From: Psychrobacter maritimus
GTDB taxonomy: Bacteria; Pseudomonadota; Gammaproteobacteria; Pseudomonadales; Moraxellaceae
Assembly: GCF_904846345.1 (NCBI RefSeq)
Contig: NZ_CAJHAJ010000009.1
Span: forward strand, 1-64,000
DNA: 64,000 nt
Direction: 5' to 3'
The notes under the pieces: model-generated
Told to the model about the DNA's origin: nothing
The model's database searches: none
What the model saw: only the letters and a program-made list of their open reading frames with translations
Made by a program: the position numbers and the translations under genes
Part shown: positions 1 through 64,000 of the stretch, in pieces
Layout of the letters: each line of letters begins with the position of its first letter
Numbering within the stretch: position 1 is the stretch's first letter

Positions 1-62
1 AAACATCATCGCGCCAATGGTAGTGTGGCTCCGGCCATGTGAGAGTAGGTCATCGTCAGCTC
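1..62 (+). rRNA. 5S ribosomal RNA, 3' end (partial)
   Basis: The first ~60 bases match the conserved 3' half of bacterial 5S rRNA, with the loop segment reading ccaatggtagtgtgg followed by gagagtaggtcatcgtcag. The 5' part lies outside the window. It is followed at once by a strong terminator, as expected for the last gene of an rrn operon. Confidence 0.9.
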
Positions 63-76
63 TCTATTCCTGAATC

Positions 77-110
77 GCCCCTCAACTTAATTGTTGAGGG
101 GCTTTTCTTT
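77..110 (+). terminator. rrn operon Rho-independent terminator
   Basis: A perfect 10-bp stem (77-86 with 93-102, gcccctcaac/gttgaggggc) closes a 6-nt loop and is followed by ttttcttt. It directly follows the 5S rRNA. Confidence 0.92.
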
Positions 111-305
111 GTCCAAAGGTTGCGGTTAGAAAACTATTTTACATATCCTTAATACATAACTTAACAGCTATGTATTGTTGAGATGACTTATTAAAGCTAT
201 GATTATTACAGTTCATGTTATCGATGCAGGATTGCTAGAGAAACATGGGCTTTTATAAATGAACTTAATATCATAAAAATTAATAATCACAAGGATGAGA
301 TGATT

Positions 306-524
306 ATGACTATTGCAAAGAATATTGAAGTAAGCAGCACCTCAGAAACAAGTTTTGAAGACGCTATTCAAAAAGGCGTGGCGCGTATCGCCAAAACCGT
401 TAACAATGTTCAAGGTGCTTGGGTAAAAGAGCAGAAAGTTGGTATTACCGATGGTAAGATTAATAAGTATCATGTCATTATGATTGTGAGCTTTGTCATT
501 AATGAAGATACTGACCTTAGTTAA
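306..524 (+). CDS. Dodecin-family small flavin-binding protein
   Basis: Dodecins are ~70-residue proteins that form hollow dodecamers and bind flavin (or CoA) dimers, buffering free flavin in the cytoplasm. The protein begins with a beta strand (AKNIEVSSTS), then a helix (SFEDAIQKGVARIAKTV), then two strands including GAWVKEQKVGI and YHVIMIVSFVI, the usual dodecin order and length. An in-frame ATG at 300 lies only 4 nt after the AAGGA at 291-295. The ATG at 306 has 10-nt spacing, so I start there. The gene stands alone, with its own terminator at 574-602. Confidence 0.85.
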   Translation: MTIAKNIEVSSTSETSFEDAIQKGVARIAKTVNNVQGAWVKEQKVGITDGKINKYHVIMIVSFVINEDTDLS

Positions 525-573
525 TTATTATTAACAATGCCAAATTACTTATAAACCTGATTTATTAAAAAAT

Positions 574-602
574 AAAAAGCCTGTGTATGCAGGCTTTTTT
601 TT
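574..602 (+). terminator. Terminator after dodecin gene
   Basis: Stem agcctg/caggct (578-583, 590-595), extended by A/T pairs, with a run of eight T. It ends the dodecin transcript. Confidence 0.85.
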
Positions 603-741
603 ATGTCTTTTAACCAGCCATAAAACAAAGATTTACTCATAGAAATTTCTTAACATTATAGATTGAGGTAGATGTAGTAAACTGGTTGTTCGATATTTTT
701 AACATGATTTTTTAACAAAGTTTTTATAAATAGAGAAAGCT

Positions 742-1794
742 ATGGCAGTTGATTTTACCAATACCTTGATCGTTGCGATATCAGCAACCGCTTTATTTGA
801 TTTATCAGAGTCTGAAAATCACTTGATAGCATTATTGCAGCAGCGACCTAGCGATGCGATTAAAGAGTTCCGCGACTATATGGCTGAGCGCGAGAATGAT
901 TCGCTCAGCATTGGAGCCGGCTATCCGCTTATTAAAGCATTGTTAAATTTGAATAATTATTGCCATGATTGCGAGACGCAGGACGCAGGTATCGAGACGC
1001 CATTGGTAGAAGTGGTTATCGTCTCAAAAAGTAGCCCTGATACAGGTATTCAGGTGCTTAATGCAATTCGTGAACATGGTTTAACCATTTCTCGCTCGGC
1101 GTTTATATCCGGAAGCCCTATAGCGCCTTATATTAAAGATTTTAATGTGGATTTGTTTTTGACCACCAATCGTGATGACGCTCAGCAAGTTGCCGATGCC
1201 AATATTTGTGCCTGTGCGATATTAGATGCCACACCAGTAAATACTTATGAGCTCGATACTAAGCAGCTGCGTATCGCATTTGATGGTGATGCGGTGTTGT
1301 TTGATGATTCAGGTGAGCTGCTTTATAAACAAAAAGGGTTGCGGGCTTTTCATGAGCGTGAAGCCGAAATGCGGGATTTACCGATAGAAAAAGGACCTTA
1401 TGCAGAGCTGTTGATTAAGCTGTCAAAAATGCAAGAGCGATTGCCTGCAAGCTTGCATACTTCTCCCATGAAGATAGCGTTAGTCACTGCCCGTAATGCC
1501 CCTGCGGACTTACGGGCGATTAAAACGCTACGTGATTGGGGTGTTGATCTCGATATGGCGTTTTTCTTAGGTGGGCTTGAGAAAACAGCGGTGCTAAAAA
1601 CCTTTGCGCCGCATATTTTCTTCGATGATTCAGTTAAACATATTGATGCTGCTCGTAGTTTTGTGCCGACCGCTTTGGTACCTTATCATTCGACCTCGTT
1701 ACTTCATGCCAATAGTATTCTGACGGCTGATAAAGACGCGTCGTTATTGTCATTTAAACCTGTAGAAAACCCACTTTTTTCTGTCAGTCGTTGA
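742..1794 (+). CDS. 5'-nucleotidase (cytosolic NT5C1-type family)
   Basis: A 350-residue protein resembling the bacterial members of the 5'-nucleotidase family related to vertebrate cytosolic 5'-nucleotidase I, which hydrolyse nucleoside monophosphates. Visible features are an N-terminal strand ending in AISATALFD, a central LRIAFDGDAVLFDDSGE segment (HAD-like DGD...D motif, about residues 180-195), and a C-terminal IFFDDSVKHID acidic motif that would complete the HAD metal site. No signal peptide or membrane segment, so cytoplasmic. AGAGAAAG lies just before the ATG. The rhomboid gene follows after 63 bp and could be co-transcribed. Family assignment is good; substrate is not visible. Confidence 0.8.
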   Translation: MAVDFTNTLIVAISATALFDLSESENHLIALLQQRPSDAIKEFRDYMAERENDSLSIGAGYPLIKALLNLNNYCHDCETQDAGIETPLVEVVIVSKSSPDTGIQVLNAIREHGLTISRSAFISGSPIAPYIKDFNVDLFLTTNRDDAQQVADANICACAILDATPVNTYELDTKQLRIAFDGDAVLFDDSGELLYKQKGLRAFHEREAEMRDLPIEKGPYAELLIKLSKMQERLPASLHTSPMKIALVTARNAPADLRAIKTLRDWGVDLDMAFFLGGLEKTAVLKTFAPHIFFDDSVKHIDAARSFVPTALVPYHSTSLLHANSILTADKDASLLSFKPVENPLFSVSR

Positions 1795-1857
1795 TAGTGT
1801 TTTTATAAAATGTAGCGCTTATATAAAATTAAGAGGCTTAAAAAGGTAATACCTAAT

Positions 1858-2463
1858 ATGAATTGGCAGCAATTACTAACCTTGGTGATGGAGCGGATTA
1901 AGCAAGTCATCGGCTTATATGCGTTTGTGCTCATACCCATGTGGAGCATGTATGTGCTGAATGAAGCGGTGTTTTTTGGTCTATGGAATATTTTTGGTAT
2001 TGTGCCACGAGCATTAGACGTTGGCAGTATGATTGGAGTTTTTGCATCATGGACAATGCACGGCAATTTTTCCCATTTACTTGGCAATACGTTAACGCTA
2101 TTACAAATTCTGTTTTTGTTTGGGCTGTTTGAAAATAATGCTTATCGTACGGTACTCAAATTAATCGTGGCGTCAGGATTGGTGACTTGGGTGCTTGGCT
2201 CGCCTTCTTCTATTCATATTGGCGCGTCGGGGCTGTGTTTTGCGATGCTTGGTTATATGATAGGCGGCGCAGTATTTGCAAGGCGCTGGGGCTACTTATT
2301 GGCTTGTATCGTGATGGGGACGGGCTATTGGTTGACTATTAAACAAGGTTTGATGCCGCAGCAAGGTATCTCATTTGCGGCGCATTTTGGTGGGTTATGC
2401 GCCGGTTTGTTGTTGGGTGCCAATTCTAAGCACGCCTATATCAGAGTAAATAATCGTCGTTAA
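1858..2463 (+). CDS. Rhomboid-family intramembrane serine protease
   Basis: A 201-residue, largely hydrophobic protein with about six membrane segments. The rhomboid signature is present: HGNFSHLLGN at residues 68-77 (the H..H..N region of helix 2), nucleophile Ser124 in GASG, and catalytic His176 in FAAHFGGL. Rhomboids cut single-pass membrane proteins within the bilayer of the inner membrane. Length fits the minimal six-helix bacterial form. The RBS is AAAAGG, ~11 nt before the ATG. Natural substrates are unknown. Confidence 0.88.
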   Translation: MNWQQLLTLVMERIKQVIGLYAFVLIPMWSMYVLNEAVFFGLWNIFGIVPRALDVGSMIGVFASWTMHGNFSHLLGNTLTLLQILFLFGLFENNAYRTVLKLIVASGLVTWVLGSPSSIHIGASGLCFAMLGYMIGGAVFARRWGYLLACIVMGTGYWLTIKQGLMPQQGISFAAHFGGLCAGLLLGANSKHAYIRVNNRR

Positions 2464-2550
2464 TTTTATTTTAGGCACATATATTAAGACAGCCTATTCA
2501 ATCAAGTACGGAGATATTTATAAATAAGTTTGTAAAACCCAATAAGTGGG

Positions 2551-3096
2551 TTATTTCTTATTGATACAAACATTGATATATAGCGGGTCGCTCTTTTCTA
2601 AAGCTCGCCACTTGGTGGTTTGCTTTACATGCTCATCGATACTCAGGTTACTGTCTTTTTCTTGCAACACATAGTCTGCACGGGCAGGGGCGGCACAGTC
2701 AATCACTTGTGGTACTTGCTGCACACTTCTACGTCTTTCAAACAAATATAAATTCACCAAGTAAATATTTGGCGCATCGGCGTTGGCGCGAGCGTGTCCG
2801 CTATCAGCGGCGATAAAGCGTAATGTCTGTGGTTTAACATATGACCAAGGACGAAACCACGTGCCTTCTTCAACTTTTTTGACCACATGGACACCTTCAG
2901 GAAGCTGTGCGACCTGCTGACCAAACCAGCTATACTCTTGGCTTATTTGAAAGCCAAAGATACCGATGGCACCAAATAATGGAATAAGCCATCTTGGCGC
3001 TTTTTTACCGGCAAGTTTACTCAGGTGAGTGATAACCAATGCTATCCCAGCCAAACCAAACCCAGCGGCTATGGTCGCGATAAACTCAAAAAGCAT
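2551..3096 (-). CDS. Hypothetical protein with two N-terminal membrane segments
   Basis: Product not recognised. From the start chosen it has 181 residues: two hydrophobic segments near the N-terminus (about residues 3-25 and 35-52) and then a soluble region of ~120 residues that is Arg/Asp-rich with three Cys. The open frame extends to 3135, but the ATG at 3096 is preceded by AAGGAAAAG at correct spacing, so I use it. The neighbouring gene on its strand is the symporter upstream (ends 3332), more than 230 bp away, so it is probably a separate unit. Confidence 0.6.
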   Translation of the reverse strand: MLFEFIATIAAGFGLAGIALVITHLSKLAGKKAPRWLIPLFGAIGIFGFQISQEYSWFGQQVAQLPEGVHVVKKVEEGTWFRPWSYVKPQTLRFIAADSGHARANADAPNIYLVNLYLFERRRSVQQVPQVIDCAAPARADYVLQEKDSNLSIDEHVKQTTKWRALEKSDPLYINVCINKK

Positions 3097-3331
3097 AAGA
3101 CTTTTCCTTAACGCCATTAGCGCATTTAATACCAATTATTAAAAACAAACCTACGATTACAAGTATGTTAAGCGCATTTATTATGTCACTTATGATCATG
3201 TTTCTCATTATTTTTACTTTTAAGAGCGATGGATAAAAAAATCACTCACAAGCAGCTGCTGCCTGTGAGTGATATATTATCGTAAAAAAGAACTTATCAT
3301 TTGCACATCATTTTTTAGCTTATATCTAAGC

Positions 3332-5200
3332 TTAGTGATCGATTGCGCCGCCAGCGCCGCGTGGCGAACGTACGCTTTCAACCAACTCTTGGATATGGGC
3401 TGGTGGTGGCGCAGTTGCATAAGAAACGGCAAATGCGACGATGAAGTTAAGTAATGCACCAATCGCACCAAACGATAATGGTGAGATACCAAGTAACCAA
3501 TACTCTTCCGTATCAGGAAAGTTTGCCGTACCAGTGATAAAGAACCAGCCTTTGAAGACGAAGATATAAACCAAGATACTAATCAAACCTGTGAGCATAC
3601 CAGCGATGGCGCCCAAGTTATTAATACGCTTCGAGAAAATACCCATCATCAATGCAGGGAACAGTGATGCACCTGCAATACCAAAGGCTAATGCAACGAC
3701 CTGTGCGGCAAATCCTGGGGGATTAATACCGAGCCATGTCGCAACCACAATCGCGATAGCCATCGTGATACGCGCGACTTTTAGCTCGCCTGCATCAGTG
3801 ATATTTGGATTCAGGTTACGCTTGATTAAGTCATGACTGATCGCAGATGAGATTGCGAGTAGTAGACCAGCTGCCGTTGAAAGCGCTGCTGCCAAACCAC
3901 CGGCGGCGATAAGACCGATAACCCAACCTGGTAGCTGTGCGATTTCTGGGTTAGCCAATACCAAGATATCAGCGTTGACGTCAAGCTCGTTACCTGCCCA
4001 ACCTCTATCAACAAACACACCATCACGCTCTAAAGCATGCTCAGCTTTTGCTTCTTCAACCGTCGTAGTAGCGGCAGCAACATCACCACCGTCAGCGGTA
4101 GCCGCAGCCAATGCAAGCTCTGCTGCACCAAGTCCACTATCGCTATATAACTGAATACGACCATCGTTATTTAGATCGTTATATTTAATAAGACCGGTAT
4201 CTTCCCATGTTTTCATCCAGTCTGGACGTTGATCATACTCGATCGCAGGGGCATCAACACCTTGTGGATAAATGGTATCGATTAGGTTTAAACGTGCCAT
4301 CGCACCTACTGCCGGAGCAGTAAAATAGAGTAGCGAGATAAATACCAATGTCCAACCAGCTGTCCAACGGGCGTCAGCAACTTTAGGAACCGTGAAGAAG
4401 CGAATGATAACGTGCGGTAAACCGGCGGTACCAATCATCAATGATAAAGTAAACAGCACCATATTTAGCTTGTTCGGCACGTCAGCGGTATAAGCGGTAA
4501 AGCCTAAGTCGACGACGATTTGGTCAAGCTTGGTCAGAATAGGAATGCCTGCTTCAACATGGTTTGAGAATAAACCAAGACCTGGAATCGGGTTACCCGT
4601 CAGTTCAAGTGAGATAAAGACGGCAGGGATGGTATACGCAATCATTAGAACCACATACTGCGCAACCTGCGTGTAGGTAATCCCTTTCATACCACCAAGT
4701 ACGGCGTAGAAGAAAACCACAACCGCCGCAATAATCAGACCGGTGGTGTTATCAACTTCTAAGAAGCGTGAGAATGCCACACCAGCACCGGTCATCTGAC
4801 CGATAACATAAGTGGTTGAAGCAATAATCAAACAAACAACGGCAATCATGGCCGCAGTCTTAGAATAAAAACGGTCCCCAATAAAGTCAGGAACCGTGAA
4901 CTTACCAAATTTACGTAAGTAAGGCGCTAGGAGCATAGCCAGTAGAACATAACCGCCTGTCCAGCCCATTAAATACGTTGATGCCGCATAGCCGCCGGTT
5001 GCAATAATACCTGCCATTGAGATAAATGACGCCGCACTCATCCAGTCAGCAGCCGTTGCCATACCATTCATTACTGGATGTACACCGCCGCCAGCAACAT
5101 AAAACTCACTGGTCGAACCTGCACGTGCCCACCAAGCAATACCGAAGTATAAAGCGAAGGATAGACCTACAAAAATAATATTAATCGTAAATTGACTCAT
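3332..5200 (-). CDS. Sodium:solute symporter, large subunit (VC_2705-like)
   Basis: A 622-residue member of the sodium/solute symporter (SSS) family with about 12-13 membrane segments, related to acetate permease ActP. It starts 4 bp after a DUF4212 gene, the arrangement of the two-part symporters known as the VC_2705 subfamily (solute probably a small monocarboxylate such as acetate; not proven here). The N-terminal SSS features are present, for example ADWMSAASFISMAG and the GQMTGAGVA region. Between membrane segments lies a hydrophilic insert (residues ~310-415) with an EF-hand-like loop DLNNDGRI at 342-349. The RBS GAGGAATAG overlaps the end of the upstream gene, so translation is probably coupled. 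Confidence 0.87.
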   Translation of the reverse strand: MSQFTINIIFVGLSFALYFGIAWWARAGSTSEFYVAGGGVHPVMNGMATAADWMSAASFISMAGIIATGGYAASTYLMGWTGGYVLLAMLLAPYLRKFGKFTVPDFIGDRFYSKTAAMIAVVCLIIASTTYVIGQMTGAGVAFSRFLEVDNTTGLIIAAVVVFFYAVLGGMKGITYTQVAQYVVLMIAYTIPAVFISLELTGNPIPGLGLFSNHVEAGIPILTKLDQIVVDLGFTAYTADVPNKLNMVLFTLSLMIGTAGLPHVIIRFFTVPKVADARWTAGWTLVFISLLYFTAPAVGAMARLNLIDTIYPQGVDAPAIEYDQRPDWMKTWEDTGLIKYNDLNNDGRIQLYSDSGLGAAELALAAATADGGDVAAATTTVEEAKAEHALERDGVFVDRGWAGNELDVNADILVLANPEIAQLPGWVIGLIAAGGLAAALSTAAGLLLAISSAISHDLIKRNLNPNITDAGELKVARITMAIAIVVATWLGINPPGFAAQVVALAFGIAGASLFPALMMGIFSKRINNLGAIAGMLTGLISILVYIFVFKGWFFITGTANFPDTEEYWLLGISPLSFGAIGALLNFIVAFAVSYATAPPPAHIQELVESVRSPRGAGGAIDH

Positions 5201-5204
5201 AGGA

Positions 5205-5465
5205 CTATTCCTCGTCTACACCATATTGTTTATCGAGTTTATTCATGCGCCATGCATAGAAGAAGATTAAAGCGATAAATACGATAAGAGCCCCTTGTTG
5301 TGCAAACCAGAAGCTTATATCGGTACCGCCTACTCTAATACCTGACAATAATGGACGTAGTAAGATGCCAAAACCATAAGAGACTAAGGCCCAAATGACA
5401 AGGCTAACTTTAATGAGACGGAGATTGGCACGCCAATAACCTGATGAATCGTTGTGGTTTTCCAT
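5205..5465 (-). CDS. DUF4212 protein, symporter small subunit
   Basis: An 86-residue protein with two membrane helices, belonging to the DUF4212 / YjcH-like family that accompanies SSS-type symporters as a small subunit. Start MENHND at 5465 is preceded by AAGGAGTTGTCCT, an excellent RBS; the longer open frame to 5525 lacks one. The symporter large subunit starts 4 bp after its stop, so the two form an operon. Confidence 0.87.
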   Translation of the reverse strand: MENHNDSSGYWRANLRLIKVSLVIWALVSYGFGILLRPLLSGIRVGGTDISFWFAQQGALIVFIALIFFYAWRMNKLDKQYGVDEE

Positions 5466-6587
5466 AGGACAACTCCTTTTGTCTAGCTTAAAAACAAGGT
5501 CACTGATTTGAGTCTGACAAGTCATTTTGCTTTAGTGTTTGTGCTACTACAAAAAGCAGTGTGACACTCAGTCCATCTTATAACCATAAAAACGGTAGAC
5601 GAACGGCTAAAGCAGAATGATCAATCAGGATAAGTAACCCAAAATTATCAACATATGAGCAAATTTTTTTCAATGCTAGCGATACATACACTGATGTTAA
5701 GTTGCTGGGTACGACGACAGCATAAAATTTGCAGGATAAAATCAATATAAACCGGTTAAAAATTCATTCTTTCTTTATCTATTAACAGAGATGAAGAAGT
5801 TTTTATTAAATTAAGCGGATATAAATAGTGATATTTAAATAGGAAGGTCGGTATTGGCTGACAATCCTCTGTCTTATCATTCATATCATCTTCCCGATAA
5901 TATGGCTTCAATACTTCAAAATTATTCATTCCAGTAAGTATTGCAAGCATTTTTTATAAACTTATTAGGAATATATACAATATTGACTTAATTAACAATA
6001 AATAAATTTTATTTACTTTATGTAACTAAATATTTGTTCCATAGAAACTATAGTATAACTTATGTTAGTAAAAGTTAATAAATCTCCTGTCTCTAATAGA
6101 ATAGCCTACTAACACCTTATTAACGTTAAGGATTTATTCTTATGGCTATATTAATAGCTATAAGTTAAAAATAGCATTTATTTCAAAAATAAGAATCAAG
6201 AACTCATAAGCAAACGTTATATTGCCAAATTTTTTTATAATAAATAAGCGTTATATAAAGATAGTCATACTTTCATCACTATGAATCAGTCTTAAAAGTT
6301 TTTCATTATTATTTATTTATAACAATAGATTTTTTATTTAAAGTCTTTTACTCGTCAAAAGTTTACAGATATTAAAGGTTCTAAATAAAGGATTGAAATA
6401 GTTAAATAATCGCCAGTCAGTTAAAATACGCCAACATGATATGGGTGATTTCATTGCCACTTTATTGCTTAGCTTTCCAGTACTGTTAGAGAGGTCAGGA
6501 GAGAACAAAGCGTCATAAGAGGGTAGACAGTCACATTAATTAATAACATATGTTAAAAATATAGAAAGTCAGTCAGGGAAATATAGT
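5466..6587. other. Long AT-rich intergenic region between divergent symporter operons
   Basis: About 1.1 kb separates the divergently oriented symporter genes. The middle (about 5930-6380) is extremely AT-rich. I see no convincing gene: a 64-codon minus-strand frame at 5756-5950 has no clear RBS or recognisable product. The stretch must contain both promoters and regulatory sites, but I cannot place them with confidence. Confidence 0.5.
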
Positions 6588-8084
6588 ATGAATGAAGGCA
6601 TAGCAGGTTGGTTTAATAGCATCGTTAATTACGGTGTTAGTATTATTTGGGGTAATAATGATTGGTTAATCGCCAGCAATCCATGGTATGGCTTGTTGAT
6701 GTTTGTCTTGATTGGTGCCGGTCTTTATTTTACCGTTGCTACGCGTTTTATTCAATTTCGTCACTTCGGTCATATGTGGCAATTATTACGGGTGTCAAAT
6801 CAAGGCCGTAAAGATGGTGGTATCAGCTCGTTTGAGGCGCTGATGACCTCACTGGCGGCGCGCGTTGGTACGGGTAACTTGGCAGGGGTAGCCATTGCTA
6901 TCTATCTTGGTGGACCAGGTGCCGTATTTTGGATGTGGATGACAGCGATCGTGGGGATGTCGACCAGTTTTATCGAGTCAACTTTAGCGCAAGCCTATAA
7001 AGTGCCGCATAATGACAATGTCTATCGCGGTGGACCGGCTTACTATATCGAAAAAGGTTTGGGTAAACGTTGGCTTGCGATATTTTTCTCGCTTTGTTTG
7101 TTGGTTGCTTTTGGTTTGGCATTCAACGGCGTGCAGTCAAATACGATTGCACAAGCGACCAATGAAGCCTTTGGTATCCCAACATGGATGACAGGTTTGG
7201 TATTGGTGCTACTGGTTGCGCCAGTAGTATTTGGTGGTTTGCGTTCGGTTGCGCGTATCGCGGGTAAAATCGTGCCCGTCATGGCGATTCTTTATATCTT
7301 ATTGGCGCTTTATATTATTGTTACCAATTTTAGCGAATTCCCAGCGGCGATTGCCTTGATTGTAAAATCGGCCTTTGGCTTTGAGCAGGCAGCGGGCGGT
7401 GTGATTGGTTATGGTATTGCGCAGGCAATGATTAATGGTATCAAGCGCGGTCTATTTTCTAACGAAGCCGGTATGGGCTCAGCGCCTAATGCGGCAGCAA
7501 CGGCAAAAAGCCATCCTGATCATCCAGCGGTGCAAGGTTTTATGCAAATGCTGGGTGTATTTATGGATACGCTGGTTATCTGTACCGCAACCGCTGCCAT
7601 TATTATCCTCTCTGGCGTCGTCGACCCGAGTGTCGAGCAAGAGGGTATTCAGTTAACCCAGTTAGCATTGTCGCAGTATGTGGGCGATATGGGCGTGATT
7701 TTCGTCGCGATTGCTATTTTCTTCTTCTCATTTACCTCTATCATCGCCAATTACAGTTATGGTGAGTCGAATCTTGAATTTATCTCTGGCGAGAAAAATG
7801 CCAAGGTAATGATCATGATTTTCCGCTTTATGGTTTTGGGCATGGTGTTTGTCGGCGCAATTGCGAGCTTACCTGCGATTTGGAACTTCGCTGACTTATC
7901 GATGGGTCTAATGGCACTCGTTAACTTAATAGCGATTTTAATCTTGTCACCCGTAGCGCTGCGCATATTGCGCGATTACGAAAGACAAATCAAAGAAGGT
8001 AAAACGGGCGATCAAATCAAGTTTAATCCCGATGACTTTGTGAAATTAAAAGATGAAGCCAATCGTGATGCGTGGACTGATTAG
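6588..8084 (+). CDS. Alanine/glycine:cation symporter family protein (AGCS)
   Basis: A 498-residue integral membrane protein with ~11 hydrophobic segments. It imports alanine or glycine with Na+ (AGCS family, DagA/YaaJ-like). Family signatures include GTGNLAGVAIAIYLGGPGAVFWMWM near residues 95-120, VYRGGPAYYIEKGLG, and the conserved NEAGMGSAPNAAATA near residue 293. The C-terminus is hydrophilic and acidic. The ATG follows CAGGGAAATATAGT. Its own terminator lies at 8132-8168. Ala versus Gly specificity cannot be read from the sequence. Confidence 0.93.
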   Translation: MNEGIAGWFNSIVNYGVSIIWGNNDWLIASNPWYGLLMFVLIGAGLYFTVATRFIQFRHFGHMWQLLRVSNQGRKDGGISSFEALMTSLAARVGTGNLAGVAIAIYLGGPGAVFWMWMTAIVGMSTSFIESTLAQAYKVPHNDNVYRGGPAYYIEKGLGKRWLAIFFSLCLLVAFGLAFNGVQSNTIAQATNEAFGIPTWMTGLVLVLLVAPVVFGGLRSVARIAGKIVPVMAILYILLALYIIVTNFSEFPAAIALIVKSAFGFEQAAGGVIGYGIAQAMINGIKRGLFSNEAGMGSAPNAAATAKSHPDHPAVQGFMQMLGVFMDTLVICTATAAIIILSGVVDPSVEQEGIQLTQLALSQYVGDMGVIFVAIAIFFFSFTSIIANYSYGESNLEFISGEKNAKVMIMIFRFMVLGMVFVGAIASLPAIWNFADLSMGLMALVNLIAILILSPVALRILRDYERQIKEGKTGDQIKFNPDDFVKLKDEANRDAWTD

Positions 8085-8131
8085 CCTTTATCAGTCAATC
8101 AAGAAATTGAGCCATTAAAGTTATAAACAAT

Positions 8132-8168
8132 AAAAAACCGCCCTTATCATTAAGAGCGGTTTTTTTTA
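8132..8168 (+). terminator. Terminator after AGCS symporter gene
   Basis: Hairpin accgc...gcggt with inner pairs ctta/taag, followed by a run of T. It lies between the convergent AGCS and ETF-QO genes. Confidence 0.8.
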
Positions 8169-8190
8169 TTAAGCTATGTTTATCTCAAAC

Positions 8191-8235
8191 ATGGTTTACA
8201 TGGTTTACATGGTTTACATGGTTTACATGGTTTAC
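8191..8235. repeat. Five perfect tandem 9-bp repeats at the ETF-QO stop codon
   Basis: The unit atggtttac occurs five times without mismatch. On the minus strand, in the frame of the ETF-QO gene, each unit reads ATG-TAA-ACC in register, so the repeat supplies the stop codon several times over. Nine bases keep the frame if copies are lost or gained. Confidence 0.95.
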
Positions 8236-10118
8236 ATGTTTGGATAGTTAGGACCGCCGCCGCCTTCTGGCGTCACCCAAGTAATGTTCTGTGACGGATC
8301 TTTAATGTCACAGGTCTTACAATGGACGCAGTTTTGCGCATTAATCACAAATTTAGCGCCTTCGGCATCTTTTACCACTTCATAAACGCCCGCTGGACAA
8401 TACAGACGCGCAGGCTCAGCATATAGTGGTAAGTTAATAGAGATAGGCACTGTTGAATCAGTCAATTTTAAATGCGTTGGTTGGTCTTCAGCGTGGTTGG
8501 TATTAGAGACAAATACTGACGATAATTTATCAAATATCAATTTACCATCTGGCTTAGGATAGGTTGGCTGGTAGGCATGAGCCGCACGTTCTAGCTGATC
8601 GTAGTCAGGAAGATTGTCGTGTAGGGTAAATGGCATTTTACCTTTCAACAAGTTGTGCTCGATAAAAGTAAACGCGCCGCCCATAAACAGACCCATGCGA
8701 TGTATCGCAGGCGAGAAGTTACGCGACTCGTAGTTGTCTTGGTACAGCCATGACTCTTTATACATAGTGGTATAAGCCACTACTTCGTCATGCTCACGAC
8801 CAGCTTGTAATGCTTCAAAAATTGCTTCTGCAGCTAGCATGCCTGACTTCATAGAAGTATGCGTGCCTTTAATCTTCGCAGGGTTTAAGAATCCAGCATC
8901 ATCACCGACCAACACGCCACCTGGGAAGGTGAATTTTGGTAATGAGTTTAAGCCGCCTTTGGTCAACGCACGTGCGCCGTAAGAGATGCGCTTACCGCCT
9001 TCTAGTACGTTTTTGATGACAGGGTGGGTTTTTAAGCGCTGCATCTCATCGAATGGCGACATATATGGGTTGTGGTAAGACAAATCAGCGACAAGACCAA
9101 AGCTGACTTGGTTATTCTCATCAAAGTATAACCACCAACCACCAGTAGAACCTGTCTCGGTCAATGGCCAACCAAGACCATGCATGACCACACCTTGCTC
9201 GTGTTTCTCAGGTGCAACTTCCCACAGCTCTTTTAGACCAATACCGTAATGCTGAGGGTCAGAGTCTTTATCAAGACCGAAACGACTGATTAAGCGTTTG
9301 CCCAAATGACCGCGGCTACCTTCAGCGAAGATAGTGTACTTGGCAAGCAGCTCGTAACCAGGCTCAAAGCTAGCCTTGGCTTCGCCACTGGCAGCCACAC
9401 CCATATCGCCAGTCAAGATACCACGTACAGAACCGTCATCGTTGTATAGAATGTCAGCAGCAGGGAAACCTGGAAACATCATGACTTCAAGCTCTTCAGC
9501 CTGTACGGCTAACCAACGAACCACATTGCCTAATGAAACAATATAGTTGCCATTGTTGTGCATTGGGGCTGGAATAAGAGGGTCAGGAACCTTGGTTGAA
9601 CGAGTGGCTGAATTCAAATAGTAGAAGCGATCTTCAGTGGCTGGCACGTTTAATGGTGCGCCTTTCTCTTTCCAGTCTGGTATCAGCTCGTTTAAAGCAC
9701 GTGGCTCGATGACAGCGCCAGATAAGGTATGCGCACCGAACTCAGAGCCTTTTTCGACCACACAAACCATAAACTCATCGTTACCAGCTTCGATAGCGAG
9801 CTGACGTAGACGAATGGCGGCAGACAAACCGGCAGGACCACCACCGACGACAATGACGTCAAATTCCATCGACTCACGTTCGATTTCAGGCTCTGCGGCG
9901 ACCGGTTCTACGACAGGCTCAGGTGTTTCTTTTAACACAGGAGCGTCTACCACAGAAGCAGCAGCTTCTGTCGCTTCAACTTCAGCGGCTTCTTCAGTCG
10001 TGGCGACTTCTTTAGCTTCTACAGTTACCGTTTCTGCTACTGGTGTATCAGTATTTACGGTATCGCTATTTACGATGTCACTATCAACGACTGGCGTTTG
10101 ATTGTCTTGCTCTTGCAT
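8232..10118 (-). CDS. Electron transfer flavoprotein-ubiquinone oxidoreductase (ETF-QO)
   Basis: Passes electrons from reduced ETF (fed by acyl-CoA and other dehydrogenases) to ubiquinone at the inner membrane. FAD-binding GGGPAG at residues 92-97 follows the strand EFDVIVV. Further conserved segments include GAHTLSGAVIEP, TFAEGSRGHLGK-like text (residues ~265) and GVLVGDDAGFLNPAKIKGTH. The C-terminal [4Fe-4S] ferredoxin-like domain has CPAGVYEV and CVHCKTCDIKDP. The 628 residues exceed the usual ~550 because of an 83-residue acidic, Ala/Val/Glu-rich extension before MEFDVIV. The upstream start is supported by TTTAGGAGTAGGT right before the ATG at 10118. The extension begins with three pentapeptide repeats. 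Stands alone. Confidence 0.93.
   Translation of the reverse strand: MQEQDNQTPVVDSDIVNSDTVNTDTPVAETVTVEAKEVATTEEAAEVEATEAAASVVDAPVLKETPEPVVEPVAAEPEIERESMEFDVIVVGGGPAGLSAAIRLRQLAIEAGNDEFMVCVVEKGSEFGAHTLSGAVIEPRALNELIPDWKEKGAPLNVPATEDRFYYLNSATRSTKVPDPLIPAPMHNNGNYIVSLGNVVRWLAVQAEELEVMMFPGFPAADILYNDDGSVRGILTGDMGVAASGEAKASFEPGYELLAKYTIFAEGSRGHLGKRLISRFGLDKDSDPQHYGIGLKELWEVAPEKHEQGVVMHGLGWPLTETGSTGGWWLYFDENNQVSFGLVADLSYHNPYMSPFDEMQRLKTHPVIKNVLEGGKRISYGARALTKGGLNSLPKFTFPGGVLVGDDAGFLNPAKIKGTHTSMKSGMLAAEAIFEALQAGREHDEVVAYTTMYKESWLYQDNYESRNFSPAIHRMGLFMGGAFTFIEHNLLKGKMPFTLHDNLPDYDQLERAAHAYQPTYPKPDGKLIFDKLSSVFVSNTNHAEDQPTHLKLTDSTVPISINLPLYAEPARLYCPAGVYEVVKDAEGAKFVINAQNCVHCKTCDIKDPSQNITWVTPEGGGGPNYPNM
10044..10088 (-). 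repeat. Three degenerate 15-bp tandem repeats in the ETF-QO N-terminal extension
   Basis: Residues 11-25 read VDSDI-VNSDT-VNTDT. The DNA shows three adjacent 15-bp units (10044-10058, 10059-10073, 10074-10088) sharing most positions. The repeat lies in the part of the protein that homologues lack. Confidence 0.85.
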
Positions 10119-10524
10119 ACCTACTCCTAAACTTGTAGTGGCTTATCTCAGGGCATCATTAGCTTAACAATTGAATAATAAGGCTTGCGGCGCTAACGTT
10201 ACTCAGACATATGGCTGCCCGATAAAAACTGTCTTTGCGGCATCAATTGACGACGTTAAGATTAAAAATATCCGATATAAAAAATATCAACCTACAACGT
10301 AAAATGTGTCATTAATACAACACCCACTGAACCATTTGAAATAAAAAATCGTTACTCATTATAAAAGAAAAGTCCTACAAACACGATACGCATTTCTGGG
10401 TATCAATGTTAAGGTAAGAATGGCTGAGTAGGGGTACAATGACGATAGGCTTTCATCATACCCGAAACTAAAATTTATAGTAATAACAGATTTGCCAAAC
10501 TTTGATTACTAAATAAAGGATTGT
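10119..10524. other. Intergenic region between divergent ETF-QO and DUF1285 genes
   Basis: About 400 bp holding the promoters of both genes. I see no open frame of note, no hairpin terminator and no clear operator. Confidence 0.5.
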
Positions 10525-11265
10525 ATGATGAATGATAACAATAAAAGTGTCGATACCGCTGCTGAAAATAACGCTCAAGCCCCACATGATATAGCGTTCG
10601 AGCTTAAAAATATGGATGCGCTTAGCCAGTATTTTAAGTCGGCAGCCGGCATACGTGAAGGACGCGCCATACCGCCTCTTGAGAAATGGCATCCTGAGCA
10701 AGTAGAGGATATGGATTTGACTATCAAAGCCAATGGCGAGTGGTGGCACGAAGGCGTGCACATGACCCGGCAGTCATTAGTTAATTTATTTGCCACTATC
10801 TTATGGAAAGAGGAAAATGCTGGCAAGGTTGAGTATTTTTTAAAGACACCGGTACAAAAGCTGCGTATTCAAGTAGAAGATGCACCATTATTGATTAACG
10901 ATGTCGGTATCGTTGATGAAGACGATAAGCGCTGGCTGGAATTTACCACCACCACGGGCGATGTGGTGCGTTTAGATGATGAGCATACTATTAGTCTGCG
11001 TGCTTATATACCTGAAGACGATACCAGTAATATTAATGCTAGCAGCATTTATGATAATGATAAAAACAAAGAAAATAAACCCTTAGAAAGCGATACCCAA
11101 GTTCGTCCTTATATGATGGTACGAAATAACTTGCGCGCGCTGATTGGGCGTAACGCCTTTTATCATTTAACGGAAATTGGGGAATTGACAGAGCGTGATG
11201 GTGAGACGATACTAACGCTGCAAAGTGGCGGTAAGTCTTATGCATTATCGATGCCATTCAGCTAA
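10525..11265 (+). CDS. DUF1285 domain-containing protein
   Basis: A 246-residue soluble protein. The core matches the DUF1285 family: PPLEKWHPEQVEDMDLTIK, GEWWHEGVHMTRQSLVNLFATILW, FLKTPVQKLRIQVEDAPLLI and, after an acidic insert (about residues 165-190), VRNNLRALIGRNAFYHL. The function of DUF1285 is unknown. The ~45 residues before the family core are polar and Asn-rich. Two adjacent ATGs (10525, 10528) follow AAAGGA; either may be used. murI starts 64 bp downstream on the same strand. Confidence 0.85.
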   Translation: MMNDNNKSVDTAAENNAQAPHDIAFELKNMDALSQYFKSAAGIREGRAIPPLEKWHPEQVEDMDLTIKANGEWWHEGVHMTRQSLVNLFATILWKEENAGKVEYFLKTPVQKLRIQVEDAPLLINDVGIVDEDDKRWLEFTTTTGDVVRLDDEHTISLRAYIPEDDTSNINASSIYDNDKNKENKPLESDTQVRPYMMVRNNLRALIGRNAFYHLTEIGELTERDGETILTLQSGGKSYALSMPFS

Positions 11266-11329
11266 GAATAAAACATATTTAGCATCCGATAATATTTAAC
11301 ATCTATATAAAAACGGCGGTAAGATAGCA

Positions 11330-12331
11330 ATGAAAATTGCCGTAAAAGCAGCTCCAAACAATACAAGCTATGAGAGCCTTGATACAGCCTCAATGATATT
11401 TACCAATCATAATACGAATATTAAAAAGGTTATGTCGAATAATAGCGTGATAAATAATGCGGTTAAAAATGATCGCAGCGCGCCAATAGGCGTGTTTGAT
11501 TCGGGCGTTGGAGGGTTGTCGGTTTATCTACACTTGGCTCAGCAATTACCGCATGAACGTTATGTTTATTATGCTGATACCTTGCATGTACCGTATGGCA
11601 ATCGTGATAGTGAGGATATTAAAGCCTTGACGCTGATAGCGGTAGAATGGCTATACCAACAAGGCTGCAAGCTTATCGTTATCGCCTGTAATAGCGCCTC
11701 AGCTTATGCATTAGAGACCGCCAGACGCTGTTATCCGCAGCTGCCCATTGTCGGTTTGGTACCTGCTTTAAAACCTGCGGTCTTAGCCAGTAAAACCGGT
11801 CATGTCGCGGTATTGGCAACGAAAGCGACTTTAAATGGGACGTTACTTAACGATGTCATCACTAACGTTGCCAGCCCCCATGCCACCAAAGTAACCAAGT
11901 ATTTTGACCCAAAATTGGTCCCTTGGGTTGAGTCGGGTATGCCAAAAGACAGTAAAACCGCGCAGGATTTACGCCAGCAATTACGCCTATTCACCCAAGA
12001 GGGTATCGACCAGTTGGTATTAGGCTGTACCCATTATCCCTTTTTTAAAGCGTTTTTACGCCAAGAGATTGCAGAGCAGCAATTAGCGATACAAATTGTC
12101 GACTCAGGGCAAGCAATCGCTGAGCGCGTCAAGCAACTGTTGTTAACAAACCAGTTATTGGCGTTGCCCGCCGAGGTTGCAGCTGATGAGGCGTTAAAAG
12201 ATAAGGCAACAAGGGTGAATCTATCGCCGCCATTGACCTTTTATGCGACCAAATATGATGAGCAGTTAGGTGTGGTGATACAGCATTTGTTAGGCCAGCA
12301 GACTGATATACACTATTACCTTTCGCCTTAA
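11330..12331 (+). CDS. murI: Glutamate racemase
   Basis: Converts L-glutamate to D-glutamate for peptidoglycan, without cofactor. APIGVFDSGVGGLSV (about residues 51-65) is the family N-terminus. The two catalytic Cys are in IACNSAS and LGCTHYPFF, and DTLHVPYGNR is conserved. The core is ~275 residues, but the open frame begins 50 residues earlier with an Asn/Ser-rich stretch. In-frame ATGs at 11330, 11393 and 11432 all have poor RBSs, so the start is uncertain. The extension includes a degenerate 15-bp repeat (NNSVI-NNAVK, 11438-11467). Confidence 0.9.
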   Translation: MKIAVKAAPNNTSYESLDTASMIFTNHNTNIKKVMSNNSVINNAVKNDRSAPIGVFDSGVGGLSVYLHLAQQLPHERYVYYADTLHVPYGNRDSEDIKALTLIAVEWLYQQGCKLIVIACNSASAYALETARRCYPQLPIVGLVPALKPAVLASKTGHVAVLATKATLNGTLLNDVITNVASPHATKVTKYFDPKLVPWVESGMPKDSKTAQDLRQQLRLFTQEGIDQLVLGCTHYPFFKAFLRQEIAEQQLAIQIVDSGQAIAERVKQLLLTNQLLALPAEVAADEALKDKATRVNLSPPLTFYATKYDEQLGVVIQHLLGQQTDIHYYLSP

Positions 12332-12563
12332 GCGGCTTTGTTTTATCCTAAGAAGCGTTTTTTATCTGCTCAATAATCAGCTAGCTGTTATAATCCCGCA
12401 ATATATTAATGGAATTAGTAATAAACTAAACGCATCTCAGTAATATTGTGCTAGGCTAGTATTTGCTAAACAGAATATTTGAGATGCTCCTGATTTCGTT
12501 AGCAATTTATTTAGCAATTGATATGACTATTATTTATATCACTACCTAAGCTTAGAGGTGATT

Positions 12564-13595
12564 GTGCCAAACCGTCGCTATCATATTCACGTCATATGCG
12601 CTGACAACGACCAGCTGTTGGTTTTAGACAGTGTGGCGATGTTTTTTCAAGCCCGCGCATTTTTAACTTATGACGTTTCTAGCAAATTACCGAAAGCGTC
12701 GTTATATGGGCGCCAGTGTATCGATGCCTGTGATTATGCGCTGATGATTATTGGTGATAGCTATGGTACGGCGCAAAATACCGGTGTTAGTCAAATGCAT
12801 TTGAGCTACCTCAATGCCAAAGCCAAGCTCAAACCCTTGCTAATATTGGTTAAGAGCCACCATAATGAGGTCAATATCAGTCGGCAGCTGCAAGAATTCA
12901 CCAATATGGTGACCAAAAAAGCCGATAAGATTTATTATTATGAGAACGAAAACGATATCGAGCAGTTGCTTATTCAAGCCTACTATAAAATGGTCGCCAA
13001 TCATGGGGTAGAGGATGGCTGGGTAAGAGTCAGTGACGAGCTGATGAAAGCGAATAAATCGGCACTTACTGAAGAGATGTCTGCTAGCTTTTCGACCAAT
13101 AGAGGGTCTAAACAAGCTCAAGAACATCCAGTTATTATTAATCATCTTACCGCTGATAGTGTAAGTAAACCCATCATACTGACCGAAACTTTTGAGGTTC
13201 AATATAAAGCGCAAGCTTATGAGGGTGGTAATTTAACCGATGTGACCAGACCCATGATTTTGTCGTGGCAAGAGGTATTAGTCACCTTGATGAAAATACC
13301 TGCGACCTTTTCAAGCTATGGTTTGCAGAGCGCTATCAATCGCTTAATCGCTACGAGAGCTGAGGCAGATATTAAAAAAGACATGCCAAACGTTCATGCT
13401 GTGGCGCGCTGTCAGATTTCTCAGGATGATTTAAATCAATTGCAGCGTCAGTTAGTAGCGGCGAACTGGATACAATTAACCACTTATGGCACGCGGGTCA
13501 CCCAAGAGCTATGGAAACTCACCTACCATGCAAAAAGTCTATTGGCCGATAAAAAGCCAAAAATAGACAGTCAGCCGTCGCTGCCTCTGAATTAA
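12564..13595 (+). CDS. DUF4062-like protein with degenerate N-terminal motif
   Basis: About 343 residues. Residues ~5-105 resemble DUF4062, a Rossmann-like domain related to TIR/SLOG-type folds: a beta strand YHIHVICAD where the family usually has VFISST, then IDACDYALMIIGDSYG and a second strand LKPLLILVKS. The C-terminal part (VQYKAQAYEGGNLTDVTRPM, then LSWQEVLVTL and a terminal helix-turn-helix-like WKLTYHA) also resembles the C-terminal region of stand-alone DUF4062 proteins. Function is unknown; some relatives occur in defence settings. The start is probably GTG at 12564, 5 nt after AGAGG; GTG at 12558 overlaps that RBS. No defence genes are adjacent. Confidence 0.7.
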   Translation: MPNRRYHIHVICADNDQLLVLDSVAMFFQARAFLTYDVSSKLPKASLYGRQCIDACDYALMIIGDSYGTAQNTGVSQMHLSYLNAKAKLKPLLILVKSHHNEVNISRQLQEFTNMVTKKADKIYYYENENDIEQLLIQAYYKMVANHGVEDGWVRVSDELMKANKSALTEEMSASFSTNRGSKQAQEHPVIINHLTADSVSKPIILTETFEVQYKAQAYEGGNLTDVTRPMILSWQEVLVTLMKIPATFSSYGLQSAINRLIATRAEADIKKDMPNVHAVARCQISQDDLNQLQRQLVAANWIQLTTYGTRVTQELWKLTYHAKSLLADKKPKIDSQPSLPLN

Positions 13596-13851
13596 CGCCA
13601 CGTATCACTCTTATTATTAATAAATATCTTATTCAATTTATAATCAGCTAGGTTTATCTATAAAAGCCTGATTGATGGCTGCCTCTAACGATTTAACTGT
13701 TACATTTTGCGCTCTAAATAAATTTTAAGACGCCCATGGCTACGTTTTGTAATACAAAGCATACGTCTCAATGGTTGTGAAGCTAGGCAATACCCGTAAT
13801 AATGAAGCTGATAAGTACATAACAATATTGAACAACTAGGGAGAATAAATA

Positions 13852-14151
13852 ATGAGCAACTCTAAAAAAGATACATTAAACACTGAATTAACCAGCTTGG
13901 AAGAGAAAATGCACGAAGCAAACCAGTTTCATACCTTGGAAGAGCAAGTAGCCGATATGAAGCGTCGCGGTATTGATCCGACTCAAGCCTATAAAGATTT
14001 GGATAGAAAAGAAGAAGATGCCGATTGGGGCGATGCTACGTGGAAAGAAAATGGTAAATGGGAGCCAAAAACGCCTGCTGATTTAGATGAGAAAGCGCGT
14101 GAAAACTGGGATGGCGACAACGGTAAACCAACCCCGCCACCGATTGTTTAG
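13852..14151 (+). CDS. Small acidic hydrophilic protein of unknown function
   Basis: Ninety-nine residues, no membrane segment, very rich in Lys/Glu/Asp. An amphipathic helix (LNTELTSLEEKMHEANQF) leads into a Trp-containing region with WGDATWKENGKWEPKTP and ends in a proline tail TPPPIV. I do not recognise the family. It has a good RBS (AGGGAGAATAAATAATG) and its own terminator, so it is very likely a real, independently transcribed gene. Confidence 0.75.
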   Translation: MSNSKKDTLNTELTSLEEKMHEANQFHTLEEQVADMKRRGIDPTQAYKDLDRKEEDADWGDATWKENGKWEPKTPADLDEKARENWDGDNGKPTPPPIV

Positions 14152-14215
14152 TAGCAGTTGTTTATAGAGATTATTTAATAACGACCATTTATTCTTAAAG
14201 CCTTAAATGTATTTT

Positions 14216-14252
14216 ATAAAAAAAAGCCACGCTAATTTGCGTGGCTTTTTTG
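14216..14252 (+). terminator. Terminator after small acidic protein gene
   Basis: Stem gccacgc/gcgtggc (14226-14232, 14239-14245) flanked by A and T runs. It could serve both this gene and the convergent transglycosylase gene. Confidence 0.88.
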
Positions 14253-14312
14253 TTAGCTGGCTAACGCTAGTAATTAAATATCATAGCTTTAACCGTTCAT
14301 TTTAATATCTAA

Positions 14313-15791
14313 CTACGAACCTTCATCCACACGCACGAGTTTCACTGTGCCATCAGGACTGGTCACACGGCGATAGCGCGTATTGCTTGATGGTGATGGT
14401 GATGGTTGTACGGAGTAAGTGTTAGAAGTGGATTTAGGGCTAGTTTGCTGCTGAATCAATTGTCCCATACGGTCGGCAGGGGCAGGATTTAAAGGACGAC
14501 TGTTTGCTGGCTGCCCATATTGGTTGCCATACTGAGAGCTGCCAGTAGCAGCGGTATTACCAATGATTGCACGATAAAACTTCTGTCCTGCGCGTCCATC
14601 GGCTGGGAAGATACCATGGCTTGATTGATATTGTTGAATCGCAGTACGCGTATTATCACCGATGATACCGTCGACTTCTCCAATATCGTAGCCGGCATTT
14701 AATAATGCTTGCTGAATTGCTCTGGATTCTTGGCGACCAATACCAGGGTCGTCAGTTGGCCAAGCGGTAATAAAGTCGGTTTTACTGCTATCTTCGCGTG
14801 TAATTAAATCCGATAAATGGGCAATCGCCAGTGCATAGCTTTCTGAGGCATTATACGAATAGAAGGTATCGAAGTTTTTACCGACTAAGAAAGCGGGACC
14901 GTCAGGACCTGCAGGTAATAATAGACCGGCACTATTCAAATCAGACGGCAGCGGGCTACCGTTCGCCAATGTCAGTCCTTGATTGCGCCAATGACTGATA
15001 GATTTTTTGTCTTTACGGTTCGATGCACCCCAAAATCCGCTCGGCAGTTTGACTTCATAACCCCATGGCTCACCTGAGCGGTAGCCACGTTTATCGAGGA
15101 AATTGGCAGTAGAGGCAAGCGCGTCAGGGACACTATTAACCAAGTCGCGACGACCATCACCATCGAAATCGACGGCCAATTCTAAAAAGGTACTTGGCAT
15201 AAATTGTGTTTGCCCAAATGCACCAGCCCAAGAACCGGTCATATCGCTGGGTGCGATATCGCCATTTTGTACAATTTTTAGCGCATTGGCGTATTCGCCT
15301 TGGAAATAGCTCTGACGACGATCAAAACAAGACAGCGTCGCTAAAGATTCAAACAAAGGCTTTTTCCCCAATGTCTGACCAAAGTTAGACTCTACGCCCC
15401 AAACCCCTAATACGTGCTCGGCTTTGACACCATAGCGCGATTCGATGCGGCGCAGTGTGTCTGCCCATTGACGCTTGGCGCGGATACCATCTTCTACTCG
15501 TTCCGTATCGACAAGTGACGACAGATAATCCCAGACGTCCTTTTGAAATTCGGGTTGATAGTTTAACGACTGAATGACGCTAGGGTCAGACTGGCTTGGA
15601 CGATAGTTATTAAAGGTAAAGCTATCGACGCCGCGGAATTTGCTAGAGTTCTTTAGACCATCTAAGCACTGTTGGAACTCGCTATTAGATAAGTCTGGCG
15701 CTGGTGGTCTGGCGGCTTGAGCAGTACTGGCAAGGCTAAGGCCAACCGCGATGCTAAGCAGCGATAAAGTGGAGAATGGAGTCAAACGCAT
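14313..15791 (-). CDS. Lytic murein transglycosylase (MltB-like) with peptidoglycan-binding domain
   Basis: Cleaves peptidoglycan glycan strands to 1,6-anhydro products in the periplasm. The N-terminal signal peptide ends near STAQAARP with no lipobox, so it is secreted rather than a lipoprotein. The catalytic domain includes LGVWGVESNFGQTLGK (catalytic Glu in VESNFG), GSWAGAFGQTQFMPSTF and VDFDGDGRRDL. A C-terminal PG_binding_1 domain (residues ~350-410) reads AIQQALLNAGYDIGEVDG...TRTAIQQYQ. The last ~70 residues are a Ser/Pro/Gln-rich tail. RBS TAGGATATTCTC precedes the ATG. Confidence 0.92.
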   Translation of the reverse strand: MRLTPFSTLSLLSIAVGLSLASTAQAARPPAPDLSNSEFQQCLDGLKNSSKFRGVDSFTFNNYRPSQSDPSVIQSLNYQPEFQKDVWDYLSSLVDTERVEDGIRAKRQWADTLRRIESRYGVKAEHVLGVWGVESNFGQTLGKKPLFESLATLSCFDRRQSYFQGEYANALKIVQNGDIAPSDMTGSWAGAFGQTQFMPSTFLELAVDFDGDGRRDLVNSVPDALASTANFLDKRGYRSGEPWGYEVKLPSGFWGASNRKDKKSISHWRNQGLTLANGSPLPSDLNSAGLLLPAGPDGPAFLVGKNFDTFYSYNASESYALAIAHLSDLITREDSSKTDFITAWPTDDPGIGRQESRAIQQALLNAGYDIGEVDGIIGDNTRTAIQQYQSSHGIFPADGRAGQKFYRAIIGNTAATGSSQYGNQYGQPANSRPLNPAPADRMGQLIQQQTSPKSTSNTYSVQPSPSPSSNTRYRRVTSPDGTVKLVRVDEGS

Positions 15792-16030
15792 GAGAATATC
15801 CTATAAACGTCAAAATTATCATTTAGAAATGGAGCAAGGCTAATAAAGCTAGTATTGACTTAGAGTAACCAATCTCAATAGTAAAGAAAAGGTATCGAAG
15901 CACTCAGTTACTATAAATTGACGTGAGCGTGAGGTTAGAAGAGGGATTGGGGCAAATATGGCACTGCACAACTTTAGAGAAGTCTCTGATTTTAATGCGG
16001 GTAAGCGGTTTTGACAGCCATTTAATAAAT

Positions 16031-16744
16031 CTACTTTGTCAAAATACTATCCAACTCCTCAATAAAATCATGAATACGCTCGGCATTTTTACCCAAATCG
16101 CTACCCCCAACCCGTGATTTACTGCGGATATCGACCAGGCGCTCGCTACCGTTATCAGTGATACGTACGATGACATCATCTTTAAAACCAAACCACATCG
16201 TCCTATCTGTCGCTTCGACAATTCCTTGGTCAGCATCAATATTTACCAGCTGCCAACCTAAATTATCGATGGCTTGTTTGGTTGCCTCGACCAGCTCGGA
16301 TTTTGATTGGAGATAATTCAATGTTTGTAGTTCAGGGTAGGCGGCGCGCTGTTGGGTTGCTGCTTCTACACCTGCATACTCAACTGGGTTTGGTGCATCA
16401 GCACGTAGTGGGGCAATGGCTACAAATTCAGGCGGGTTTACCAAATCGGTCGAAATATCATGAATGGGCGGCACACTTTTGCCCTTATTCAGCATGCTAA
16501 GCGGTATTGCAATAGCAATAGTAGACAGTAGCAGCGCCATTATCGTACTGCCAAGCGTCACTGTTTTGCGTTTAAATAGGATTTGCAACACCAGCAAGAT
16601 AAGAGCAGCGATACCCGCAAACACCCCAAACTTAAAACCCATAAATGCGGTACCTAAGTCGACGACACCATACTTATAAAGCGGACCGGGTAAAGCGACC
16701 AGTAAAAAAGCGCTTAAACTGACAAGGCTCACTAAGACTTTCAT
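16031..16744 (-). CDS. DUF1499 domain-containing membrane protein
   Basis: 237 residues. Three hydrophobic segments (about 5-22, 30-58 and 65-90) are followed by a C-terminal DUF1499 domain (about residues 100-237; IVEATDRTMWFGFKDDVIVRI and DIRSKSRVGGSDLGKNAERI). The function of DUF1499 is unknown. RBS GGAGAGAGCCG precedes the ATG. tpm ends 65 bp upstream on the same strand, so co-transcription is possible. Confidence 0.85.
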   Translation of the reverse strand: MKVLVSLVSLSAFLLVALPGPLYKYGVVDLGTAFMGFKFGVFAGIAALILLVLQILFKRKTVTLGSTIMALLLSTIAIAIPLSMLNKGKSVPPIHDISTDLVNPPEFVAIAPLRADAPNPVEYAGVEAATQQRAAYPELQTLNYLQSKSELVEATKQAIDNLGWQLVNIDADQGIVEATDRTMWFGFKDDVIVRITDNGSERLVDIRSKSRVGGSDLGKNAERIHDFIEELDSILTK

Positions 16745-16809
16745 CGGCTCTCTCCATTATTATTTAGTCGCTGCTTACTTTATTACTTTATCCTTACTTG
16801 CTGTGCTAA

Positions 16810-17484
16810 TTAATCTTGGTTTTTACTTAATAGCCAAACATGCTCAGTTACCGATAGTTCGGCTGCAGAATTAAGGGTTGATGACTGGCTTTCAAGCTCA
16901 ATAATTTCATAATTAGCGTCATAATACTGCTTTAATTGTTCCCGACTGATTGAAAAAGGCGGGCCGTCTTTTTTACTTTGATCATAGTTCAGGGTAATTA
17001 ATAGCTGTGGCGCGTTATTACTAAGCTTATATATTTGCTTACTATAATCAGGGCGCACGTCTGCTGGCAAGGCTATCAATGCCGCTCTATCATAAACGGC
17101 ATCAATGTCGCCAATAGCTGTAGGACTCAGGGCAAAAATATCTGCTACCCATAAGGTAATGGTTTGACCAGCAAGCTGACCTTGATAGCGCTTTAAAGTT
17201 GAGCCATCAGCAGCGCTAGTAAACTCAGTAATGGTAGGGGTTATATTTTGCTCAATAAAGAACGCTTGTACGGCTGATTCGACCAGCTCAATGCCAACGA
17301 CATCATAGCCTGCGTGAGCCAGCCATACCATATCAACTGATTTACCGCACAAAGGCACCAATACTTGGCTACCTGCGGGCAACGCCGGATTAGAAAAATG
17401 TTTGATGAGCTCAGGGTTGACGTCAGACTTATGAAAGCCAATACGTCCTTCCTGCCAGCGTTGTTGCCAAAATTTAGAATTCAT
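16810..17484 (-). CDS. tpm: Thiopurine S-methyltransferase
   Basis: SAM-dependent methyltransferase (TPMT family; bacterial members also methylate selenium or tellurium species). The N-terminus FWQQRWQEGRIGFHKSDVN is diagnostic, followed by VLVPLCGKSVDMVWLAHAGYDVVGIEL (SAM-binding motif I region) and VYDRAALIALPADVRPDY. At 224 residues it matches the bacterial Tpm length. AGGAATAATGGT precedes the ATG. Physiological substrate not visible. Confidence 0.92.
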   Translation of the reverse strand: MNSKFWQQRWQEGRIGFHKSDVNPELIKHFSNPALPAGSQVLVPLCGKSVDMVWLAHAGYDVVGIELVESAVQAFFIEQNITPTITEFTSAADGSTLKRYQGQLAGQTITLWVADIFALSPTAIGDIDAVYDRAALIALPADVRPDYSKQIYKLSNNAPQLLITLNYDQSKKDGPPFSISREQLKQYYDANYEIIELESQSSTLNSAAELSVTEHVWLLSKNQD

Positions 17485-17546
17485 ACCATTATTCCTAGCC
17501 TATCAATGCTTTAAAGGTTTAACATTATCATACCGCCAAACGCAAT

Positions 17547-17578
17547 AAAAAAGCCAAGCGTATCAACCCTTGGCTTTT
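17547..17578 (-). terminator. Terminator after msrA
   Basis: Stem aagccaag/cttggctt (17551-17558, 17569-17576). On the minus strand it is followed by a T run (A run at 17547-17552 on plus). It sits just past the msrA stop and before tpm. Confidence 0.8.
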
Positions 17579-17605
17579 ATAGCGTCTAAAAATTACGGTA
17601 ATCGT

Positions 17606-18127
17606 TTAGCTCACCATATACTGACTAAATTCTTTGCGCAGCTTAGCAAGTTTTGGCGGTATGGCAAAGTTGCAGTAAGCCTGCCCCGGATTGCGATTAA
17701 AAAAGTCTTGATGGGTTTCTTCGGCTTTATAAAACTCAACAGCAGGATGTACTTCTGTGACCACATTGAGCCCCATATCACGCAGTTTATTAATCGTACG
17801 GTCGACGGTTGGTTTTTGCGCTTCATCGGTATAGAAAACCACGCTGCGATATTGGCTGCCGACATCGTTACCTTGGCGGTCCATGGTGGTGGGATCGTGA
17901 GTAGCAAAGAACACATCGAGTACCACTTCTAAGGGTACGATAGATTCATCAAATGCAACTTTAATCACTTCAACGTGGCCTGTATCACCGCCGCAGACTG
18001 CTTCGTAATTGGCAGAAACGGCATCACCGCCCATATAACCTGAAACGACAGATTGCACGCCTTTTACCGATAAAAATACCGATTCGGTGCACCAAAAGCA
18101 GCCACCGCCTAATATAATGGTTTGCAT
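17606..18127 (-). CDS. msrA: Peptide-methionine (S)-S-oxide reductase
   Basis: Reduces methionine-S-sulfoxide in proteins and free methionine. The protein starts MQTIILGGGCFWC with catalytic Cys10 in GCFW. Conserved GYMGGDAVSANYEAVCGGDTGHVEVIKV, FFATHDPTTMDRQGNDVGSQYRS and a C-terminal AYCNF with a candidate resolving Cys are present. At 173 residues it has the normal single-domain length. The open frame extends 18 codons further upstream, but AGGAACAATT directly before the ATG at 18127 fixes the start. Confidence 0.95.
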   Translation of the reverse strand: MQTIILGGGCFWCTESVFLSVKGVQSVVSGYMGGDAVSANYEAVCGGDTGHVEVIKVAFDESIVPLEVVLDVFFATHDPTTMDRQGNDVGSQYRSVVFYTDEAQKPTVDRTINKLRDMGLNVVTEVHPAVEFYKAEETHQDFFNRNPGQAYCNFAIPPKLAKLRKEFSQYMVS

Positions 18128-18377
18128 AATTGTTCCTATTATTCTAACGATAAAATATGCGCTAAATAGTGTGTTTAACAAATAGCCCTTATCTTAAAGG
18201 TATTTGATTAAAAAATTCTCTATTCAGCAATATACATTTAGCTTAGCAGGGCAGTTGCCCGCGATAAGTAACAAACAGTAATGTTATAATGGGCTTTTGC
18301 TATCTAAAAATGTCTTAAAAACCATTAATGCCATACTCTTTCATTATAGTTCTGTTATCAAAAATCAAAGTTACATT

Positions 18378-18413
18378 ATCAAAAAACGAACCACCATCAA
18401 AAAACGAGCCACC
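18378..18413. repeat. Two 18-bp tandem repeats immediately before cmoA
   Basis: Unit atcaaaaaacgaaccacc is repeated directly with one mismatch (18378-18395, 18396-18413). The second copy ends 2 bp before the cmoA ATG and therefore occupies the ribosome-binding region. Confidence 0.9.
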
Positions 18414-18415
18414 CC

Positions 18416-19237
18416 ATGAGCCATACCAAGCCAACTACTGTTGTTAATAACACCGTTAAAAACGATACCGTTAAAAACGACATCATTAAACATGACACCT
18501 TATTTACCACGCCACTCGATAAAGCGGCGCGTTTTTCTTTTGATGAACAAGTGGTGGCATGTTTTCCCGATATGATTCGCCGTAGTGTACCCGGTTATGG
18601 TCAGGTGCTAGCGATGTTGCCGATATTTGCCCGTCGCCATTGTAAGTACCGCCAACAGGACAATAATGGGCAACGCGTCAGCCGTGTGTATGATTTGGGC
18701 TGCTCATTGGGTGCGGCAAGTATGGCGTTGGCAGGCGAGTTTGAGCCGCAAGATTTACAGATTAAAGCGATTGATATCTCACCAGCGATGACCACAGAAG
18801 CGAGTGCTTTATTAACGGAAAATTATCCAGCGCATAATATTGAAGTGATCACCGCTGATATTCGTGATGTTGAGTTTGAGCCATGCGATATGGTCATTCT
18901 TAATTTGACGCTGCAGTTTTTGCCCGCTGCCGATAGAGTGGCGGTATTAGAGAAAATTTATGCAGCATTAAGTGAAGGTGGAATTTTAGTATTAACCGAA
19001 AAAACCCATGCTTTTGACGAGCAGTATGATGCGTGGTTGGTTGAGCGTTATTACGACTTTAAACGTGCCAATGGCTATACCGAGATGGAAATCAGCGGCA
19101 AACGTAATGCGTTAGAAAACGTTTTGATTACTGATACCTTGGATGAGCATCATGCGCGTCTAGCGCAAGTTGGCTTTGAGCGTCATCTGACGTGGTTTCA
19201 GTTTTTAAACTTTGTCTCTATTGTGGCGTTTAAATAA
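18416..19237 (+). CDS. cmoA: Carboxy-S-adenosyl-L-methionine synthase
   Basis: Makes carboxy-SAM from SAM and prephenate for cmo5U34 tRNA modification. Characteristic segments are [35 protein letters not shown] (SAM site), [11 protein letters not shown] and [12 protein letters not shown]. The ~25 N-terminal residues before [14 protein letters not shown] contain pentapeptide repeats encoded by a 15-bp tandem repeat. No good Shine-Dalgarno is seen before the ATG; that region is occupied by an 18-bp repeat. cmoB follows after 73 bp. Confidence 0.95.
18452..18496 (+). repeat. Three 15-bp tandem repeats in the cmoA N-terminal coding region
   Basis: Units accgttaaaaacgat (18452-18466), the same ending in c (18467-18481), and a diverged third (18482-18496) encode [15 protein letters not shown]. 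The reading frame is preserved because the period is 15. Confidence 0.93.
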
Positions 19238-19310
19238 CACTTAATCAGCGCAAATTTTTCGCCAAATCGAAGTTTTTATCAGTGCTTTATCAATACGGTA
19301 GCCGCCCTTT

Positions 19311-20342
19311 ATGCTTAACGACACCATCACCCACGCTGAACGTGAATTATATTTGACCTTGCTAGCACTGGCACAGCAGCAGCCGAGCGCTTATGAGTGG
19401 CTAACGCGGTTACCGACATGGCTCAATGACATAAAAGATAAAGCCAATTACGCTCACGCACCCGCTTATCAAGCATCGGTAGCACGATTGCCAGAAATAA
19501 CAGTCAATGATGTCGACTTAGACAACGATGTCTTGACGGTTGCCGCTAATCTCAGCGACTCTGAGCGTAAACAAACAATGGCACTGTTAAAGCAGCTAAT
19601 GCCGTGGCGGAAAGGGCCTTTTCAGATTGGTGGTCGGATTGGTAGTGACGAGTCCGCTATAAAAATCGATACCGAATGGCATAGCGATTGGAAATGGCAG
19701 CGAGTGTTGCCGCATTTAGGCAATTTAAAAGGTCGGCGCGTATTGGATGTGGGCGGTGGCTCAGGTTATCACGGTTGGCGGATGGCAGGCGCAGGAGCGG
19801 AGACAGTTATTATCATTGACCCATCATGCCTGTTTTATCATCAGTTTATGGCAATTCGCCATTTTGTTGGTAATGCTGACAATCACCGTACCCATTATAT
19901 TCCGGTACCGCTTGAAGCTTTGCCGGAGCACAGTCAGCTATTCGATACGGTATTTAGTATGGGCGTGCTCTATCATCGTCAATCGCCGTTTGAGCATTTG
20001 CAACAGCTAAAAGGTCAGTTGGTTAAAGGTGGCGAGCTGGTGCTTGAAACCTTGGTTATCGATGGCGATGCCAATACCGTACTCGTGCCGCACGACCGTT
20101 ATGCCCAGATGAATAATGTCTATTTTCTGCCATCGGTCGATGCACTCATTGGTTGGTTAGAAAAAGCAGGATTTACCGAAGTACGCTGCGTCGATGTTGC
20201 CGTTACTTCTACCGCTGAGCAGCGCAAAACCGAATGGATGACTTATCATTCGTTGGCGGATTTTTTAGACCCTAATGATGCCAGCAAAACCATCGAAGGC
20301 TATCCAGCACCGAAACGTGCGACCCTCATTGCAAAAAAATAA
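19311..20342 (+). CDS. cmoB: tRNA U34 carboxymethyltransferase
   Basis: Transfers the carboxymethyl group of carboxy-SAM to 5-hydroxyuridine at tRNA position 34. The 343 residues match the CmoB family: MPWRKGPFQIGG, IDTEWHSDWKWQRVLPHL, RVLDVGGGSGYHGWRMAGAG (SAM motif I), FDTVFSMGVLYHRQSPFEHL and NNVYFLPSVDALIGWLEKAGF. Second gene of the cmoAB pair. Confidence 0.96.
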   Translation: MLNDTITHAERELYLTLLALAQQQPSAYEWLTRLPTWLNDIKDKANYAHAPAYQASVARLPEITVNDVDLDNDVLTVAANLSDSERKQTMALLKQLMPWRKGPFQIGGRIGSDESAIKIDTEWHSDWKWQRVLPHLGNLKGRRVLDVGGGSGYHGWRMAGAGAETVIIIDPSCLFYHQFMAIRHFVGNADNHRTHYIPVPLEALPEHSQLFDTVFSMGVLYHRQSPFEHLQQLKGQLVKGGELVLETLVIDGDANTVLVPHDRYAQMNNVYFLPSVDALIGWLEKAGFTEVRCVDVAVTSTAEQRKTEWMTYHSLADFLDPNDASKTIEGYPAPKRATLIAKK

Positions 20343-20474
20343 CTATTGCAAAGAAGGGGTTAGACTGCAAACAGAGGATTAGAGCTACGAATTTCGCACA
20401 AGGCTGTCATTACTTTTAAATGCGATGTTTCTAAAATGAGCAGTGTTTTGAGAAATAGCTATGGCAAATACCGA

Positions 20475-20693
20475 TTAAATAAACCAGCGTTTAAATGCCA
20501 TTTCTATTAAAACCTTGAGGATAAAACCAATAAAGCCTGCACCAAGAGCTAAAAACATCCAAAAAGTACCCGCACGACCCGCTTCAGATTGTTTTGATAG
20601 GTCCCAAATGATAAAGAATAAAAAGGCAATAAAAATGGGCAATAAAATATACATACCCCAACTGGTGACGGTACTGGCTGCAATAGCAAACAT
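20475..20693 (-). CDS. DUF2788 family small membrane protein
   Basis: Seventy-two residues with two hydrophobic helices separated by a short charged loop (IIWDLSKQSEAGRAGTFWMF). The pattern matches DUF2788, a family of unknown function common in gammaproteobacteria. The RBS is TAGGATAAAACC before the ATG. It stands alone, convergent with cmoB. Confidence 0.78.
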   Translation of the reverse strand: MFAIAASTVTSWGMYILLPIFIAFLFFIIWDLSKQSEAGRAGTFWMFLALGAGFIGFILKVLIEMAFKRWFI

Positions 20694-21080
20694 GGTTTTA
20701 TCCTATAGATGAAAGTGTAAAGTGGCGCACGCTCTGAGGCTTTTTTTATGATTTTTTATAAATGAGACGATAATGTATAGAAAAAGCAGGCGATAACTGT
20801 TTTTCATTATAACGCGGAATAGAGCCGCTATAAATATTTCGCTAACGTCAGGCAACAGTAACGCTACAATCAGCCTAAACAACCCTGTATTTGCAGCCTA
20901 TAATAGCCATCATCTCCTAAGCTATGCCTATCCAGTATAAAAGTGGTAATTTTAACGCTATTTTTGGTTCAAATAGTGCAATAGCGCCTAAAGGTTGTTA
21001 TATTTATAGGTTACTTATTTTTTTTGTATTATCTTATATTTCACCAATTTTTTTGTTCATTTATCTGAGTTTATAGTCCT
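20694..21080. other. Intergenic region upstream of argS
   Basis: 387 bp between divergent DUF2788 and argS genes. It becomes strongly AT-rich toward argS. No open frame or clear hairpin is visible; it must hold both promoters. Confidence 0.5.
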
Positions 21081-22910
21081 ATGTCACAAGCCCAAATTGA
21101 TACGCTCGCCTCACTATTTGATAGTGCCATCCAAGCCCTAAAAAATGACGGCGAACTACCGGCTGATTGGCAAAACAACAGCCAAATTACACGGACAAAA
21201 GACACCAGTCATGGTGATTTTGCGAGCAATATCGCGCTAACGGCCGCCAAAGCTGCGAAAGCCAATCCGCGCCAGCTCGCTGAAAAAATCGTCAACGCCT
21301 TGCCTGAAAACCAAAATATTCGCCAAGTAGAAATCGCAGGTCCTGGCTTTATCAACGTATTTTTAAATACTGAAGCCAAATTTGCCGTGTTAGACGATAT
21401 CTTTAAGCTGCAAGAACGCTTTGGTTTAAGCAAGCAGTTTAAAGGTCAAAAAATCCAAGTTGAATTTGTCTCGGCCAATCCAACGTCTAGTTTGCACGTC
21501 GGTCATGGTCGCGGTGCCGCCTTTGGTATGAGCGTGGCAAACTTGCTTGAAGCCATTGGTTATGACGTCACGCGTGAGTATTATGTTAATGACGCCGGTC
21601 GCCAAATGGATATCTTAGCGACCAGTACTTATTTGCGTTATCTAGAAGCCAACGCTGAACCAGTCACATTCCCAGTCAATGGCTATCAAGGCGATTATGT
21701 CAGTGATATTGCTCAAACACTAAAAACCCAGCACGCTGATAGTTATGTGCATAGTTTTGCAGAAATTGCCAAAGACGTACCAGCAGATGCACAGTTTGAG
21801 ATAAATGCAGACGGCGAAAAAGTGCTGCTGTCGGGCGATAAAGAAGCCCATATCGACGGACTGATTGCCAATAGTAAAGCCTTGCTTGGTGATGGCTACG
21901 AGCTGTTTTTAAATGCAGCGCTTAGCAGCATTTTGGCTGATATCAAAGACGACTTAAATGACTTTGGCGTCCGCTATGAATGTTGGTTTAGCGAAAGATC
22001 AATCGATAGCGAGATTGAACCTGTCTTACAAATCCTAGATGAAAAAGGCTATTTGTACGAAAAAGATGGCAATATTTGGTTTAAATCGACCGATTTTGGT
22101 GATGAAAAAGACCGTGTCGTTCGCCGTGCCAATGGTCAAAGCACCTATTTTGCCTCTGATATCGCGTATCATAAAAACAAATTTGATCGCGGTTTTGATA
22201 AAGTTATCAACGTTTGGGGCGCTGACCATCATGGCTATGTCCCACGGGTGAAAGCGGCGTTAACGGCGCTTGGTATCGATGCCGACCGTCTTGATGTGGT
22301 ATTGGTACAGTTTGTCGCCTTATGGCGCGGTAGTGAAAAAGTGCAAATGTCGTCGCGCTCGGGCAAATTTGTCACCTTACGTGAGCTGCGTCATGAAGTC
22401 GGTAACGATGCCGCGCGCTTCTATTACGTCGCCCGTAAGCCTGAAGTCCACGTTGACTTTGACTTAGAGCTTGCCAAATCGCAAAGTAAAGACAACTTGG
22501 TTTTCTATATTCAGTATGCACATGCACGGGTTTGCCGCGTGTTAGAAAAACTAGAAACCAGTGGTCTGCAAGTAGACGATATTACTGGCGCTGAAAAGCA
22601 AGAGTTATTGACTGCACCGAGCGAAGAAGAATTGATTAAATTACTTGGCGCTTATCCGGCAACCTTGCTACGTGCAGCGACAGGTTATGAGCCGCATATC
22701 TTAACCAACTATCTAAAAGAGTTGGCCGCGTTATTTCATGGTTGGTACGATAGCAATCGTATCTTGCCCGTCAGCCTAACCTCGGGTGAGACGCCAAGCC
22801 AAGATGAGATGGATATGATGCAAGCTCGCCTACGCTTATCTAAGGCGGTCAGGCAGGTATTGAGTAATGGGCTTAGCTTATTAGGCTTGTCTGCGCCGTC
22901 TAGTATGTAG
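21081..22910 (+). CDS. argS: Arginyl-tRNA synthetase
   Basis: Class I aminoacyl-tRNA synthetase that charges tRNA-Arg. The N-terminal ADD1 domain spans about residues 1-110. The class I HIGH-like motif reads HVGHGRGAAFG in the VEFVSANPTSSLHVGH context (about residue 133). KMSKS is replaced by the ArgS-type variant QMSSRSGKFV. DALR-type anticodon-binding segments are at the C-terminus (about residues 470-609). GADHHGYVPRVKAAL is also typical. The RBS is weak. A SPOR-domain gene follows, the arrangement common in Pseudomonadales. Confidence 0.97.
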   Translation: MSQAQIDTLASLFDSAIQALKNDGELPADWQNNSQITRTKDTSHGDFASNIALTAAKAAKANPRQLAEKIVNALPENQNIRQVEIAGPGFINVFLNTEAKFAVLDDIFKLQERFGLSKQFKGQKIQVEFVSANPTSSLHVGHGRGAAFGMSVANLLEAIGYDVTREYYVNDAGRQMDILATSTYLRYLEANAEPVTFPVNGYQGDYVSDIAQTLKTQHADSYVHSFAEIAKDVPADAQFEINADGEKVLLSGDKEAHIDGLIANSKALLGDGYELFLNAALSSILADIKDDLNDFGVRYECWFSERSIDSEIEPVLQILDEKGYLYEKDGNIWFKSTDFGDEKDRVVRRANGQSTYFASDIAYHKNKFDRGFDKVINVWGADHHGYVPRVKAALTALGIDADRLDVVLVQFVALWRGSEKVQMSSRSGKFVTLRELRHEVGNDAARFYYVARKPEVHVDFDLELAKSQSKDNLVFYIQYAHARVCRVLEKLETSGLQVDDITGAEKQELLTAPSEEELIKLLGAYPATLLRAATGYEPHILTNYLKELAALFHGWYDSNRILPVSLTSGETPSQDEMDMMQARLRLSKAVRQVLSNGLSLLGLSAPSSM

Positions 22911-23035
22911 TATAAAGAGAGACGGCTGCTAGCCATCATCCGCCGACGACTATTTGGCAATAACAATTCGACAATGACAGTTCAACATTGATAATTCGAC
23001 AACGATAGATATATTCAGTAGGGAGAACGAGATCC

Positions 23036-23863
23036 ATGTTAGCCAAAAAACCAAAAGGTGCCACTGAAAAACGCAAAACAAGTAGTGTGTCAGGCTTATT
23101 ATGGATGTTTGTTGGGGCGGTATTGACGCTCATGATTGGGGTGTTTTTATACCTCTCACCATTGTTTAATTTTAGTCCTGCGGGCAGCGATGACGGTACC
23201 GACCCTGATAGACAAGTTCAGCAACGAGTCGATACCGACACCGATAATGGTGATTATGAGTTTTATGATATTTTGCCCAATCAAGAGATGGCAACCATCC
23301 CTGATGAAGACTTTGGGGAAGGCGGTGATAGCCAAGCAGGTCAAATCACTGACTTCGAGCCAGATGTAGTCGTTAATCAGCCTCAAAGTACGACGCCCGC
23401 TACTGATGCGGGTAACTTTGGCATCTCTGAAAATACCACTATTGAGCCGAATCGTGGCAACAATGCTAATAATGCAGCCACCAGCAGTAATGATGACGAT
23501 ATTGTCATCGTTGAAGAAGATGCGACTTACGATGGTACACCAGCTGCCAACAATACAGGCGCGAATGCAGGCGCGGCTGCGAACAAACCCAGCGCTGGTA
23601 CTGCAAGCATTCAAGCGGCCAAACCTGCTACTTATATTCTGCAAATCAACAGCTTTGGCGATGCGGATGAAGCAGATCGTCGCCGTGCCCAAGTCTTGAT
23701 GGCGGGTGTGGACGCTCGAGTGGTAAAAAATACTACAGGTAATGGTTTGCCTATCTATCAGGTTATCTCACGCCCGATGAATAACCGTCAAGCGGTTGCC
23801 ACCGCCCAGCAACGCCTACAAAATAATGGTATAGATTCTATCATTGTCGAACAGCGTCGTTAG
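23036..23863 (+). CDS. SPOR-domain cell-division protein (FtsN-like)
   Basis: Bitopic inner-membrane protein, probably FtsN-like: it would bind denuded septal peptidoglycan and activate the divisome. A short basic cytoplasmic tail (KKPKGATEKRK) is followed by one membrane helix (about residues 20-45), a long low-complexity acidic and Asn/Ala-rich periplasmic linker (about 50-195), and a C-terminal SPOR domain (about 198-275; YILQINSFGDADEADRRRAQV ... YQVISRPM ... ATAQQRLQNNGID). RBS AGGGAGAACGAGATCC. It lies 125 bp after argS, as in relatives. Strict orthology to FtsN is inferred from context. Confidence 0.85.
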   Translation: MLAKKPKGATEKRKTSSVSGLLWMFVGAVLTLMIGVFLYLSPLFNFSPAGSDDGTDPDRQVQQRVDTDTDNGDYEFYDILPNQEMATIPDEDFGEGGDSQAGQITDFEPDVVVNQPQSTTPATDAGNFGISENTTIEPNRGNNANNAATSSNDDDIVIVEEDATYDGTPAANNTGANAGAAANKPSAGTASIQAAKPATYILQINSFGDADEADRRRAQVLMAGVDARVVKNTTGNGLPIYQVISRPMNNRQAVATAQQRLQNNGIDSIIVEQRR

Positions 23864-23881
23864 ACTTACAGCATTGATTAA

Positions 23882-23909
23882 AAAAAGCGTCACGGTGGCG
23901 CTTTTTTTA
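23882..23909 (+). terminator. Terminator after SPOR-domain gene
   Basis: Hairpin agcgtca-cgg-tggcgct (one G-U pair) flanked by A6 and T7. It ends the argS-SPOR transcript. Confidence 0.9.
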
Positions 23910-23966
23910 TCCCTTTTTTTTGATATATTTTTTGGCATCTTTTATCAAACTTAACATAAGAGCATC

Positions 23967-25064
23967 ATGATGACTGTGACACCTTCAGAAACTGCATCCG
24001 TCGGTATGATTCGAGCTTTTTTTCAAAAATATTTTATCGATGCTTTCACTGGCATGGCGTTAGGATTGTTTGTTACCCTGATTGCCGGTCTTATCATCTC
24101 GCAAATCGGTGGCTGGTTAAACTTGCCCGCCTTGGTTGCGGTTGGAAAACTGGCCTCAGTATTAATGGGTGCGGGTATCGGTGTCGGTATCGCTTACTAT
24201 CTTAAAGCGCCAACGTTAGTGATGCTAAGCTGCTTGGTTGCAGGGATGCTTGGTGCGCATTCTGAAGCTTTGATGGCAGGCAACTTATTTATCGCGCAAG
24301 AAGCCGGTCCAGCAACCTTTGCTGCTGTGCCCGGTAATCCGATTGGTGCTTATTTGACCTCAGTATTTGCTTATCGTGCAGGTACTTGGGTCGCGGGCAA
24401 AACCAAGCTCGATATTTTGCTGATACCATTGTTAGTATGTACGGTGGCCCTAATCGTCTGTGCGCTGCTTAATCCTCCGGTCGTTGCTGCGGTCAATGCG
24501 ATTGGTCAAGGCATTCAAGCCGCAACTGAATTGCAGCCATTATTAATGGGTATCGTGATAGCAGTCGTCGTTGGGATTTTATTAACACTACCGACCTCAA
24601 GCGCCGCTATCTGTATCGCTATTGGGCTTGGCGGCTTAGCGGGTGGGGCGGCGGTCGTTGGCTGTGCGGCGCATATGATTGGTTTTGCGGTAGCCAGTTT
24701 TAAAGATAACGGCGTCAGTGGCGTCATATCTCAAGGACTTGGCACCAGTATGCTACAAATCCCTAATGTGCTTAGAAAACCGATTGTTTTACTGCCAGCC
24801 GTTATCGCCAGTGCTATTGTTGGTCCTATCGCAACCGTTGGCTTTGGGCTGGCTTGTACGGCGACTGGTGCTGGTATGGGTACGGCAGGATTGGTCGGGG
24901 TATTTGGCGTCATTGAAGCATCACAAGGAATTATGAGTAGCGCTCAATTATGGACGGCGATTATTTTATTGATGTTTATTTTACCTGCGCTCATCGCTGG
25001 GGTGGTCGCTTATGTGATGCGCCGCCTTGGTTGGTTGGTCGATGGCGATATGAAACTGCCTTAA
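23967..25064 (+). CDS. PTS-IIC-like membrane permease (EIIC_2 family)
   Basis: 365 residues with about ten hydrophobic segments, resembling the PTS_EIIC_2 family (putative sugar-permease subunit). Typical are FIDAFTGMALGLFVTLIAG, LPTSSAAICIAIGLGGLAGGA and the terminal GVFGVIEASQGIM region. There is no EIIA, EIIB, HPr or EI gene nearby. Members of this family often occur as single genes, so phosphotransfer and substrate are unproven. Two adjacent ATGs (23967, 23970) follow AAGAG. Confidence 0.78.
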   Translation: MMTVTPSETASVGMIRAFFQKYFIDAFTGMALGLFVTLIAGLIISQIGGWLNLPALVAVGKLASVLMGAGIGVGIAYYLKAPTLVMLSCLVAGMLGAHSEALMAGNLFIAQEAGPATFAAVPGNPIGAYLTSVFAYRAGTWVAGKTKLDILLIPLLVCTVALIVCALLNPPVVAAVNAIGQGIQAATELQPLLMGIVIAVVVGILLTLPTSSAAICIAIGLGGLAGGAAVVGCAAHMIGFAVASFKDNGVSGVISQGLGTSMLQIPNVLRKPIVLLPAVIASAIVGPIATVGFGLACTATGAGMGTAGLVGVFGVIEASQGIMSSAQLWTAIILLMFILPALIAGVVAYVMRRLGWLVDGDMKLP

Positions 25065-25097
25065 ATTAATCAAATTATCCTAAGCATCAATAATTAT

Positions 25098-25133
25098 AAA
25101 AAAGCCCAGCTATTCAAGTAGCTGGGCTTTTAT
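25098..25133. terminator. Bidirectional terminator between convergent genes
   Basis: A perfect 13-bp stem (25100-25112 with 25119-25131), loop ttcaag, flanked by A and T runs. It can serve the EIIC-like gene (plus) and the cytochrome gene (minus). Confidence 0.92.
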
Positions 25134-25159
25134 ATTATATAACTTATGAGCTTTTTTAA

Positions 25160-26155
25160 TTAACGACGGACATCTTTTGGTGCATCGCCGTTTGGCCAAT
25201 CTTTGTCTTTGTTGGCTTTTACAGGGCGTGGCAAGTGGGTAAAGTAGGCGGCAATATCGACCGCTTCTTGGTCACTTAGCGTATTACCTTGTCCAAATGG
25301 CATTTTACCTTTGATAAAGGCGGCGGCAGTATAAGTACGTGCCATCCCTGCGCCATCATTAAAGGATTTATCGCCAGCTACCGCAGGATAGATATAAGTA
25401 CCATCGTCATTATATTGACCTTCGCCATTATCACCGTGACAAACGCTACATTTTTCTGCAAATAGCTTTTCGCCCGTTTCAGGGTTTGGCTCTAACTCTT
25501 TATTTACTTTGACAAATCCACGACCTTCAGGAGATACGCCGACGGGCATATCTTGCGACAGCCAAGTCATATAAGAGATAATGGCGTTCATATCATCTGA
25601 GCCCAAATCAAGCGCTGTACCGTTCATTGAGCGTTCAAAACAACCATTGACACGCTCTTGCAAGGAGTTGATACGACCTCCGCGCGAACGATAAATAGGG
25701 AAGATGCCCGGCAGACCATTCCATGGCGCCGCAAACGCTTCTGAGCCGTTGCCTAAATGACAGCTGGTACAGTTGAGCTGGTTACCAACGTTATTTGGCA
25801 TCTCTTTATAAGTATGATTGACAATCTGTAAACCTCGACGAATGGCGGCACCGCGCTCGTCATCTGGGATGGTAGATTCGTCTGGCATATTAATCGCTGG
25901 TTTGCCGCCTGCTGCGCCTGCCGCATCACCGCCGCCTGCGCTAGCGCTCATATCACTGGCAGCTGGCATATTGCCTTTTAGCGTTTCGGCACGGGCTTCG
26001 AGGGCTTTAACGCGAGCCAAGGCTTCTGCTTCTTCCAAACGGTCAACGGCTTTGGTCTCATTGCTATTACTACAGCCGGCCATACTGACAGCGCTGATGG
26101 CAAAGATAGTGGCTACTAACAGGGATGAGGGCTTGGCACGTGGAAAGTTTATCAT
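25160..26155 (-). CDS. Dihaem c-type cytochrome lipoprotein, TsdA-like (thiosulfate dehydrogenase family)
   Basis: 331 residues. Signal peptide with lipobox MAGC (Cys28) indicates an outer- or inner-membrane lipoprotein. A short coiled coil (residues ~33-62) and a Gly/Ala-rich linker precede two cytochrome c domains with haem motifs CTSCH (129-133) and CSVCH (236-240). The first domain has LQERVNGCFERSMNG, matching the TsdA region whose Cys is an axial haem ligand (here Cys172), and YMTWLSQDMPVGV. TsdA oxidises thiosulfate to tetrathionate (or the reverse). The TsdA similarity is clear in the first domain; activity is inferred. No other sulfur-oxidation genes are nearby. Confidence 0.78.
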   Translation of the reverse strand: MINFPRAKPSSLLVATIFAISAVSMAGCSNSNETKAVDRLEEAEALARVKALEARAETLKGNMPAASDMSASAGGGDAAGAAGGKPAINMPDESTIPDDERGAAIRRGLQIVNHTYKEMPNNVGNQLNCTSCHLGNGSEAFAAPWNGLPGIFPIYRSRGGRINSLQERVNGCFERSMNGTALDLGSDDMNAIISYMTWLSQDMPVGVSPEGRGFVKVNKELEPNPETGEKLFAEKCSVCHGDNGEGQYNDDGTYIYPAVAGDKSFNDGAGMARTYTAAAFIKGKMPFGQGNTLSDQEAVDIAAYFTHLPRPVKANKDKDWPNGDAPKDVRR

Positions 26156-26523
26156 TGGAATATCCTTATGTTAGAAAATAATATGTAAATCTATATTTAT
26201 ATGATAGTTTGGTCGTCATGATGGCAAAACTTATTTTAAGATTTTAGCTAAATAAATGGCTCGGATTTCAGTATTGATCAATGCCAACATAGTTGGCGTC
26301 ATATCATTCAACTTATCGCTACTGCCTAATATTAGCTATTAATCCGCTTGATTCTGCCTATCAAAACTCGACCAGTAATTAATCTGTAATTTGCTAGTAA
26401 CATAATTGTATCAAATACAAATACAAATACGTAAAGTGTTTTTAAATTGAAAAAGAACACTAAAGCGACAAATGATGCCAACAGATGGTGAACGTTCTAA
26501 ATAGCAAAGCATACTACTTTTAC

Positions 26524-26565
26524 TAAAAAGCGCGTAAATATGAAAATATTTACGCGCTTTTTTTG
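26524..26565. terminator. Strong symmetric terminator hairpin with GAAA loop
   Basis: A perfect 16-bp stem (26526-26541 with 26546-26561) closes a gaaa tetraloop. The plus side continues in T8; the minus side in T5. It lies ~200 bp beyond the stop of the SDR gene (minus) and could end that transcript, or an unannotated plus-strand transcript. Confidence 0.88.
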
Positions 26566-26620
26566 ATGAAGACATTTTAATATAGTAAGTGCAAAATAAA
26601 ATCGATACGTTAGTATTCTT

Positions 26621-26697
26621 GTGCTAATGGGATAGATTTTTCTTGCTTGCTGTTCGCAGGCGTGACAGAGGCTGCAAAAAACTCACCCCGTTAGCAC
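26621..26697. repeat. Palindromic intergenic element, copy A
   Basis: Ends gtgctaa.../...ttagcac are complementary, and the two halves remain partly complementary to the centre. The inner blocks cttgcttgctgt and agaggctgc are shared in order and spacing with 62195-62274. Noncoding; lies ~65 bp past the stop of the SDR gene. Confidence 0.75.
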
Positions 26698-26763
26698 TTT
26701 GTATCGGTTTTAGATCGGATAAACGACAGCTGTTTAACTTATTATCGTTTATCTGCCGCTATA

Positions 26764-27801
26764 TTAATTAACAATCGCCGCTTTACGGTTAGCCGTTTTT
26801 GCGCGTTTTTTGCCTTTTAATTGACGCGATAGCTTATTGACGTCATTCAATACCTTGCTATAGCGTGCTGGGAATACGCGCTGGACAGCATCTATCATTT
26901 TGGCATCACTGCCAATCAAGCAGCGTGGCTGATTGGTCGCGGCAGCCTGTAAAATAATCCAAGCGGCTGCGCTGGCATCAAATTTTAGAAATTTATTAAA
27001 ACTACTGATGGCTTTGCGGCCGCTACGCATGCCAAGGTCGCTGATACTGTCGTTACCACGGGCGCTATTGGCGATATTGGTTTTGATGCCACCGGGATGA
27101 ATACAGGTCGCTGAAACGCCGCAGCGCTGAATGTCTAGCTCTTGACGCAGACTTTCAGTAAAGCCACGTACGGCAAATTTGCTAGCGTTATAAGCAGACT
27201 GTGACGGCTGCGCGGTCAAACCAAACAAGCTTGAGATGTTAATGATATGACCATGTTCGTTAAAATTACGTGCTTTACTGTCTTTTTTACCACCATCAAT
27301 TTCGCTTTCTTTCACGCTATTTTTAATCAATGGCAAAAATGCCTTGGTGCCGTAAACCACACCCCAAAAGTTGATATCCATGACCCATTCAAGCTCGCTA
27401 ATGCTGCTACCTTCTACGCTTGAATAAAGCGCTACGCCCGCATTATTAAAGATAAAGTTTACTTTACCATGCTCCGCCATCACGCTATCCGCCCACGCTT
27501 CGACGGCTTTATTATCTGAGACATCGAGTACCGTGGTGGTGACTTTGACATCATAGCCGACCAGTAAATCCTTGGTTTGTGCCAATTGCTCAGCATTGAT
27601 ATCTGATAGCGCCACGTGGCAGCCCATTTTTGCTAAATGAATGGCAAGCTCGCGCCCCATGCCAGAGCCAGCACCAGTGATAGCAGCGACATGGTTGCGG
27701 TAATAGGGGGTAATGTCAAGGTCTTGCTGCGAGGAAAAAGGCAGATGTTGGCGTAGTGAGGTTGCGATTGCAGAGACATTTCCAGAAACAGTGTTAAGCA
27801 T
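26764..27801 (-). CDS. Short-chain dehydrogenase/reductase (SDR)
   Basis: 345 residues. Classical SDR motifs: cofactor loop TGAGSGMGRELA (about residues 39-50), NNAG, catalytic Ser in INISSLFG and YNASK (Tyr/Lys). The longer C-terminus includes RCLIGSDAKMIDAVQRVFPARYS and a basic end (KGKKRAKTANRKA), a pattern seen in SDRs that reduce lipid-type substrates; substrate unknown. The N-terminal ~30 residues precede the Rossmann fold. RBS AAGGACTGTTTATC. Lies downstream of clpX but behind its terminator. Confidence 0.85.
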   Translation of the reverse strand: MLNTVSGNVSAIATSLRQHLPFSSQQDLDITPYYRNHVAAITGAGSGMGRELAIHLAKMGCHVALSDINAEQLAQTKDLLVGYDVKVTTTVLDVSDNKAVEAWADSVMAEHGKVNFIFNNAGVALYSSVEGSSISELEWVMDINFWGVVYGTKAFLPLIKNSVKESEIDGGKKDSKARNFNEHGHIINISSLFGLTAQPSQSAYNASKFAVRGFTESLRQELDIQRCGVSATCIHPGGIKTNIANSARGNDSISDLGMRSGRKAISSFNKFLKFDASAAAWIILQAAATNQPRCLIGSDAKMIDAVQRVFPARYSKVLNDVNKLSRQLKGKKRAKTANRKAAIVN

Positions 27802-27947
27802 GATAAACAGTCCTTTGTATCATTAATAGTATTGGTATTTCTACTTTAGCATGATTGATGATAAGCGCTGATAGCAATTGATAAACGCGGCTGTCATTTT
27901 TACCCACTACATTAGCTGCAAAAAATAAAATGAGAAGTAAGCGGACA

Positions 27948-27988
27948 TAAAAAAAGTGTCTAGCATAATTTACACTAGACACTTTTAC
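27948..27988 (-). terminator. Terminator after clpX
   Basis: 12-bp stem aaaagtgtctag/ctagacactttt (27952-27963, 27975-27986). An A run on the plus strand gives a T run on the minus strand, ending the clpP-clpX transcript. Confidence 0.88.
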
Positions 27989-28023
27989 TTTAATTACCGC
28001 TTCAATAAAGCAGATAAGACCTT

Positions 28024-29337
28024 TTAAGCGTTTATCGCTATCTGTTCTGAATCACCGTTAGAGAAGGTGATCTCAGGGATTTTACCGTCGTTGATTACTG
28101 CTTCATCAACGAGTACGGTCTTAGCATTTTCCATTGAAGGCAGCTCATACATGGTTTCAAGTAGGGCATTTTCTACGATAGAGCGCAGACCACGGGCACC
28201 TGTTTTGCGTGCCATTGCTTTTTTAGCAATCGCATCAAGCGCTTCTTTGGTAAAGGTAATGTCAGCGCCTTCCATATCAAACAGATATTTATACTGCTTA
28301 ACCAACGCATTCTTAGGCTCTGTGAGAATTTGCACCAAAGCTTCTTCATCAAGCTCTGTGAGCGCAGCGAGCACAGGAAGACGACCGATCAGCTCAGGGA
28401 TAAGACCAAACTTGATCAAATCTTCCGGCTCTACTTGTTGCAGTAGCTCTGAGCTACGTTTACTATCGTCTTTTGAGCTGACATCAGCATTAAAGCCAAT
28501 ACCTGTTTTTTCTGTACGCTGCTGAATCACTTTATCAAGACCGGCAAACGCACCACCAACGATGATAAGAATATTACTGGTATCAACTTGGATAAGCTCT
28601 TGCTGTGGATGCTTGCGACCACCGTGCGGCGGAATAGCGGCAACCGTGCCTTCGATAAGCTTAAGCAAGGCTTGCTGCACACCTTCACCTGATACGTCAC
28701 GGGTGATAGATGGGTTGTCGCCTTTTTTGCTGATTTTATCAATCTCATCGATATAAATGATACCTTGCTCAGCTTTACTCACATCATAATCTGAGGCTTG
28801 TAATAGCTTTTGCACGATGTTTTCGACATCTTCACCGACATAACCAGCTTCAGTTAAAGTCGTGGCATCTGCCATCGCAAAGGGCACATCAAGCAAGCGC
28901 GCTAGAGTTTGCGCCAGTAAAGTCTTACCAGAACCGGTTGGACCAATCAGCAAGATATTACTTTTTGCCAATTCAACCATGGCATCATCAGCGCCAATCT
29001 TTGCTTTTTTGCTGTCATTGGCTAAGGTTTGGCTGACTTTTAGGCGTTTATAATGGTTATAAACCGCAACTGCCAAGGCTTTTTTCGCCGCATCTTGCCC
29101 GATGACATATTCATCAAGCTTGGCACGTAGCTCTTTTGGTGTTGGCAGCTTTTTATTGACCCAAGAGGTATCAATATCGCTGTCGTCGTCACCATCTTCG
29201 GCGCTATCGGCAATCAGGTCTGTACATAGCTCAATACATTCATTACAAATATTGGCGTCGTCAGCGGCAATCAGCTGCTTTACTTCACTTTTTTCTTTGC
29301 CGCAAAACGAACACTGCGGGGTGTTATCTTCTGCCAT
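28024..29337 (-). CDS. clpX: ATP-dependent Clp protease ATP-binding subunit ClpX
   Basis: AAA+ unfoldase that feeds tagged substrates (for example ssrA-tagged) into ClpP. The N-terminal zinc-binding domain has [11 protein letters not shown]...CNECIELC. Walker A is GPTGSGKT, the pore loop [10 protein letters not shown], Walker [11 protein letters not shown], and sensor/ISR segments such as [14 protein letters not shown] are present. 437 residues is the standard length. It lies ~150 bp downstream of clpP on the same strand. Confidence 0.98.
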
Positions 29338-29487
29338 ATACAGGCACTCCTAAAATTTTATACTGATCAATATTCTGATTATGGACATCGATGCAAAAGC
29401 GCCGGGCACTTAATATATTTTCTCTTACCCTATCGCGCTTAGGCATCTGATGTTTTAAAGTCTCGTAGACGGCTGCTATTAAAGCGC

Positions 29488-30183
29488 TTATAGAGAAGTC
29501 GGGCGACGCTCTAATACTTCGTCAACCAAACCGTATTCTTTAGCTTCTTTGGCATCTAACCAATAGTCACGCTCAACGTCTTTTTCGATTTTCTCGACGG
29601 GTTGACCGGTACGCTCAGCCAAAATCTCGTTCAAGCGAGCACGCGTTTTCAGAATTTCACGCGCATTAATTTCGATATCGGTTGCTTGACCTTGCGCGCC
29701 GCCTGAAGGCTGGTGAATCATCACGCGAGAGTTGGCTAGGGCATAACGTTTGCCTTTTTCGCCAGCTGCCAGTAAGAATGAACCCATGCTATAAGCGCCG
29801 CCCATACAAATGGTCGAAACTTCAGGTTTGATAAAGTTCATGGTATCAAAAATAGCCAAACCAGCACTGACTGAGCCGCCTGGCGAGTTGATATATAAAT
29901 GGATGTCTTTATCAGGGTTTTCTGCTTCTAAGAATAATAACTGCGCCACAATAAGATTGGCCATATGGTCTTCAACTTGACCGGTCAAAAAGATAACGCG
30001 CTCACGTAATAGGCGTGAGAAAATATCAAACGAGCGTTCACCGCGCGCTGACTGCTCAACCACCATTGGAACCAATGCGGCTTGGGGCGCGCTTTGGTTA
30101 TATTGTGCGCTTTGGGCGGTATTGTGCGCACTCATCAACATATCAAAATGCGGGTTAGCAGTGATGCGATCATAATCTGTCAT
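29488..30183 (-). CDS. clpP: ATP-dependent Clp protease proteolytic subunit
   Basis: Serine peptidase forming the tetradecameric chamber. Nucleophile Ser lies in [16 protein letters not shown] (Q/A positions of the E. coli motif are G/Y here), catalytic His in [18 protein letters not shown], and Asp in the [11 protein letters not shown] region. At 231 residues, it has ~25 more N-terminal residues than E. coli, rich in Ala/Gln. AGGACATCTTT before the ATG supports this start; part is probably a propeptide. Middle gene of tig-clpP-clpX. Confidence 0.97.
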
Positions 30184-30281
30184 AAAGATGTCCTGTTTAT
30201 AAGTACATAAAGTAAAGAGATATAGGCTAGCTGTTGGCTAAATTTTTATGGTGGTTATCATTGTAAACATTGCCGCCTATG

Positions 30282-30332
30282 AATAAAAGCTGCCTGTTAA
30301 TAAAAGCTATCTGCTAATAAAACCTATTCGGT
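30282..30332. repeat. Degenerate 17-bp tandem repeat upstream of clpP
   Basis: Units aataaaagctgcctgtt and aataaaagctatctgct (30282-30298, 30299-30315) plus a diverged third unit. The repeat begins ~100 bp upstream of the clpP start. Confidence 0.8.
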
Positions 30333-30422
30333 TCAATTAAATGCTTTAAATATCGCTAACAAGTAGCCAATCATATTCATGATTTAAGACGGCGCTTAAA
30401 AGTTATTCCATCTACTTGCTAG

Positions 30423-30470
30423 AAATAGCAGCTGTCAAAAATAGTAGCTGCTAAAAATAATTGAGCTAAT
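30423..30470. repeat. Degenerate 16-bp tandem repeat upstream of clpP
   Basis: Units aaatagcagctgtcaa and aaatagtagctgctaa (30423-30438, 30439-30454) plus a weaker third unit. Confidence 0.75.
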
Positions 30471-30624
30471 GGTAACTTTTTTATTGCGGCAATAGTAACT
30501 TTTTAATGTGACAAATGATAAATGACTCCCTATTAATAAGGCGTCTGTGCCCATTTATCAAGGGCAGTGGCAATAAACACCAGATAAAAGTAGCTAATAA
30601 GCCAGTAATTTATCAGCCAGCAAT

Positions 30625-30658
30625 AAAAATGCCCTAACAAGATGTTAGGGCATTGTAT
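30625..30658 (-). terminator. Terminator after tig
   Basis: 11-bp perfect stem aatgccctaac/gttagggcatt (30628-30638, 30644-30654). On the minus strand it is followed by TTTTT. Confidence 0.85.
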
Positions 30659-30739
30659 TAGGGTATTGTGTTTAGCGTTTTTGCAGTAAGAGTAGCAATT
30701 TGCCATTAATAGCAAGTTGCCAAGTTATCTCTTACTAAA

Positions 30740-32083
30740 TTACATACCTTGCTGCTGTTGTTGCTGAGCAGCTAGCAAGTCTTGGTAGCTGACTTCTTTG
30801 TCAGTTACTTTACCTTGCTCGATTAGATAGTCAACCACTTGGTCTTCTAGAACCACAGACTCAATGTTAGCGCGTTGCTGCTTGTCATTGGTGTAGTACT
30901 CGATGACTTCTGCTGGATCTTCGTAGTTTTCAGCGGCTTCTTTGATAAAGCTTTCAACACGCTCTTGGTCGACTTCTAAGCCTTTGGTGTCGATAACGCG
31001 AGCAACGATGATGCCAAGACGGGCAGCACGTAGCGCTTGCTCTTCGAACAGCTCATTTGGCAGCATGTCTTTATCGAAGCTATCAGCATTGGCACCGAAC
31101 TGTTGAGAAAAACGTTGCATCATCATGTTGCGTTGACGCTCGATTTCTTGCTCTAGCATGGCGTTTGGTACGTCAAACTCGTTCTTTTCTAGCAGCGCAT
31201 CAAACGTTGCTTGTTTTACTTGGCTACGCGCCGCATTTTTGATTTCGCGTTCCATGTTTTTACGCACGTCTTCTTTTAATTTCTCAACGCCGCCTTCTTT
31301 AACACCGAATAGCTCTAGGAACTCTTCGTTGATTTCAGGTAGTTTTGATTTTTCAACCAATTTTACGTTGATTTTGAACTGGGCTTCTTTACCAGCCAAG
31401 TTTTCAGCTTGGTAATCTTCTGGGAAAGTCACGTCAATGACTTTTTCTTCGCCAGCTTTCATGCCTTTGATACCATCTTCAAAGCCTGGAATCATCTGGT
31501 TGCTACCGATAACCAATTTGAAGTCTTCAGCAGAACCGCCTTCGAATTTTTCGCCGTCGATTGAGCCTTCAAAGTCAAATGTTACTTGGTTGTCTTTGGC
31601 CGCTTTACCTTTTTTCTCAACGAATTCTTCACGTTGTTTTTGTAGGTTTTCAATCATGGTGTCAACGTCTTCGTCGCTAACCGTCGCTGTGTGACGCTCA
31701 ACTTCGATCTCATCAATACCTTGTACGTCGATTTCTGGGAAGATTTCAACAGTGGCTTGATAAACCAAGAAATCATCTTCAAGTTTTACATCATCGATGT
31801 TAGGCATGCCAACGGCGCGGATGTCTTCCGATTTGATCGCTTCAAAAACAGTATCACGGATCACATCGTTGATAACTTCTTGTTGAATGCCAGCACCGTA
31901 CTGTGAACGGATATGTGACATAGGGACGTTACCTTTACGGAAACCGTCAATCTTGGCAGTTTTCGCAACTTGGCGAATACGGCCTTCAACTTTGTTTTGA
32001 ATTTTTTCAACGGGTACTTTAACCGTTAGCTGAGTTTCTTTGTTAGATAGCTTGTTGGTTGTAACTTGTAAATCTGTAGCCAT
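30740..32083 (-). CDS. tig: Trigger factor (ribosome-associated chaperone, peptidyl-prolyl isomerase)
   Basis: Binds ribosomal protein L23 at the exit tunnel and assists folding of nascent chains. The ribosome-binding signature is [17 protein letters not shown] (about residues 45-60), followed by the FKBP-type PPIase domain (about 155-240; [37 protein letters not shown]) and the helical C-terminal chaperone arms ending in a Gln-rich tail. The ATG at 32083 is ~9 nt after AAAGGTG; an in-frame ATG two codons earlier is too close to it. First gene of tig-clpP-clpX. Confidence 0.97.
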
Positions 32084-32500
32084 GTTCATTACACCTTTAG
32101 GATTTAATAGTACGTTTGATTAAATAGTACTTAGGGTTAAATAGTAATAGACAACCGTGCCTCAAAATACGGGCGGGTGTGACCGATTGCCGTTGGAATA
32201 AATAGGGGATATTGATAGCGCGCAATTTCGCAGTCCGTGCCCGTAGCAATCGCTGCTGACACAAAAATGTGAAACGCTTTATCTGAATAGACGCTATCTG
32301 ATATCAATATTAACCATGAATAGGTCGCATAATAACGCTTTTTGCGCAATTATACAGACAAATAACGGCTTTCAACAAAATTTTAAAAGTAGAACAGTAT
32401 AATCCATCTGTTTATCAAAGTAAAAATTATCTGTTTGCGGTCTAAATAGGGCAGCGCTGCTATCGTCCGTTAAAATAACATTGCTGGGTTAATATTGTCG

Positions 32501-32532
32501 TATTATCGGTATTAACTATTATCGGTATTAAT
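32501..32532. repeat. 16-bp tandem repeat
   Basis: tattatcggtattaac followed by tattatcggtattaat (32501-32516, 32517-32532), differing only at the last base. Confidence 0.88.
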
Positions 32533-32574
32533 AACATAGCAAAGCAGTAAACGCTATGGATCGACGATAAGTTA

Positions 32575-32604
32575 GGACTGCTTTTATTCGGATTGCTTTT
32601 ACAA
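32575..32604. repeat. 15-bp tandem repeat after rdgB
   Basis: ggactgcttttattc and ggattgcttttacaa (32575-32589, 32590-32604), with a further related unit agaattgcttttata running into the end of rdgB. Confidence 0.75.
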
Positions 32605-32617
32605 GGCAGAATTGCTT

Positions 32618-33307
32618 TTATAAAGACAATAAAGGCAACTGCGCCAATAATTGCTCAATCGCCTGACCGCGATGACTGATGCTGTTTTTATCAGCAGCGC
32701 TGAGGCTTGCCGCTGTCGCTTGCAACTCTGGCAACCAAAACAGCGGGTCATAACCAAAACCGCCATCACCATGCGGCGCCGCCAAAATCTCACCCTGCCA
32801 TAAACCTTGGGCGATAATTGGTAACGGGTCATCGGCATGACGTACCATCGCCAATACGCAAACGAACATGCCTTTAATAGGCTCATCAGGCTGTGCTGCA
32901 CGGATAGGCTGCAAGTCGGCAACAAGCTTAGCATTGTTTTTACTGTCATTGCCGTGCTCGCCTGCATAGCGGGCAGAGTAGATACCGGGTGCATTGCCCA
33001 ATGCTGGTACGCATAACCCTGAATCATCAGCAATCGCCGGCAATCCGCTTACTCGGCTGGCATGACGGGCTTTGATAAGGGCGTTTTCAACGAAGCTTAA
33101 TCCATCCTCGATTGCATCGTCGATATCAAGCTGACCTTGCGGGACAATCGTCACATCCAAATCTGCCTCAGCAAATAGGCGGGTAAACTCAGCAAGTTTG
33201 CCTTTATTGTTACTGGCGAGCACCCATTGGTTTTGTGGTGTGTCTGGATTTGAATCATTTAAGGTGGATGCTTGTTGATGAGTCTCTGTGGCACTGGCTT
33301 GATTCAT
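32618..33307 (-). CDS. rdgB: XTP/dITP diphosphatase (non-canonical purine NTP pyrophosphatase)
   Basis: Removes dITP, XTP and related nucleotides, preventing their incorporation into DNA. The N-terminal substrate loop is LASNNKGKLAEF; IADDSGLCVPALGNAPGIYSARYAG, GFGYDPLFWLPE and SHRGQAIEQL are the remaining family motifs. The core starts at about residue 28. The preceding residues are polar (Gln/Ser/Thr-rich) and absent from typical homologues; the RBS is weak, so the start is somewhat uncertain, though no alternative ATG precedes the core. Confidence 0.95.
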   Translation of the reverse strand: MNQASATETHQQASTLNDSNPDTPQNQWVLASNNKGKLAEFTRLFAEADLDVTIVPQGQLDIDDAIEDGLSFVENALIKARHASRVSGLPAIADDSGLCVPALGNAPGIYSARYAGEHGNDSKNNAKLVADLQPIRAAQPDEPIKGMFVCVLAMVRHADDPLPIIAQGLWQGEILAAPHGDGGFGYDPLFWLPELQATAASLSAADKNSISHRGQAIEQLLAQLPLLSL

Positions 33308-33827
33308 ATTCTTTGTCCGTAATTGAGTCGCTTATACGCGCATATTCTAGGCTAGCATCGGCTAAATTACCAATTAGCATAACGAATCGCTGATTCATAA
33401 CATTTGGTAACTGATATTTGTCGTCACTATTGCTATAATAGGCAACAAGCTACAGTGAATTATATCTTATAGCTTGTGAACTTAAAGTTAATAATAGCTT
33501 TAATCGTTAGTAAATAGTTTTAAACGCTAACAATGGTTTTTAAGTCCATGTTTTGGCATTTGACAGTTTTGATGTTTAATGACTTGGTATTTAAAAATTC
33601 TGAGTGTTTAAAATTTCTCGTATTTAACGATATAATAACTATTGAGTGCTGCTCGCTTAAGATAACTTTCAAATTTAGCGCTTTTTTAGGTTTACCGCAT
33701 TATGTGTTAGCCTAGTGAGTGTTAAATTTCTCTAACAATAAACTAAGCCAATTTAGTCTCATAATTTATAGCGTTCGTTTTAAGCTATACCTAATACTAA
33801 TGGCTAAACCAGCAAGGATAAAATAAT
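33308..33827. other. Intergenic region between rdgB and sodB
   Basis: 520 bp between divergent genes, AT-rich. A 60-codon plus-strand frame at 33533-33715 has hydrophobic, random-looking content and no RBS. The sodB RBS (AAGGA) is visible just before its ATG; promoters could not be placed. Confidence 0.5.
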
Positions 33828-34457
33828 ATGTCAAAGATTACATTACCAGAACTACCGTATGCAAAAGACGCGCTAGAGCCACATATCAGTGCTGAAACGC
33901 TAGAATACCATCATGACAAGCATCACAACGCATATGTGACTAAGTTAAACGAATTGCTACCAGGTTCTGGTCTAGAAGACAAAACTTTGTCAGAAATCAT
34001 CGTAGCAACCGCTAAAGATGACAGCAAACAAGGTATGTTTAACCAAGCAGCCCAAGTATGGAACCACACGTTCTACTGGAACTGCATGACGCCAACAAAC
34101 GGCGGCGGCGAACCTACTGGTGACTTGAAAGCGAAAATCGAAGAAGATTTCGGTAGCTATGACAAGTTCCGTGAAGAGTTCAAAAACGCAGCATTGACTC
34201 AGTTCGGTTCAGGTTGGGCATGGCTAGTGGCTGATAAAGTCGGTGGCAAATTGTCTATCGCCAAAACAGCTAACGCTGATACCCCATTAGCACATGACCA
34301 AGTTGCTGTATTGACTTGTGATGTATGGGAACATGCGTACTACATCGATTATCGTAACCGTCGTCCTGACTATGTTGACACGTTCCTAGACAAGCTAGTG
34401 AACTGGGACTACGCAAACGCAAAATATAAAGGTCAAGATGCTGGTGTTGAAGAGTAA
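33828..34457 (+). CDS. sodB: Superoxide dismutase [Fe]
   Basis: Disproportionates superoxide in the cytoplasm. Metal ligands by alignment are His28 (LEYHHDKHH), His80 (VWNHTFYW), Asp165 and His169 (CDVWEHAYYIDY). The FNQAAQVWNHTFYW and FGSGWAWLV segments favour the iron rather than manganese form. No signal peptide. The 209 residues are slightly longer than E. coli SodB. RBS AAGGATAAAATA; own terminator at 34489-34515. Confidence 0.96.
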   Translation: MSKITLPELPYAKDALEPHISAETLEYHHDKHHNAYVTKLNELLPGSGLEDKTLSEIIVATAKDDSKQGMFNQAAQVWNHTFYWNCMTPTNGGGEPTGDLKAKIEEDFGSYDKFREEFKNAALTQFGSGWAWLVADKVGGKLSIAKTANADTPLAHDQVAVLTCDVWEHAYYIDYRNRRPDYVDTFLDKLVNWDYANAKYKGQDAGVEE

Positions 34458-34484
34458 TCTTTAACCACTAAGGTTTTGATTAAT

Positions 34485-34515
34485 AAAAAAGGACGCTGAG
34501 AGGCGTCCTTTTTTT
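34485..34515 (+). terminator. Terminator after sodB
   Basis: Stem aaggacgc/gcgtcctt (34489-34496, 34503-34510) with A6 before and T7 after. Confidence 0.9.
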
Positions 34516-34558
34516 GGTTTGGATTTATATAAAAAATGGCTCTTTTGGGATTGTCTAA

Positions 34559-35332
34559 TTAGTTAGGTTCTTTCTCATCTAATAGTTGTATTTTAGTGGA
34601 ACTTAAATCAATGAAGTTTGCGATTTCTCTTACAGAAATTAATGATAGCTTTTTAGTATTTAATTCATAATAGCGTTGGTTATTTTGCCAGCTAAAATTG
34701 TATAAAAGCTCTTGTCTATCAGAATATAGGCTTTCTAGTCTTGCAGGCTTATCATTGACTTTATCGTTCAAGAAATCCTCAATCACTGTTAGCCTGACGG
34801 AACCGTTTTTAGGTATATAATGTTCTGTGAGCTCAATAACAGATTGACCATTATTGATATCGTAGACCTGATAAAATATATTGTATTTGTTATTAGCTAA
34901 TATGCCAGAGCTATTCAAACCTACCAACTTACTATTATAAAAATTATCTAAGAGAACTGGCTCGAATGTTAATTTATATTTAGCTTTATTGATATCTTCA
35001 TCTAGGGCTTGGAAGTTATTCTTAGCCTCACCAATCATTGTCTCATCAAACTCTGTTGTCTGTATGCCACCACTAAGGCTGCCAGTAGTTTTCAAATTTT
35101 TTAATGCAGTTAAGGCTTCGTTTCTTTCAGATTCTATTAGGTTAGATAATTTGATGTAGTGTATGCCCATATCCTCTTCTTCTAAACCAAAAGCTTTGTA
35201 GGCTTTTTGCTGATTATTTTCACTATCTACGTCGATAATATTCGCTACATTAGGGTTTATCAGAAATAAACATATAATAAGAATAAAAGAAATTGTACCT
35301 AATCCTAAAAATACTATAAGGTTTTTTCTCAT
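34559..35332 (-). CDS. Hypothetical N-terminally anchored protein
   Basis: 257 residues; family not recognised. It has a basic N-terminus (MRKN) and one hydrophobic segment (about residues 5-26, FLGLGTISFILIICLFLI) with no lipobox, so it is probably anchored in the inner membrane with a periplasmic domain rich in Asn, Lys and Glu and with no Cys. The gene is visibly more AT-rich than its neighbours, which fits a recently acquired or fast-evolving gene. It stands alone between sodB and the DUF72 gene. RBS AAAGAG. Confidence 0.65.
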   Translation of the reverse strand: MRKNLIVFLGLGTISFILIICLFLINPNVANIIDVDSENNQQKAYKAFGLEEEDMGIHYIKLSNLIESERNEALTALKNLKTTGSLSGGIQTTEFDETMIGEAKNNFQALDEDINKAKYKLTFEPVLLDNFYNSKLVGLNSSGILANNKYNIFYQVYDINNGQSVIELTEHYIPKNGSVRLTVIEDFLNDKVNDKPARLESLYSDRQELLYNFSWQNNQRYYELNTKKLSLISVREIANFIDLSSTKIQLLDEKEPN

Positions 35333-35512
35333 AAGAACGACTCTTTACTATAGTGATAAATGGCAGCTTTTTACAGCAGTAAAAGGGTGGATTTAAGTTC
35401 CCAAGCTAACTTTTCTGCTATGTTTCTAAGAAGCTTCAATAACCTAAAAATATAGATTTTCATCTAAACTAGAGTTAGTCAAACCCTCTGATATACAGCG
35501 TGGGGAGTAGTG

Positions 35513-36331
35513 CTACAACACCTCAAACCCAAACTTACCCAACGCCTCTCTGAGCATCGCAATATTATAATAAGCATGCGCATTGACGGTATTTTGAAAG
35601 AAAATATAGAGCGTATCAAAATGCTGATGCTGATTGGCAATTGCTTGCGCCCAATCCTGCATTTCCGCCTCGCTGTAGCGATAATCATGACGGTCAGCGG
35701 CACTCATGGCATCCCACCAGTTTAGATTATTACCATGCATGCGCAGATAGCCCGTGCGCTCGGTAAATATCAATCGTGACGGTGGTAGACCGCTGACTTT
35801 GGGGTAATCGATGCTACACCAAATCAGCCCTTGTTTGACAAAACTATCGACCACTTGCGGGGTATGCCAGCCATTATGGCGAAACTCAACGGCTAGTGGA
35901 TAATCTTGAAACCAACTGACAAGGTTTGCCAGATATAGACGATGCTCGCGGGTACGATCAAAGCCGTGTGGGAATTGCAGCAGTAGTGGCGCGAGAGCGT
36001 TGGCTTCGATAAGTGGCGTGAGAGCAGTAATAAATGCTTGCGCGTGTTCGGCTGTGCCCTTGCGCGCATGAGTAAAGTCTTGATGCAGTTTGACCGCGAA
36101 CTTCAACTCACTGTCTGCTTGCACGTAGGCTTTATCGACCATGCCAGCAAAGGCTTTTTGCCCGATGGGCGCGTAGAAAGTGCTATTAATTTCCACCGCG
36201 CCGTATTGTTTGGCGTATTCGCGTAAGAAATCCGTCTTTTTGGTACCAGTGGGATATAGCGTACCGAGTAAGTCGGTATCGCTATAACCGCCGGTGCCAA
36301 GGTAAATACGCGGAGTAGGGGTACTGTCCAT
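35513..36331 (-). CDS. DUF72 domain-containing protein (YecE-like)
   Basis: 272 residues with a TIM-barrel-type DUF72 domain. Conserved segments include RIYLGTGGYSD, YGAVEINSTFYA, FAVKLHQDFTH, LLLQFPHGFDRT, LAVEFRHNGWH and YLRMHGNN. Biochemical function is not established. I start at ATG 36331, 8 nt after AGGG; the open frame begins three codons earlier at a GTG. ispA lies just upstream on the same strand (41 bp), so the two may be co-transcribed. Confidence 0.88.
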   Translation of the reverse strand: MDSTPTPRIYLGTGGYSDTDLLGTLYPTGTKKTDFLREYAKQYGAVEINSTFYAPIGQKAFAGMVDKAYVQADSELKFAVKLHQDFTHARKGTAEHAQAFITALTPLIEANALAPLLLQFPHGFDRTREHRLYLANLVSWFQDYPLAVEFRHNGWHTPQVVDSFVKQGLIWCSIDYPKVSGLPPSRLIFTERTGYLRMHGNNLNWWDAMSAADRHDYRYSEAEMQDWAQAIANQHQHFDTLYIFFQNTVNAHAYYNIAMLREALGKFGFEVL

Positions 36332-36372
36332 GTTGACCACCCTTTGCTATTTTTAATTTATCATTAATAAGC

Positions 36373-37473
36373 TTATTTTTTACGTGACCATAGCCATTCG
36401 ATGAGTGCCAATAGTGCGTTGTTGTCTGCACTGTCTTTTTTGCCACTCAGCTCACGGCTGCTCAACTCGCGAATAATGGCTGCACGTCCGTCATTAAATA
36501 GCGATTGCGCATAACTGGTTGCCTGCTCAACGCCCATCAATTTTACATAGGTAGATTTGTCTAACTTTTCATCGCTGCCAGCAGGTTTGCCAAGCGTATC
36601 GGTGCTGGTGGTGACGTCTAAAATATCGTCTTGTACCTGAAAGGCTAGACCAATATGCTGCGCACACTCTTGTAGAGCCATACGCTGTGGAGCGGTCGCG
36701 CCAGCACAAATAGCACCCATCAGCATAGCCGCTTCAATCAATGCGCCCGTTTTATCACGGTGGATGGCTTCCAAGTCGCTTTGTGAAATGCCTGTAGTAG
36801 CTTCGGCATTGAGATCAAGCATTTGACCAGAAACCATACGTCTGGCACGCGGCGCAAATATCGCGATGAGCTGGCTTGCAATAGATGAGTCAAACGGCGC
36901 AAAGGTTGGCAGCTCTGCGGTCAATACTTCAAAAGCTAAGGTCTGTAGCACGTCACCGGCCAGCAGGGCAGTTGATTCTGCAAAGACGATATGCGCGGTC
37001 GGCTGACCACGGCGCAGGTCGTCATCGTCCATACATGGCAAGTCATCATGTACCAATGAATAGGTATGCAACAGCTCTACTGCCAATGCCGCACGGCGAC
37101 ACATATCATAATCGGAATCGTTTTCTAACAGAGCTTCCAAACCGTCAGCGTTAGCCATACTGTTTTTATCATCAGTGCTTTTATCTGTATTTTCATTGGC
37201 ATTAGCATTGCTTTGATTGACACTATCAAAGGCGCTGGCGACCAATAACGGACGTACCAATTTACCTTGACCGGTCATCACATAACGGCAGGCATCAATC
37301 AGCGGGCTTGGCAGCTCAGCATAAGCAAATAGCACCTCGATATCTTGCGACAATTGCTCGCGCACGGCGTTATGAAATTGCTCGGTGTTGTTATCAAAGC
37401 CAGCAAAAGATACGAGTCTTGCAGGCATCAGGCTTGGCGTATTGGTAGAAGAAGTAGAAACAGAAACAGTCAT
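36373..37473 (-). CDS. ispA: Polyprenyl (farnesyl) diphosphate synthase
   Basis: Chain-elongating prenyltransferase making geranyl/farnesyl diphosphate for quinones and undecaprenyl phosphate. The first Asp-rich motif is DDLPCMDDD (residues 143-151, the DDxxxxD bacterial spacing of IspA), and the second is DDILD followed by DKSTYVKLMG. At 366 residues it is ~65 longer than usual, chiefly through an N-terminal ~25 residues and a polar, Asn/Asp-rich insertion at residues ~84-122 between the first substrate-binding helix and the helix that leads into the DDxxxxD motif. The RBS is weak. Confidence 0.93.
   Translation of the reverse strand: MTVSVSTSSTNTPSLMPARLVSFAGFDNNTEQFHNAVREQLSQDIEVLFAYAELPSPLIDACRYVMTGQGKLVRPLLVASAFDSVNQSNANANENTDKSTDDKNSMANADGLEALLENDSDYDMCRRAALAVELLHTYSLVHDDLPCMDDDDLRRGQPTAHIVFAESTALLAGDVLQTLAFEVLTAELPTFAPFDSSIASQLIAIFAPRARRMVSGQMLDLNAEATTGISQSDLEAIHRDKTGALIEAAMLMGAICAGATAPQRMALQECAQHIGLAFQVQDDILDVTTSTDTLGKPAGSDEKLDKSTYVKLMGVEQATSYAQSLFNDGRAAIIRELSSRELSGKKDSADNNALLALIEWLWSRKK
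37108..37224 (-). other. Low-complexity insertion within ispA
   Basis: Residues ~84-122 of the prenyl synthase (VNQSNANANEN ... LENDSDYDM) are polar, acidic and Asn-rich, in the loop before helix D. Standard IspA proteins lack this segment. Confidence 0.7.
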
Positions 37474-37676
37474 AACCCAACCATCTATCAGGTGAATAAT
37501 AAAAATAGTGCTAGTGTAGCATGATAGATTATATTCCTTAGCGAGCGGGTATCATCAATGACGCATTTTTGGCGCTTTAATGTTAAAAAACCTGCTTAAA
37601 AAAGCTGGCAAGAATACAACAAGCCTTCGTTACGTATGGGCGATGTATCTTGGCCGTTGGATATGTTTTGATAAGG

Positions 37677-37706
37677 AATAGCGCTTATCGATAAATAAGC
37701 GCTATT
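37677..37706. other. Perfect 12-bp stem-loop, no T-run
   Basis: aatagcgcttat (37677-37688) pairs with ataagcgctatt (37695-37706) around cgataa. No T-run follows, so it is not a standard terminator; it may be an operator or a structured transcript end. Confidence 0.7.
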
Positions 37707-38186
37707 TATAAGCGTTAAAAGCATGATTGTCAGTATATAATCTCAGTATACAAGCAGTCACTTAAAGCACCTTGGCAGCAAGGTAAAGGGCTAGTATCGA
37801 CTTAAGAGTGACTTGCGAGTATGGTATTAGCTTGTGACAGTCGGGGGCATAATCCCCTACACTAATTGGCGTGAAAATGGTCTGGTGCTTAGCAGGTGGG
37901 TTTTTAGCCCTTATCTATGTGACATATCAGCTCAATATTCAGTCAGTATTTATACGACGGGTATTCGCACCATTAGGATTTATCACAGCATACCGGCAAC
38001 AATCGTATATAAATAAAGCGCCGTATTCAGTTGTGCTAACGCGGTAACATTCGGCATAGAATATGAATATATAAGCATGAGCGCTGGATAATAAAGACAT
38101 CTGCACTGCTTACTTTATACTGACTTTATAAGGCAGTAGGTTGGCAGTGTTATTACTCGTTTTACTAACAATAACTGGCTATGTGC

Positions 38187-38215
38187 TTTAATTTTAAAAC
38201 TTTTAATTTTAAAAC
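38187..38215. repeat. 15-bp-period tandem repeat upstream of fadB
   Basis: tttaattttaaaac occurs at 38187-38200 and 38202-38215, identical, ending 31 bp before the fadB ATG. Confidence 0.9.
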
Positions 38216-38246
38216 GTAGCTTTCGTTATATAGCAAGGAGTTTCAA

Positions 38247-40406
38247 ATGGTATACCAAGGAAATCGCATCACGGTGACAATGCTAGAGGATGGCATCGCC
38301 AACATGCAGTACAACGCCGAAAATGAGAGCGTGAACAAGTTTGATGCTGAAACCAATAAGCAATTTGGCGAAGCGGTTACTGCTTTAGAAAAAGCGGATA
38401 ACGTAAAGGGTCTTATTGTGACATCAAGCAAAGGCGTGTTTATCGCTGGTGCTGATATCACAGAATTCGTCGGCTCTTTTAAAAAGCCAGAAAGCGAAAT
38501 CAAAGATTGGGTTGTTAACATCAACGACGCCTTTAACCGTTTTGAAGATTTGCCGTTTCCAAAAGTAGCCGCTATCAATGGCGCAGCGCTTGGCGGTGGT
38601 TGTGAGATGACCTTAGTTTGTGAATACCGCGTCATGAGCGACAAAGCCATCATCGGTCTTCCAGAAACCCAATTGGGTATTTTCCCAGGTTTTGGTGGTA
38701 CGGTTCGTAGTACGCGTATCATTGGTATCGACAATGCGCTTGAGCTTATCGCTACTGGTACACCAAAGAAAGCACTTGATGCGTTAAAACTTGGCTTAGT
38801 GGATGCGACTGTTCCTGCCGATGATTTACAAGATGCAGCGATTGATCTGGTCAAAAAATGTATCTCAGGTGAGCTTGATTGGCAAGCAAAGCGTGAAGAG
38901 AAGCTTGCGCCTGTTAAGCTAAACCAGCTTGAGCAAGCGATGGCATTTAACAGCGCAAAAGGTATGATTTTTGCCAAAGCCAATCCTAAGCAGTATCCAG
39001 CGCCAGCAATCGCTATTGAAGCAATTGAAAAGCATGTAAATCTGCCACGTGATAAAGCAATTGAAGTCGAAGCGACTTACTTCGCAAAAGCGGCGAAAAC
39101 CCCACAAGCAGAAAGCTTGGTTGGTCTGTTCTTAAACGATCAGTTGGTCAAAAAATTAGCTAAGCAGCACAGCAAAAAAGCACATGAAATCAATGAAGCG
39201 GCCGTACTTGGCGCGGGTATCATGGGCGGCGGTATCGCTTATCAGGCAGCCAGCAAAGGCTTGCCAATCATTATGAAAGACATCAAGTCTGAGCAATTAG
39301 ACCTTGGTATGGGCGAAGCCAGCAAGCTACTTGGCAAAATGGTTGAACGTGGCAAGATGACCCCAGCAAAAATGGGCGAAACGTTAAGCCGTATCCGTCC
39401 GACTTTGAACTATGGTGACTTTGCTGAGACTGATATCGTTATCGAAGCGGTGGTAGAAAATCCAAACGTTAAGCGTGCGGTACTAAAAGAAGTCGAAGGC
39501 TTGGTAAAAGACGATTGTATCCTAGCGTCAAACACCTCAACGATTTCTATTACTTTCTTAGCGGAAGCACTTGAGCGCCCAGAAAACTTCGTTGGTATGC
39601 ATTTTTTCAACCCAGTAAACCGTATGCCGTTAGTAGAAGTTATTCGCGGTGAAAAATCTTCTGAAGAAGCTATTTCAACGACCGTTGCTTTGGCCACAAA
39701 AATGGGTAAAGTGCCTGTCGTCGTGAATGACTGCCCAGGTTTCTTGGTAAACCGTGTGTTGTTCCCATACTTTGGTGCCTTTGACTTGCTCCTTAAGCAA
39801 GGTGCGGATTTTGCTCATGTCGATAAAGTTATGGAAAAATTCGGCTGGCCGATGGGTCCTGCTTACCTAATCGACGTCGTTGGTTTAGATACTGGCGTAC
39901 ACGGCGCAGAAGTCATGGCAGAAGGTTTCCCTGACCGCATGAAGCCTGATTATAAAGGTGCTATCGAGCATTTATATGAAAACAAACGCCTAGGTCAGAA
40001 AAACGGTATTGGTTTCTATAAATATGAGATGGACAAGCGCGGCAAGCCTAAAAAAGTTGCTGATGAAGCGACTTATGAGCTACTTAAAGCCACTACTGAT
40101 AGCGACAAGCAAACCTTTGATGATCAAGCGATTATCGACCGCACCATGCTGGCTTTCTGTAATGAGACTGTACGTTGCCTAGAAGATAATATCGTTAGCA
40201 CGCCATCTGAAGCCGATATGGCGATGATTATGGGCGTTGGTTTCCCACCATTCCGCGGTGGTCCTTGCCGTTATATCGACCAAATGGGTCTAGATAACTA
40301 CTTGGTGCTGTGTGAAAAATACGCATACCTTGGCAAAGCCTATGAAGCCCCGCAAAAGATTCGCGATATGGCAGCAGCAGGCGAGACCTTTTACGCCACG
40401 GCGTAA
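38247..40406 (+). CDS. fadB: Fatty-acid oxidation complex alpha subunit
   Basis: Enoyl-CoA hydratase and 3-hydroxyacyl-CoA dehydrogenase of beta-oxidation, partner of FadA. Hydratase domain about residues 1-190 ([35 protein letters not shown]); NAD-binding [15 protein letters not shown] at about residue 317; SNTSTISI and [16 protein letters not shown] in the dehydrogenase domain; C-terminal helical domain with [16 protein letters not shown]. 719 residues is the standard FadB length. RBS AAGGAGTTTCAA. fadA follows after 246 bp. Confidence 0.97.
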
Positions 40407-40607
40407 TGGGCAGTCATTACTAGGATGAAGTGCCGTACGTTTGTTATTAAGGCTGAGAGAAAATTAGTTATTTATGCTCTTTAATGCCAATATTTTTTTA
40501 ATAGCAGACGTACGATTATAGTTGGTTGAATTTAAGCTAGTACAAGAAAATCGAGCGCAGAGGTACCTATTGTACTTTAAGCGAGATTGACGCAGTCATA
40601 GCATTAA

Positions 40608-41825
<1,218 letters not shown>

Positions 41826-41867
41826 TTCTTAGACTGTATTAGCTTTGCAATATTTTAGCATTTTAAA

Positions 41868-41902
41868 AGAAGCCTCCAATCAAGCGATTGGGGGCTTTTT
41901 TA
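41868..41902 (+). terminator. Terminator after fadA
   Basis: 11-bp stem agcctccaatc/gattgggggct (41871-41881, 41886-41896), one G-U pair, loop aagc, T6. Confidence 0.9.
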
Positions 41903-42081
41903 TTTATAAACAATAACGAGGTATCTATGACGCAACGTTCATAAGTTGTTAATAAAAATTATCTCCATTGACGCCCTCAGCAAACTATGACTAAATAAGA
42001 GCTAGGTTTAATAATAATGATATAGAGGCCAAAAATAGCGTCGCCTTTACTTATCAATGTCAGTCGTACAAGGAGTGTACT

Positions 42082-42657
42082 ATGTCTACCATGATTACCG
42101 ATCGCACTTATCGTATCGCCCGTGAAAATACCCAAGCGATGATTATCGATGTTCAAGAACGCTTAACGCCGCATATCTATGACCATGAAAATATTGTCAA
42201 AAAGACCGTCACGCTAATCAAAGGGCTGCAAGCGCTTGATATTCCGATTATGCTCAATGAGCAATATAAAAAGGGACTTGGCGATACCCTGCCTGAAATA
42301 CGTGAGGTACTAGAAGGCGACAATGCCAAAAGCTTTGAAAAAGTCACTTTTAGCGCTTGTGATAATGACGATTCGTGGCATTATTTAGCCCAACAAAATC
42401 GTAGCATTGTTCTATTATTTGGGGTGGAGGCGCATGTCTGCGTCATGCAAACGGCGCTTGATTTGCTCGATAATGGCATGCAGCCAGTGATTATTGGTGA
42501 TGCCGTTGGCTCGCGTTTTCCTTATGATAAGAAGCAAGCGATTCGCCGTATCCGCCGCGCTGGTGGCGTGATTAGTACGGTAGAATCCATTCTTTTTGAG
42601 CTTTGTCGCAGTAGTAAAGACCCTGCGTTTAAAACCATTAGTAATTTGATTAAGTGA
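42082..42657 (+). CDS. Isochorismatase-family cysteine hydrolase (YcaC-like)
   Basis: 191 residues of the isochorismatase-like fold. Catalytic triad candidates are Asp23 (MIIDVQERL), a Lys in the EQYKKGLG segment or nearby, and the nucleophilic Cys in GVEAHVCVMQTALDLL. The IPIMLNEQY segment suggests the YcaC-like branch, whose physiological substrate is unclear. RBS AAGGAGTGTACT. Single gene with its own terminator. Confidence 0.87.
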   Translation: MSTMITDRTYRIARENTQAMIIDVQERLTPHIYDHENIVKKTVTLIKGLQALDIPIMLNEQYKKGLGDTLPEIREVLEGDNAKSFEKVTFSACDNDDSWHYLAQQNRSIVLLFGVEAHVCVMQTALDLLDNGMQPVIIGDAVGSRFPYDKKQAIRRIRRAGGVISTVESILFELCRSSKDPAFKTISNLIK

Positions 42658-42705
42658 CTTAATTAAGCGGATTGATTGGTTATAAAACAGTTTTTTGATG
42701 GTTAA

Positions 42706-42747
42706 TAAAAAAAGATAGCGCTGAAGATTTAGGTGCTATCTTTTTTC
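42706..42747 (+). terminator. Terminator after isochorismatase-like gene
   Basis: 12-bp stem aaaaaagatagc/gctatctttttt (42708-42719, 42735-42746). The T6 tract is part of the stem. Confidence 0.87.
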
Positions 42748-42754
42748 AATACTC

Positions 42755-42924
42755 GGGCGTGTCCTCAATTCAATCGATGGACATCTAAATGGTCTAAAAA
42801 TGGCTAAATTTCGCCAAACTTCGTCAAATAGCTTGGCAATATCCCGATATTAACTGCACTATTTTCCTTGTTTGGCTACAATTTATCTCATTTTTATCAC
42901 CATTTTTAAAATGAGGACACGCCC
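42755..42924. mobile_element. MITE-like element with terminal inverted repeats
   Basis: 170 bp bounded by perfect 13-bp inverted repeats gggcgtgtcctca (42755-42767) and its complement (42912-42924), extending to 15 of 16. The interior has no coding frame. It sits between two convergent genes, right after a terminator. Such ends resemble those of small DDE-type insertion sequences (possibly IS5-like), but no transposase is present and I see no clean target duplication. Confidence 0.8.
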
Positions 42925-42965
42925 TAACTTTTTTCGCCTTTAAGTAACGATTTAAAATAACGCTT

Positions 42966-44234
42966 TTAAACAACGTTTGAACTTGGTTTAACAGTAGATT
43001 TAATTGCTGGCTTATCCTTTATTTTTAAGACTAAAAAAGTAGCTGAAGCAACGGCAATAATCAGTACCCAACCAGTCGGCGTCCAACTGCCTGTCAGTCC
43101 TTTCACGCCCTGCATCAGCAACACCATCATAACACCACCTAGATTGCCCATCATCATTAGCATAGCAACTGCTTTAGCCGCTTGTGAGGCGTGTACGGTA
43201 TCTTCAGCGGCGGCAATCAGTAATGGATAACCTGCCAACAAGAAAAATCCTAATATAAAGCTGAGCAATAATGTTGTGGTTCCTGTGGTTAAATACAGTA
43301 AAGGATAGGTGGCGCTCGCACCAATTAGCGTTGCCAATATTAAAAAAATGCGCCGTTTTTGTAGATAGTCAGATAATAGCGGAATCAGTAGCGCGCCTAA
43401 AATACCGCCGACGATCAGCATGGCAGTAATAATACCCGCCGTCGCTTCATCAATACCGCGCGGCGCAAGAATAGGAGCAATCCAGTTACTTAATCCATTA
43501 AAATAACCCATCGCAATAAACACCGCTAATGAGATAAACCATAGGCGCTTATTTTTTAATAGCGATTCGATTTCGTGCAGTGAGATAGCGCTATCTTGTT
43601 GTTTGGGTTTTTCAGCGACCACTAATAAAAATCCTACTACTGCCACTGCCGTAATAATGACATTGATAAGTAGCATACCAGAGAAGCCAAATGCCTCGAT
43701 TAATGGGGCAGGGGCAAAAGCGCCAAGGGCAGTTGCCAAAAACATCCCACCCATAATCACGCCCGTTACGGTGGCGATTTGCGATTTATCAAACCAGTCG
43801 GATGTCACTTGATTGATAGCATTGGTGATATACGGCTGAGCGATGGCAATTAGTAATTGCCCTGCAAATACTAGCCAATAATGATCAGCGCCCAACCAAC
43901 GTATTATTGAGCCTATCAGCATAAGCAACGCCGCTAAGCTGACGATTTTTTTATAGCCGATGTTATCGAGTACCTTGCCTGAATGGATGGCGAGCAGCAC
44001 AAAAACGATAGGGAACATCAAGGTTAAAAGATTGGCAAAAAATTCATTAACGCCGAAATGTGCCTCGGTGCTAATTACGATGGTCGCAAAGGTCAGCCAT
44101 AAAAACTGATTGACCCCCAGTAAAAGAGAGAAGCCTGCGATGATAAGCCATTTATTGGGTGGTTTTTGCTTGGAACTTATTGCAGTCGCGGTTGATGAAT
44201 TAGCACGCGTTGTGGCGTCAGTGGTGGGTGGCAT
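42966..44234 (-). CDS. Major facilitator superfamily transporter
   Basis: About 422 residues, 12 predicted membrane segments with a polar N-terminal tail (about 25 residues, Ser/Thr-rich). A hydrophilic central loop (about residues 210-225, AEKPKQQDSAISLHEIE) divides the halves. Nothing in the sequence identifies the substrate. The start at 44234 lies 7 nt after AAGGAT; the ATG two codons upstream abuts the RBS. A 12-bp tandem repeat lies just upstream. Confidence 0.85.
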   Translation of the reverse strand: MPPTTDATTRANSSTATAISSKQKPPNKWLIIAGFSLLLGVNQFLWLTFATIVISTEAHFGVNEFFANLLTLMFPIVFVLLAIHSGKVLDNIGYKKIVSLAALLMLIGSIIRWLGADHYWLVFAGQLLIAIAQPYITNAINQVTSDWFDKSQIATVTGVIMGGMFLATALGAFAPAPLIEAFGFSGMLLINVIITAVAVVGFLLVVAEKPKQQDSAISLHEIESLLKNKRLWFISLAVFIAMGYFNGLSNWIAPILAPRGIDEATAGIITAMLIVGGILGALLIPLLSDYLQKRRIFLILATLIGASATYPLLYLTTGTTTLLLSFILGFFLLAGYPLLIAAAEDTVHASQAAKAVAMLMMMGNLGGVMMVLLMQGVKGLTGSWTPTGWVLIIAVASATFLVLKIKDKPAIKSTVKPSSNVV

Positions 44235-44277
44235 CGACATATCCTTGTCTGGTGCAGGTCATTATCCATTATTTTGT

Positions 44278-44313
44278 GCATAGCCTTGTCCATAGCCTTA
44301 TGCATCGCCTTTC
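44278..44313. repeat. 12-bp tandem repeat upstream of MFS gene
   Basis: gcatagccttgt, ccatagccttat, gcatcgcctttc in direct succession, 44 bp before the MFS start (minus strand). Confidence 0.8.
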
Positions 44314-44497
44314 GCTTTATTATGAGCATTAGTTTAGTTTTAAACAATAAAAAATTAAGACACTTGCCATTATCTCCCGCTGAAAAAATTTAGATTGCTA
44401 GTAGTAGGCGTAAAATATCTACTATAATAAGCACCTTTGCATAAAGATTAGAGTTAGATAAAGCGCTAACCATTCACCGATTAAAGCAGAGCAAGCC

Positions 44498-45157
44498 ATG
44501 CCGTTAGAAACCATTTCAGCAAACGCCAAATTAGCAACCAAGCAAACACCATTACCCAATCCAAAGCTCGCCTTAAATATCGATATCGATGACGTGACGC
44601 ACTTTTTATTAGAGCTTGATGCCCTTAAACGTGTCAATCGGCGCAGCTATGTGACGGGCACGACTCGCTTAGAAAATTCCGCCGAACATTCTTGGCATTT
44701 GGCGATGGCATGTTGGTCAATCGCTGAGTTGTTTGAGCTTGATGTTAATCATGAGAAATTGCTCAAAATGGCATTGATACATGATTTGGGTGAGATTGAT
44801 GCCGGCGATACTTTTCTATACGCCGATAGCCGTGGTGATGCGCACGTTGATGAGCGTGCCGGTATTGCTCGATTGCAGAGCGAGCATGGCAATGGGATTG
44901 CTGATTTAAGTGAGGTTTGGGAAGAGCAGGAAACGGGTCATAGTAAAGAAACCCAGCTGCTGAGGGTGGTTGATCGCTTGTTACCGTTTTTGCTTAATTT
45001 AAATACCAATGGAAAAACCTGGATTGATGCTAACGTTACACGCTCGCAAGTGGCTGGTGCGCATGAATTTATTAAAGACAGCTTTCCGAGTATCCATGAG
45101 TGGCTAGCAAAACAGATTGATTATGCGACTAAACAAGGATGGTTGATTGATGCTTAG
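44498..45157 (+). CDS. HD-domain hydrolase (YfbR/HDDC2-like 5'-nucleotidase family)
   Basis: 219 residues. Metal-binding His/Asp pattern: NSAEHSWHLAMACW (first His), IHDLGEIDAGDTF (HD pair), then RLQSEHGN and RVVDRLLPF (last Asp). This arrangement matches the HD family of deoxyribonucleoside 5'-monophosphatases and relatives. Substrate not determined. The N-terminal ~25 residues are polar. The RBS is weak. Confidence 0.85.
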   Translation: MPLETISANAKLATKQTPLPNPKLALNIDIDDVTHFLLELDALKRVNRRSYVTGTTRLENSAEHSWHLAMACWSIAELFELDVNHEKLLKMALIHDLGEIDAGDTFLYADSRGDAHVDERAGIARLQSEHGNGIADLSEVWEEQETGHSKETQLLRVVDRLLPFLLNLNTNGKTWIDANVTRSQVAGAHEFIKDSFPSIHEWLAKQIDYATKQGWLIDA

Positions 45158-45213
45158 ATAAATAGAACTATAATTTACCATTTATAGTTAGGGCAATGAG
45201 CTGTAATACCCAT

Positions 45214-45262
45214 TAAAAAGCCCAATTAAGCATAATGATCCATACTTAATTGGGCTTATATT
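45214..45262. terminator. Bidirectional terminator between HD gene and psd
   Basis: Perfect 13-bp stem aagcccaattaag/cttaattgggctt (45218-45230, 45245-45257) between convergent genes. Confidence 0.88.
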
Positions 45263-45282
45263 TTCATCGTTAAACAGATGGC

Positions 45283-46119
45283 TTATTTAGCGTTAGCAAC
45301 ACCCAATAACTGTCCCATTTGTACCACGCTATTGGCTTGCATGTTCTCTTGCCAATCGGCTTTTGCGCCCTTTGGTAATATCACAATCGCAGTTGAGCCT
45401 AAATAAAAGCGTCCAAGCTCATCGCCTTTTGCAAAGCTCATATTGTGCTCGGCTTCTTGGATATCATCAGTGCGGCTGATTTTGCCGGTTGCTACCGTTT
45501 CGATACCAGCGACAATCATTGCTCCAACCATCACCACCGCTGCTTTGCCGTATTTTGTGTCAAACAAACAGACCAACCGCTCGTTACGGGCAAATAAATC
45601 AGGGACATTTGCTGCCGTGGTATTATTAACAGAAAATAGCGTACCCGGTACATAACGGGTTTTGGTCAAGGTACCAGCAAATGGCATATGCACGCGGTGA
45701 TAGTTGCTCGGCGCTAGATATACGGTCGCAAAGCTGCCATCAGCAAAATAGCTGCCCTCTTCGCTATTGGCCAGTAATTGTCCGATGTCATAGTCACGAC
45801 CTTTGGCTTGCAGCAATTTATGGTCGCGGATTTGCCCGAGCTGGGAGATGACGCCATCAGCAGGACTGACAATGCCGTTTGCACTGCTATCAATGATACG
45901 TGCATCATCTTTTAGCTCACGGGTAAAAAAGTCATTAAAGCTTTCATAAGCGTTAAAGCTTTGGCGCTCGTATTCATCTAAGCTCACATTGTAAGCTTTG
46001 GCAAAACTGCGGATAAAGGTGCGCTTAACATAAGGATGGCGGCTGGCGGCCAAACGTCCAGCTACTTTACTCAACTGCTGCTGCGGCACAAATTGTTGAA
46101 GGGTGGCAAATAAATTCAT
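45283..46119 (-). CDS. psd: Phosphatidylserine decarboxylase proenzyme
   Basis: Makes phosphatidylethanolamine at the inner membrane. It is autocatalytically cleaved at LGST (in FYLGSTAIVILP), turning Ser into the pyruvoyl group. Other conserved parts are SFNDFFTRELK, SPADG and HRVHMPFAG. The open frame extends to 46323 but overlaps dtd; similarity to Psd begins at MNLFATLQQFVPQQQ, so I start at 46119 (278 residues, the usual size), although no RBS is visible. Divergent from dtd with a short shared promoter region. Confidence 0.95.
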   Translation of the reverse strand: MNLFATLQQFVPQQQLSKVAGRLAASRHPYVKRTFIRSFAKAYNVSLDEYERQSFNAYESFNDFFTRELKDDARIIDSSANGIVSPADGVISQLGQIRDHKLLQAKGRDYDIGQLLANSEEGSYFADGSFATVYLAPSNYHRVHMPFAGTLTKTRYVPGTLFSVNNTTAANVPDLFARNERLVCLFDTKYGKAAVVMVGAMIVAGIETVATGKISRTDDIQEAEHNMSFAKGDELGRFYLGSTAIVILPKGAKADWQENMQANSVVQMGQLLGVANAK

Positions 46120-46248
46120 AATGAGGCTACCAAAATAGGGTTTGATGTAATAATTAATTAGGCAAGTTAATGGCGGTATTTTATCATGGTCAGGGTATGG
46201 TTGTATGGCCATAAACTGTAAGCTATTTATAAATAAGGAAGGCCGTAA

Positions 46249-46701
46249 ATGAGAGCACTGATACAAAGGGTGCACCGTGCGAGTGTCACTGTCGATGCGC
46301 ACTGCGTTGGTGAGATTGAGCATGGCCTATTGGCCTATATTGGCTTGGGTCATGATGATAATCTGCAAAGTGCGCAGCGTATGATTGATAAAATTCTCAC
46401 TTATCGCATTTTTGATAATGATGATGACCCTGCTAAGTTTGGTAAATTGGATAAAAATGTTCAGCAAGTAGGCGGTGGCTTATTACTGGTCTCACAATTT
46501 ACCTTAATGGCAAAAACCGATAAGGGGCGTCGTCCTGACTTTGGCGGAGCAATGGCACCCGATGCCGCGCAAGCCTTATTTGAACAACTGGTAAATTACG
46601 CCAAAACCCAACATCCTAATGTGGCGACCGGTCAATTTGGCGCTGATATGCAAGTGGTAAGTATCAACGATGGACCATTAAATTTTTTATTGGAAGTTTA
46701 G
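46249..46701 (+). CDS. dtd: D-aminoacyl-tRNA deacylase
   Basis: Removes D-amino acids (for example D-Tyr) mischarged onto tRNA. The N-terminus is RALIQRVHRASVTVD; active-site motifs are LLLVSQFTLMA (SQxT) and the cis-Gly-Pro-type NDGPLNFLLEV at the C-terminus. 150 residues, normal. RBS AAGGAAGGCCGTAA. Confidence 0.96.
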   Translation: MRALIQRVHRASVTVDAHCVGEIEHGLLAYIGLGHDDNLQSAQRMIDKILTYRIFDNDDDPAKFGKLDKNVQQVGGGLLLVSQFTLMAKTDKGRRPDFGGAMAPDAAQALFEQLVNYAKTQHPNVATGQFGADMQVVSINDGPLNFLLEV

Positions 46702-46764
46702 AGGTTTAACGTTTTAGAAGCTTGATTTTTACAAGCTTAATTTTTTGCACTAAAGTTTTAAAGG

Positions 46765-47373
46765 CTAGCTTTCAGGCTTTTGTAGCAAAGTATAAGGATT
46801 GACCGCGCTGCCATTGATATAAATCCCGTAATGGACGTGCGGCGGCGTACCTTTGGCATTACCACTGTCGCCGACGTAACCGATGATATCGCCGCTATTT
46901 ACCCAGTCGTTTGGGCTAATATCGGCATAATCCTCTAGATGCGCATAATAATGTCCTGCGCCGCCCGGTCCAATGATGAACACCACGCGACCGCCTAACG
47001 TATTTTCACCGACTTTACTGACGATGCCTTGTGTCGTGGCCTGTATCGGCGTACCTCGCTTGGCAAATATATCGATGCCTTCGTGAGAGCGACCTTGGCT
47101 ACGCGCGCCGCCCCATGTATCGGTTAGGTGCTGTGCTGGTAATGGCGAGGGCAGACTGTTTTCTGTGGGCAGTGGTTGTTGTAATAAACTGAGCTGTTGC
47201 CATTTTGCCATCACAAACGACTGGGTTTGTTGACTGATACTCGGTAAGAGCTTGTCAAATACAAATAACAGCATCAATAATACAGCTGCCTTGATGAATA
47301 CACTTATTACACGGCGTAAAAAGGTTGGTTTTGAATTTGGATTTGGCGGAAGCTTATTACCATCTGCTAGCAT
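46765..47373 (-). CDS. M23-family metallopeptidase (LytM-like)
   Basis: 202 residues. One N-terminal membrane anchor (about residues 20-45, [19 protein letters not shown]), then a periplasmic M23 domain. Zinc ligands are His and Asp of [15 protein letters not shown] and the second His of [12 protein letters not shown], with the additional catalytic His in YYAHLEDY. All expected residues are present, so it should be an active peptidoglycan endopeptidase rather than a degenerate activator. Convergent with dtd. Confidence 0.9.
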
Positions 47374-47616
47374 CGATATCTCTTTATTTTTTTTGAGTTA
47401 ACCCTAATGGGTAGTATAAGAGTTAATATCTCTACTCTTTGTATACCATTGTTATTTCTGGTTTTTATCCCCATAAACATAACGTAGTTTTTAAAATTCA
47501 CGCGGCTTTTAAATTTACCTAGCTTTTACAATTGCACTTAAAACACCAATGTTGCTACCTATAGCGAAATAACTATCTATCAATAACTATGTTTAAATAA
47601 CGATGGCTAAACATCT

Positions 47617-48306
47617 ATGACTGATACTGCGCTGATTATCGATACCGAAACCGACCAAGGCCGTGATCCGCGTCCGATTCAAGTGGCGACTATTAATGTG
47701 GCGACGGGATTTGAGTGGATGAAATACTTTAATAGTGGGCGCTCGATATCACCCGTGGTCATTAGAATTCATGGTATTACCGATGATGATGTCGCCGGTC
47801 TTGAGCGCTTTGAGCTGGATGCGTTTGAGCTGCCGCAGTATTTGATTGGGCATAATGTGCGCTTTGATTGGCGGGTGATTGGCAGTCCGTCTGCTAAGCT
47901 GATATGCACCGTGCGGCTGGCGCGCATCGCTTTTCCAGAGTGGAGCGCCTATGGTCAGTCGAAATGCATCGAGCAGTTGTTAGGTAAAGGGGAAGCAAGT
48001 AGGATGACGATTGCCGCTCATGATGCGCTGGGCGATGCGCGCATGTGTTATCTACTTTATCAGGCCTGCTGCGAGCGTTTAGAGATTGCACCGACAGATT
48101 TTGTGGCGGCCCATGCTATCGCCAATAAAGCCAATCCGCTGAGCAAAATGCCCTTTGGTAAACATAAGGGCATGCCGATTAAAGACGTACCTATCAGCTA
48201 CGTAAAATGGATGCTAGGTAACATCCATAATATGCAGCCGTCGCTTTATTCTGCTTTGACCAAGCGTGTTAAAGCAGAACAAGCAGTAAAAAACACGCAA
48301 GATTAA
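47617..48306 (+). CDS. DnaQ-like 3'-5' exonuclease with C-terminal DUF3820
   Basis: 229 residues. DEDD exonuclease motifs: ALIIDTETDQG (Exo I), IGHNVRFDWRVI (Exo II) and IAAHDALGDARM (Exo III, DEDDh type). The C-terminal ~55 residues match DUF3820: MPFGKHKGMPIKDVPISYVKWM. This fusion resembles ExoX-like proteins of gammaproteobacteria that act on ssDNA or mismatched ends; the exact role is inferred. The RBS is weak. Confidence 0.88.
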   Translation: MTDTALIIDTETDQGRDPRPIQVATINVATGFEWMKYFNSGRSISPVVIRIHGITDDDVAGLERFELDAFELPQYLIGHNVRFDWRVIGSPSAKLICTVRLARIAFPEWSAYGQSKCIEQLLGKGEASRMTIAAHDALGDARMCYLLYQACCERLEIAPTDFVAAHAIANKANPLSKMPFGKHKGMPIKDVPISYVKWMLGNIHNMQPSLYSALTKRVKAEQAVKNTQD

Positions 48307-48342
48307 ATAGACTTGCGCTTAAATGGATTAACTCAACAGAAC

Positions 48343-49233
48343 TTATTGCTGCTTAGCTAGCCAATCGACTGTCATTTGCCAAAGCTGCGGGGCTTTGGCA
48401 TTGGTTCTGCTACTAAAATAGCGCATATGACCGATACTATTTAAGCCGAACTCTTTTGGCTCAAAAAAGCGTTTTTCGACTGGCATTTTGCTAAAGACGC
48501 GAATCATATCATCCATGTTTTTGCTATTGGCAATCTCATCATCGCTAAAGCCAAGCCACAATGCTGGCATATCAAGCTCATCATAGAAGTGAGTATGAAT
48601 GCTTTTGCCAAAAGCGGTCTTGATATAGCCTGCGCCATTGCACCACTCGCGCCATTGACGAGCGACGCCGCGTGGTAGTGGCTCGCCCATACCGATTTTA
48701 TCCGCTGGGGTATAACCGAAGGTTAAGTTGGTGAGTGGGATAAAGGCATCCATAAAACCCATCGCTTTGAGCTTATAAGGCATGTCCATATTTTTGATGC
48801 GCCCTGATGAGCAAGCGACATTGAATACTGAAGCGATAGCTTGGTAGTTTGGCATTAAACCAATTAGCTGACCACCGGCGCTATGACCAATTAAATGATA
48901 AGTCGCATCGGCAAATTCGTCTTGTAAGGCATCAAGCACGGCTGGCATATCATGGCGACCCCAACTGATTAAAGAGGCATCACATTTAGCCAAATCAGAC
49001 GATAGCGATTCACCGATACCTTCATTATCAAAGGTTAGGACACCAAAGCCACTGGCTGCTAAATAAGTGGCAAAATTATGATAAAACTGGCGTTTGATAC
49101 CGGTAGCTGGCGCTATCATGACCGCTGCTTTCACCTCATCTTTAGGGCGATAGACAGTCGCTGCCAATGCCCGATTGCGATCAGTCATGATGCTTAGTGC
49201 ATAAATATCCGTTTGATTCTGCGTATTTTCCAT
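48343..49233 (-). CDS. Alpha/beta hydrolase family protein
   Basis: 296 residues with a canonical hydrolase fold: nucleophile elbow GHSAGGQ (Ser about residue 116), a ...FDNEGIGES segment near the oxyanion region, and candidate acid/His in the C-terminal LGFSDDEI and IGHMRYF segments. It begins with TDRNRALAATVYRP typical of serine aminopeptidase-like hydrolases. No signal peptide. Substrate unknown. RBS AAGG before the ATG. Confidence 0.83.
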   Translation of the reverse strand: MENTQNQTDIYALSIMTDRNRALAATVYRPKDEVKAAVMIAPATGIKRQFYHNFATYLAASGFGVLTFDNEGIGESLSSDLAKCDASLISWGRHDMPAVLDALQDEFADATYHLIGHSAGGQLIGLMPNYQAIASVFNVACSSGRIKNMDMPYKLKAMGFMDAFIPLTNLTFGYTPADKIGMGEPLPRGVARQWREWCNGAGYIKTAFGKSIHTHFYDELDMPALWLGFSDDEIANSKNMDDMIRVFSKMPVEKRFFEPKEFGLNSIGHMRYFSSRTNAKAPQLWQMTVDWLAKQQ

Positions 49234-49681
49234 GGTTTAACCTTAATATGTTTTTGTCATTTTTATGAGTAGGTGCTTTTTTATCAGTAAGTGATTTGGG
49301 TAAATAAAAACGCTTAAGATGCGCTGAGCGTTTAATAATCAGTGTTAATCATATCGTCATTGAGCTGCGACTAATTATTTAATCTATGGCATAACTCTGC
49401 GATAACCGCATGATGACCGAGTTACAATACTGCTTATGGTAAAATAAATCTTAGGTAGGAAGGTAGGCGAAAATGACTTCTAAGTTCTATAAGCAGGTTC
49501 TATGTGCGAATTCTATACGGTTTGTTTTGCACAATATTAACCAAAAAAATTAATCAGTATTTATTTTGACCAATCAACACACATCAACAAACCACCAGGT
49601 ATGAATAAACGTGTTTTAATAGCTAAGAATTTAATAGCTATATATTTAATAAAAAGTCGATATAAAAATTAAGGAAGTTTT
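49234..49681. other. Intergenic region upstream of LOG-family gene
   Basis: 448 bp between divergent genes. Near the right end there is a 15-bp tandem repeat (49616-49645). No gene or terminator is evident elsewhere in it. Confidence 0.5.
49616..49645. repeat. 15-bp tandem repeat upstream of LOG-family gene
   Basis: tttaatagctaagaa and tttaatagctatata in succession, then a partial tttaata; it ends ~30 bp before the RBS of the downstream gene. Confidence 0.85.
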
Positions 49682-50359
49682 ATGCAAATGAAAATTAATA
49701 ATGACACTTATGAAGTCATTACCAGTCAAGATATTACCAATATTGAAAAAGCAGTGGATAAATCAGCGTTGACGATGCCGTTAGTTGCGGTTTATTGTGG
49801 TTCGCGTTTGGGCAATAATGAAGTCTACGAGCAGGCAGCGCGCGAGCTTGGCCGTGAGCTTGCCGATAATGGCATGGGTCTGGTTTATGGCGGCGCGAGC
49901 ATCGGGCTGATGGGCGCAGTGGCAGATGAAGTCATCCAAGGCGGCGCGCAAGCGGTTGGTGTGATTCCAACCTTTATGCTGAAGCACGAGATTGCTCATG
50001 AGCAGCTGACCCGTCTGCATTTGACCGATACCATGCACACCCGTAAAACGGTGATGGCAGAATATGCCGATGCCTTTATTACCTTACCGGGCGGGCTTGG
50101 GACGCTAGAAGAAATTATGGAAATCGCCACGTGGCGTCAGTTATATCAGCACGAAAAACCGATGATTATTCTGAATATCAATGGCTTCTACGACCGTATG
50201 ATTGAGCATTTAAAATATACCGCTGACCAAGGCTTTATGAAACAAGAAGACCTTGAGCGTTTGGTCGTTTGTAATAGCATTAGTGAAGCGATTGACATGC
50301 TAAAAACAGTGGTAACCATAGAAGGTTCGGTCGATACCGAAAAAATGGCCGGTAACTAA
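49682..50359 (+). CDS. LOG-family protein (nucleotide 5'-monophosphate phosphoribohydrolase, TIGR00730-like)
   Basis: 225 residues. Signature PGGLGTLEEIMEIATWRQL carries the catalytic Glu/Arg residues of the LONELY GUY (lysine decarboxylase-like) family. VYCGSRLGNNEVY and LVYGGASIGLMGAVADEV form the nucleotide site. Members cleave the N-glycosidic bond of cytokinin-type or other nucleotide monophosphates; the true bacterial substrate is often unknown. ~35 extra N-terminal residues. RBS AAGGAAGTTTT. Confidence 0.9.
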   Translation: MQMKINNDTYEVITSQDITNIEKAVDKSALTMPLVAVYCGSRLGNNEVYEQAARELGRELADNGMGLVYGGASIGLMGAVADEVIQGGAQAVGVIPTFMLKHEIAHEQLTRLHLTDTMHTRKTVMAEYADAFITLPGGLGTLEEIMEIATWRQLYQHEKPMIILNINGFYDRMIEHLKYTADQGFMKQEDLERLVVCNSISEAIDMLKTVVTIEGSVDTEKMAGN

Positions 50360-50393
50360 GCGAACTAAGCGCTAATATATACTGCCTTTACAT

Positions 50394-50439
50394 AAAAAAG
50401 GAGAGAAGGGCTTATCGTTAGCCTTTCTCTCCTTTTTTG
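50394..50439. terminator. Strong terminator between convergent genes
   Basis: A 12-bp stem ggagagaagggc/gcctttctctcc (50400-50411, 50421-50432, one G-U) extended by A6/T6; works on both strands. Confidence 0.9.
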
Positions 50440-50467
50440 TTTTAACTTTATTAGCATTTAAATCATT

Positions 50468-52027
50468 TTAACTCGTTTCACAAATACCATGATTCACGCC
50501 TGCCATTGCTAATGGAAAGCCACGTTCTTGCGCCAAATGACGCGCGACTTTATCAATCGCTACGCTATCATTTTGCGTTAAATACGCCCATTCATGGGCA
50601 TAACGCTGACTATTTTCTGGCATATCACTATCAATTAAACCAAGCTCCGTTAATTCATCAACGATTTGATCAGCCGCAATCAGCGTCGATGAGGCTTTGA
50701 CGTTTTCCGCGCGCGCATAGCGAATATTAGAGTATAAGCTCACATCAGCAACCCGCAGCGTATCGTCTTGACCGGGTATTTGCTGGCCACCGTATAGCGC
50801 ATTGCCGACCGTACGCGCGCTATGAAAGGTTGGCACAAACTCAGCGACGTAATCAATCGCTTGTTGGCTACGCGCTTGCAGCGGCGCTTTATCCCAGCCA
50901 TCTTCGATATAGTGTAAGTATTGCGACGGCAATTCAGGCTGGGCGCTGTCTTTATTGGAGGCGACCAAACCATCATCAAATAAGGTGATAAATTTACTCA
51001 TGCCATGTATTTGAAAATAGCCACCGGGGTAAGGTGTTAGCTGTGCCATGCCTTCTGGCGTACCGCGATCGCCATAGACGATAATCTCTGGTATCTGCCC
51101 GCCGGTGTCATCCCAGTGGGTGATATAAGAGGATTTAAACTCGACCATACGCGTAACTTTGACGCCGACCATATCATCGATGACGCCGGTACGAAAACCG
51201 CAAGCGTTGATTAAGTAATCGACTTCGATAGATTCAGTTGCACGTTCGGTTGCAAGCTTAGTTTCAAGTTCGTTTTCAAGGCTAGCTGCTTGTTGATAAT
51301 CGATACGCCACTTCGTCACATGATGGTCAGCGTTTGAGCAGTTTTCACAATCAACAGGCATCACTTGCTTAACTTGTGTATCGGTAAAGACATGCGCGTG
51401 CTCATAGCCTTCTAAAGCCAATTGCGCAGACGCTGCCAAGCGGAAGATATTCCAGCCGTATTCTTGTACGACAATTAGCGGAAATTTGACTTTATTTAAG
51501 TCCAAATACTTAGCTACCGGTATCATCCATTCGTCAACCGACCGCGGCACCGTTACTTGCTTACGCTCAGACAATGCAATCAGTTGCTCATGGCTATAGA
51601 GCTGATAGTAGTTTTCAGGTTCGCCGAGTACTTTATTATTGGCATCTTCAGCGATAAGCTCACGATAAGCGTCAGTCAAGATATCAAGGCGCGGTAGCAA
51701 GTCTTCAGGCAAGCCTTCATCGCGGGTAGGCACAGCAAATACCGTCGGACGCACATCGATGGTATAAGGATAAAGGCGTAAAATATCGATACATTGTTTG
51801 AGCAGAGCGACGCAATCTTCATCAGGAATTTCGCGGTATAGATTGCCGCCAGCATGCAAATGACACATCGGTGGACCATCGATAAGCGAGGTGTTTTTTT
51901 CAAATAAATAGGTCTCAAGCCCTAAGGCTGCGAGACGAATCGCAATGGTTGCCCCAGCTGTACCGCCGCCGAGAATACCAACCCGTTTGGTAGCAGGCAC
52001 TTGATTGTTCGTAAAAGAATGAGTCAT
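50468..52027 (-). CDS. FAD-dependent oxidoreductase of unknown substrate
   Basis: 519 residues. N-terminal dinucleotide-binding GILGGGTAGATIAIRLA followed by the acidic end of strand 2 (YLFEK). A later NACGFRTGVIDDMVG segment and YLHYIEDGWDKAP do not identify a familiar subgroup. Its overall architecture (FAD site, long polar mid-region, no membrane segment) resembles DAO-type or halogenase-like flavoproteins, but I do not recognise the subfamily. An internal CENCSNAD cysteine pair is present. AAGGATATAAC is ~12 nt before the ATG. Confidence 0.7.
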   Translation of the reverse strand: MTHSFTNNQVPATKRVGILGGGTAGATIAIRLAALGLETYLFEKNTSLIDGPPMCHLHAGGNLYREIPDEDCVALLKQCIDILRLYPYTIDVRPTVFAVPTRDEGLPEDLLPRLDILTDAYRELIAEDANNKVLGEPENYYQLYSHEQLIALSERKQVTVPRSVDEWMIPVAKYLDLNKVKFPLIVVQEYGWNIFRLAASAQLALEGYEHAHVFTDTQVKQVMPVDCENCSNADHHVTKWRIDYQQAASLENELETKLATERATESIEVDYLINACGFRTGVIDDMVGVKVTRMVEFKSSYITHWDDTGGQIPEIIVYGDRGTPEGMAQLTPYPGGYFQIHGMSKFITLFDDGLVASNKDSAQPELPSQYLHYIEDGWDKAPLQARSQQAIDYVAEFVPTFHSARTVGNALYGGQQIPGQDDTLRVADVSLYSNIRYARAENVKASSTLIAADQIVDELTELGLIDSDMPENSQRYAHEWAYLTQNDSVAIDKVARHLAQERGFPLAMAGVNHGICETS

Positions 52028-52684
52028 TGTCGTTGTTATATCCTTAATCGCATTCCTGTCATCAGGAGCTGCTCGGCGTATTCGTGAAATGATTTGTTTT
52101 TAGATAAAGTGTTTTTGGATACCAAGTTACTTTTAAATACAAGGTGCTTTTAAATAACAAGGTGCTTTTAAATAATCGAGGTCTAACTATTTTTATTTGA
52201 AACCGCTTATGTTTTATAGAGGGTGTCGCTATCGATATGCATACAGACGATATGCGTGCATGGGCAGCCAAGTTCAATACGTATCTTAAGCCGCGATGGT
52301 CATATTTGCCATTGTGCAGTCATTCCTAATTTCTATAGCGTTATTCTACGAAAAACGGCTACTTATATAAGGATAAATAGGTAAGTACGTGCATCAGTTT
52401 TGTCAATGAATAGCACTGGGGCTGTAGGTTAAAGCCTGAGCGCTGCTAAGCGTATTTATAGAGTTAAGTATTTAATTTTGCGTTATTTGTAAACTTTAGG
52501 CGCTTTTGTAAATTTATATGCTGAGAGAAACGTGCGCTTTGATGCCTATGCTATATTAAAAACACTTGAAGTCAGCGCTAAACCATTTCACGTACCTCAA
52601 TCATTCTACCTACTATGGTTAAAAGCAGACGATGACAAGAAGAAATCCAATAAAAAATTTTTCACTATTAACAAGGAAGTTATT
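52028..52684. other. Intergenic region between flavoprotein and lipoprotein genes
   Basis: 657 bp between divergent genes. Contains an 18-bp-period tandem repeat (52121-52173). The open frame continues upstream of the lipoprotein start (to 52532), but no RBS or signal-like start supports it. Confidence 0.5.
52121..52173. repeat. 18-bp-period tandem repeat
   Basis: acaaggtgcttttaaat at 52139-52155 and 52157-52173 is identical; a diverged copy accaagttacttttaaat precedes at 52121-52138. It lies ~95 bp upstream of the flavoprotein gene start (minus strand). Confidence 0.88.
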
Positions 52685-53119
52685 ATGAAACACATACTGG
52701 TATTATCTGCTCTTAGTGGCATGCTAGCGCTTAGTGGTTGTTCAACCCTAAATAATATGGTCGGCAATGACGATTCGGGTATGCACGATGTGCAAGCGAC
52801 CAATAAAAACACGGCTCCTGTCGCTAGTAAAAACGGCATGCTTGTCGATGCTAGCAATCATATGACCTTGTATACTTTTGATAAAGATTCTATGAATAAG
52901 TCAGAATGTGGCAGCGCCTGTCTGCTCGTTTGGCCTGCATTTATGGCACCGAGTAATGCCAAAGCGTCAGGGCAATTTGCCGCCTTTAAACGCGAAGATG
53001 GCAAATATCAATGGGCAATGAATGGTAAACCTTTATACTTTTATGCCAATGACACAAAGGTTGGCGATAAAGACGGCGATAATAAACTTGGCGTTTGGCA
53101 CATTGTAAAAACTAAATAA
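52685..53119 (+). CDS. Small lipoprotein with COG4315 (secreted repeat) domain
   Basis: 144 residues. Lipoprotein signal peptide (MKHILVLSALSGMLALSGC; Cys19). The mature part contains two repeats of the Lipoprotein_15/COG4315 type: GMLVDASNHMTLYTFDKDS and GKYQWAMNGKPLYFYANDTK, plus SECGSACLLVWPAF with two Cys. Function of the family is unknown. RBS AAGGAAGTTATT at 52685 fixes the start; the frame is open to 52532. Confidence 0.85.
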   Translation: MKHILVLSALSGMLALSGCSTLNNMVGNDDSGMHDVQATNKNTAPVASKNGMLVDASNHMTLYTFDKDSMNKSECGSACLLVWPAFMAPSNAKASGQFAAFKREDGKYQWAMNGKPLYFYANDTKVGDKDGDNKLGVWHIVKTK

Positions 53120-53124
53120 CTTTT

Positions 53125-53169
53125 AAGTTTTCCAAAAATAAGCTTTCCAAAAATAAGTTTTCCATAAAA
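53125..53169. repeat. Three 15-bp tandem repeats after lipoprotein gene
   Basis: aagttttccaaaaat, aagctttccaaaaat, aagttttccataaaa in direct succession (53125-53169), between the stop codon and the terminator. Confidence 0.92.
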
Positions 53170-53196
53170 AGGCAGCTAGCGTGGCTGCTTTTTTTT
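53166..53196 (+). terminator. Terminator after lipoprotein gene
   Basis: Stem gcagc/gctgc (53172-53176, 53184-53188) extended by G-U and A-U pairs, followed by T8. Confidence 0.78.
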
Positions 53197-53227
53197 GGTT
53201 ATTTATGCGGTTCTTTAACATAGCAGG

Positions 53228-53425
53228 ATGGCTTTAAGACGAGCTCTTATCGTAGAAGCTGCTTGCATCGAGCGGCAAAAACCGTTAAAATCGCGGTTTG
53301 ATTTTCCCGCTGGGGAAAGGCTAAGTGAGCAGCGGTGTGGTGTTGGGTGCTGGAATAAGCCAGTGACGCAGTTGCCAGACCAGAAGATGTCCTTAGTGCC
53401 TCAGTTACGTATGTTAGTGTGATTA
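53228..53425 (+). other. GC-richer hairpin-rich leader upstream of rpmE2 (possible structured RNA)
   Basis: Markedly richer in G and C than other intergenic DNA here. It can fold into several local hairpins on the plus strand: gctgcttg/cgagcggc with a 3-nt loop (near 53260-53280), aaaccg/cggttt (near 53280-53300), tttccc/gggaaa with gctg loop (near 53303-53320), and a longer arm with ggct/agcc and cagc/gctg. A 64-codon frame runs through it (53228-53422), but its sequence is not protein-like. I do not recognise a known riboswitch class. No terminator separates it from rpmE2. Confidence 0.45.
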
Positions 53426-53485
53426 ATAGTCAAAAACGTCGTTAATCAAAAGCGCTGTACATACATCGGACATAGAGAGTTTATT

Positions 53486-53767
53486 ATGCGTAAAGATATC
53501 CATCCAAATTACCAAGAAGTTTTGTTCCATGACACTAACGCTGACGTGTTTTTCTTAACTCGTTCAACCGTTAAAACCAAAGCCACTCGTGAATACGAAG
53601 GCACAGAATATCCATACTACCCACTTGATATCTCAAGTGCGTCGCATCCATTCTATACTGGCGAACAACGTAAAACTTCTACTGAAGGCCGTGTTGCAAG
53701 CTTCAACAAACGCTTTGGTGCGTTTGGTGGCCGTAAGAAAGCTGCTGATACTGACGCTGCAGAATAA
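53486..53767 (+). CDS. rpmE2: 50S ribosomal protein L31 type B
   Basis: 93 residues starting [20 protein letters not shown], with [21 protein letters not shown] typical of the type B form. It lacks the CxxC zinc pair of type A L31, so it is the zinc-independent version, which in many bacteria replaces RpmE under zinc limitation (often Zur-controlled; no Zur box was confidently seen). The C-terminus is Ala/Asp-rich. Own terminator at 53824-53852. Confidence 0.95.
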
Positions 53768-53817
53768 TTTATACTTATGGTATAAATGTATTTCGCTAAG
53801 CAGTCTTTTGCTAAGCC

Positions 53818-53852
53818 ATAAAAAACCGCTGATGATTCAGCGGTTTTTTTTC
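53818..53852 (+). terminator. Terminator after rpmE2
   Basis: Stem aaccgctga/tcagcggtt (53824-53832, 53837-53845) with tgat at the loop, flanked by A and T runs. Confidence 0.9.
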
Positions 53853-53918
53853 GTTTAAATTTTGACGTTAAATTTTAAGCTGCCAGTGTTTAGAAAGTCA
53901 GTTTTTAGCTGTTATTAT

Positions 53919-54794
53919 TTAGAAGGTAGTGCTGTTTAATTTAGCAGCTGGTGAATCAAGCAAATCGACAATCAATTCTGCCAACTGCTGCGCCCAATAA
54001 CCGTACATAAGGCTGCTAGGATGAAAGCCATCACTGGCAAACATCACCCTGATATCGATTGGGGTGCCATTAGAATGCTCGTCTATCATGCGGGCAAAGT
54101 CCGTTGCCATGTAGGTGACACTATCGTGAGCGGCACAAATTTGCTGTAAGGTGTTATCAAGGATAGAGGCTTTGGCACCGACGAAGTTACTCAACGGTGC
54201 AGGTATCGCCGGCATCTGTGCCATTGGTGGCAAGCTTAAAAAAATCAGCTCTCGCACACCAAATTTGCGCTGGGCAATAGCAATGATATTTTCGATTTGC
54301 TGTTGCCATTGATGAACAGAGACGTTGGAGGTGGTGTCATTAACGCCGACACTTAATACCATTACATCGATAGGCTGGCTTGGTGCAGGCAACACATAAA
54401 GCCTGCGCAAGATATCAAAGCTGGTATGACCAGTCGTCGCTTGCAGAGACCAGTTTAATGTATGAAATGCGCTCTGAATAACAGGCTGCTGGGTCAAGAT
54501 GGGAATCAAATTGCCGACAAGCGCCTCTTGCTGGGTCTGACTACCGACGCCAGCCGCTGCCGAATCGCCAACGACCATCAAGTTTAGCGTTTGCTGTGTA
54601 TTATCTTTTGAGGTATTGGCAGCGCTGCTATTTGCATTGTTTAATTGAACTTGACCATGCCTCTCACCATTTGGTTCAGGCAAGCGCACGGTATCGCGCT
54701 TGATTTTGTGCCCTTGATACAGGTACACAGGGGCGAACAGCACGTCTCTTGCAACCGAAGCTATTTTATTCTGCATTTTCTTAGTAGCTACCAT
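53919..54794 (-). CDS. SGNH/GDSL-family hydrolase
   Basis: 291 residues. Block I VVGDSAAAGVG (catalytic Ser), block III GVNDTTSN and block V SDGFHPSSLMYGYWAQ (Asp/His). These make it an esterase/acyl-hydrolase-type protein; substrate unknown. A hydrophobic stretch near the N-terminus (SVARDVLFAPVYLYQ) is short; no clear signal peptide. Its ATG overlaps the nadV stop region by 7 bp, so it is translationally coupled to nadV in a nadM-nadV-SGNH operon. Confidence 0.87.
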   Translation of the reverse strand: MVATKKMQNKIASVARDVLFAPVYLYQGHKIKRDTVRLPEPNGERHGQVQLNNANSSAANTSKDNTQQTLNLMVVGDSAAAGVGSQTQQEALVGNLIPILTQQPVIQSAFHTLNWSLQATTGHTSFDILRRLYVLPAPSQPIDVMVLSVGVNDTTSNVSVHQWQQQIENIIAIAQRKFGVRELIFLSLPPMAQMPAIPAPLSNFVGAKASILDNTLQQICAAHDSVTYMATDFARMIDEHSNGTPIDIRVMFASDGFHPSSLMYGYWAQQLAELIVDLLDSPAAKLNSTTF

Positions 54795-56185
54795 CCTGCT
54801 CGCTCCCGAATAGTGGTGAGGTTGTCTTCAATAAGTAATTTACCATCGATATATACATCACGTAATAGGTTATCTTCTGCTGTCGATAAATTATCAGCTT
54901 TAATAGTTTCTAACGTTCCGTTGCTTTTTTTTATCAGCGACAAACGGCCTTTTTTCGAGCGTTTTGAGCGGCTAGTGACGGGGTCTTTATAAATGTCGGT
55001 CCACACGCCGTCGATAGAGATGGCGCTGGCTTTCATCGCCCAACTCATGGTATCGCGATTGACTTGCTGTAGTAGCCCGCCGCCCATCCCAAAGGTGATA
55101 TTGTCGGCGCTAAAACCAGCGTTCAATATCACATCGATGATTTTGCCCAAGCTTTGCGGGCTGATACCATCGCCTTGGATGACCCGTACATAATCAGGCA
55201 GCACTTTATAACCTTTACTGTTAATGGTCGTACCAAATTTTACCGCCAAGCGCTCCAAGGCTTCGCGAACCACTTTAGCAGGATCGCCACTGTCAGGTCG
55301 AATAACCAAAGTCCCGCCCATATTTTTGACGTCTTCTTTTAGGCTGCCGCCCCAAATATTATCAATGGCGTTCCATAAGTCATAGCTGTCAGATACCACG
55401 GAAAAACTCTTACCAGCACCGCCAAACTGCTCAATCATATTGGCAAAGGCAGTGGTTTCTCCATCACGGCCCCAAGCAGTCATGGTACTGTGCTCAGCGG
55501 CAGGTATAGAGAAAGCTGGCATCTCTTTATCCATGTGATACCAGCGGCTGGCGGCAACCAAGGCTGTCATCGAATCGGTACCAGCAAAGTTCACCAAATG
55601 CGCAAGGCTACCAAGTGCCACAGATTCTTGGCTCGAAGCACCGCGTGAACCAAAATCATGTAAACGGAAAATCAGAGACTCGGTATTATCTGCAGATTTT
55701 TCTAGTGCCTGACGTATGATGCTTTTGCAATAGTGCGAGACGCTCGCAACCGTTGAAGGATACCAAATTGCACGCAGTAGCGCCGTTTCGATATAGCTTG
55801 GTAGCCAATAGAACTCAGGGTCAGTATTGATGATTTGACAGACCACATTGGATGCTGGAACGACGCTGCCTTCAGGAATGGCTTCGATGCGTAGTGGTAG
55901 ATAGCCGCCATGCTTATCGACTATCAGCTCCCAACCAGCACGGTTAAAGGTTAAGCCATGCGCCTGAATAACCATTTCGGCTTCATCGATATCTTGATGG
56001 GTAATAGGTGTGCTGAGGTATTCTTTAATAAAGGCTTGCAAGCCAAAAAACACCACATCGTAATCGCCTTTACGCGCCTCGATATAGCTTGATAGATACT
56101 CACTACCGCTTGGATATTGCACCCAATGGGAGGTTTTATAGCTGTCGCTATTTAAGATTAAATTGTTTAAATTGCTGGTATACAT
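54788..56185 (-). CDS. nadV: Nicotinamide phosphoribosyltransferase
   Basis: Converts nicotinamide plus PRPP to NMN in the one-step salvage route. The 465-residue sequence is NAMPT-like: NSDSYKTSHWVQYPSG at the N-terminus, FRLHDFGSRGASS, IPAAEHSTMTAWG (His region), VVSDSYDLWNAI, LVIRPDSGDP and YVRVIQGDGI. Start at ATG 56185 is preceded by GAGGAGTTCTGTG; the frame opens one codon earlier with GTG. Lies 131 bp downstream of nadM on the same strand. Confidence 0.95.
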   Translation of the reverse strand: MYTSNLNNLILNSDSYKTSHWVQYPSGSEYLSSYIEARKGDYDVVFFGLQAFIKEYLSTPITHQDIDEAEMVIQAHGLTFNRAGWELIVDKHGGYLPLRIEAIPEGSVVPASNVVCQIINTDPEFYWLPSYIETALLRAIWYPSTVASVSHYCKSIIRQALEKSADNTESLIFRLHDFGSRGASSQESVALGSLAHLVNFAGTDSMTALVAASRWYHMDKEMPAFSIPAAEHSTMTAWGRDGETTAFANMIEQFGGAGKSFSVVSDSYDLWNAIDNIWGGSLKEDVKNMGGTLVIRPDSGDPAKVVREALERLAVKFGTTINSKGYKVLPDYVRVIQGDGISPQSLGKIIDVILNAGFSADNITFGMGGGLLQQVNRDTMSWAMKASAISIDGVWTDIYKDPVTSRSKRSKKGRLSLIKKSNGTLETIKADNLSTAEDNLLRDVYIDGKLLIEDNLTTIRERAGW

Positions 56186-56315
56186 CACAGAACTCCTCTG
56201 CTTTGAGATGCCGTAGCTGTTTTTTAAATAACAGTTGCGGCGCTAAGCCATTGCCGTCTATCGGCGCTGGCGTGAAAATTTGTCAATAAAAACTGGATAG
56301 CCGTCTGATAAAATT

Positions 56316-57362
56316 CTATAAACCAACCATTTTGGTAATAATTGCATAATGGTCTTCAAACATCATGGTGGCATCAAGCTCAGCAAGCGGTAGCCAAAAA
56401 GCCTTGGCAGCGTCATCACCGCCTTTTACTTTTGGTAAGCCTTTTGGGTCGTTTTTCAACTGAAAGTAAAAGGCTTGAGTAATCGTGCGCCCACGTGCCG
56501 AGCGGTAAGGGTCGTCAAAGGTATGCTGACTATGACAAGAGCCGCGTAGTACCGGTTCAGGGACTTTTAGACGGGTTTCTTCGCGTAGCTCGCGGATACA
56601 GGCATCAAATAAAGTTTCTTTTGGATTCAAAAAGCCACCCGGTAATGCCCACAGCCCGCGCCCTGGCATACTGCGGCGCTCAACCAACAAAATATGCCCT
56701 GATTGCACGACCAAGGCATCAGCAGTCATAAAGGTTGGTGGGTAGGGCGCAGATTCCCATTGTCTTTTATATTTATCGACAAAATCCGCTTCTTCATGCA
56801 GGTTTTGATAAATATCAGTCTTTTTAAAGTCGTTGAGGACGTTGCGGGTCGACTCAGGGGTGCGCTCAGGCGTTGGCGTGGCACCCATCAGGTAGCTGTC
56901 ACGAATAGGGGTGGCGGATAAATTGTGATAATTGGGCACAGAAACCGACGCCCAACTTGGGAATAATGACAAATAATACGATGAGCTGTCTTTTGAATGG
57001 CCAATCAGCCCAATGTCAGTTTGCAAGTCGCTAGTGACCGATTTGACGCCTGCTTGCACATATTGCAGCCAGCGCGTGTCATTGTAGAGTGCATCGTCGA
57101 GTGCAACGCAGTGGATACGTGCTGCTTCTGCTGGCGAGTAGGCGTTTTTTATCATCGTCGCGCGCTCATCGACGCTAAATGGATTACGCAGACTACGTGG
57201 TAAGTTAGCAGAACCGATCAGCATAATGACGTTATCGGCACGTTTTAAGGCTTCATCGACCACCGCTTTGTGACCGCAATGAAACGGCTGAAAGCGCCCA
57301 ATAAATACCAAATAACGATAGTGTTTGTTTTTATCTGCATGCTGCTCTGCTGAATCGCTCAT
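56316..57362 (-). CDS. nadM: Bifunctional NMN adenylyltransferase / Nudix hydrolase
   Basis: N-terminal nucleotidyltransferase domain (about residues 1-180) with the HxGH motif in GRFQPFHCGHKAVVDEA and the SATPIR (ISxxxR-type) motif; C-terminal Nudix domain with GGFLNPKETLFDACIRELREETR (the last Gly of the canonical Nudix box is replaced). It makes NAD from NMN; the Nudix half probably hydrolyses ADP-ribose or related compounds. The fused form is known from Synechocystis and Francisella. Start chosen at ATG 57362; a GTG three codons earlier is too close to AGGAAA. Confidence 0.94.
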   Translation of the reverse strand: MSDSAEQHADKNKHYRYLVFIGRFQPFHCGHKAVVDEALKRADNVIMLIGSANLPRSLRNPFSVDERATMIKNAYSPAEAARIHCVALDDALYNDTRWLQYVQAGVKSVTSDLQTDIGLIGHSKDSSSYYLSLFPSWASVSVPNYHNLSATPIRDSYLMGATPTPERTPESTRNVLNDFKKTDIYQNLHEEADFVDKYKRQWESAPYPPTFMTADALVVQSGHILLVERRSMPGRGLWALPGGFLNPKETLFDACIRELREETRLKVPEPVLRGSCHSQHTFDDPYRSARGRTITQAFYFQLKNDPKGLPKVKGGDDAAKAFWLPLAELDATMMFEDHYAIITKMVGL

Positions 57363-57528
57363 ATACGCCACTTTCCTACTACTGATATTTCATTGATTAA
57401 AAAAAGTAATGCCGCCAATACTGACACAGCATGGGAGTTGCTGACAAGTGCAAAGATGTTTAGAGGGGTATCACCATTGGCTATTACCTGTATTCAAGTT
57501 TATTCAGACAAATAAATATAAGACTCTT

Positions 57529-58542
57529 TTAATTGGCATGCTCATCAATCCACGCAGTAACCGTTGGCCAAATCTCTTTGGCGGCAGGGCGGCTGTTTAA
57601 GATGCGGCTATGGGTGTAATCGTCTAAATCGCCATTAATAATTGAGTATTCGCGAAAAACGTTATCAGGATTGCTAAAATCGTTAAAAAGTGACTGGCAG
57701 CCTTGAGAAGGCGAGATAAATGTATCACCCTTGGCGCTGATGGCATAAATCGGCGTGGTAATCTTTGCCATATATTGTCGATAATCAAAGCAGTCATCAT
57801 CCGTTAACTGAATAGCATTTTTCTGACGGTTATGATTATCAAAAGCGCTGTCTTTGACACCAGCAGCGTCTATATCTTTTTGCTTAATAAAATGACTGTG
57901 AAAGTTTTTACGCAAATTCCATTCGTACCATTGATTCATGGTGTGATGGCTTTCGTTAATGGGTCCCATGTTGAGTTTTCTAGCAGGTATATAGCCGAAT
58001 ATACGCGTAAATAGTTTAGCAGCGACTATTTTAAAATAGTTCTTCGGATTGACTATTGCACCATAAACTTGGCAAGCAAACATACTGATACTATTGATTT
58101 TAGCGATGTAATGCGGATTTTGGATTAAAAACATCGTTAAGCAAGCACCGCCGCCGCTATGAGTGACGCAGTGTAAATTGCTGAGCTTTAATTCATTAAA
58201 TAAATAATCGAAAGTGGCAGCAAAATCGTAGGTTGCGACGGTTTCAAAGTTGAATTTGTCCTTTGATAACGAGCTTGCGCCATGACCGCGCCACTCCATG
58301 ATATAACAATGATGGCCAAGCTCAGCTAGGTATTCAGCGATTCTTAAGCAGGTGTTTTTATCTGAAAAAGTACCATGCGTTAAGAAAATGTTTTGCCCTT
58401 GATTAGCAGTGTCATTGTTAGCAGAGCCATTGTTAGTATCAACATTAGAACATTGATGGGTTTTTTGACTATCGAATATCTCCCAAATAGCGATTTGCAC
58501 CTTATCTTTGGTCGTCACTAACGTTAGATTCTCAGTCATCAT
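57529..58542 (-). CDS. Alpha/beta hydrolase
   Basis: 337 residues. Nucleophile motif THSGGGA (Ser about residue 130), oxyanion segment LTHGTFSDKN, MEWRGHGAS, and candidate Asp/His in ISAKGDTFISP and DDYTHSRIL. It resembles esterase/lipase-like hydrolases; substrate unknown. N-terminal ~50 residues contain the polar repeat NNGSA-NNDTA encoded by a 15-bp tandem repeat. Two adjacent ATGs start it. Stands alone with its own promoter region. Confidence 0.82.
   Translation of the reverse strand: MMTENLTLVTTKDKVQIAIWEIFDSQKTHQCSNVDTNNGSANNDTANQGQNIFLTHGTFSDKNTCLRIAEYLAELGHHCYIMEWRGHGASSLSKDKFNFETVATYDFAATFDYLFNELKLSNLHCVTHSGGGACLTMFLIQNPHYIAKINSISMFACQVYGAIVNPKNYFKIVAAKLFTRIFGYIPARKLNMGPINESHHTMNQWYEWNLRKNFHSHFIKQKDIDAAGVKDSAFDNHNRQKNAIQLTDDDCFDYRQYMAKITTPIYAISAKGDTFISPSQGCQSLFNDFSNPDNVFREYSIINGDLDDYTHSRILNSRPAAKEIWPTVTAWIDEHAN
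58405..58434 (-). repeat. 15-bp tandem repeat in the hydrolase N-terminal region
   Basis: agcagtgtcattgtt (58405-58419) and agcagagccattgtt (58420-58434), 13 of 15 identical, encode NNDTA and NNGSA on the minus strand. Confidence 0.88.
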
Positions 58543-58649
58543 AAAGATTTTCTCTTAAACTCATACCATGCTTATTAGTATATAAATGCCGTAATGGCTA
58601 AGTTATAGCACAACTTAGCCATTTATAGTTATGCTTCCATAACTGTGAG

Positions 58650-58685
58650 TCTACAGATATGAATGAATCTACAGGTATGAATCTA
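58650..58685. repeat. 18-bp tandem repeat upstream of hydrolase gene
   Basis: tctacagatatgaatgaa and tctacaggtatgaatcta (58650-58667, 58668-58685), ~110 bp upstream of the hydrolase start (minus strand). Confidence 0.82.
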
Positions 58686-58714
58686 GGATATGAGAGCTAT
58701 CAGCATCGTATAGA

Positions 58715-58759
58715 CAAAAAAACTGCCAGTGATGGATTTAATCACTGGCAGTTTTTTAA
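58715..58759 (-). terminator. Terminator after CMD-family gene
   Basis: 17-bp perfect stem (58717-58733 with 58741-58757, aaaaaactgccagtgat and complement), loop ggattta. It lies 25 bp beyond the stop of the CMD gene. Confidence 0.9.
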
Positions 58760-58784
58760 CAATGAAGCTGATTAAGAATAAGGT

Positions 58785-59132
58785 TTAAGCGTCTTTACTA
58801 AACTCATTAAAGGAAGCAACGGCTTCGGCAGCGTACATCATTGACGGACCGCCGCCCATATAAACACACATGCCCAAGGTTTCAGCGACTTCTTGCTCGG
58901 TGGCGCCAAGTTGTACCAATGCTTTGGTATGAAAACCGATACAAGCATCACAGCGCGCGCCAACCGCTAAGGCGAGGGCAATCAGCTCTTTGGTTTTTTT
59001 GTCCAATACGCCATCTGCGGTTGCCGCTGCACCGAGCTGCGAAAAGGCTCTGCTGGTTTCAGGGATATGCTTGTGTAATTTTGCCATATTGGTTGAAACG
59101 TGTTTGGTGATGTCTTTAAATGATTTAGTCAT
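58785..59132 (-). CDS. Carboxymuconolactone decarboxylase (CMD)/AhpD-like protein
   Basis: 115 residues. The AhpD-type redox motif CDACIGFHTKALVQLGAT (CxxC followed by His) lies near residues 61-78, within the usual all-helical CMD fold (KTKELIALALAVGARCDAC). Likely a thiol-dependent peroxidase-type or related oxidoreductase rather than a true decarboxylase. RBS GAGGAGCATCCATCCC. Single gene. Confidence 0.92.
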   Translation of the reverse strand: MTKSFKDITKHVSTNMAKLHKHIPETSRAFSQLGAAATADGVLDKKTKELIALALAVGARCDACIGFHTKALVQLGATEQEVAETLGMCVYMGGGPSMMYAAEAVASFNEFSKDA

Positions 59133-59791
59133 GGGATGGATGCTCCTCGTTACGCCAGATTAAAACGCTTATAAAGTCTTATACAGTACAAGCGCGGTTT
59201 ATTGAATGTGAGTTCAATGCAAACGTATTTTTAGGTAAAAACTGCTACGTTTTCTTGAACGGTTATTTCAATCATGCAATAGGCTAGGTATTGAATTTGA
59301 AAGTTTTTGTTATATTTAATTATAATATATAAAATTATATATTAAATCAAGAGGCTTATTTGATTTGCTTACGCCAAAATTGAACGGATGCGTTCATGAG
59401 GCTATGGCTTTTTAAAGACTTTAAATGGTTTTTGTTGACTAAGTACATGGATAAGGCTAATAAATGTAAAATGCTGATTATCATTAAATAAGCGCTTTAA
59501 ACTTGATAAGTTGGCTTGCGGTCTTAATATAGAATGGACAATTACGATAAATGGATTATTAAGGTAGCAGTCAGGCCACTACTAAATCGCAGTAGCACGG
59601 TCGGAATTATGCGTTAAGTGCGCTATAATAGAGCGAATAACTGCTAACGAATACAACCGTCATGACGGTTAAAGCAATAAAACCATATACCAAGATGATG
59701 GATAATCTCATTTATCCCACCCTCACATGACATTGACGACACAGTAGACGTGACCAATATAACGCTTGTGTCATAACACATAGGAAGCATT
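59133..59791. other. Intergenic region between CMD gene and nfuA
   Basis: 659 bp between divergent genes, AT-rich. Contains a near-palindromic A/T tract (about 59323-59347) and a perfect 16-bp palindrome at 59655-59670. No credible gene seen. Confidence 0.5.
59655..59670. promoter_or_regulatory. Perfect 16-bp palindrome upstream of nfuA
   Basis: aaccgtcatgacggtt is its own reverse complement. It lies ~120 bp before the nfuA start and could be an operator for a dimeric regulator; the regulator is unknown. Confidence 0.55.
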
Positions 59792-60475
59792 ATGAGTGAA
59801 CACAATCCAACTGATACTCAAGTAGAACCTGCTGCCGATTACGAGTCAGCGTTAGATACTGAGCAAACGGAAGCCAAAAGTAACATCACCATCACTGAAG
59901 CCGCGCAAGGTTATTTGGCAGATTTACTGGCGAAACAAGATACCGATGGTATCGGTGTGCGTATCTTCGTTGAGCATCCAGGTACGCCGCGTGCTGAGTG
60001 CTGCATGGCTTATAATCAGCCGGGCGAAGAAGACAGCGCTGATTTGAAATTTACTTATGACAATTTTTCGGCATTTATTGAAGCGGCATCGGTCCCTTAT
60101 TTAGAAGATGCGGTGATTGATTATAATAAAGACCGTTTCGGTGGGCAGCTGACATTCCGTGCGCCAAACTCAAAAGTGCCAAAAGTCGGTGCCGATGCCA
60201 GTGTCGAAGAGCGTATCAACTATGTCTTGCAGTCTGAGATTAACCCAAGCTTGGCCGCTCATGGCGGTGATGTACAGCTGCTTGAATTGATTGATGAAGA
60301 AGGCGTTGGTCTGACCGCCGTATTAAAGTTCGGTGGCGGTTGCCAAGGCTGTTCAGCGGTTGATATGACGTTACGTCAAGGCGTTGAAGTACAGTTAAAA
60401 CAGCAGATTCCAGAGCTGACGCAAGTGATTGATGAGACCGATCATACCCGTACGGAAAACGCTTACTATAAATAA
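59792..60475 (+). CDS. nfuA: Fe-S cluster biogenesis/delivery protein NfuA
   Basis: 227 residues: an ~30-residue polar N-terminus, an A-type-like domain (about residues 31-125, including [16 protein letters not shown]) and a C-terminal Nfu domain with [18 protein letters not shown] (the CxxC that binds the bridging [4Fe-4S]). It receives and delivers clusters under oxidative or iron stress. RBS AGGAAGCATT. A terminator lies downstream at 60607-60639. Confidence 0.95.
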
Positions 60476-60536
60476 AAAATGATGAATCGTTATAAAAATA
60501 GCGCCGATATCACCTAGGAATATGCTTATTAGTTTC

Positions 60537-60562
60537 ATTGCTTATAAATATTGCTTATGAAT
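60537..60562. repeat. 13-bp tandem repeat downstream of nfuA
   Basis: attgcttataaat and attgcttatgaat in succession (60537-60549, 60550-60562), one mismatch. Confidence 0.8.
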
Positions 60563-60606
60563 ATTTGTCATTAAGAGATGAGAAATTTGCTATTCTTTTA
60601 ATAAAG

Positions 60607-60639
60607 AAGCTGGGTTATGATTAACTCAGCTTTTTTTAT
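60607..60639 (+). terminator. Terminator after nfuA
   Basis: 11-bp stem aagctgggtta/taactcagctt (one G-U pair), loop tgat, T7. Confidence 0.85.
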
Positions 60640-60759
60640 GATTGTTGCTTTTTTATTATGACTGTCGTTTAGTGATAGATATCTTAGTATGAATTTTTTA
60701 AAACATTTTTTAATCATAAAATCTTGATTTAATAATTAACGAATATATAGGAGCACATT

Positions 60760-62064
60760 ATGAGTGATGGACAACCAGCTAAGCAAAATACCCAGCGTCT
60801 TGAGACCTTGGCAATTCATGCCGGCTATACTGTAGAGCCAACAACCAAAGCGGTCGCCGTGCCTATTTATCATACCAGCTCGTATGCGTTTGATAATACC
60901 CAACATGGCGCGGATTTGTTCGATCTAAAAGTTGCTGGTAACATTTATACCCGTATCATGAACCCGACCAACGCCGTATTAGAAGAGCGTGTGGCGGCAC
61001 TTGAAGGCGGTATTGGCGCACTTGCGGTAGCGTCTGGTATGGCGGCCATCACTTATGCGATCCAAACCATTTGTGAAGCGGGCGATAATATCGTCGCAGT
61101 ATCAACGCTATATGGCGGCACTTATAATCTATTTGCGCATGCTTTGCCGCGCCAAGGTATCGAAGTCCGCTTTTTTGACCATAAAAACCCTGAAGCGATT
61201 CGCGATTTAATCGATGACAAAACCAAGATGGTCTTTGCGGAAAGTATTGGTAACCCATTAGGTAACATCGTTGATATCCAAGCACTGAGTGATATCGCGC
61301 ATGAATACGGCGTACCAGTAGTGATTGATAGCACGGTTGCGACTCCGGCGTTATGCCGTCCATTTGAGTTTGGTGCTGATATTGTCATTCATTCATTGAC
61401 CAAATATATGAGCGGTACCGGTACTTCGATTGGCGGGGCGATTGTTGATAGCGGAACTTTTCCTTGGGGCGATTACCCTGAGCGTTTCCCACTATTAAAT
61501 ACCCCAGATGAAAGCTATCATGGCGTAAACTTCGTCAAGGACGTTGGCGCAGCGGCCTTTATCGCTCGTGCTCGCGTGGCACCACTGCGTAATACCGGCG
61601 CGGCACTTAGCCCGCTCAATGCTTTTAGTATTTTACAGGGCTTACAGACTTTAGGTTTACGTATGGAGCGTCATGTCCAAAACGCCCAAGCGGTTGCCGA
61701 ATATCTACGCGACCATGATAAAGTTGCTTGGGTGAAATATGCCGGTTTGCCAGACCATCCTGAGCATGAGCTTGCTAAGAAATATATGAAAGGCACGCCA
61801 TCCGCTATTTTAACCTTTGGGGTAAAAGGTGGCTTGGAAGCAGGCGCGCGCTTTATTGATGCGCTGCAACTGATTACGCGCTTGGTTAATATCGGTGATG
61901 CTAAATCACTCGCTTGTCACCCAGCCACTACTACCCATCGTCAGCTCAACGAGCAAGAGCTAGAGAATGCTGGGGTAAGCACGGATATGGTCCGTCTATC
62001 GATTGGTATTGAGCACATTGAAGATATTAAAGCTGATTTAGAGCAAGCACTTGCCGCTGCTTAA
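60760..62064 (+). CDS. metY: O-acetylhomoserine aminocarboxypropyltransferase
   Basis: PLP enzyme that makes homocysteine (or cysteine) from O-acetylhomoserine and sulfide. The PLP Lys is in IHSLTKYMSGTG. SSYAFDNTQHGADLF, NIYTRIMNPTNAVLEERVAALEGG and the MetY-type insertion DYPERFPLLNTPDESYHG distinguish it from MetB/MetZ. The C-terminus DAKSLACHPATTTHRQL is conserved. 434 residues, normal. RBS TAGGAGCACATT. Terminator at 62101-62136. Confidence 0.95.
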   Translation: MSDGQPAKQNTQRLETLAIHAGYTVEPTTKAVAVPIYHTSSYAFDNTQHGADLFDLKVAGNIYTRIMNPTNAVLEERVAALEGGIGALAVASGMAAITYAIQTICEAGDNIVAVSTLYGGTYNLFAHALPRQGIEVRFFDHKNPEAIRDLIDDKTKMVFAESIGNPLGNIVDIQALSDIAHEYGVPVVIDSTVATPALCRPFEFGADIVIHSLTKYMSGTGTSIGGAIVDSGTFPWGDYPERFPLLNTPDESYHGVNFVKDVGAAAFIARARVAPLRNTGAALSPLNAFSILQGLQTLGLRMERHVQNAQAVAEYLRDHDKVAWVKYAGLPDHPEHELAKKYMKGTPSAILTFGVKGGLEAGARFIDALQLITRLVNIGDAKSLACHPATTTHRQLNEQELENAGVSTDMVRLSIGIEHIEDIKADLEQALAAA

Positions 62065-62100
62065 TTAAGCAATAGCTTTCTTCTGCTTTGTAAATGAATA

Positions 62101-62136
62101 CTAAAAAGCCCATATCTTAGGATATGGGCTTTTTAG
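62101..62136. terminator. Strong symmetric terminator after metY
   Basis: 16-bp perfect stem ctaaaaagcccatatc/gatatgggctttttag around ttag. Works on both strands between convergent metY and the PfkB gene. Confidence 0.92.
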
Positions 62137-62194
62137 TATTAGATGCGAAAGACTTGTAGTTAAACCTTAAATAAAAGCGCGAAACTATTATAAG

Positions 62195-62274
62195 GTGTTA
62201 CTGGTACAAATTTTACTTGCTTGCTGTGCGACTTCGTAACTCCAGAGGCTGCGCAAAATTTATCCCAGCAGCAC
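62195..62274. repeat. Palindromic intergenic element, copy B
   Basis: The left half gtgttactgg...aaatttta and the reverse complement of the right half (gtgctgctgg...aaatttt) match at most positions, so the element can form a long hairpin. It shares the inner blocks cttgcttgctgt and agaggctgc with copy A at 26621. Lies ~90 bp past the PfkB stop (minus strand). Confidence 0.82.
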
Positions 62275-62361
62275 TTTTTTATTAGGGGCAAACTAGAAAT
62301 GCCTTCTAAAGCACTTAGAAACTTAGGTTTTTAGCGCTTTAGTAATCAAACAATCTAACAG

Positions 62362-63381
62362 CTACACAGTTAAAACACGGCGTGAGATATCTTGATACTC
62401 TTGCGATGATAAGCGTGGACCAAACTGCTGAATCACTTGTGCGGCTACTTCGCTGGCAAGTCGTCCGCATTCTGGCAAGCTATAGTGCTGCGATAAAGCA
62501 TATAAAAACGCCCCAGAATAGTTATCACCAGCGCCATTGGTATCGATAACATTGGCAACAGCTGGCGTCGGAATCTCATAAATTTCAATCTCAGACTCAT
62601 CATTTGGCTTATGGGCGATGATGGCACCATTTGGACCATCGGTAACAACCGCCGTTTGGCAATGCTCAAGTAAAGCTCGCGCTGCCGATTTGTGCTGTTT
62701 TTTATCGGTGAATAATTTGGCTTCTTCACTATTACAAAATATCACCGCGACTTTATTGCCGAGCATATTGAGCAAACCTTCTTTGGCAAACTTTACCACC
62801 GCAGGATCAGCAAAGCTGACGGCGATTTTGGCACCATGGATGCCTGCTTGTTGGCGCAGTTGGGTCATTGCGGGCTGAATACCTTCAGACATCGCCAGAT
62901 AACCTTCTAAATATAACCAGCCAGCTTGGGTTAGTGCCTCAAAGTCGACGTTATCCGCGGTAATATCGCTTGAAGTACCAAGGAAGGTTTGCATGGTACG
63001 CTCGCCATCTTCGGTCACTGCCACCACGCACGAACCGGTCACACCGCCTGCATGGATTGACTGAGGGGAAGTGGCAACGCCTGCTTCATGTAAGTCTTTT
63101 AGATAAAATTTGCCTTGTTTATCATCGCCGATGCGGCAGGCATAAAAAGGTTTACCGCCTAAGCTTGCAAAGGTATACATCGCATTGGCCGCTGAGCCGC
63201 CGCCCGCTTGTTTTGATGGCGCAATCTCGGCCAGCTTAAAATACGCCAATAATTGCTGCTGCTCTTCGAGTCCTGCCAGCGTCATATTGCCTTTGGTCAG
63301 GTCAGTTTCTTCTAGCGCTACATCTGACAGCAGATATTCGTGGTCAACCAAGGCATTACCTATCGCCATCACATCGTACAT
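62362..63381 (-). CDS. PfkB-family carbohydrate/adenosine kinase
   Basis: 339 residues of the ribokinase fold. N-terminal GNALVDHEYLL, QAGGSAANAMYTFASLGG (substrate Gly-Gly motif) and C-terminal IDTNGAGDNYSGAFLYAL with the catalytic Asp and anion hole. Overall it resembles bacterial proteins annotated as adenosine kinase, but substrate is not proven. RBS GAGGAGAGAGACATA before the ATG at 63381. rsmI lies upstream on the same strand. Confidence 0.88.
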   Translation of the reverse strand: MYDVMAIGNALVDHEYLLSDVALEETDLTKGNMTLAGLEEQQQLLAYFKLAEIAPSKQAGGGSAANAMYTFASLGGKPFYACRIGDDKQGKFYLKDLHEAGVATSPQSIHAGGVTGSCVVAVTEDGERTMQTFLGTSSDITADNVDFEALTQAGWLYLEGYLAMSEGIQPAMTQLRQQAGIHGAKIAVSFADPAVVKFAKEGLLNMLGNKVAVIFCNSEEAKLFTDKKQHKSAARALLEHCQTAVVTDGPNGAIIAHKPNDESEIEIYEIPTPAVANVIDTNGAGDNYSGAFLYALSQHYSLPECGRLASEVAAQVIQQFGPRLSSQEYQDISRRVLTV

Positions 63382-63400
63382 TATGTCTCTCTCCTCAATG

Positions 63401-63430
63401 AATTTATCAATGCTTAATTTATCAATGCTT
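63401..63430. repeat. Perfect 15-bp tandem repeat upstream of PfkB gene
   Basis: aatttatcaatgctt occurs twice with no mismatch (63401-63415, 63416-63430), 20 bp upstream of the PfkB kinase start on the minus strand. Confidence 0.95.
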
Positions 63431-63453
63431 CGCTTATTTTTTTATAGTAAAAA

Positions 63454-64000
63454 CTATTCTACTTGTAGCTCAAGTAGGCGCTGATAGAGCGCATTCTTTT
63501 TGACGCCTGTGATATCGGCAGCTAAGGCAGCCGCTTTTTTAACCGATAAATCCTCTAGTAAGCGCTGTAATAATTTATCATGAATACTGATATCGTCATC
63601 GTCTTGCGCCACATTTACCCCAGCAACGACGACGACAATTTCACCGCGTTGCTGATTGTCATCGGCTTTAACAAATTCAACCAATTCGCCAAGCGTGCTT
63701 TTATGCACGGTCTCAAAGGTTTTGGTCAATTCACGGCAAAACGTCACTTCACGCTCTGCACCAAAGATAGCAGCCATATCTTCTAAGCTGGCAATAATAC
63801 GATGCGGCGCTTCATAAAATATCAAGGTTTCGGTACGTGCATTCAGAGCCGTTAATTGTTTTTGGCGACCGTGGGTTTTGGCCGGTAAAAAACCAATAAA
63901 GCTAAAGCGATCTGAGGGCAATCCTGCAACCGATAATGCAGCAATAGCAGCAGAGGCACCAATAATAGGGGAGACGCGAACGCCAGCAGCATGGGCTGCT
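63454..64000 (-). CDS. rsmI: 16S rRNA (cytidine(1402)-2'-O)-methyltransferase, C-terminal part (partial)
   Basis: The open frame continues to the right edge of the window (no start inside): ...PIIGASAAIAALSVAGLPSDRFSFIGFLPAK is the conserved RsmI region with the GLP-F motif and the SAM tetrapyrrole-methylase fold. Further YEAPHRIIASLEDM, REVTFCRELTKTFE and RGEIVVVVAG follow. It methylates C1402 of 16S rRNA. The 5' part lies beyond 64000. The end is 72 bp before the PfkB start. Confidence 0.93.
   Translation of the reverse strand, partial: AAHAAGVRVSPIIGASAAIAALSVAGLPSDRFSFIGFLPAKTHGRQKQLTALNARTETLIFYEAPHRIIASLEDMAAIFGAEREVTFCRELTKTFETVHKSTLGELVEFVKADDNQQRGEIVVVVAGVNVAQDDDDISIHDKLLQRLLEDLSVKKAAALAADITGVKKNALYQRLLELQVE

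Follow-up and report, generated by a model that had tools for sequence, protein, structure and literature searches.

A probable IS630-type MITE family widespread in Psychrobacter and its possible relation to the Correia elements of Neisseria

The window analysed here is a 64-kb stretch (64,000 nucleotides) of the Psychrobacter maritimus genome. It contains two palindromic blocks on the plus strand, at 62195–62274 and 26621–26697, which carry the core blocks cttgcttgctgt and agaggctgc in the same order. The first lies between convergent genes for a Cys/Met PLP enzyme and a PfkB kinase, and the neighbours of the second encode a cytochrome c and a short-chain dehydrogenase. The sequence-only reading had described a palindrome of about 80 bp with two noncoding copies 35 kb apart, each close to a minus-strand stop. 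The two copies, the order of their inner blocks and their noncoding position were all recovered, and the gap between block and minus-strand stop is 88 bp for the 62 kb copy (stop at 62362) and 67 bp for the 26 kb copy (stop at 26764). The palindrome is also present, but 80 bp is the core only of a unit of 133–155 bp. Just upstream of both copies there are hairpins of nearly perfect pairing, flanked by runs of A and T (62103–62134 and 26525–26564), which look like intrinsic terminators, yet a terminator scan around both copies reported no terminator-like site. A promoter scan of the same surroundings gave one weak promoter-like site, below the shuffle mean.

A BLAST search with positions 62185–62285 against the host genome (3.18 Mb, 28 contigs) returned 47 rows, seven of which were second-arm matches at loci already counted, leaving 40 distinct places including 26621–26700. 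The core is therefore repeated far above chance. When 38 of these places were aligned with their flanks, the similarity was found to extend beyond the 80 bp and in many copies to reach the ends TATAGTCAGTTCAAAATAAAA ... TTTTAAATTGAATCGACTATA. Scanning the host genome for the end pattern with up to three mismatches yielded 73 matches against 11 in a reversed control, and this terminal-repeat route added eight core-bearing copies, so that the host total is at least 48. The proposal of a palindromic multi-copy element is thus borne out. Well-bounded copies are 133–155 bp long and have imperfect terminal inverted repeats (TIRs) of about 28 bp that start with TATAGTC and usually have TA at their edges; of 31 full copies selected, 24 have TA on both sides. 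Being short, bounded by TIRs and devoid of a transposase gene, the element has the make-up of a miniature inverted-repeat transposable element (MITE).

An alignment (A1) and a covariance model (R1) were built from 31 of the at least 48 host copies, picked for recognisable ends, except that both window copies were put in regardless of end quality. R1 matches the 62 kb copy over its full length at 62155–62297 on the plus strand (100.8 bits, the copy itself being part of the training alignment); its TIRs are degraded. The better preserved 26 kb copy spans 148 bp at 26581–26728, also on the plus strand, and scores 124.5 bits, again as a member of the training alignment. Its left TIR (TATAGTAAGTGCAAAATAAAATCGATAC, 26581–26608, plus strand) agrees with the TIR pattern at 26581–26601 with two mismatches, and its right TIR, placed by alignment A1 at 26701–26728 on the minus strand, has altered outermost bases.

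The family is close to being confined to one genus, as the sequence-only reading had guessed. R1 matched 98 of 105 Psychrobacter genomes at E ≤ 1e-3, and in a draw of 299 genomes of the family it matched 97 of the 105 genomes of the same genus and one of the 194 others at E ≤ 1e-4. At most the best 30 candidates per genome were scored in the genus search and the best 10 in the family search, so match numbers are not copy counts. Four plasmid records matched, three from Psychrobacter and one from Acinetobacter variabilis. The latter, plasmid pAV_175-4, carries its copy at L138:1971 to about 2107, in another genus, and two Psychrobacter raelei plasmid records match with the same coverage and identity as this copy.

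Comparison with related genomes shows that both window sites are usually empty. For the 62 kb copy, the corresponding locus was mapped in 23 of 24 relatives, 22 of which lack the element. Only genome G014 carries it at the same place, with 89% identity along the whole element. The site of the 26 kb copy was mapped in 16 relatives (eight of 24 loci were unmappable), and none of them has the element there. At this locus G014 has an independent copy beyond the adjacent hairpin, and G017 has a different element of 108 bp (L130:2293–2400). Inspection by eye of two empty loci (L112 and L113) showed TA at the junction. Since the 62 kb site is occupied in one relative and the 26 kb site in none, the 62 kb copy is the older insertion of the two, which fits its worn ends.

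The setting of 46 copies in the host genome was tallied from open reading frames (ORFs), without the BLAST places C2:416422 and C1:301034 and without partial copies that had been spotted visually. All but one lie outside ORFs of at least 90 aa, the exception overlapping a 282-nt ORF. The remaining copies are distributed over tandem (26), convergent (13) and divergent (6) gaps, and the intergenic DNA of those loci, with the element DNA counted in, is 55% tandem, 14.5% convergent and 30% divergent by length. The under-occupation of divergent gaps suggests that the copies avoid promoters.

The two halves of the palindrome had been expected to form a long hairpin. A hairpin covering the whole element was drawn by hand from the very sequences on which it was tested, which favours the structure, and in A1 80.8% of the cells are paired, compared with 77.0% (S.D. 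0.4) in shuffles and 38–47% with shifted partners. Changes on both sides of a pair occur in 23 pairs against 15.6 in shuffles (1 of 500 shuffles as high) and in 79 cells against 37.0 (0 of 500), and the covariation score is 0.169 against 0.117 (S.D. 0.005; 0 of 500). The weakest measure of covariation, the number of further pair types, is 67 against 61.0, a value that 24 of 500 shuffles reach. Both-sided changes are found in 12 of the 19 pairs of the long middle stem (48–66/107–125) and 5 of the 7 pairs of the next stem, in 5 of 21 pairs of the terminal repeats, and in none of the eight pairs of the tip stem. RNAalifold alone predicts 16 pairs in A1, seven of them with both-sided changes. Compensatory changes support the long stem.

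Folding of single copies gave a divided result. The RNA fold of the whole 26 kb copy is unusually stable (z −3.68, 1 of 200 shuffles as good), as are those of three other window-type copies, L037 (z −5.03), L026 (−3.07) and L016 (−5.52), but that of the whole 62 kb copy does not stand out, 82 of 200 shuffles being as good (z −0.24). The sequence-only reading had been staked on further copies and on covariation supporting the pairing; both were looked for and both were found.

The covariation could be taken to mean that the family is a structured RNA or an element controlling mRNA 3′ ends, with a hairpin under selection and mobile only in the past. This would agree with the compensatory changes in the long stem, with the fold scores of z −3.1 to −5.5 in four of the five window-type copies folded, and with the share of copies in convergent gaps (13 of 46, against 14.5% of the intergenic length). 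However, almost every mapped relative lacks the element at the two window sites, 26 of the 46 copies stand in tandem and six in divergent gaps, and no Rfam family reaches its gathering score in the 64-kb window; a known Rfam RNA was dropped as a candidate on this count. Compensatory change may come from selection on an RNA or DNA hairpin, or from template switching that perfects palindromes, and the latter yields it without any RNA function. We consider an RNA element of this kind unlikely.

A mobile origin of the family is favoured by the presence of insertion sequences (ISs) with the same type of ends. The host genome contains two IS-like units that carry the end pattern, with TATAGT-type ends, at L071:2501–3416 (916 bp) and L045:1615–2521 (907 bp). 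The coding sequence of an IS630-family transposase lies in separate frames in each unit (Pfam HTH_Tnp_IS630 and DDE_3; NCBIfam NF033545), and these are the only two IS630 matches in the genome. The L045 copy looks damaged, its first ORF having 74 aa. Because these two ISs share the end type of the family, the element is very probably a non-autonomous MITE of the IS630 (Tc1/mariner-like) type. As such it is a new family of a known kind, widespread in Psychrobacter.

Across the genus, 93 of 105 Psychrobacter genomes match an IS630 transposase at E ≤ 1e-5. R1 still matches 10 of the 12 that do not, and copies thus survive a detectable partner or exist without one. The 64 Psychrobacter IS630 loci that were fetched represent 53 distinct places (11 repeats). 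With a threshold of 13 of 28 positions, below which nine loci (eight places) fall, clear inverted TATAG-type ends delimit units of 889–979 bp at 55 of the 64 loci and 45 of the 53 places. The MITE ends are thus common to autonomous IS630-family ISs of the same genome and the same genus, and in one recurrent IS end all 21 bases agree with the MITE end pattern.

Both ends of single copies were scored over 58 positions, ungapped, against 21 IS end pairs picked by hand to represent the subgroups. The best match of copy L037 is the IS630 at L344 (48 of 58, with 15 of 18 inner positions), followed by others at 46, 46 and 44. The 26 kb copy also fits this IS best, at 43 of 58 positions and 17 of 18 inner ones, and other Psychrobacter subgroups follow at 42. 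The ends of the 62 kb copy, at 33 of 58 with the best IS, are too worn for a clear assignment.

Nearly all IS630 ends in the set start with TATAGT, and the end match is therefore partly generic. If it were wholly so, or convergent, the true partner would be another Tc1/mariner-type enzyme, and the near-equal scores of several IS630 subgroups with L037 point that way. The fit of one IS end to the pattern without a mismatch over 21 bases, and the inner matches of L037 and the 26 kb copy with L344, go beyond a generic start, and we hold this alternative to be quite improbable.

Under the IS630-type MITE interpretation, a resident IS630-family transposase would act in trans by recognising the shared terminal repeats. 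It would cut the unit out, or copy it, and place it into another TA site, presumably with duplication of that single TA. Inserted copies last mostly between genes, tending toward convergent ends and away from divergent promoters. Where transcribed, they might form the long hairpin and so invite RNase III cutting or alter the life of the neighbouring mRNA, as has been described for the Correia (NEMIS) elements of Neisseria.

That the family is instead a REP/BIME family moved by a Y1 (IS200/IS605-like) REP-associated transposase, as its many palindromic, intergenic copies and a Y1_Tnp gene near a host IS630 (L071:4331–4834, Pfam E 1.8e-6) might suggest, is highly improbable and was rejected, since the copies are complete units, bounded by terminal repeats and mostly by TA, their ends match those of IS630 ISs, and the 5 kb around this Y1 gene, the one examined, contain no full-length strong R1 match. 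Four weak R1 matches are present there, the best with E 0.013 over 74 bp and adjoining an IS630 end. REPs are not known to be units with IS-like terminal repeats. The likeness to REP/BIME repeats with a RAYT lies in the palindromic intergenic repeat; unlike these, the family shows no link to the Y1 gene examined. Of the two affiliations offered by the sequence-only reading, REP-like or MITE-like, the second is the one that agrees with the copy number, the TIRs with TA edges, the empty sites, the covariation, the restriction to one genus and the IS630 ends. The Y1 gene itself (L363) is surrounded by an 18-bp inverted repeat.

Other small elements were noticed in the host genome. Next to the L045 IS630 copy lies a 146-bp element (L045:2636–2781) that has a different core and inner ends similar to the subterminal sequence of IS630; it is possibly a MITE born by internal deletion. 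Three units of 76–77 bp (L028:2851–2926, L053:2638–2714 and L068:2446–2521) consist of little beyond two terminal repeats.

MITEs are treated in PMC10969869 and PMC6382973, and three described systems resemble the present one. According to the available text of PMC2229807, RUP of Streptococcus pneumoniae is a MITE with IS630-family-like ends and a TA target that is paired with IS630-Spn1. It has another host, and the likeness is drawn from its published description. MITEAba12, in Acinetobacter (Moraxellaceae), is a MITE from the same bacterial family that has been paired with ISs by end similarity, but it is 111–114 bp long, has 16-bp ends (GGCTTTGTTGCACAAA) unlike those of the window family, and its ISs make 9-bp duplications (PMC6382973, available text). 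The third system, the Correia elements (CREE or NEMIS), shares with the window family TA-bounded TATAGT ends, a length of about 100–157 bp, many intergenic copies, a hairpin and the lack of a transposase gene. Compared with CREE ends (TATAGTGGATTAA...), the end consensus of the window family agrees at 22 of 28 positions on the right and 15 of 28 on the left. The cores differ. The score of copy L037 against CREE is reached by 954 of 3000 shuffles, and its score against the Correia-type core found in Psychrobacter by 2047 of 3000. Homology of the window core to the Correia core was rejected on the former comparison; the end type alone is common to both.

The 108-bp element of G017 at the 26 kb locus (L130:2293–2400) has a core that resembles the Correia core of Neisseria. 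At E ≤ 1e-3 this element has matches in 60 of 105 Psychrobacter genomes and none in the host genome. Among 20 top-match copies fetched (including L139–L158), 148 of 190 pairs are identical at 105 or more of 108 positions, and 141 of these 148 have unrelated left flanks. Copies extracted from Neisseria carry the published Correia repeat, exactly at one end and mostly with one base off at the other (CCAGTACGG for CCGGTACGG). A 107-bp Neisseria copy is identical to the Psychrobacter form at 77 of 109 aligned positions, and the cores alone score 25, compared with 15.5 for the best of 10,000 shuffles. A 22-base pattern designed from sequences of both genera was searched in 84,980 species genomes and found in at least 120 stretches, with 103 from Neisseria and 17 from Psychrobacter among the matches listed. 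The Psychrobacter elements thus have a length of 104–108 bp, a Correia core and TA-bounded ends. Their ends agree with those of CREE at 14 of 28 (left) and 15 of 28 (right) positions, and the 26-bp Correia repeat itself is absent, for which reason we call them Correia-type and not CREE. As judged from these sequence comparisons, their kinship with the Correia elements is well supported.

First described in 1988 (PMC10969869, PMC2229807; available text), Correia elements are given in the accessible literature as numbering about 120–250 copies per genome in N. gonorrhoeae and N. meningitidis and as carrying promoters and RNase III sites. The accessible part of PMC2649163 stated in 2009 that the mechanism mobilizing CREE had not been determined, and that of PMC2229807 names RUP and IS630-Spn1 as the only known case of IS-end similarity among such repeats. 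We found no link of Correia elements to IS630 or to Psychrobacter in the literature searched, mostly open papers; Buisine et al. (2002) may discuss a Tc1/mariner relation. The available portions of PMC9330008 and PMC2581405 contain the relevant words and no Correia-IS630 link, and a literature search with CREE core oligonucleotides found no paper.

IS630 elements are present in Neisseria as well. With the Psychrobacter transposases as queries, three of seven Correia-bearing Neisseria genomes gave matches. In the N. elongata unit (L309:1433–2337, 905 bp), IS630 domains are encoded in two overlapping frames; its protein is 34% identical to that of the host over 163 residues. This protein matched 20 of 46 Neisseria genomes, some of them many times (28 matches in G311), and found no IS630 in the other 26. 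These 26 include four Correia-bearing genomes, N. bergeri, N. sicca, N. dentiae and N. polysaccharea, that had no match with either query, which speaks against IS630 as the Correia partner. Inverted ends scoring 22 or more of 30 were recognised at ten of 20 Neisseria IS630 loci fetched. A Correia element of N. viridiae contains a truncated IS630 copy (L310:1092–1941).

One group of these ISs, the 905-bp subgroup A, occurs in five Neisseria genomes (L309, L313–L316 and L318) and has the ends TATAGT..ATTAAAA...AGTACAA and ...AGGACA; one copy has GGTAC and another an altered base in ATTAAAA. At the corresponding inner positions, the two CREE ends read AGTACGG and AGGACAA. When both ends are counted, the best scores of the 107-bp CREE among the 21 end pairs are 43, 43 and 41 of 58, with three subgroup-A ISs, and the next is 35. 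A 105-bp CREE variant with ACAAAAAC ends and a shorter repeat, scored ungapped, does not discriminate, its six best ISs all reaching 31–32 of 58. The Psychrobacter Correia-type element L139 comes closest to L333, an IS of the Psychrobacter 890-bp group, with 44 of 58 positions and 16 of 18 inner ones; its scores with other Psychrobacter ISs are 43, 41 and 40. For the consensus form the best score is 43, followed by 41 and 40. End polarity relative to the ISs is a tie or differs by one position for the 107-bp CREE, and is inconsistent between two Psychrobacter Correia-type sequences. By these end scores, the Correia-type element of each genus is most like a local IS, and the resemblance looks clear for the 107-bp CREE and modest for Psychrobacter. 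The subgroup-A IS630 of Neisseria is thereby a candidate for the Correia transposase.

Simple descent of Correia-type elements together with one IS lineage was rejected, because the subgroup-A ISs are 35–36% identical in the catalytic region to the 890-bp ISs of Psychrobacter, while Neisseria subgroup C is 72–76% identical to that group. The IS630 tree carries a long-branch warning.

A published suggestion is that Correia elements are moved by IS1106, of the IS5 family, and not by IS630. It was made from the similarity of Correia sequence to the N-terminus of the IS1106 transposase gene (available text of PMC3898611), and would accord with the four of seven Correia-bearing Neisseria genomes that lack an IS630 match with either query. 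The 107-bp CREE ends, however, best fit subgroup A in the set of 21 IS630 end pairs; AGTAC and AGGAC stand at the same inner places in both, and TA ends suit IS630. Mobilization by IS1106 is in our estimate rather unlikely.

We regard as an evenly balanced proposition that CREE, the Psychrobacter Correia-type elements and the window family form one assemblage of IS630/Tc1-mariner MITEs. Correia-type elements of the two distant genera would share their core, and their ends would be fitted to local IS630 elements, those of subgroup A in Neisseria and the 890-bp group in Psychrobacter. On this view CREE would be moved by the Neisseria IS630, which some Correia-rich genomes would have lost since then. 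The wider value of the window family lies in this bridge from a Psychrobacter MITE to the Correia elements. With a Neisseria IS that has matching ends, and a second genus in which the same core goes with another IS lineage, Correia mobilization becomes directly testable.

The window holds one further element of this general form, a probable TIR-bounded unit of 106 bp at 40517–40622 (strand undefined) with Correia-like ends and a full-length hairpin. Its RNA fold has z −5.75 on the plus strand and −2.75 on the minus strand, and R1 matches it weakly on the two strands (E 4.3 and 5). The similarity of its core to the Psychrobacter Correia-type core is reached by 44 of 5000 shuffles and that to CREE by 134 of 5000, and it is a possible relict of the Correia-type family.
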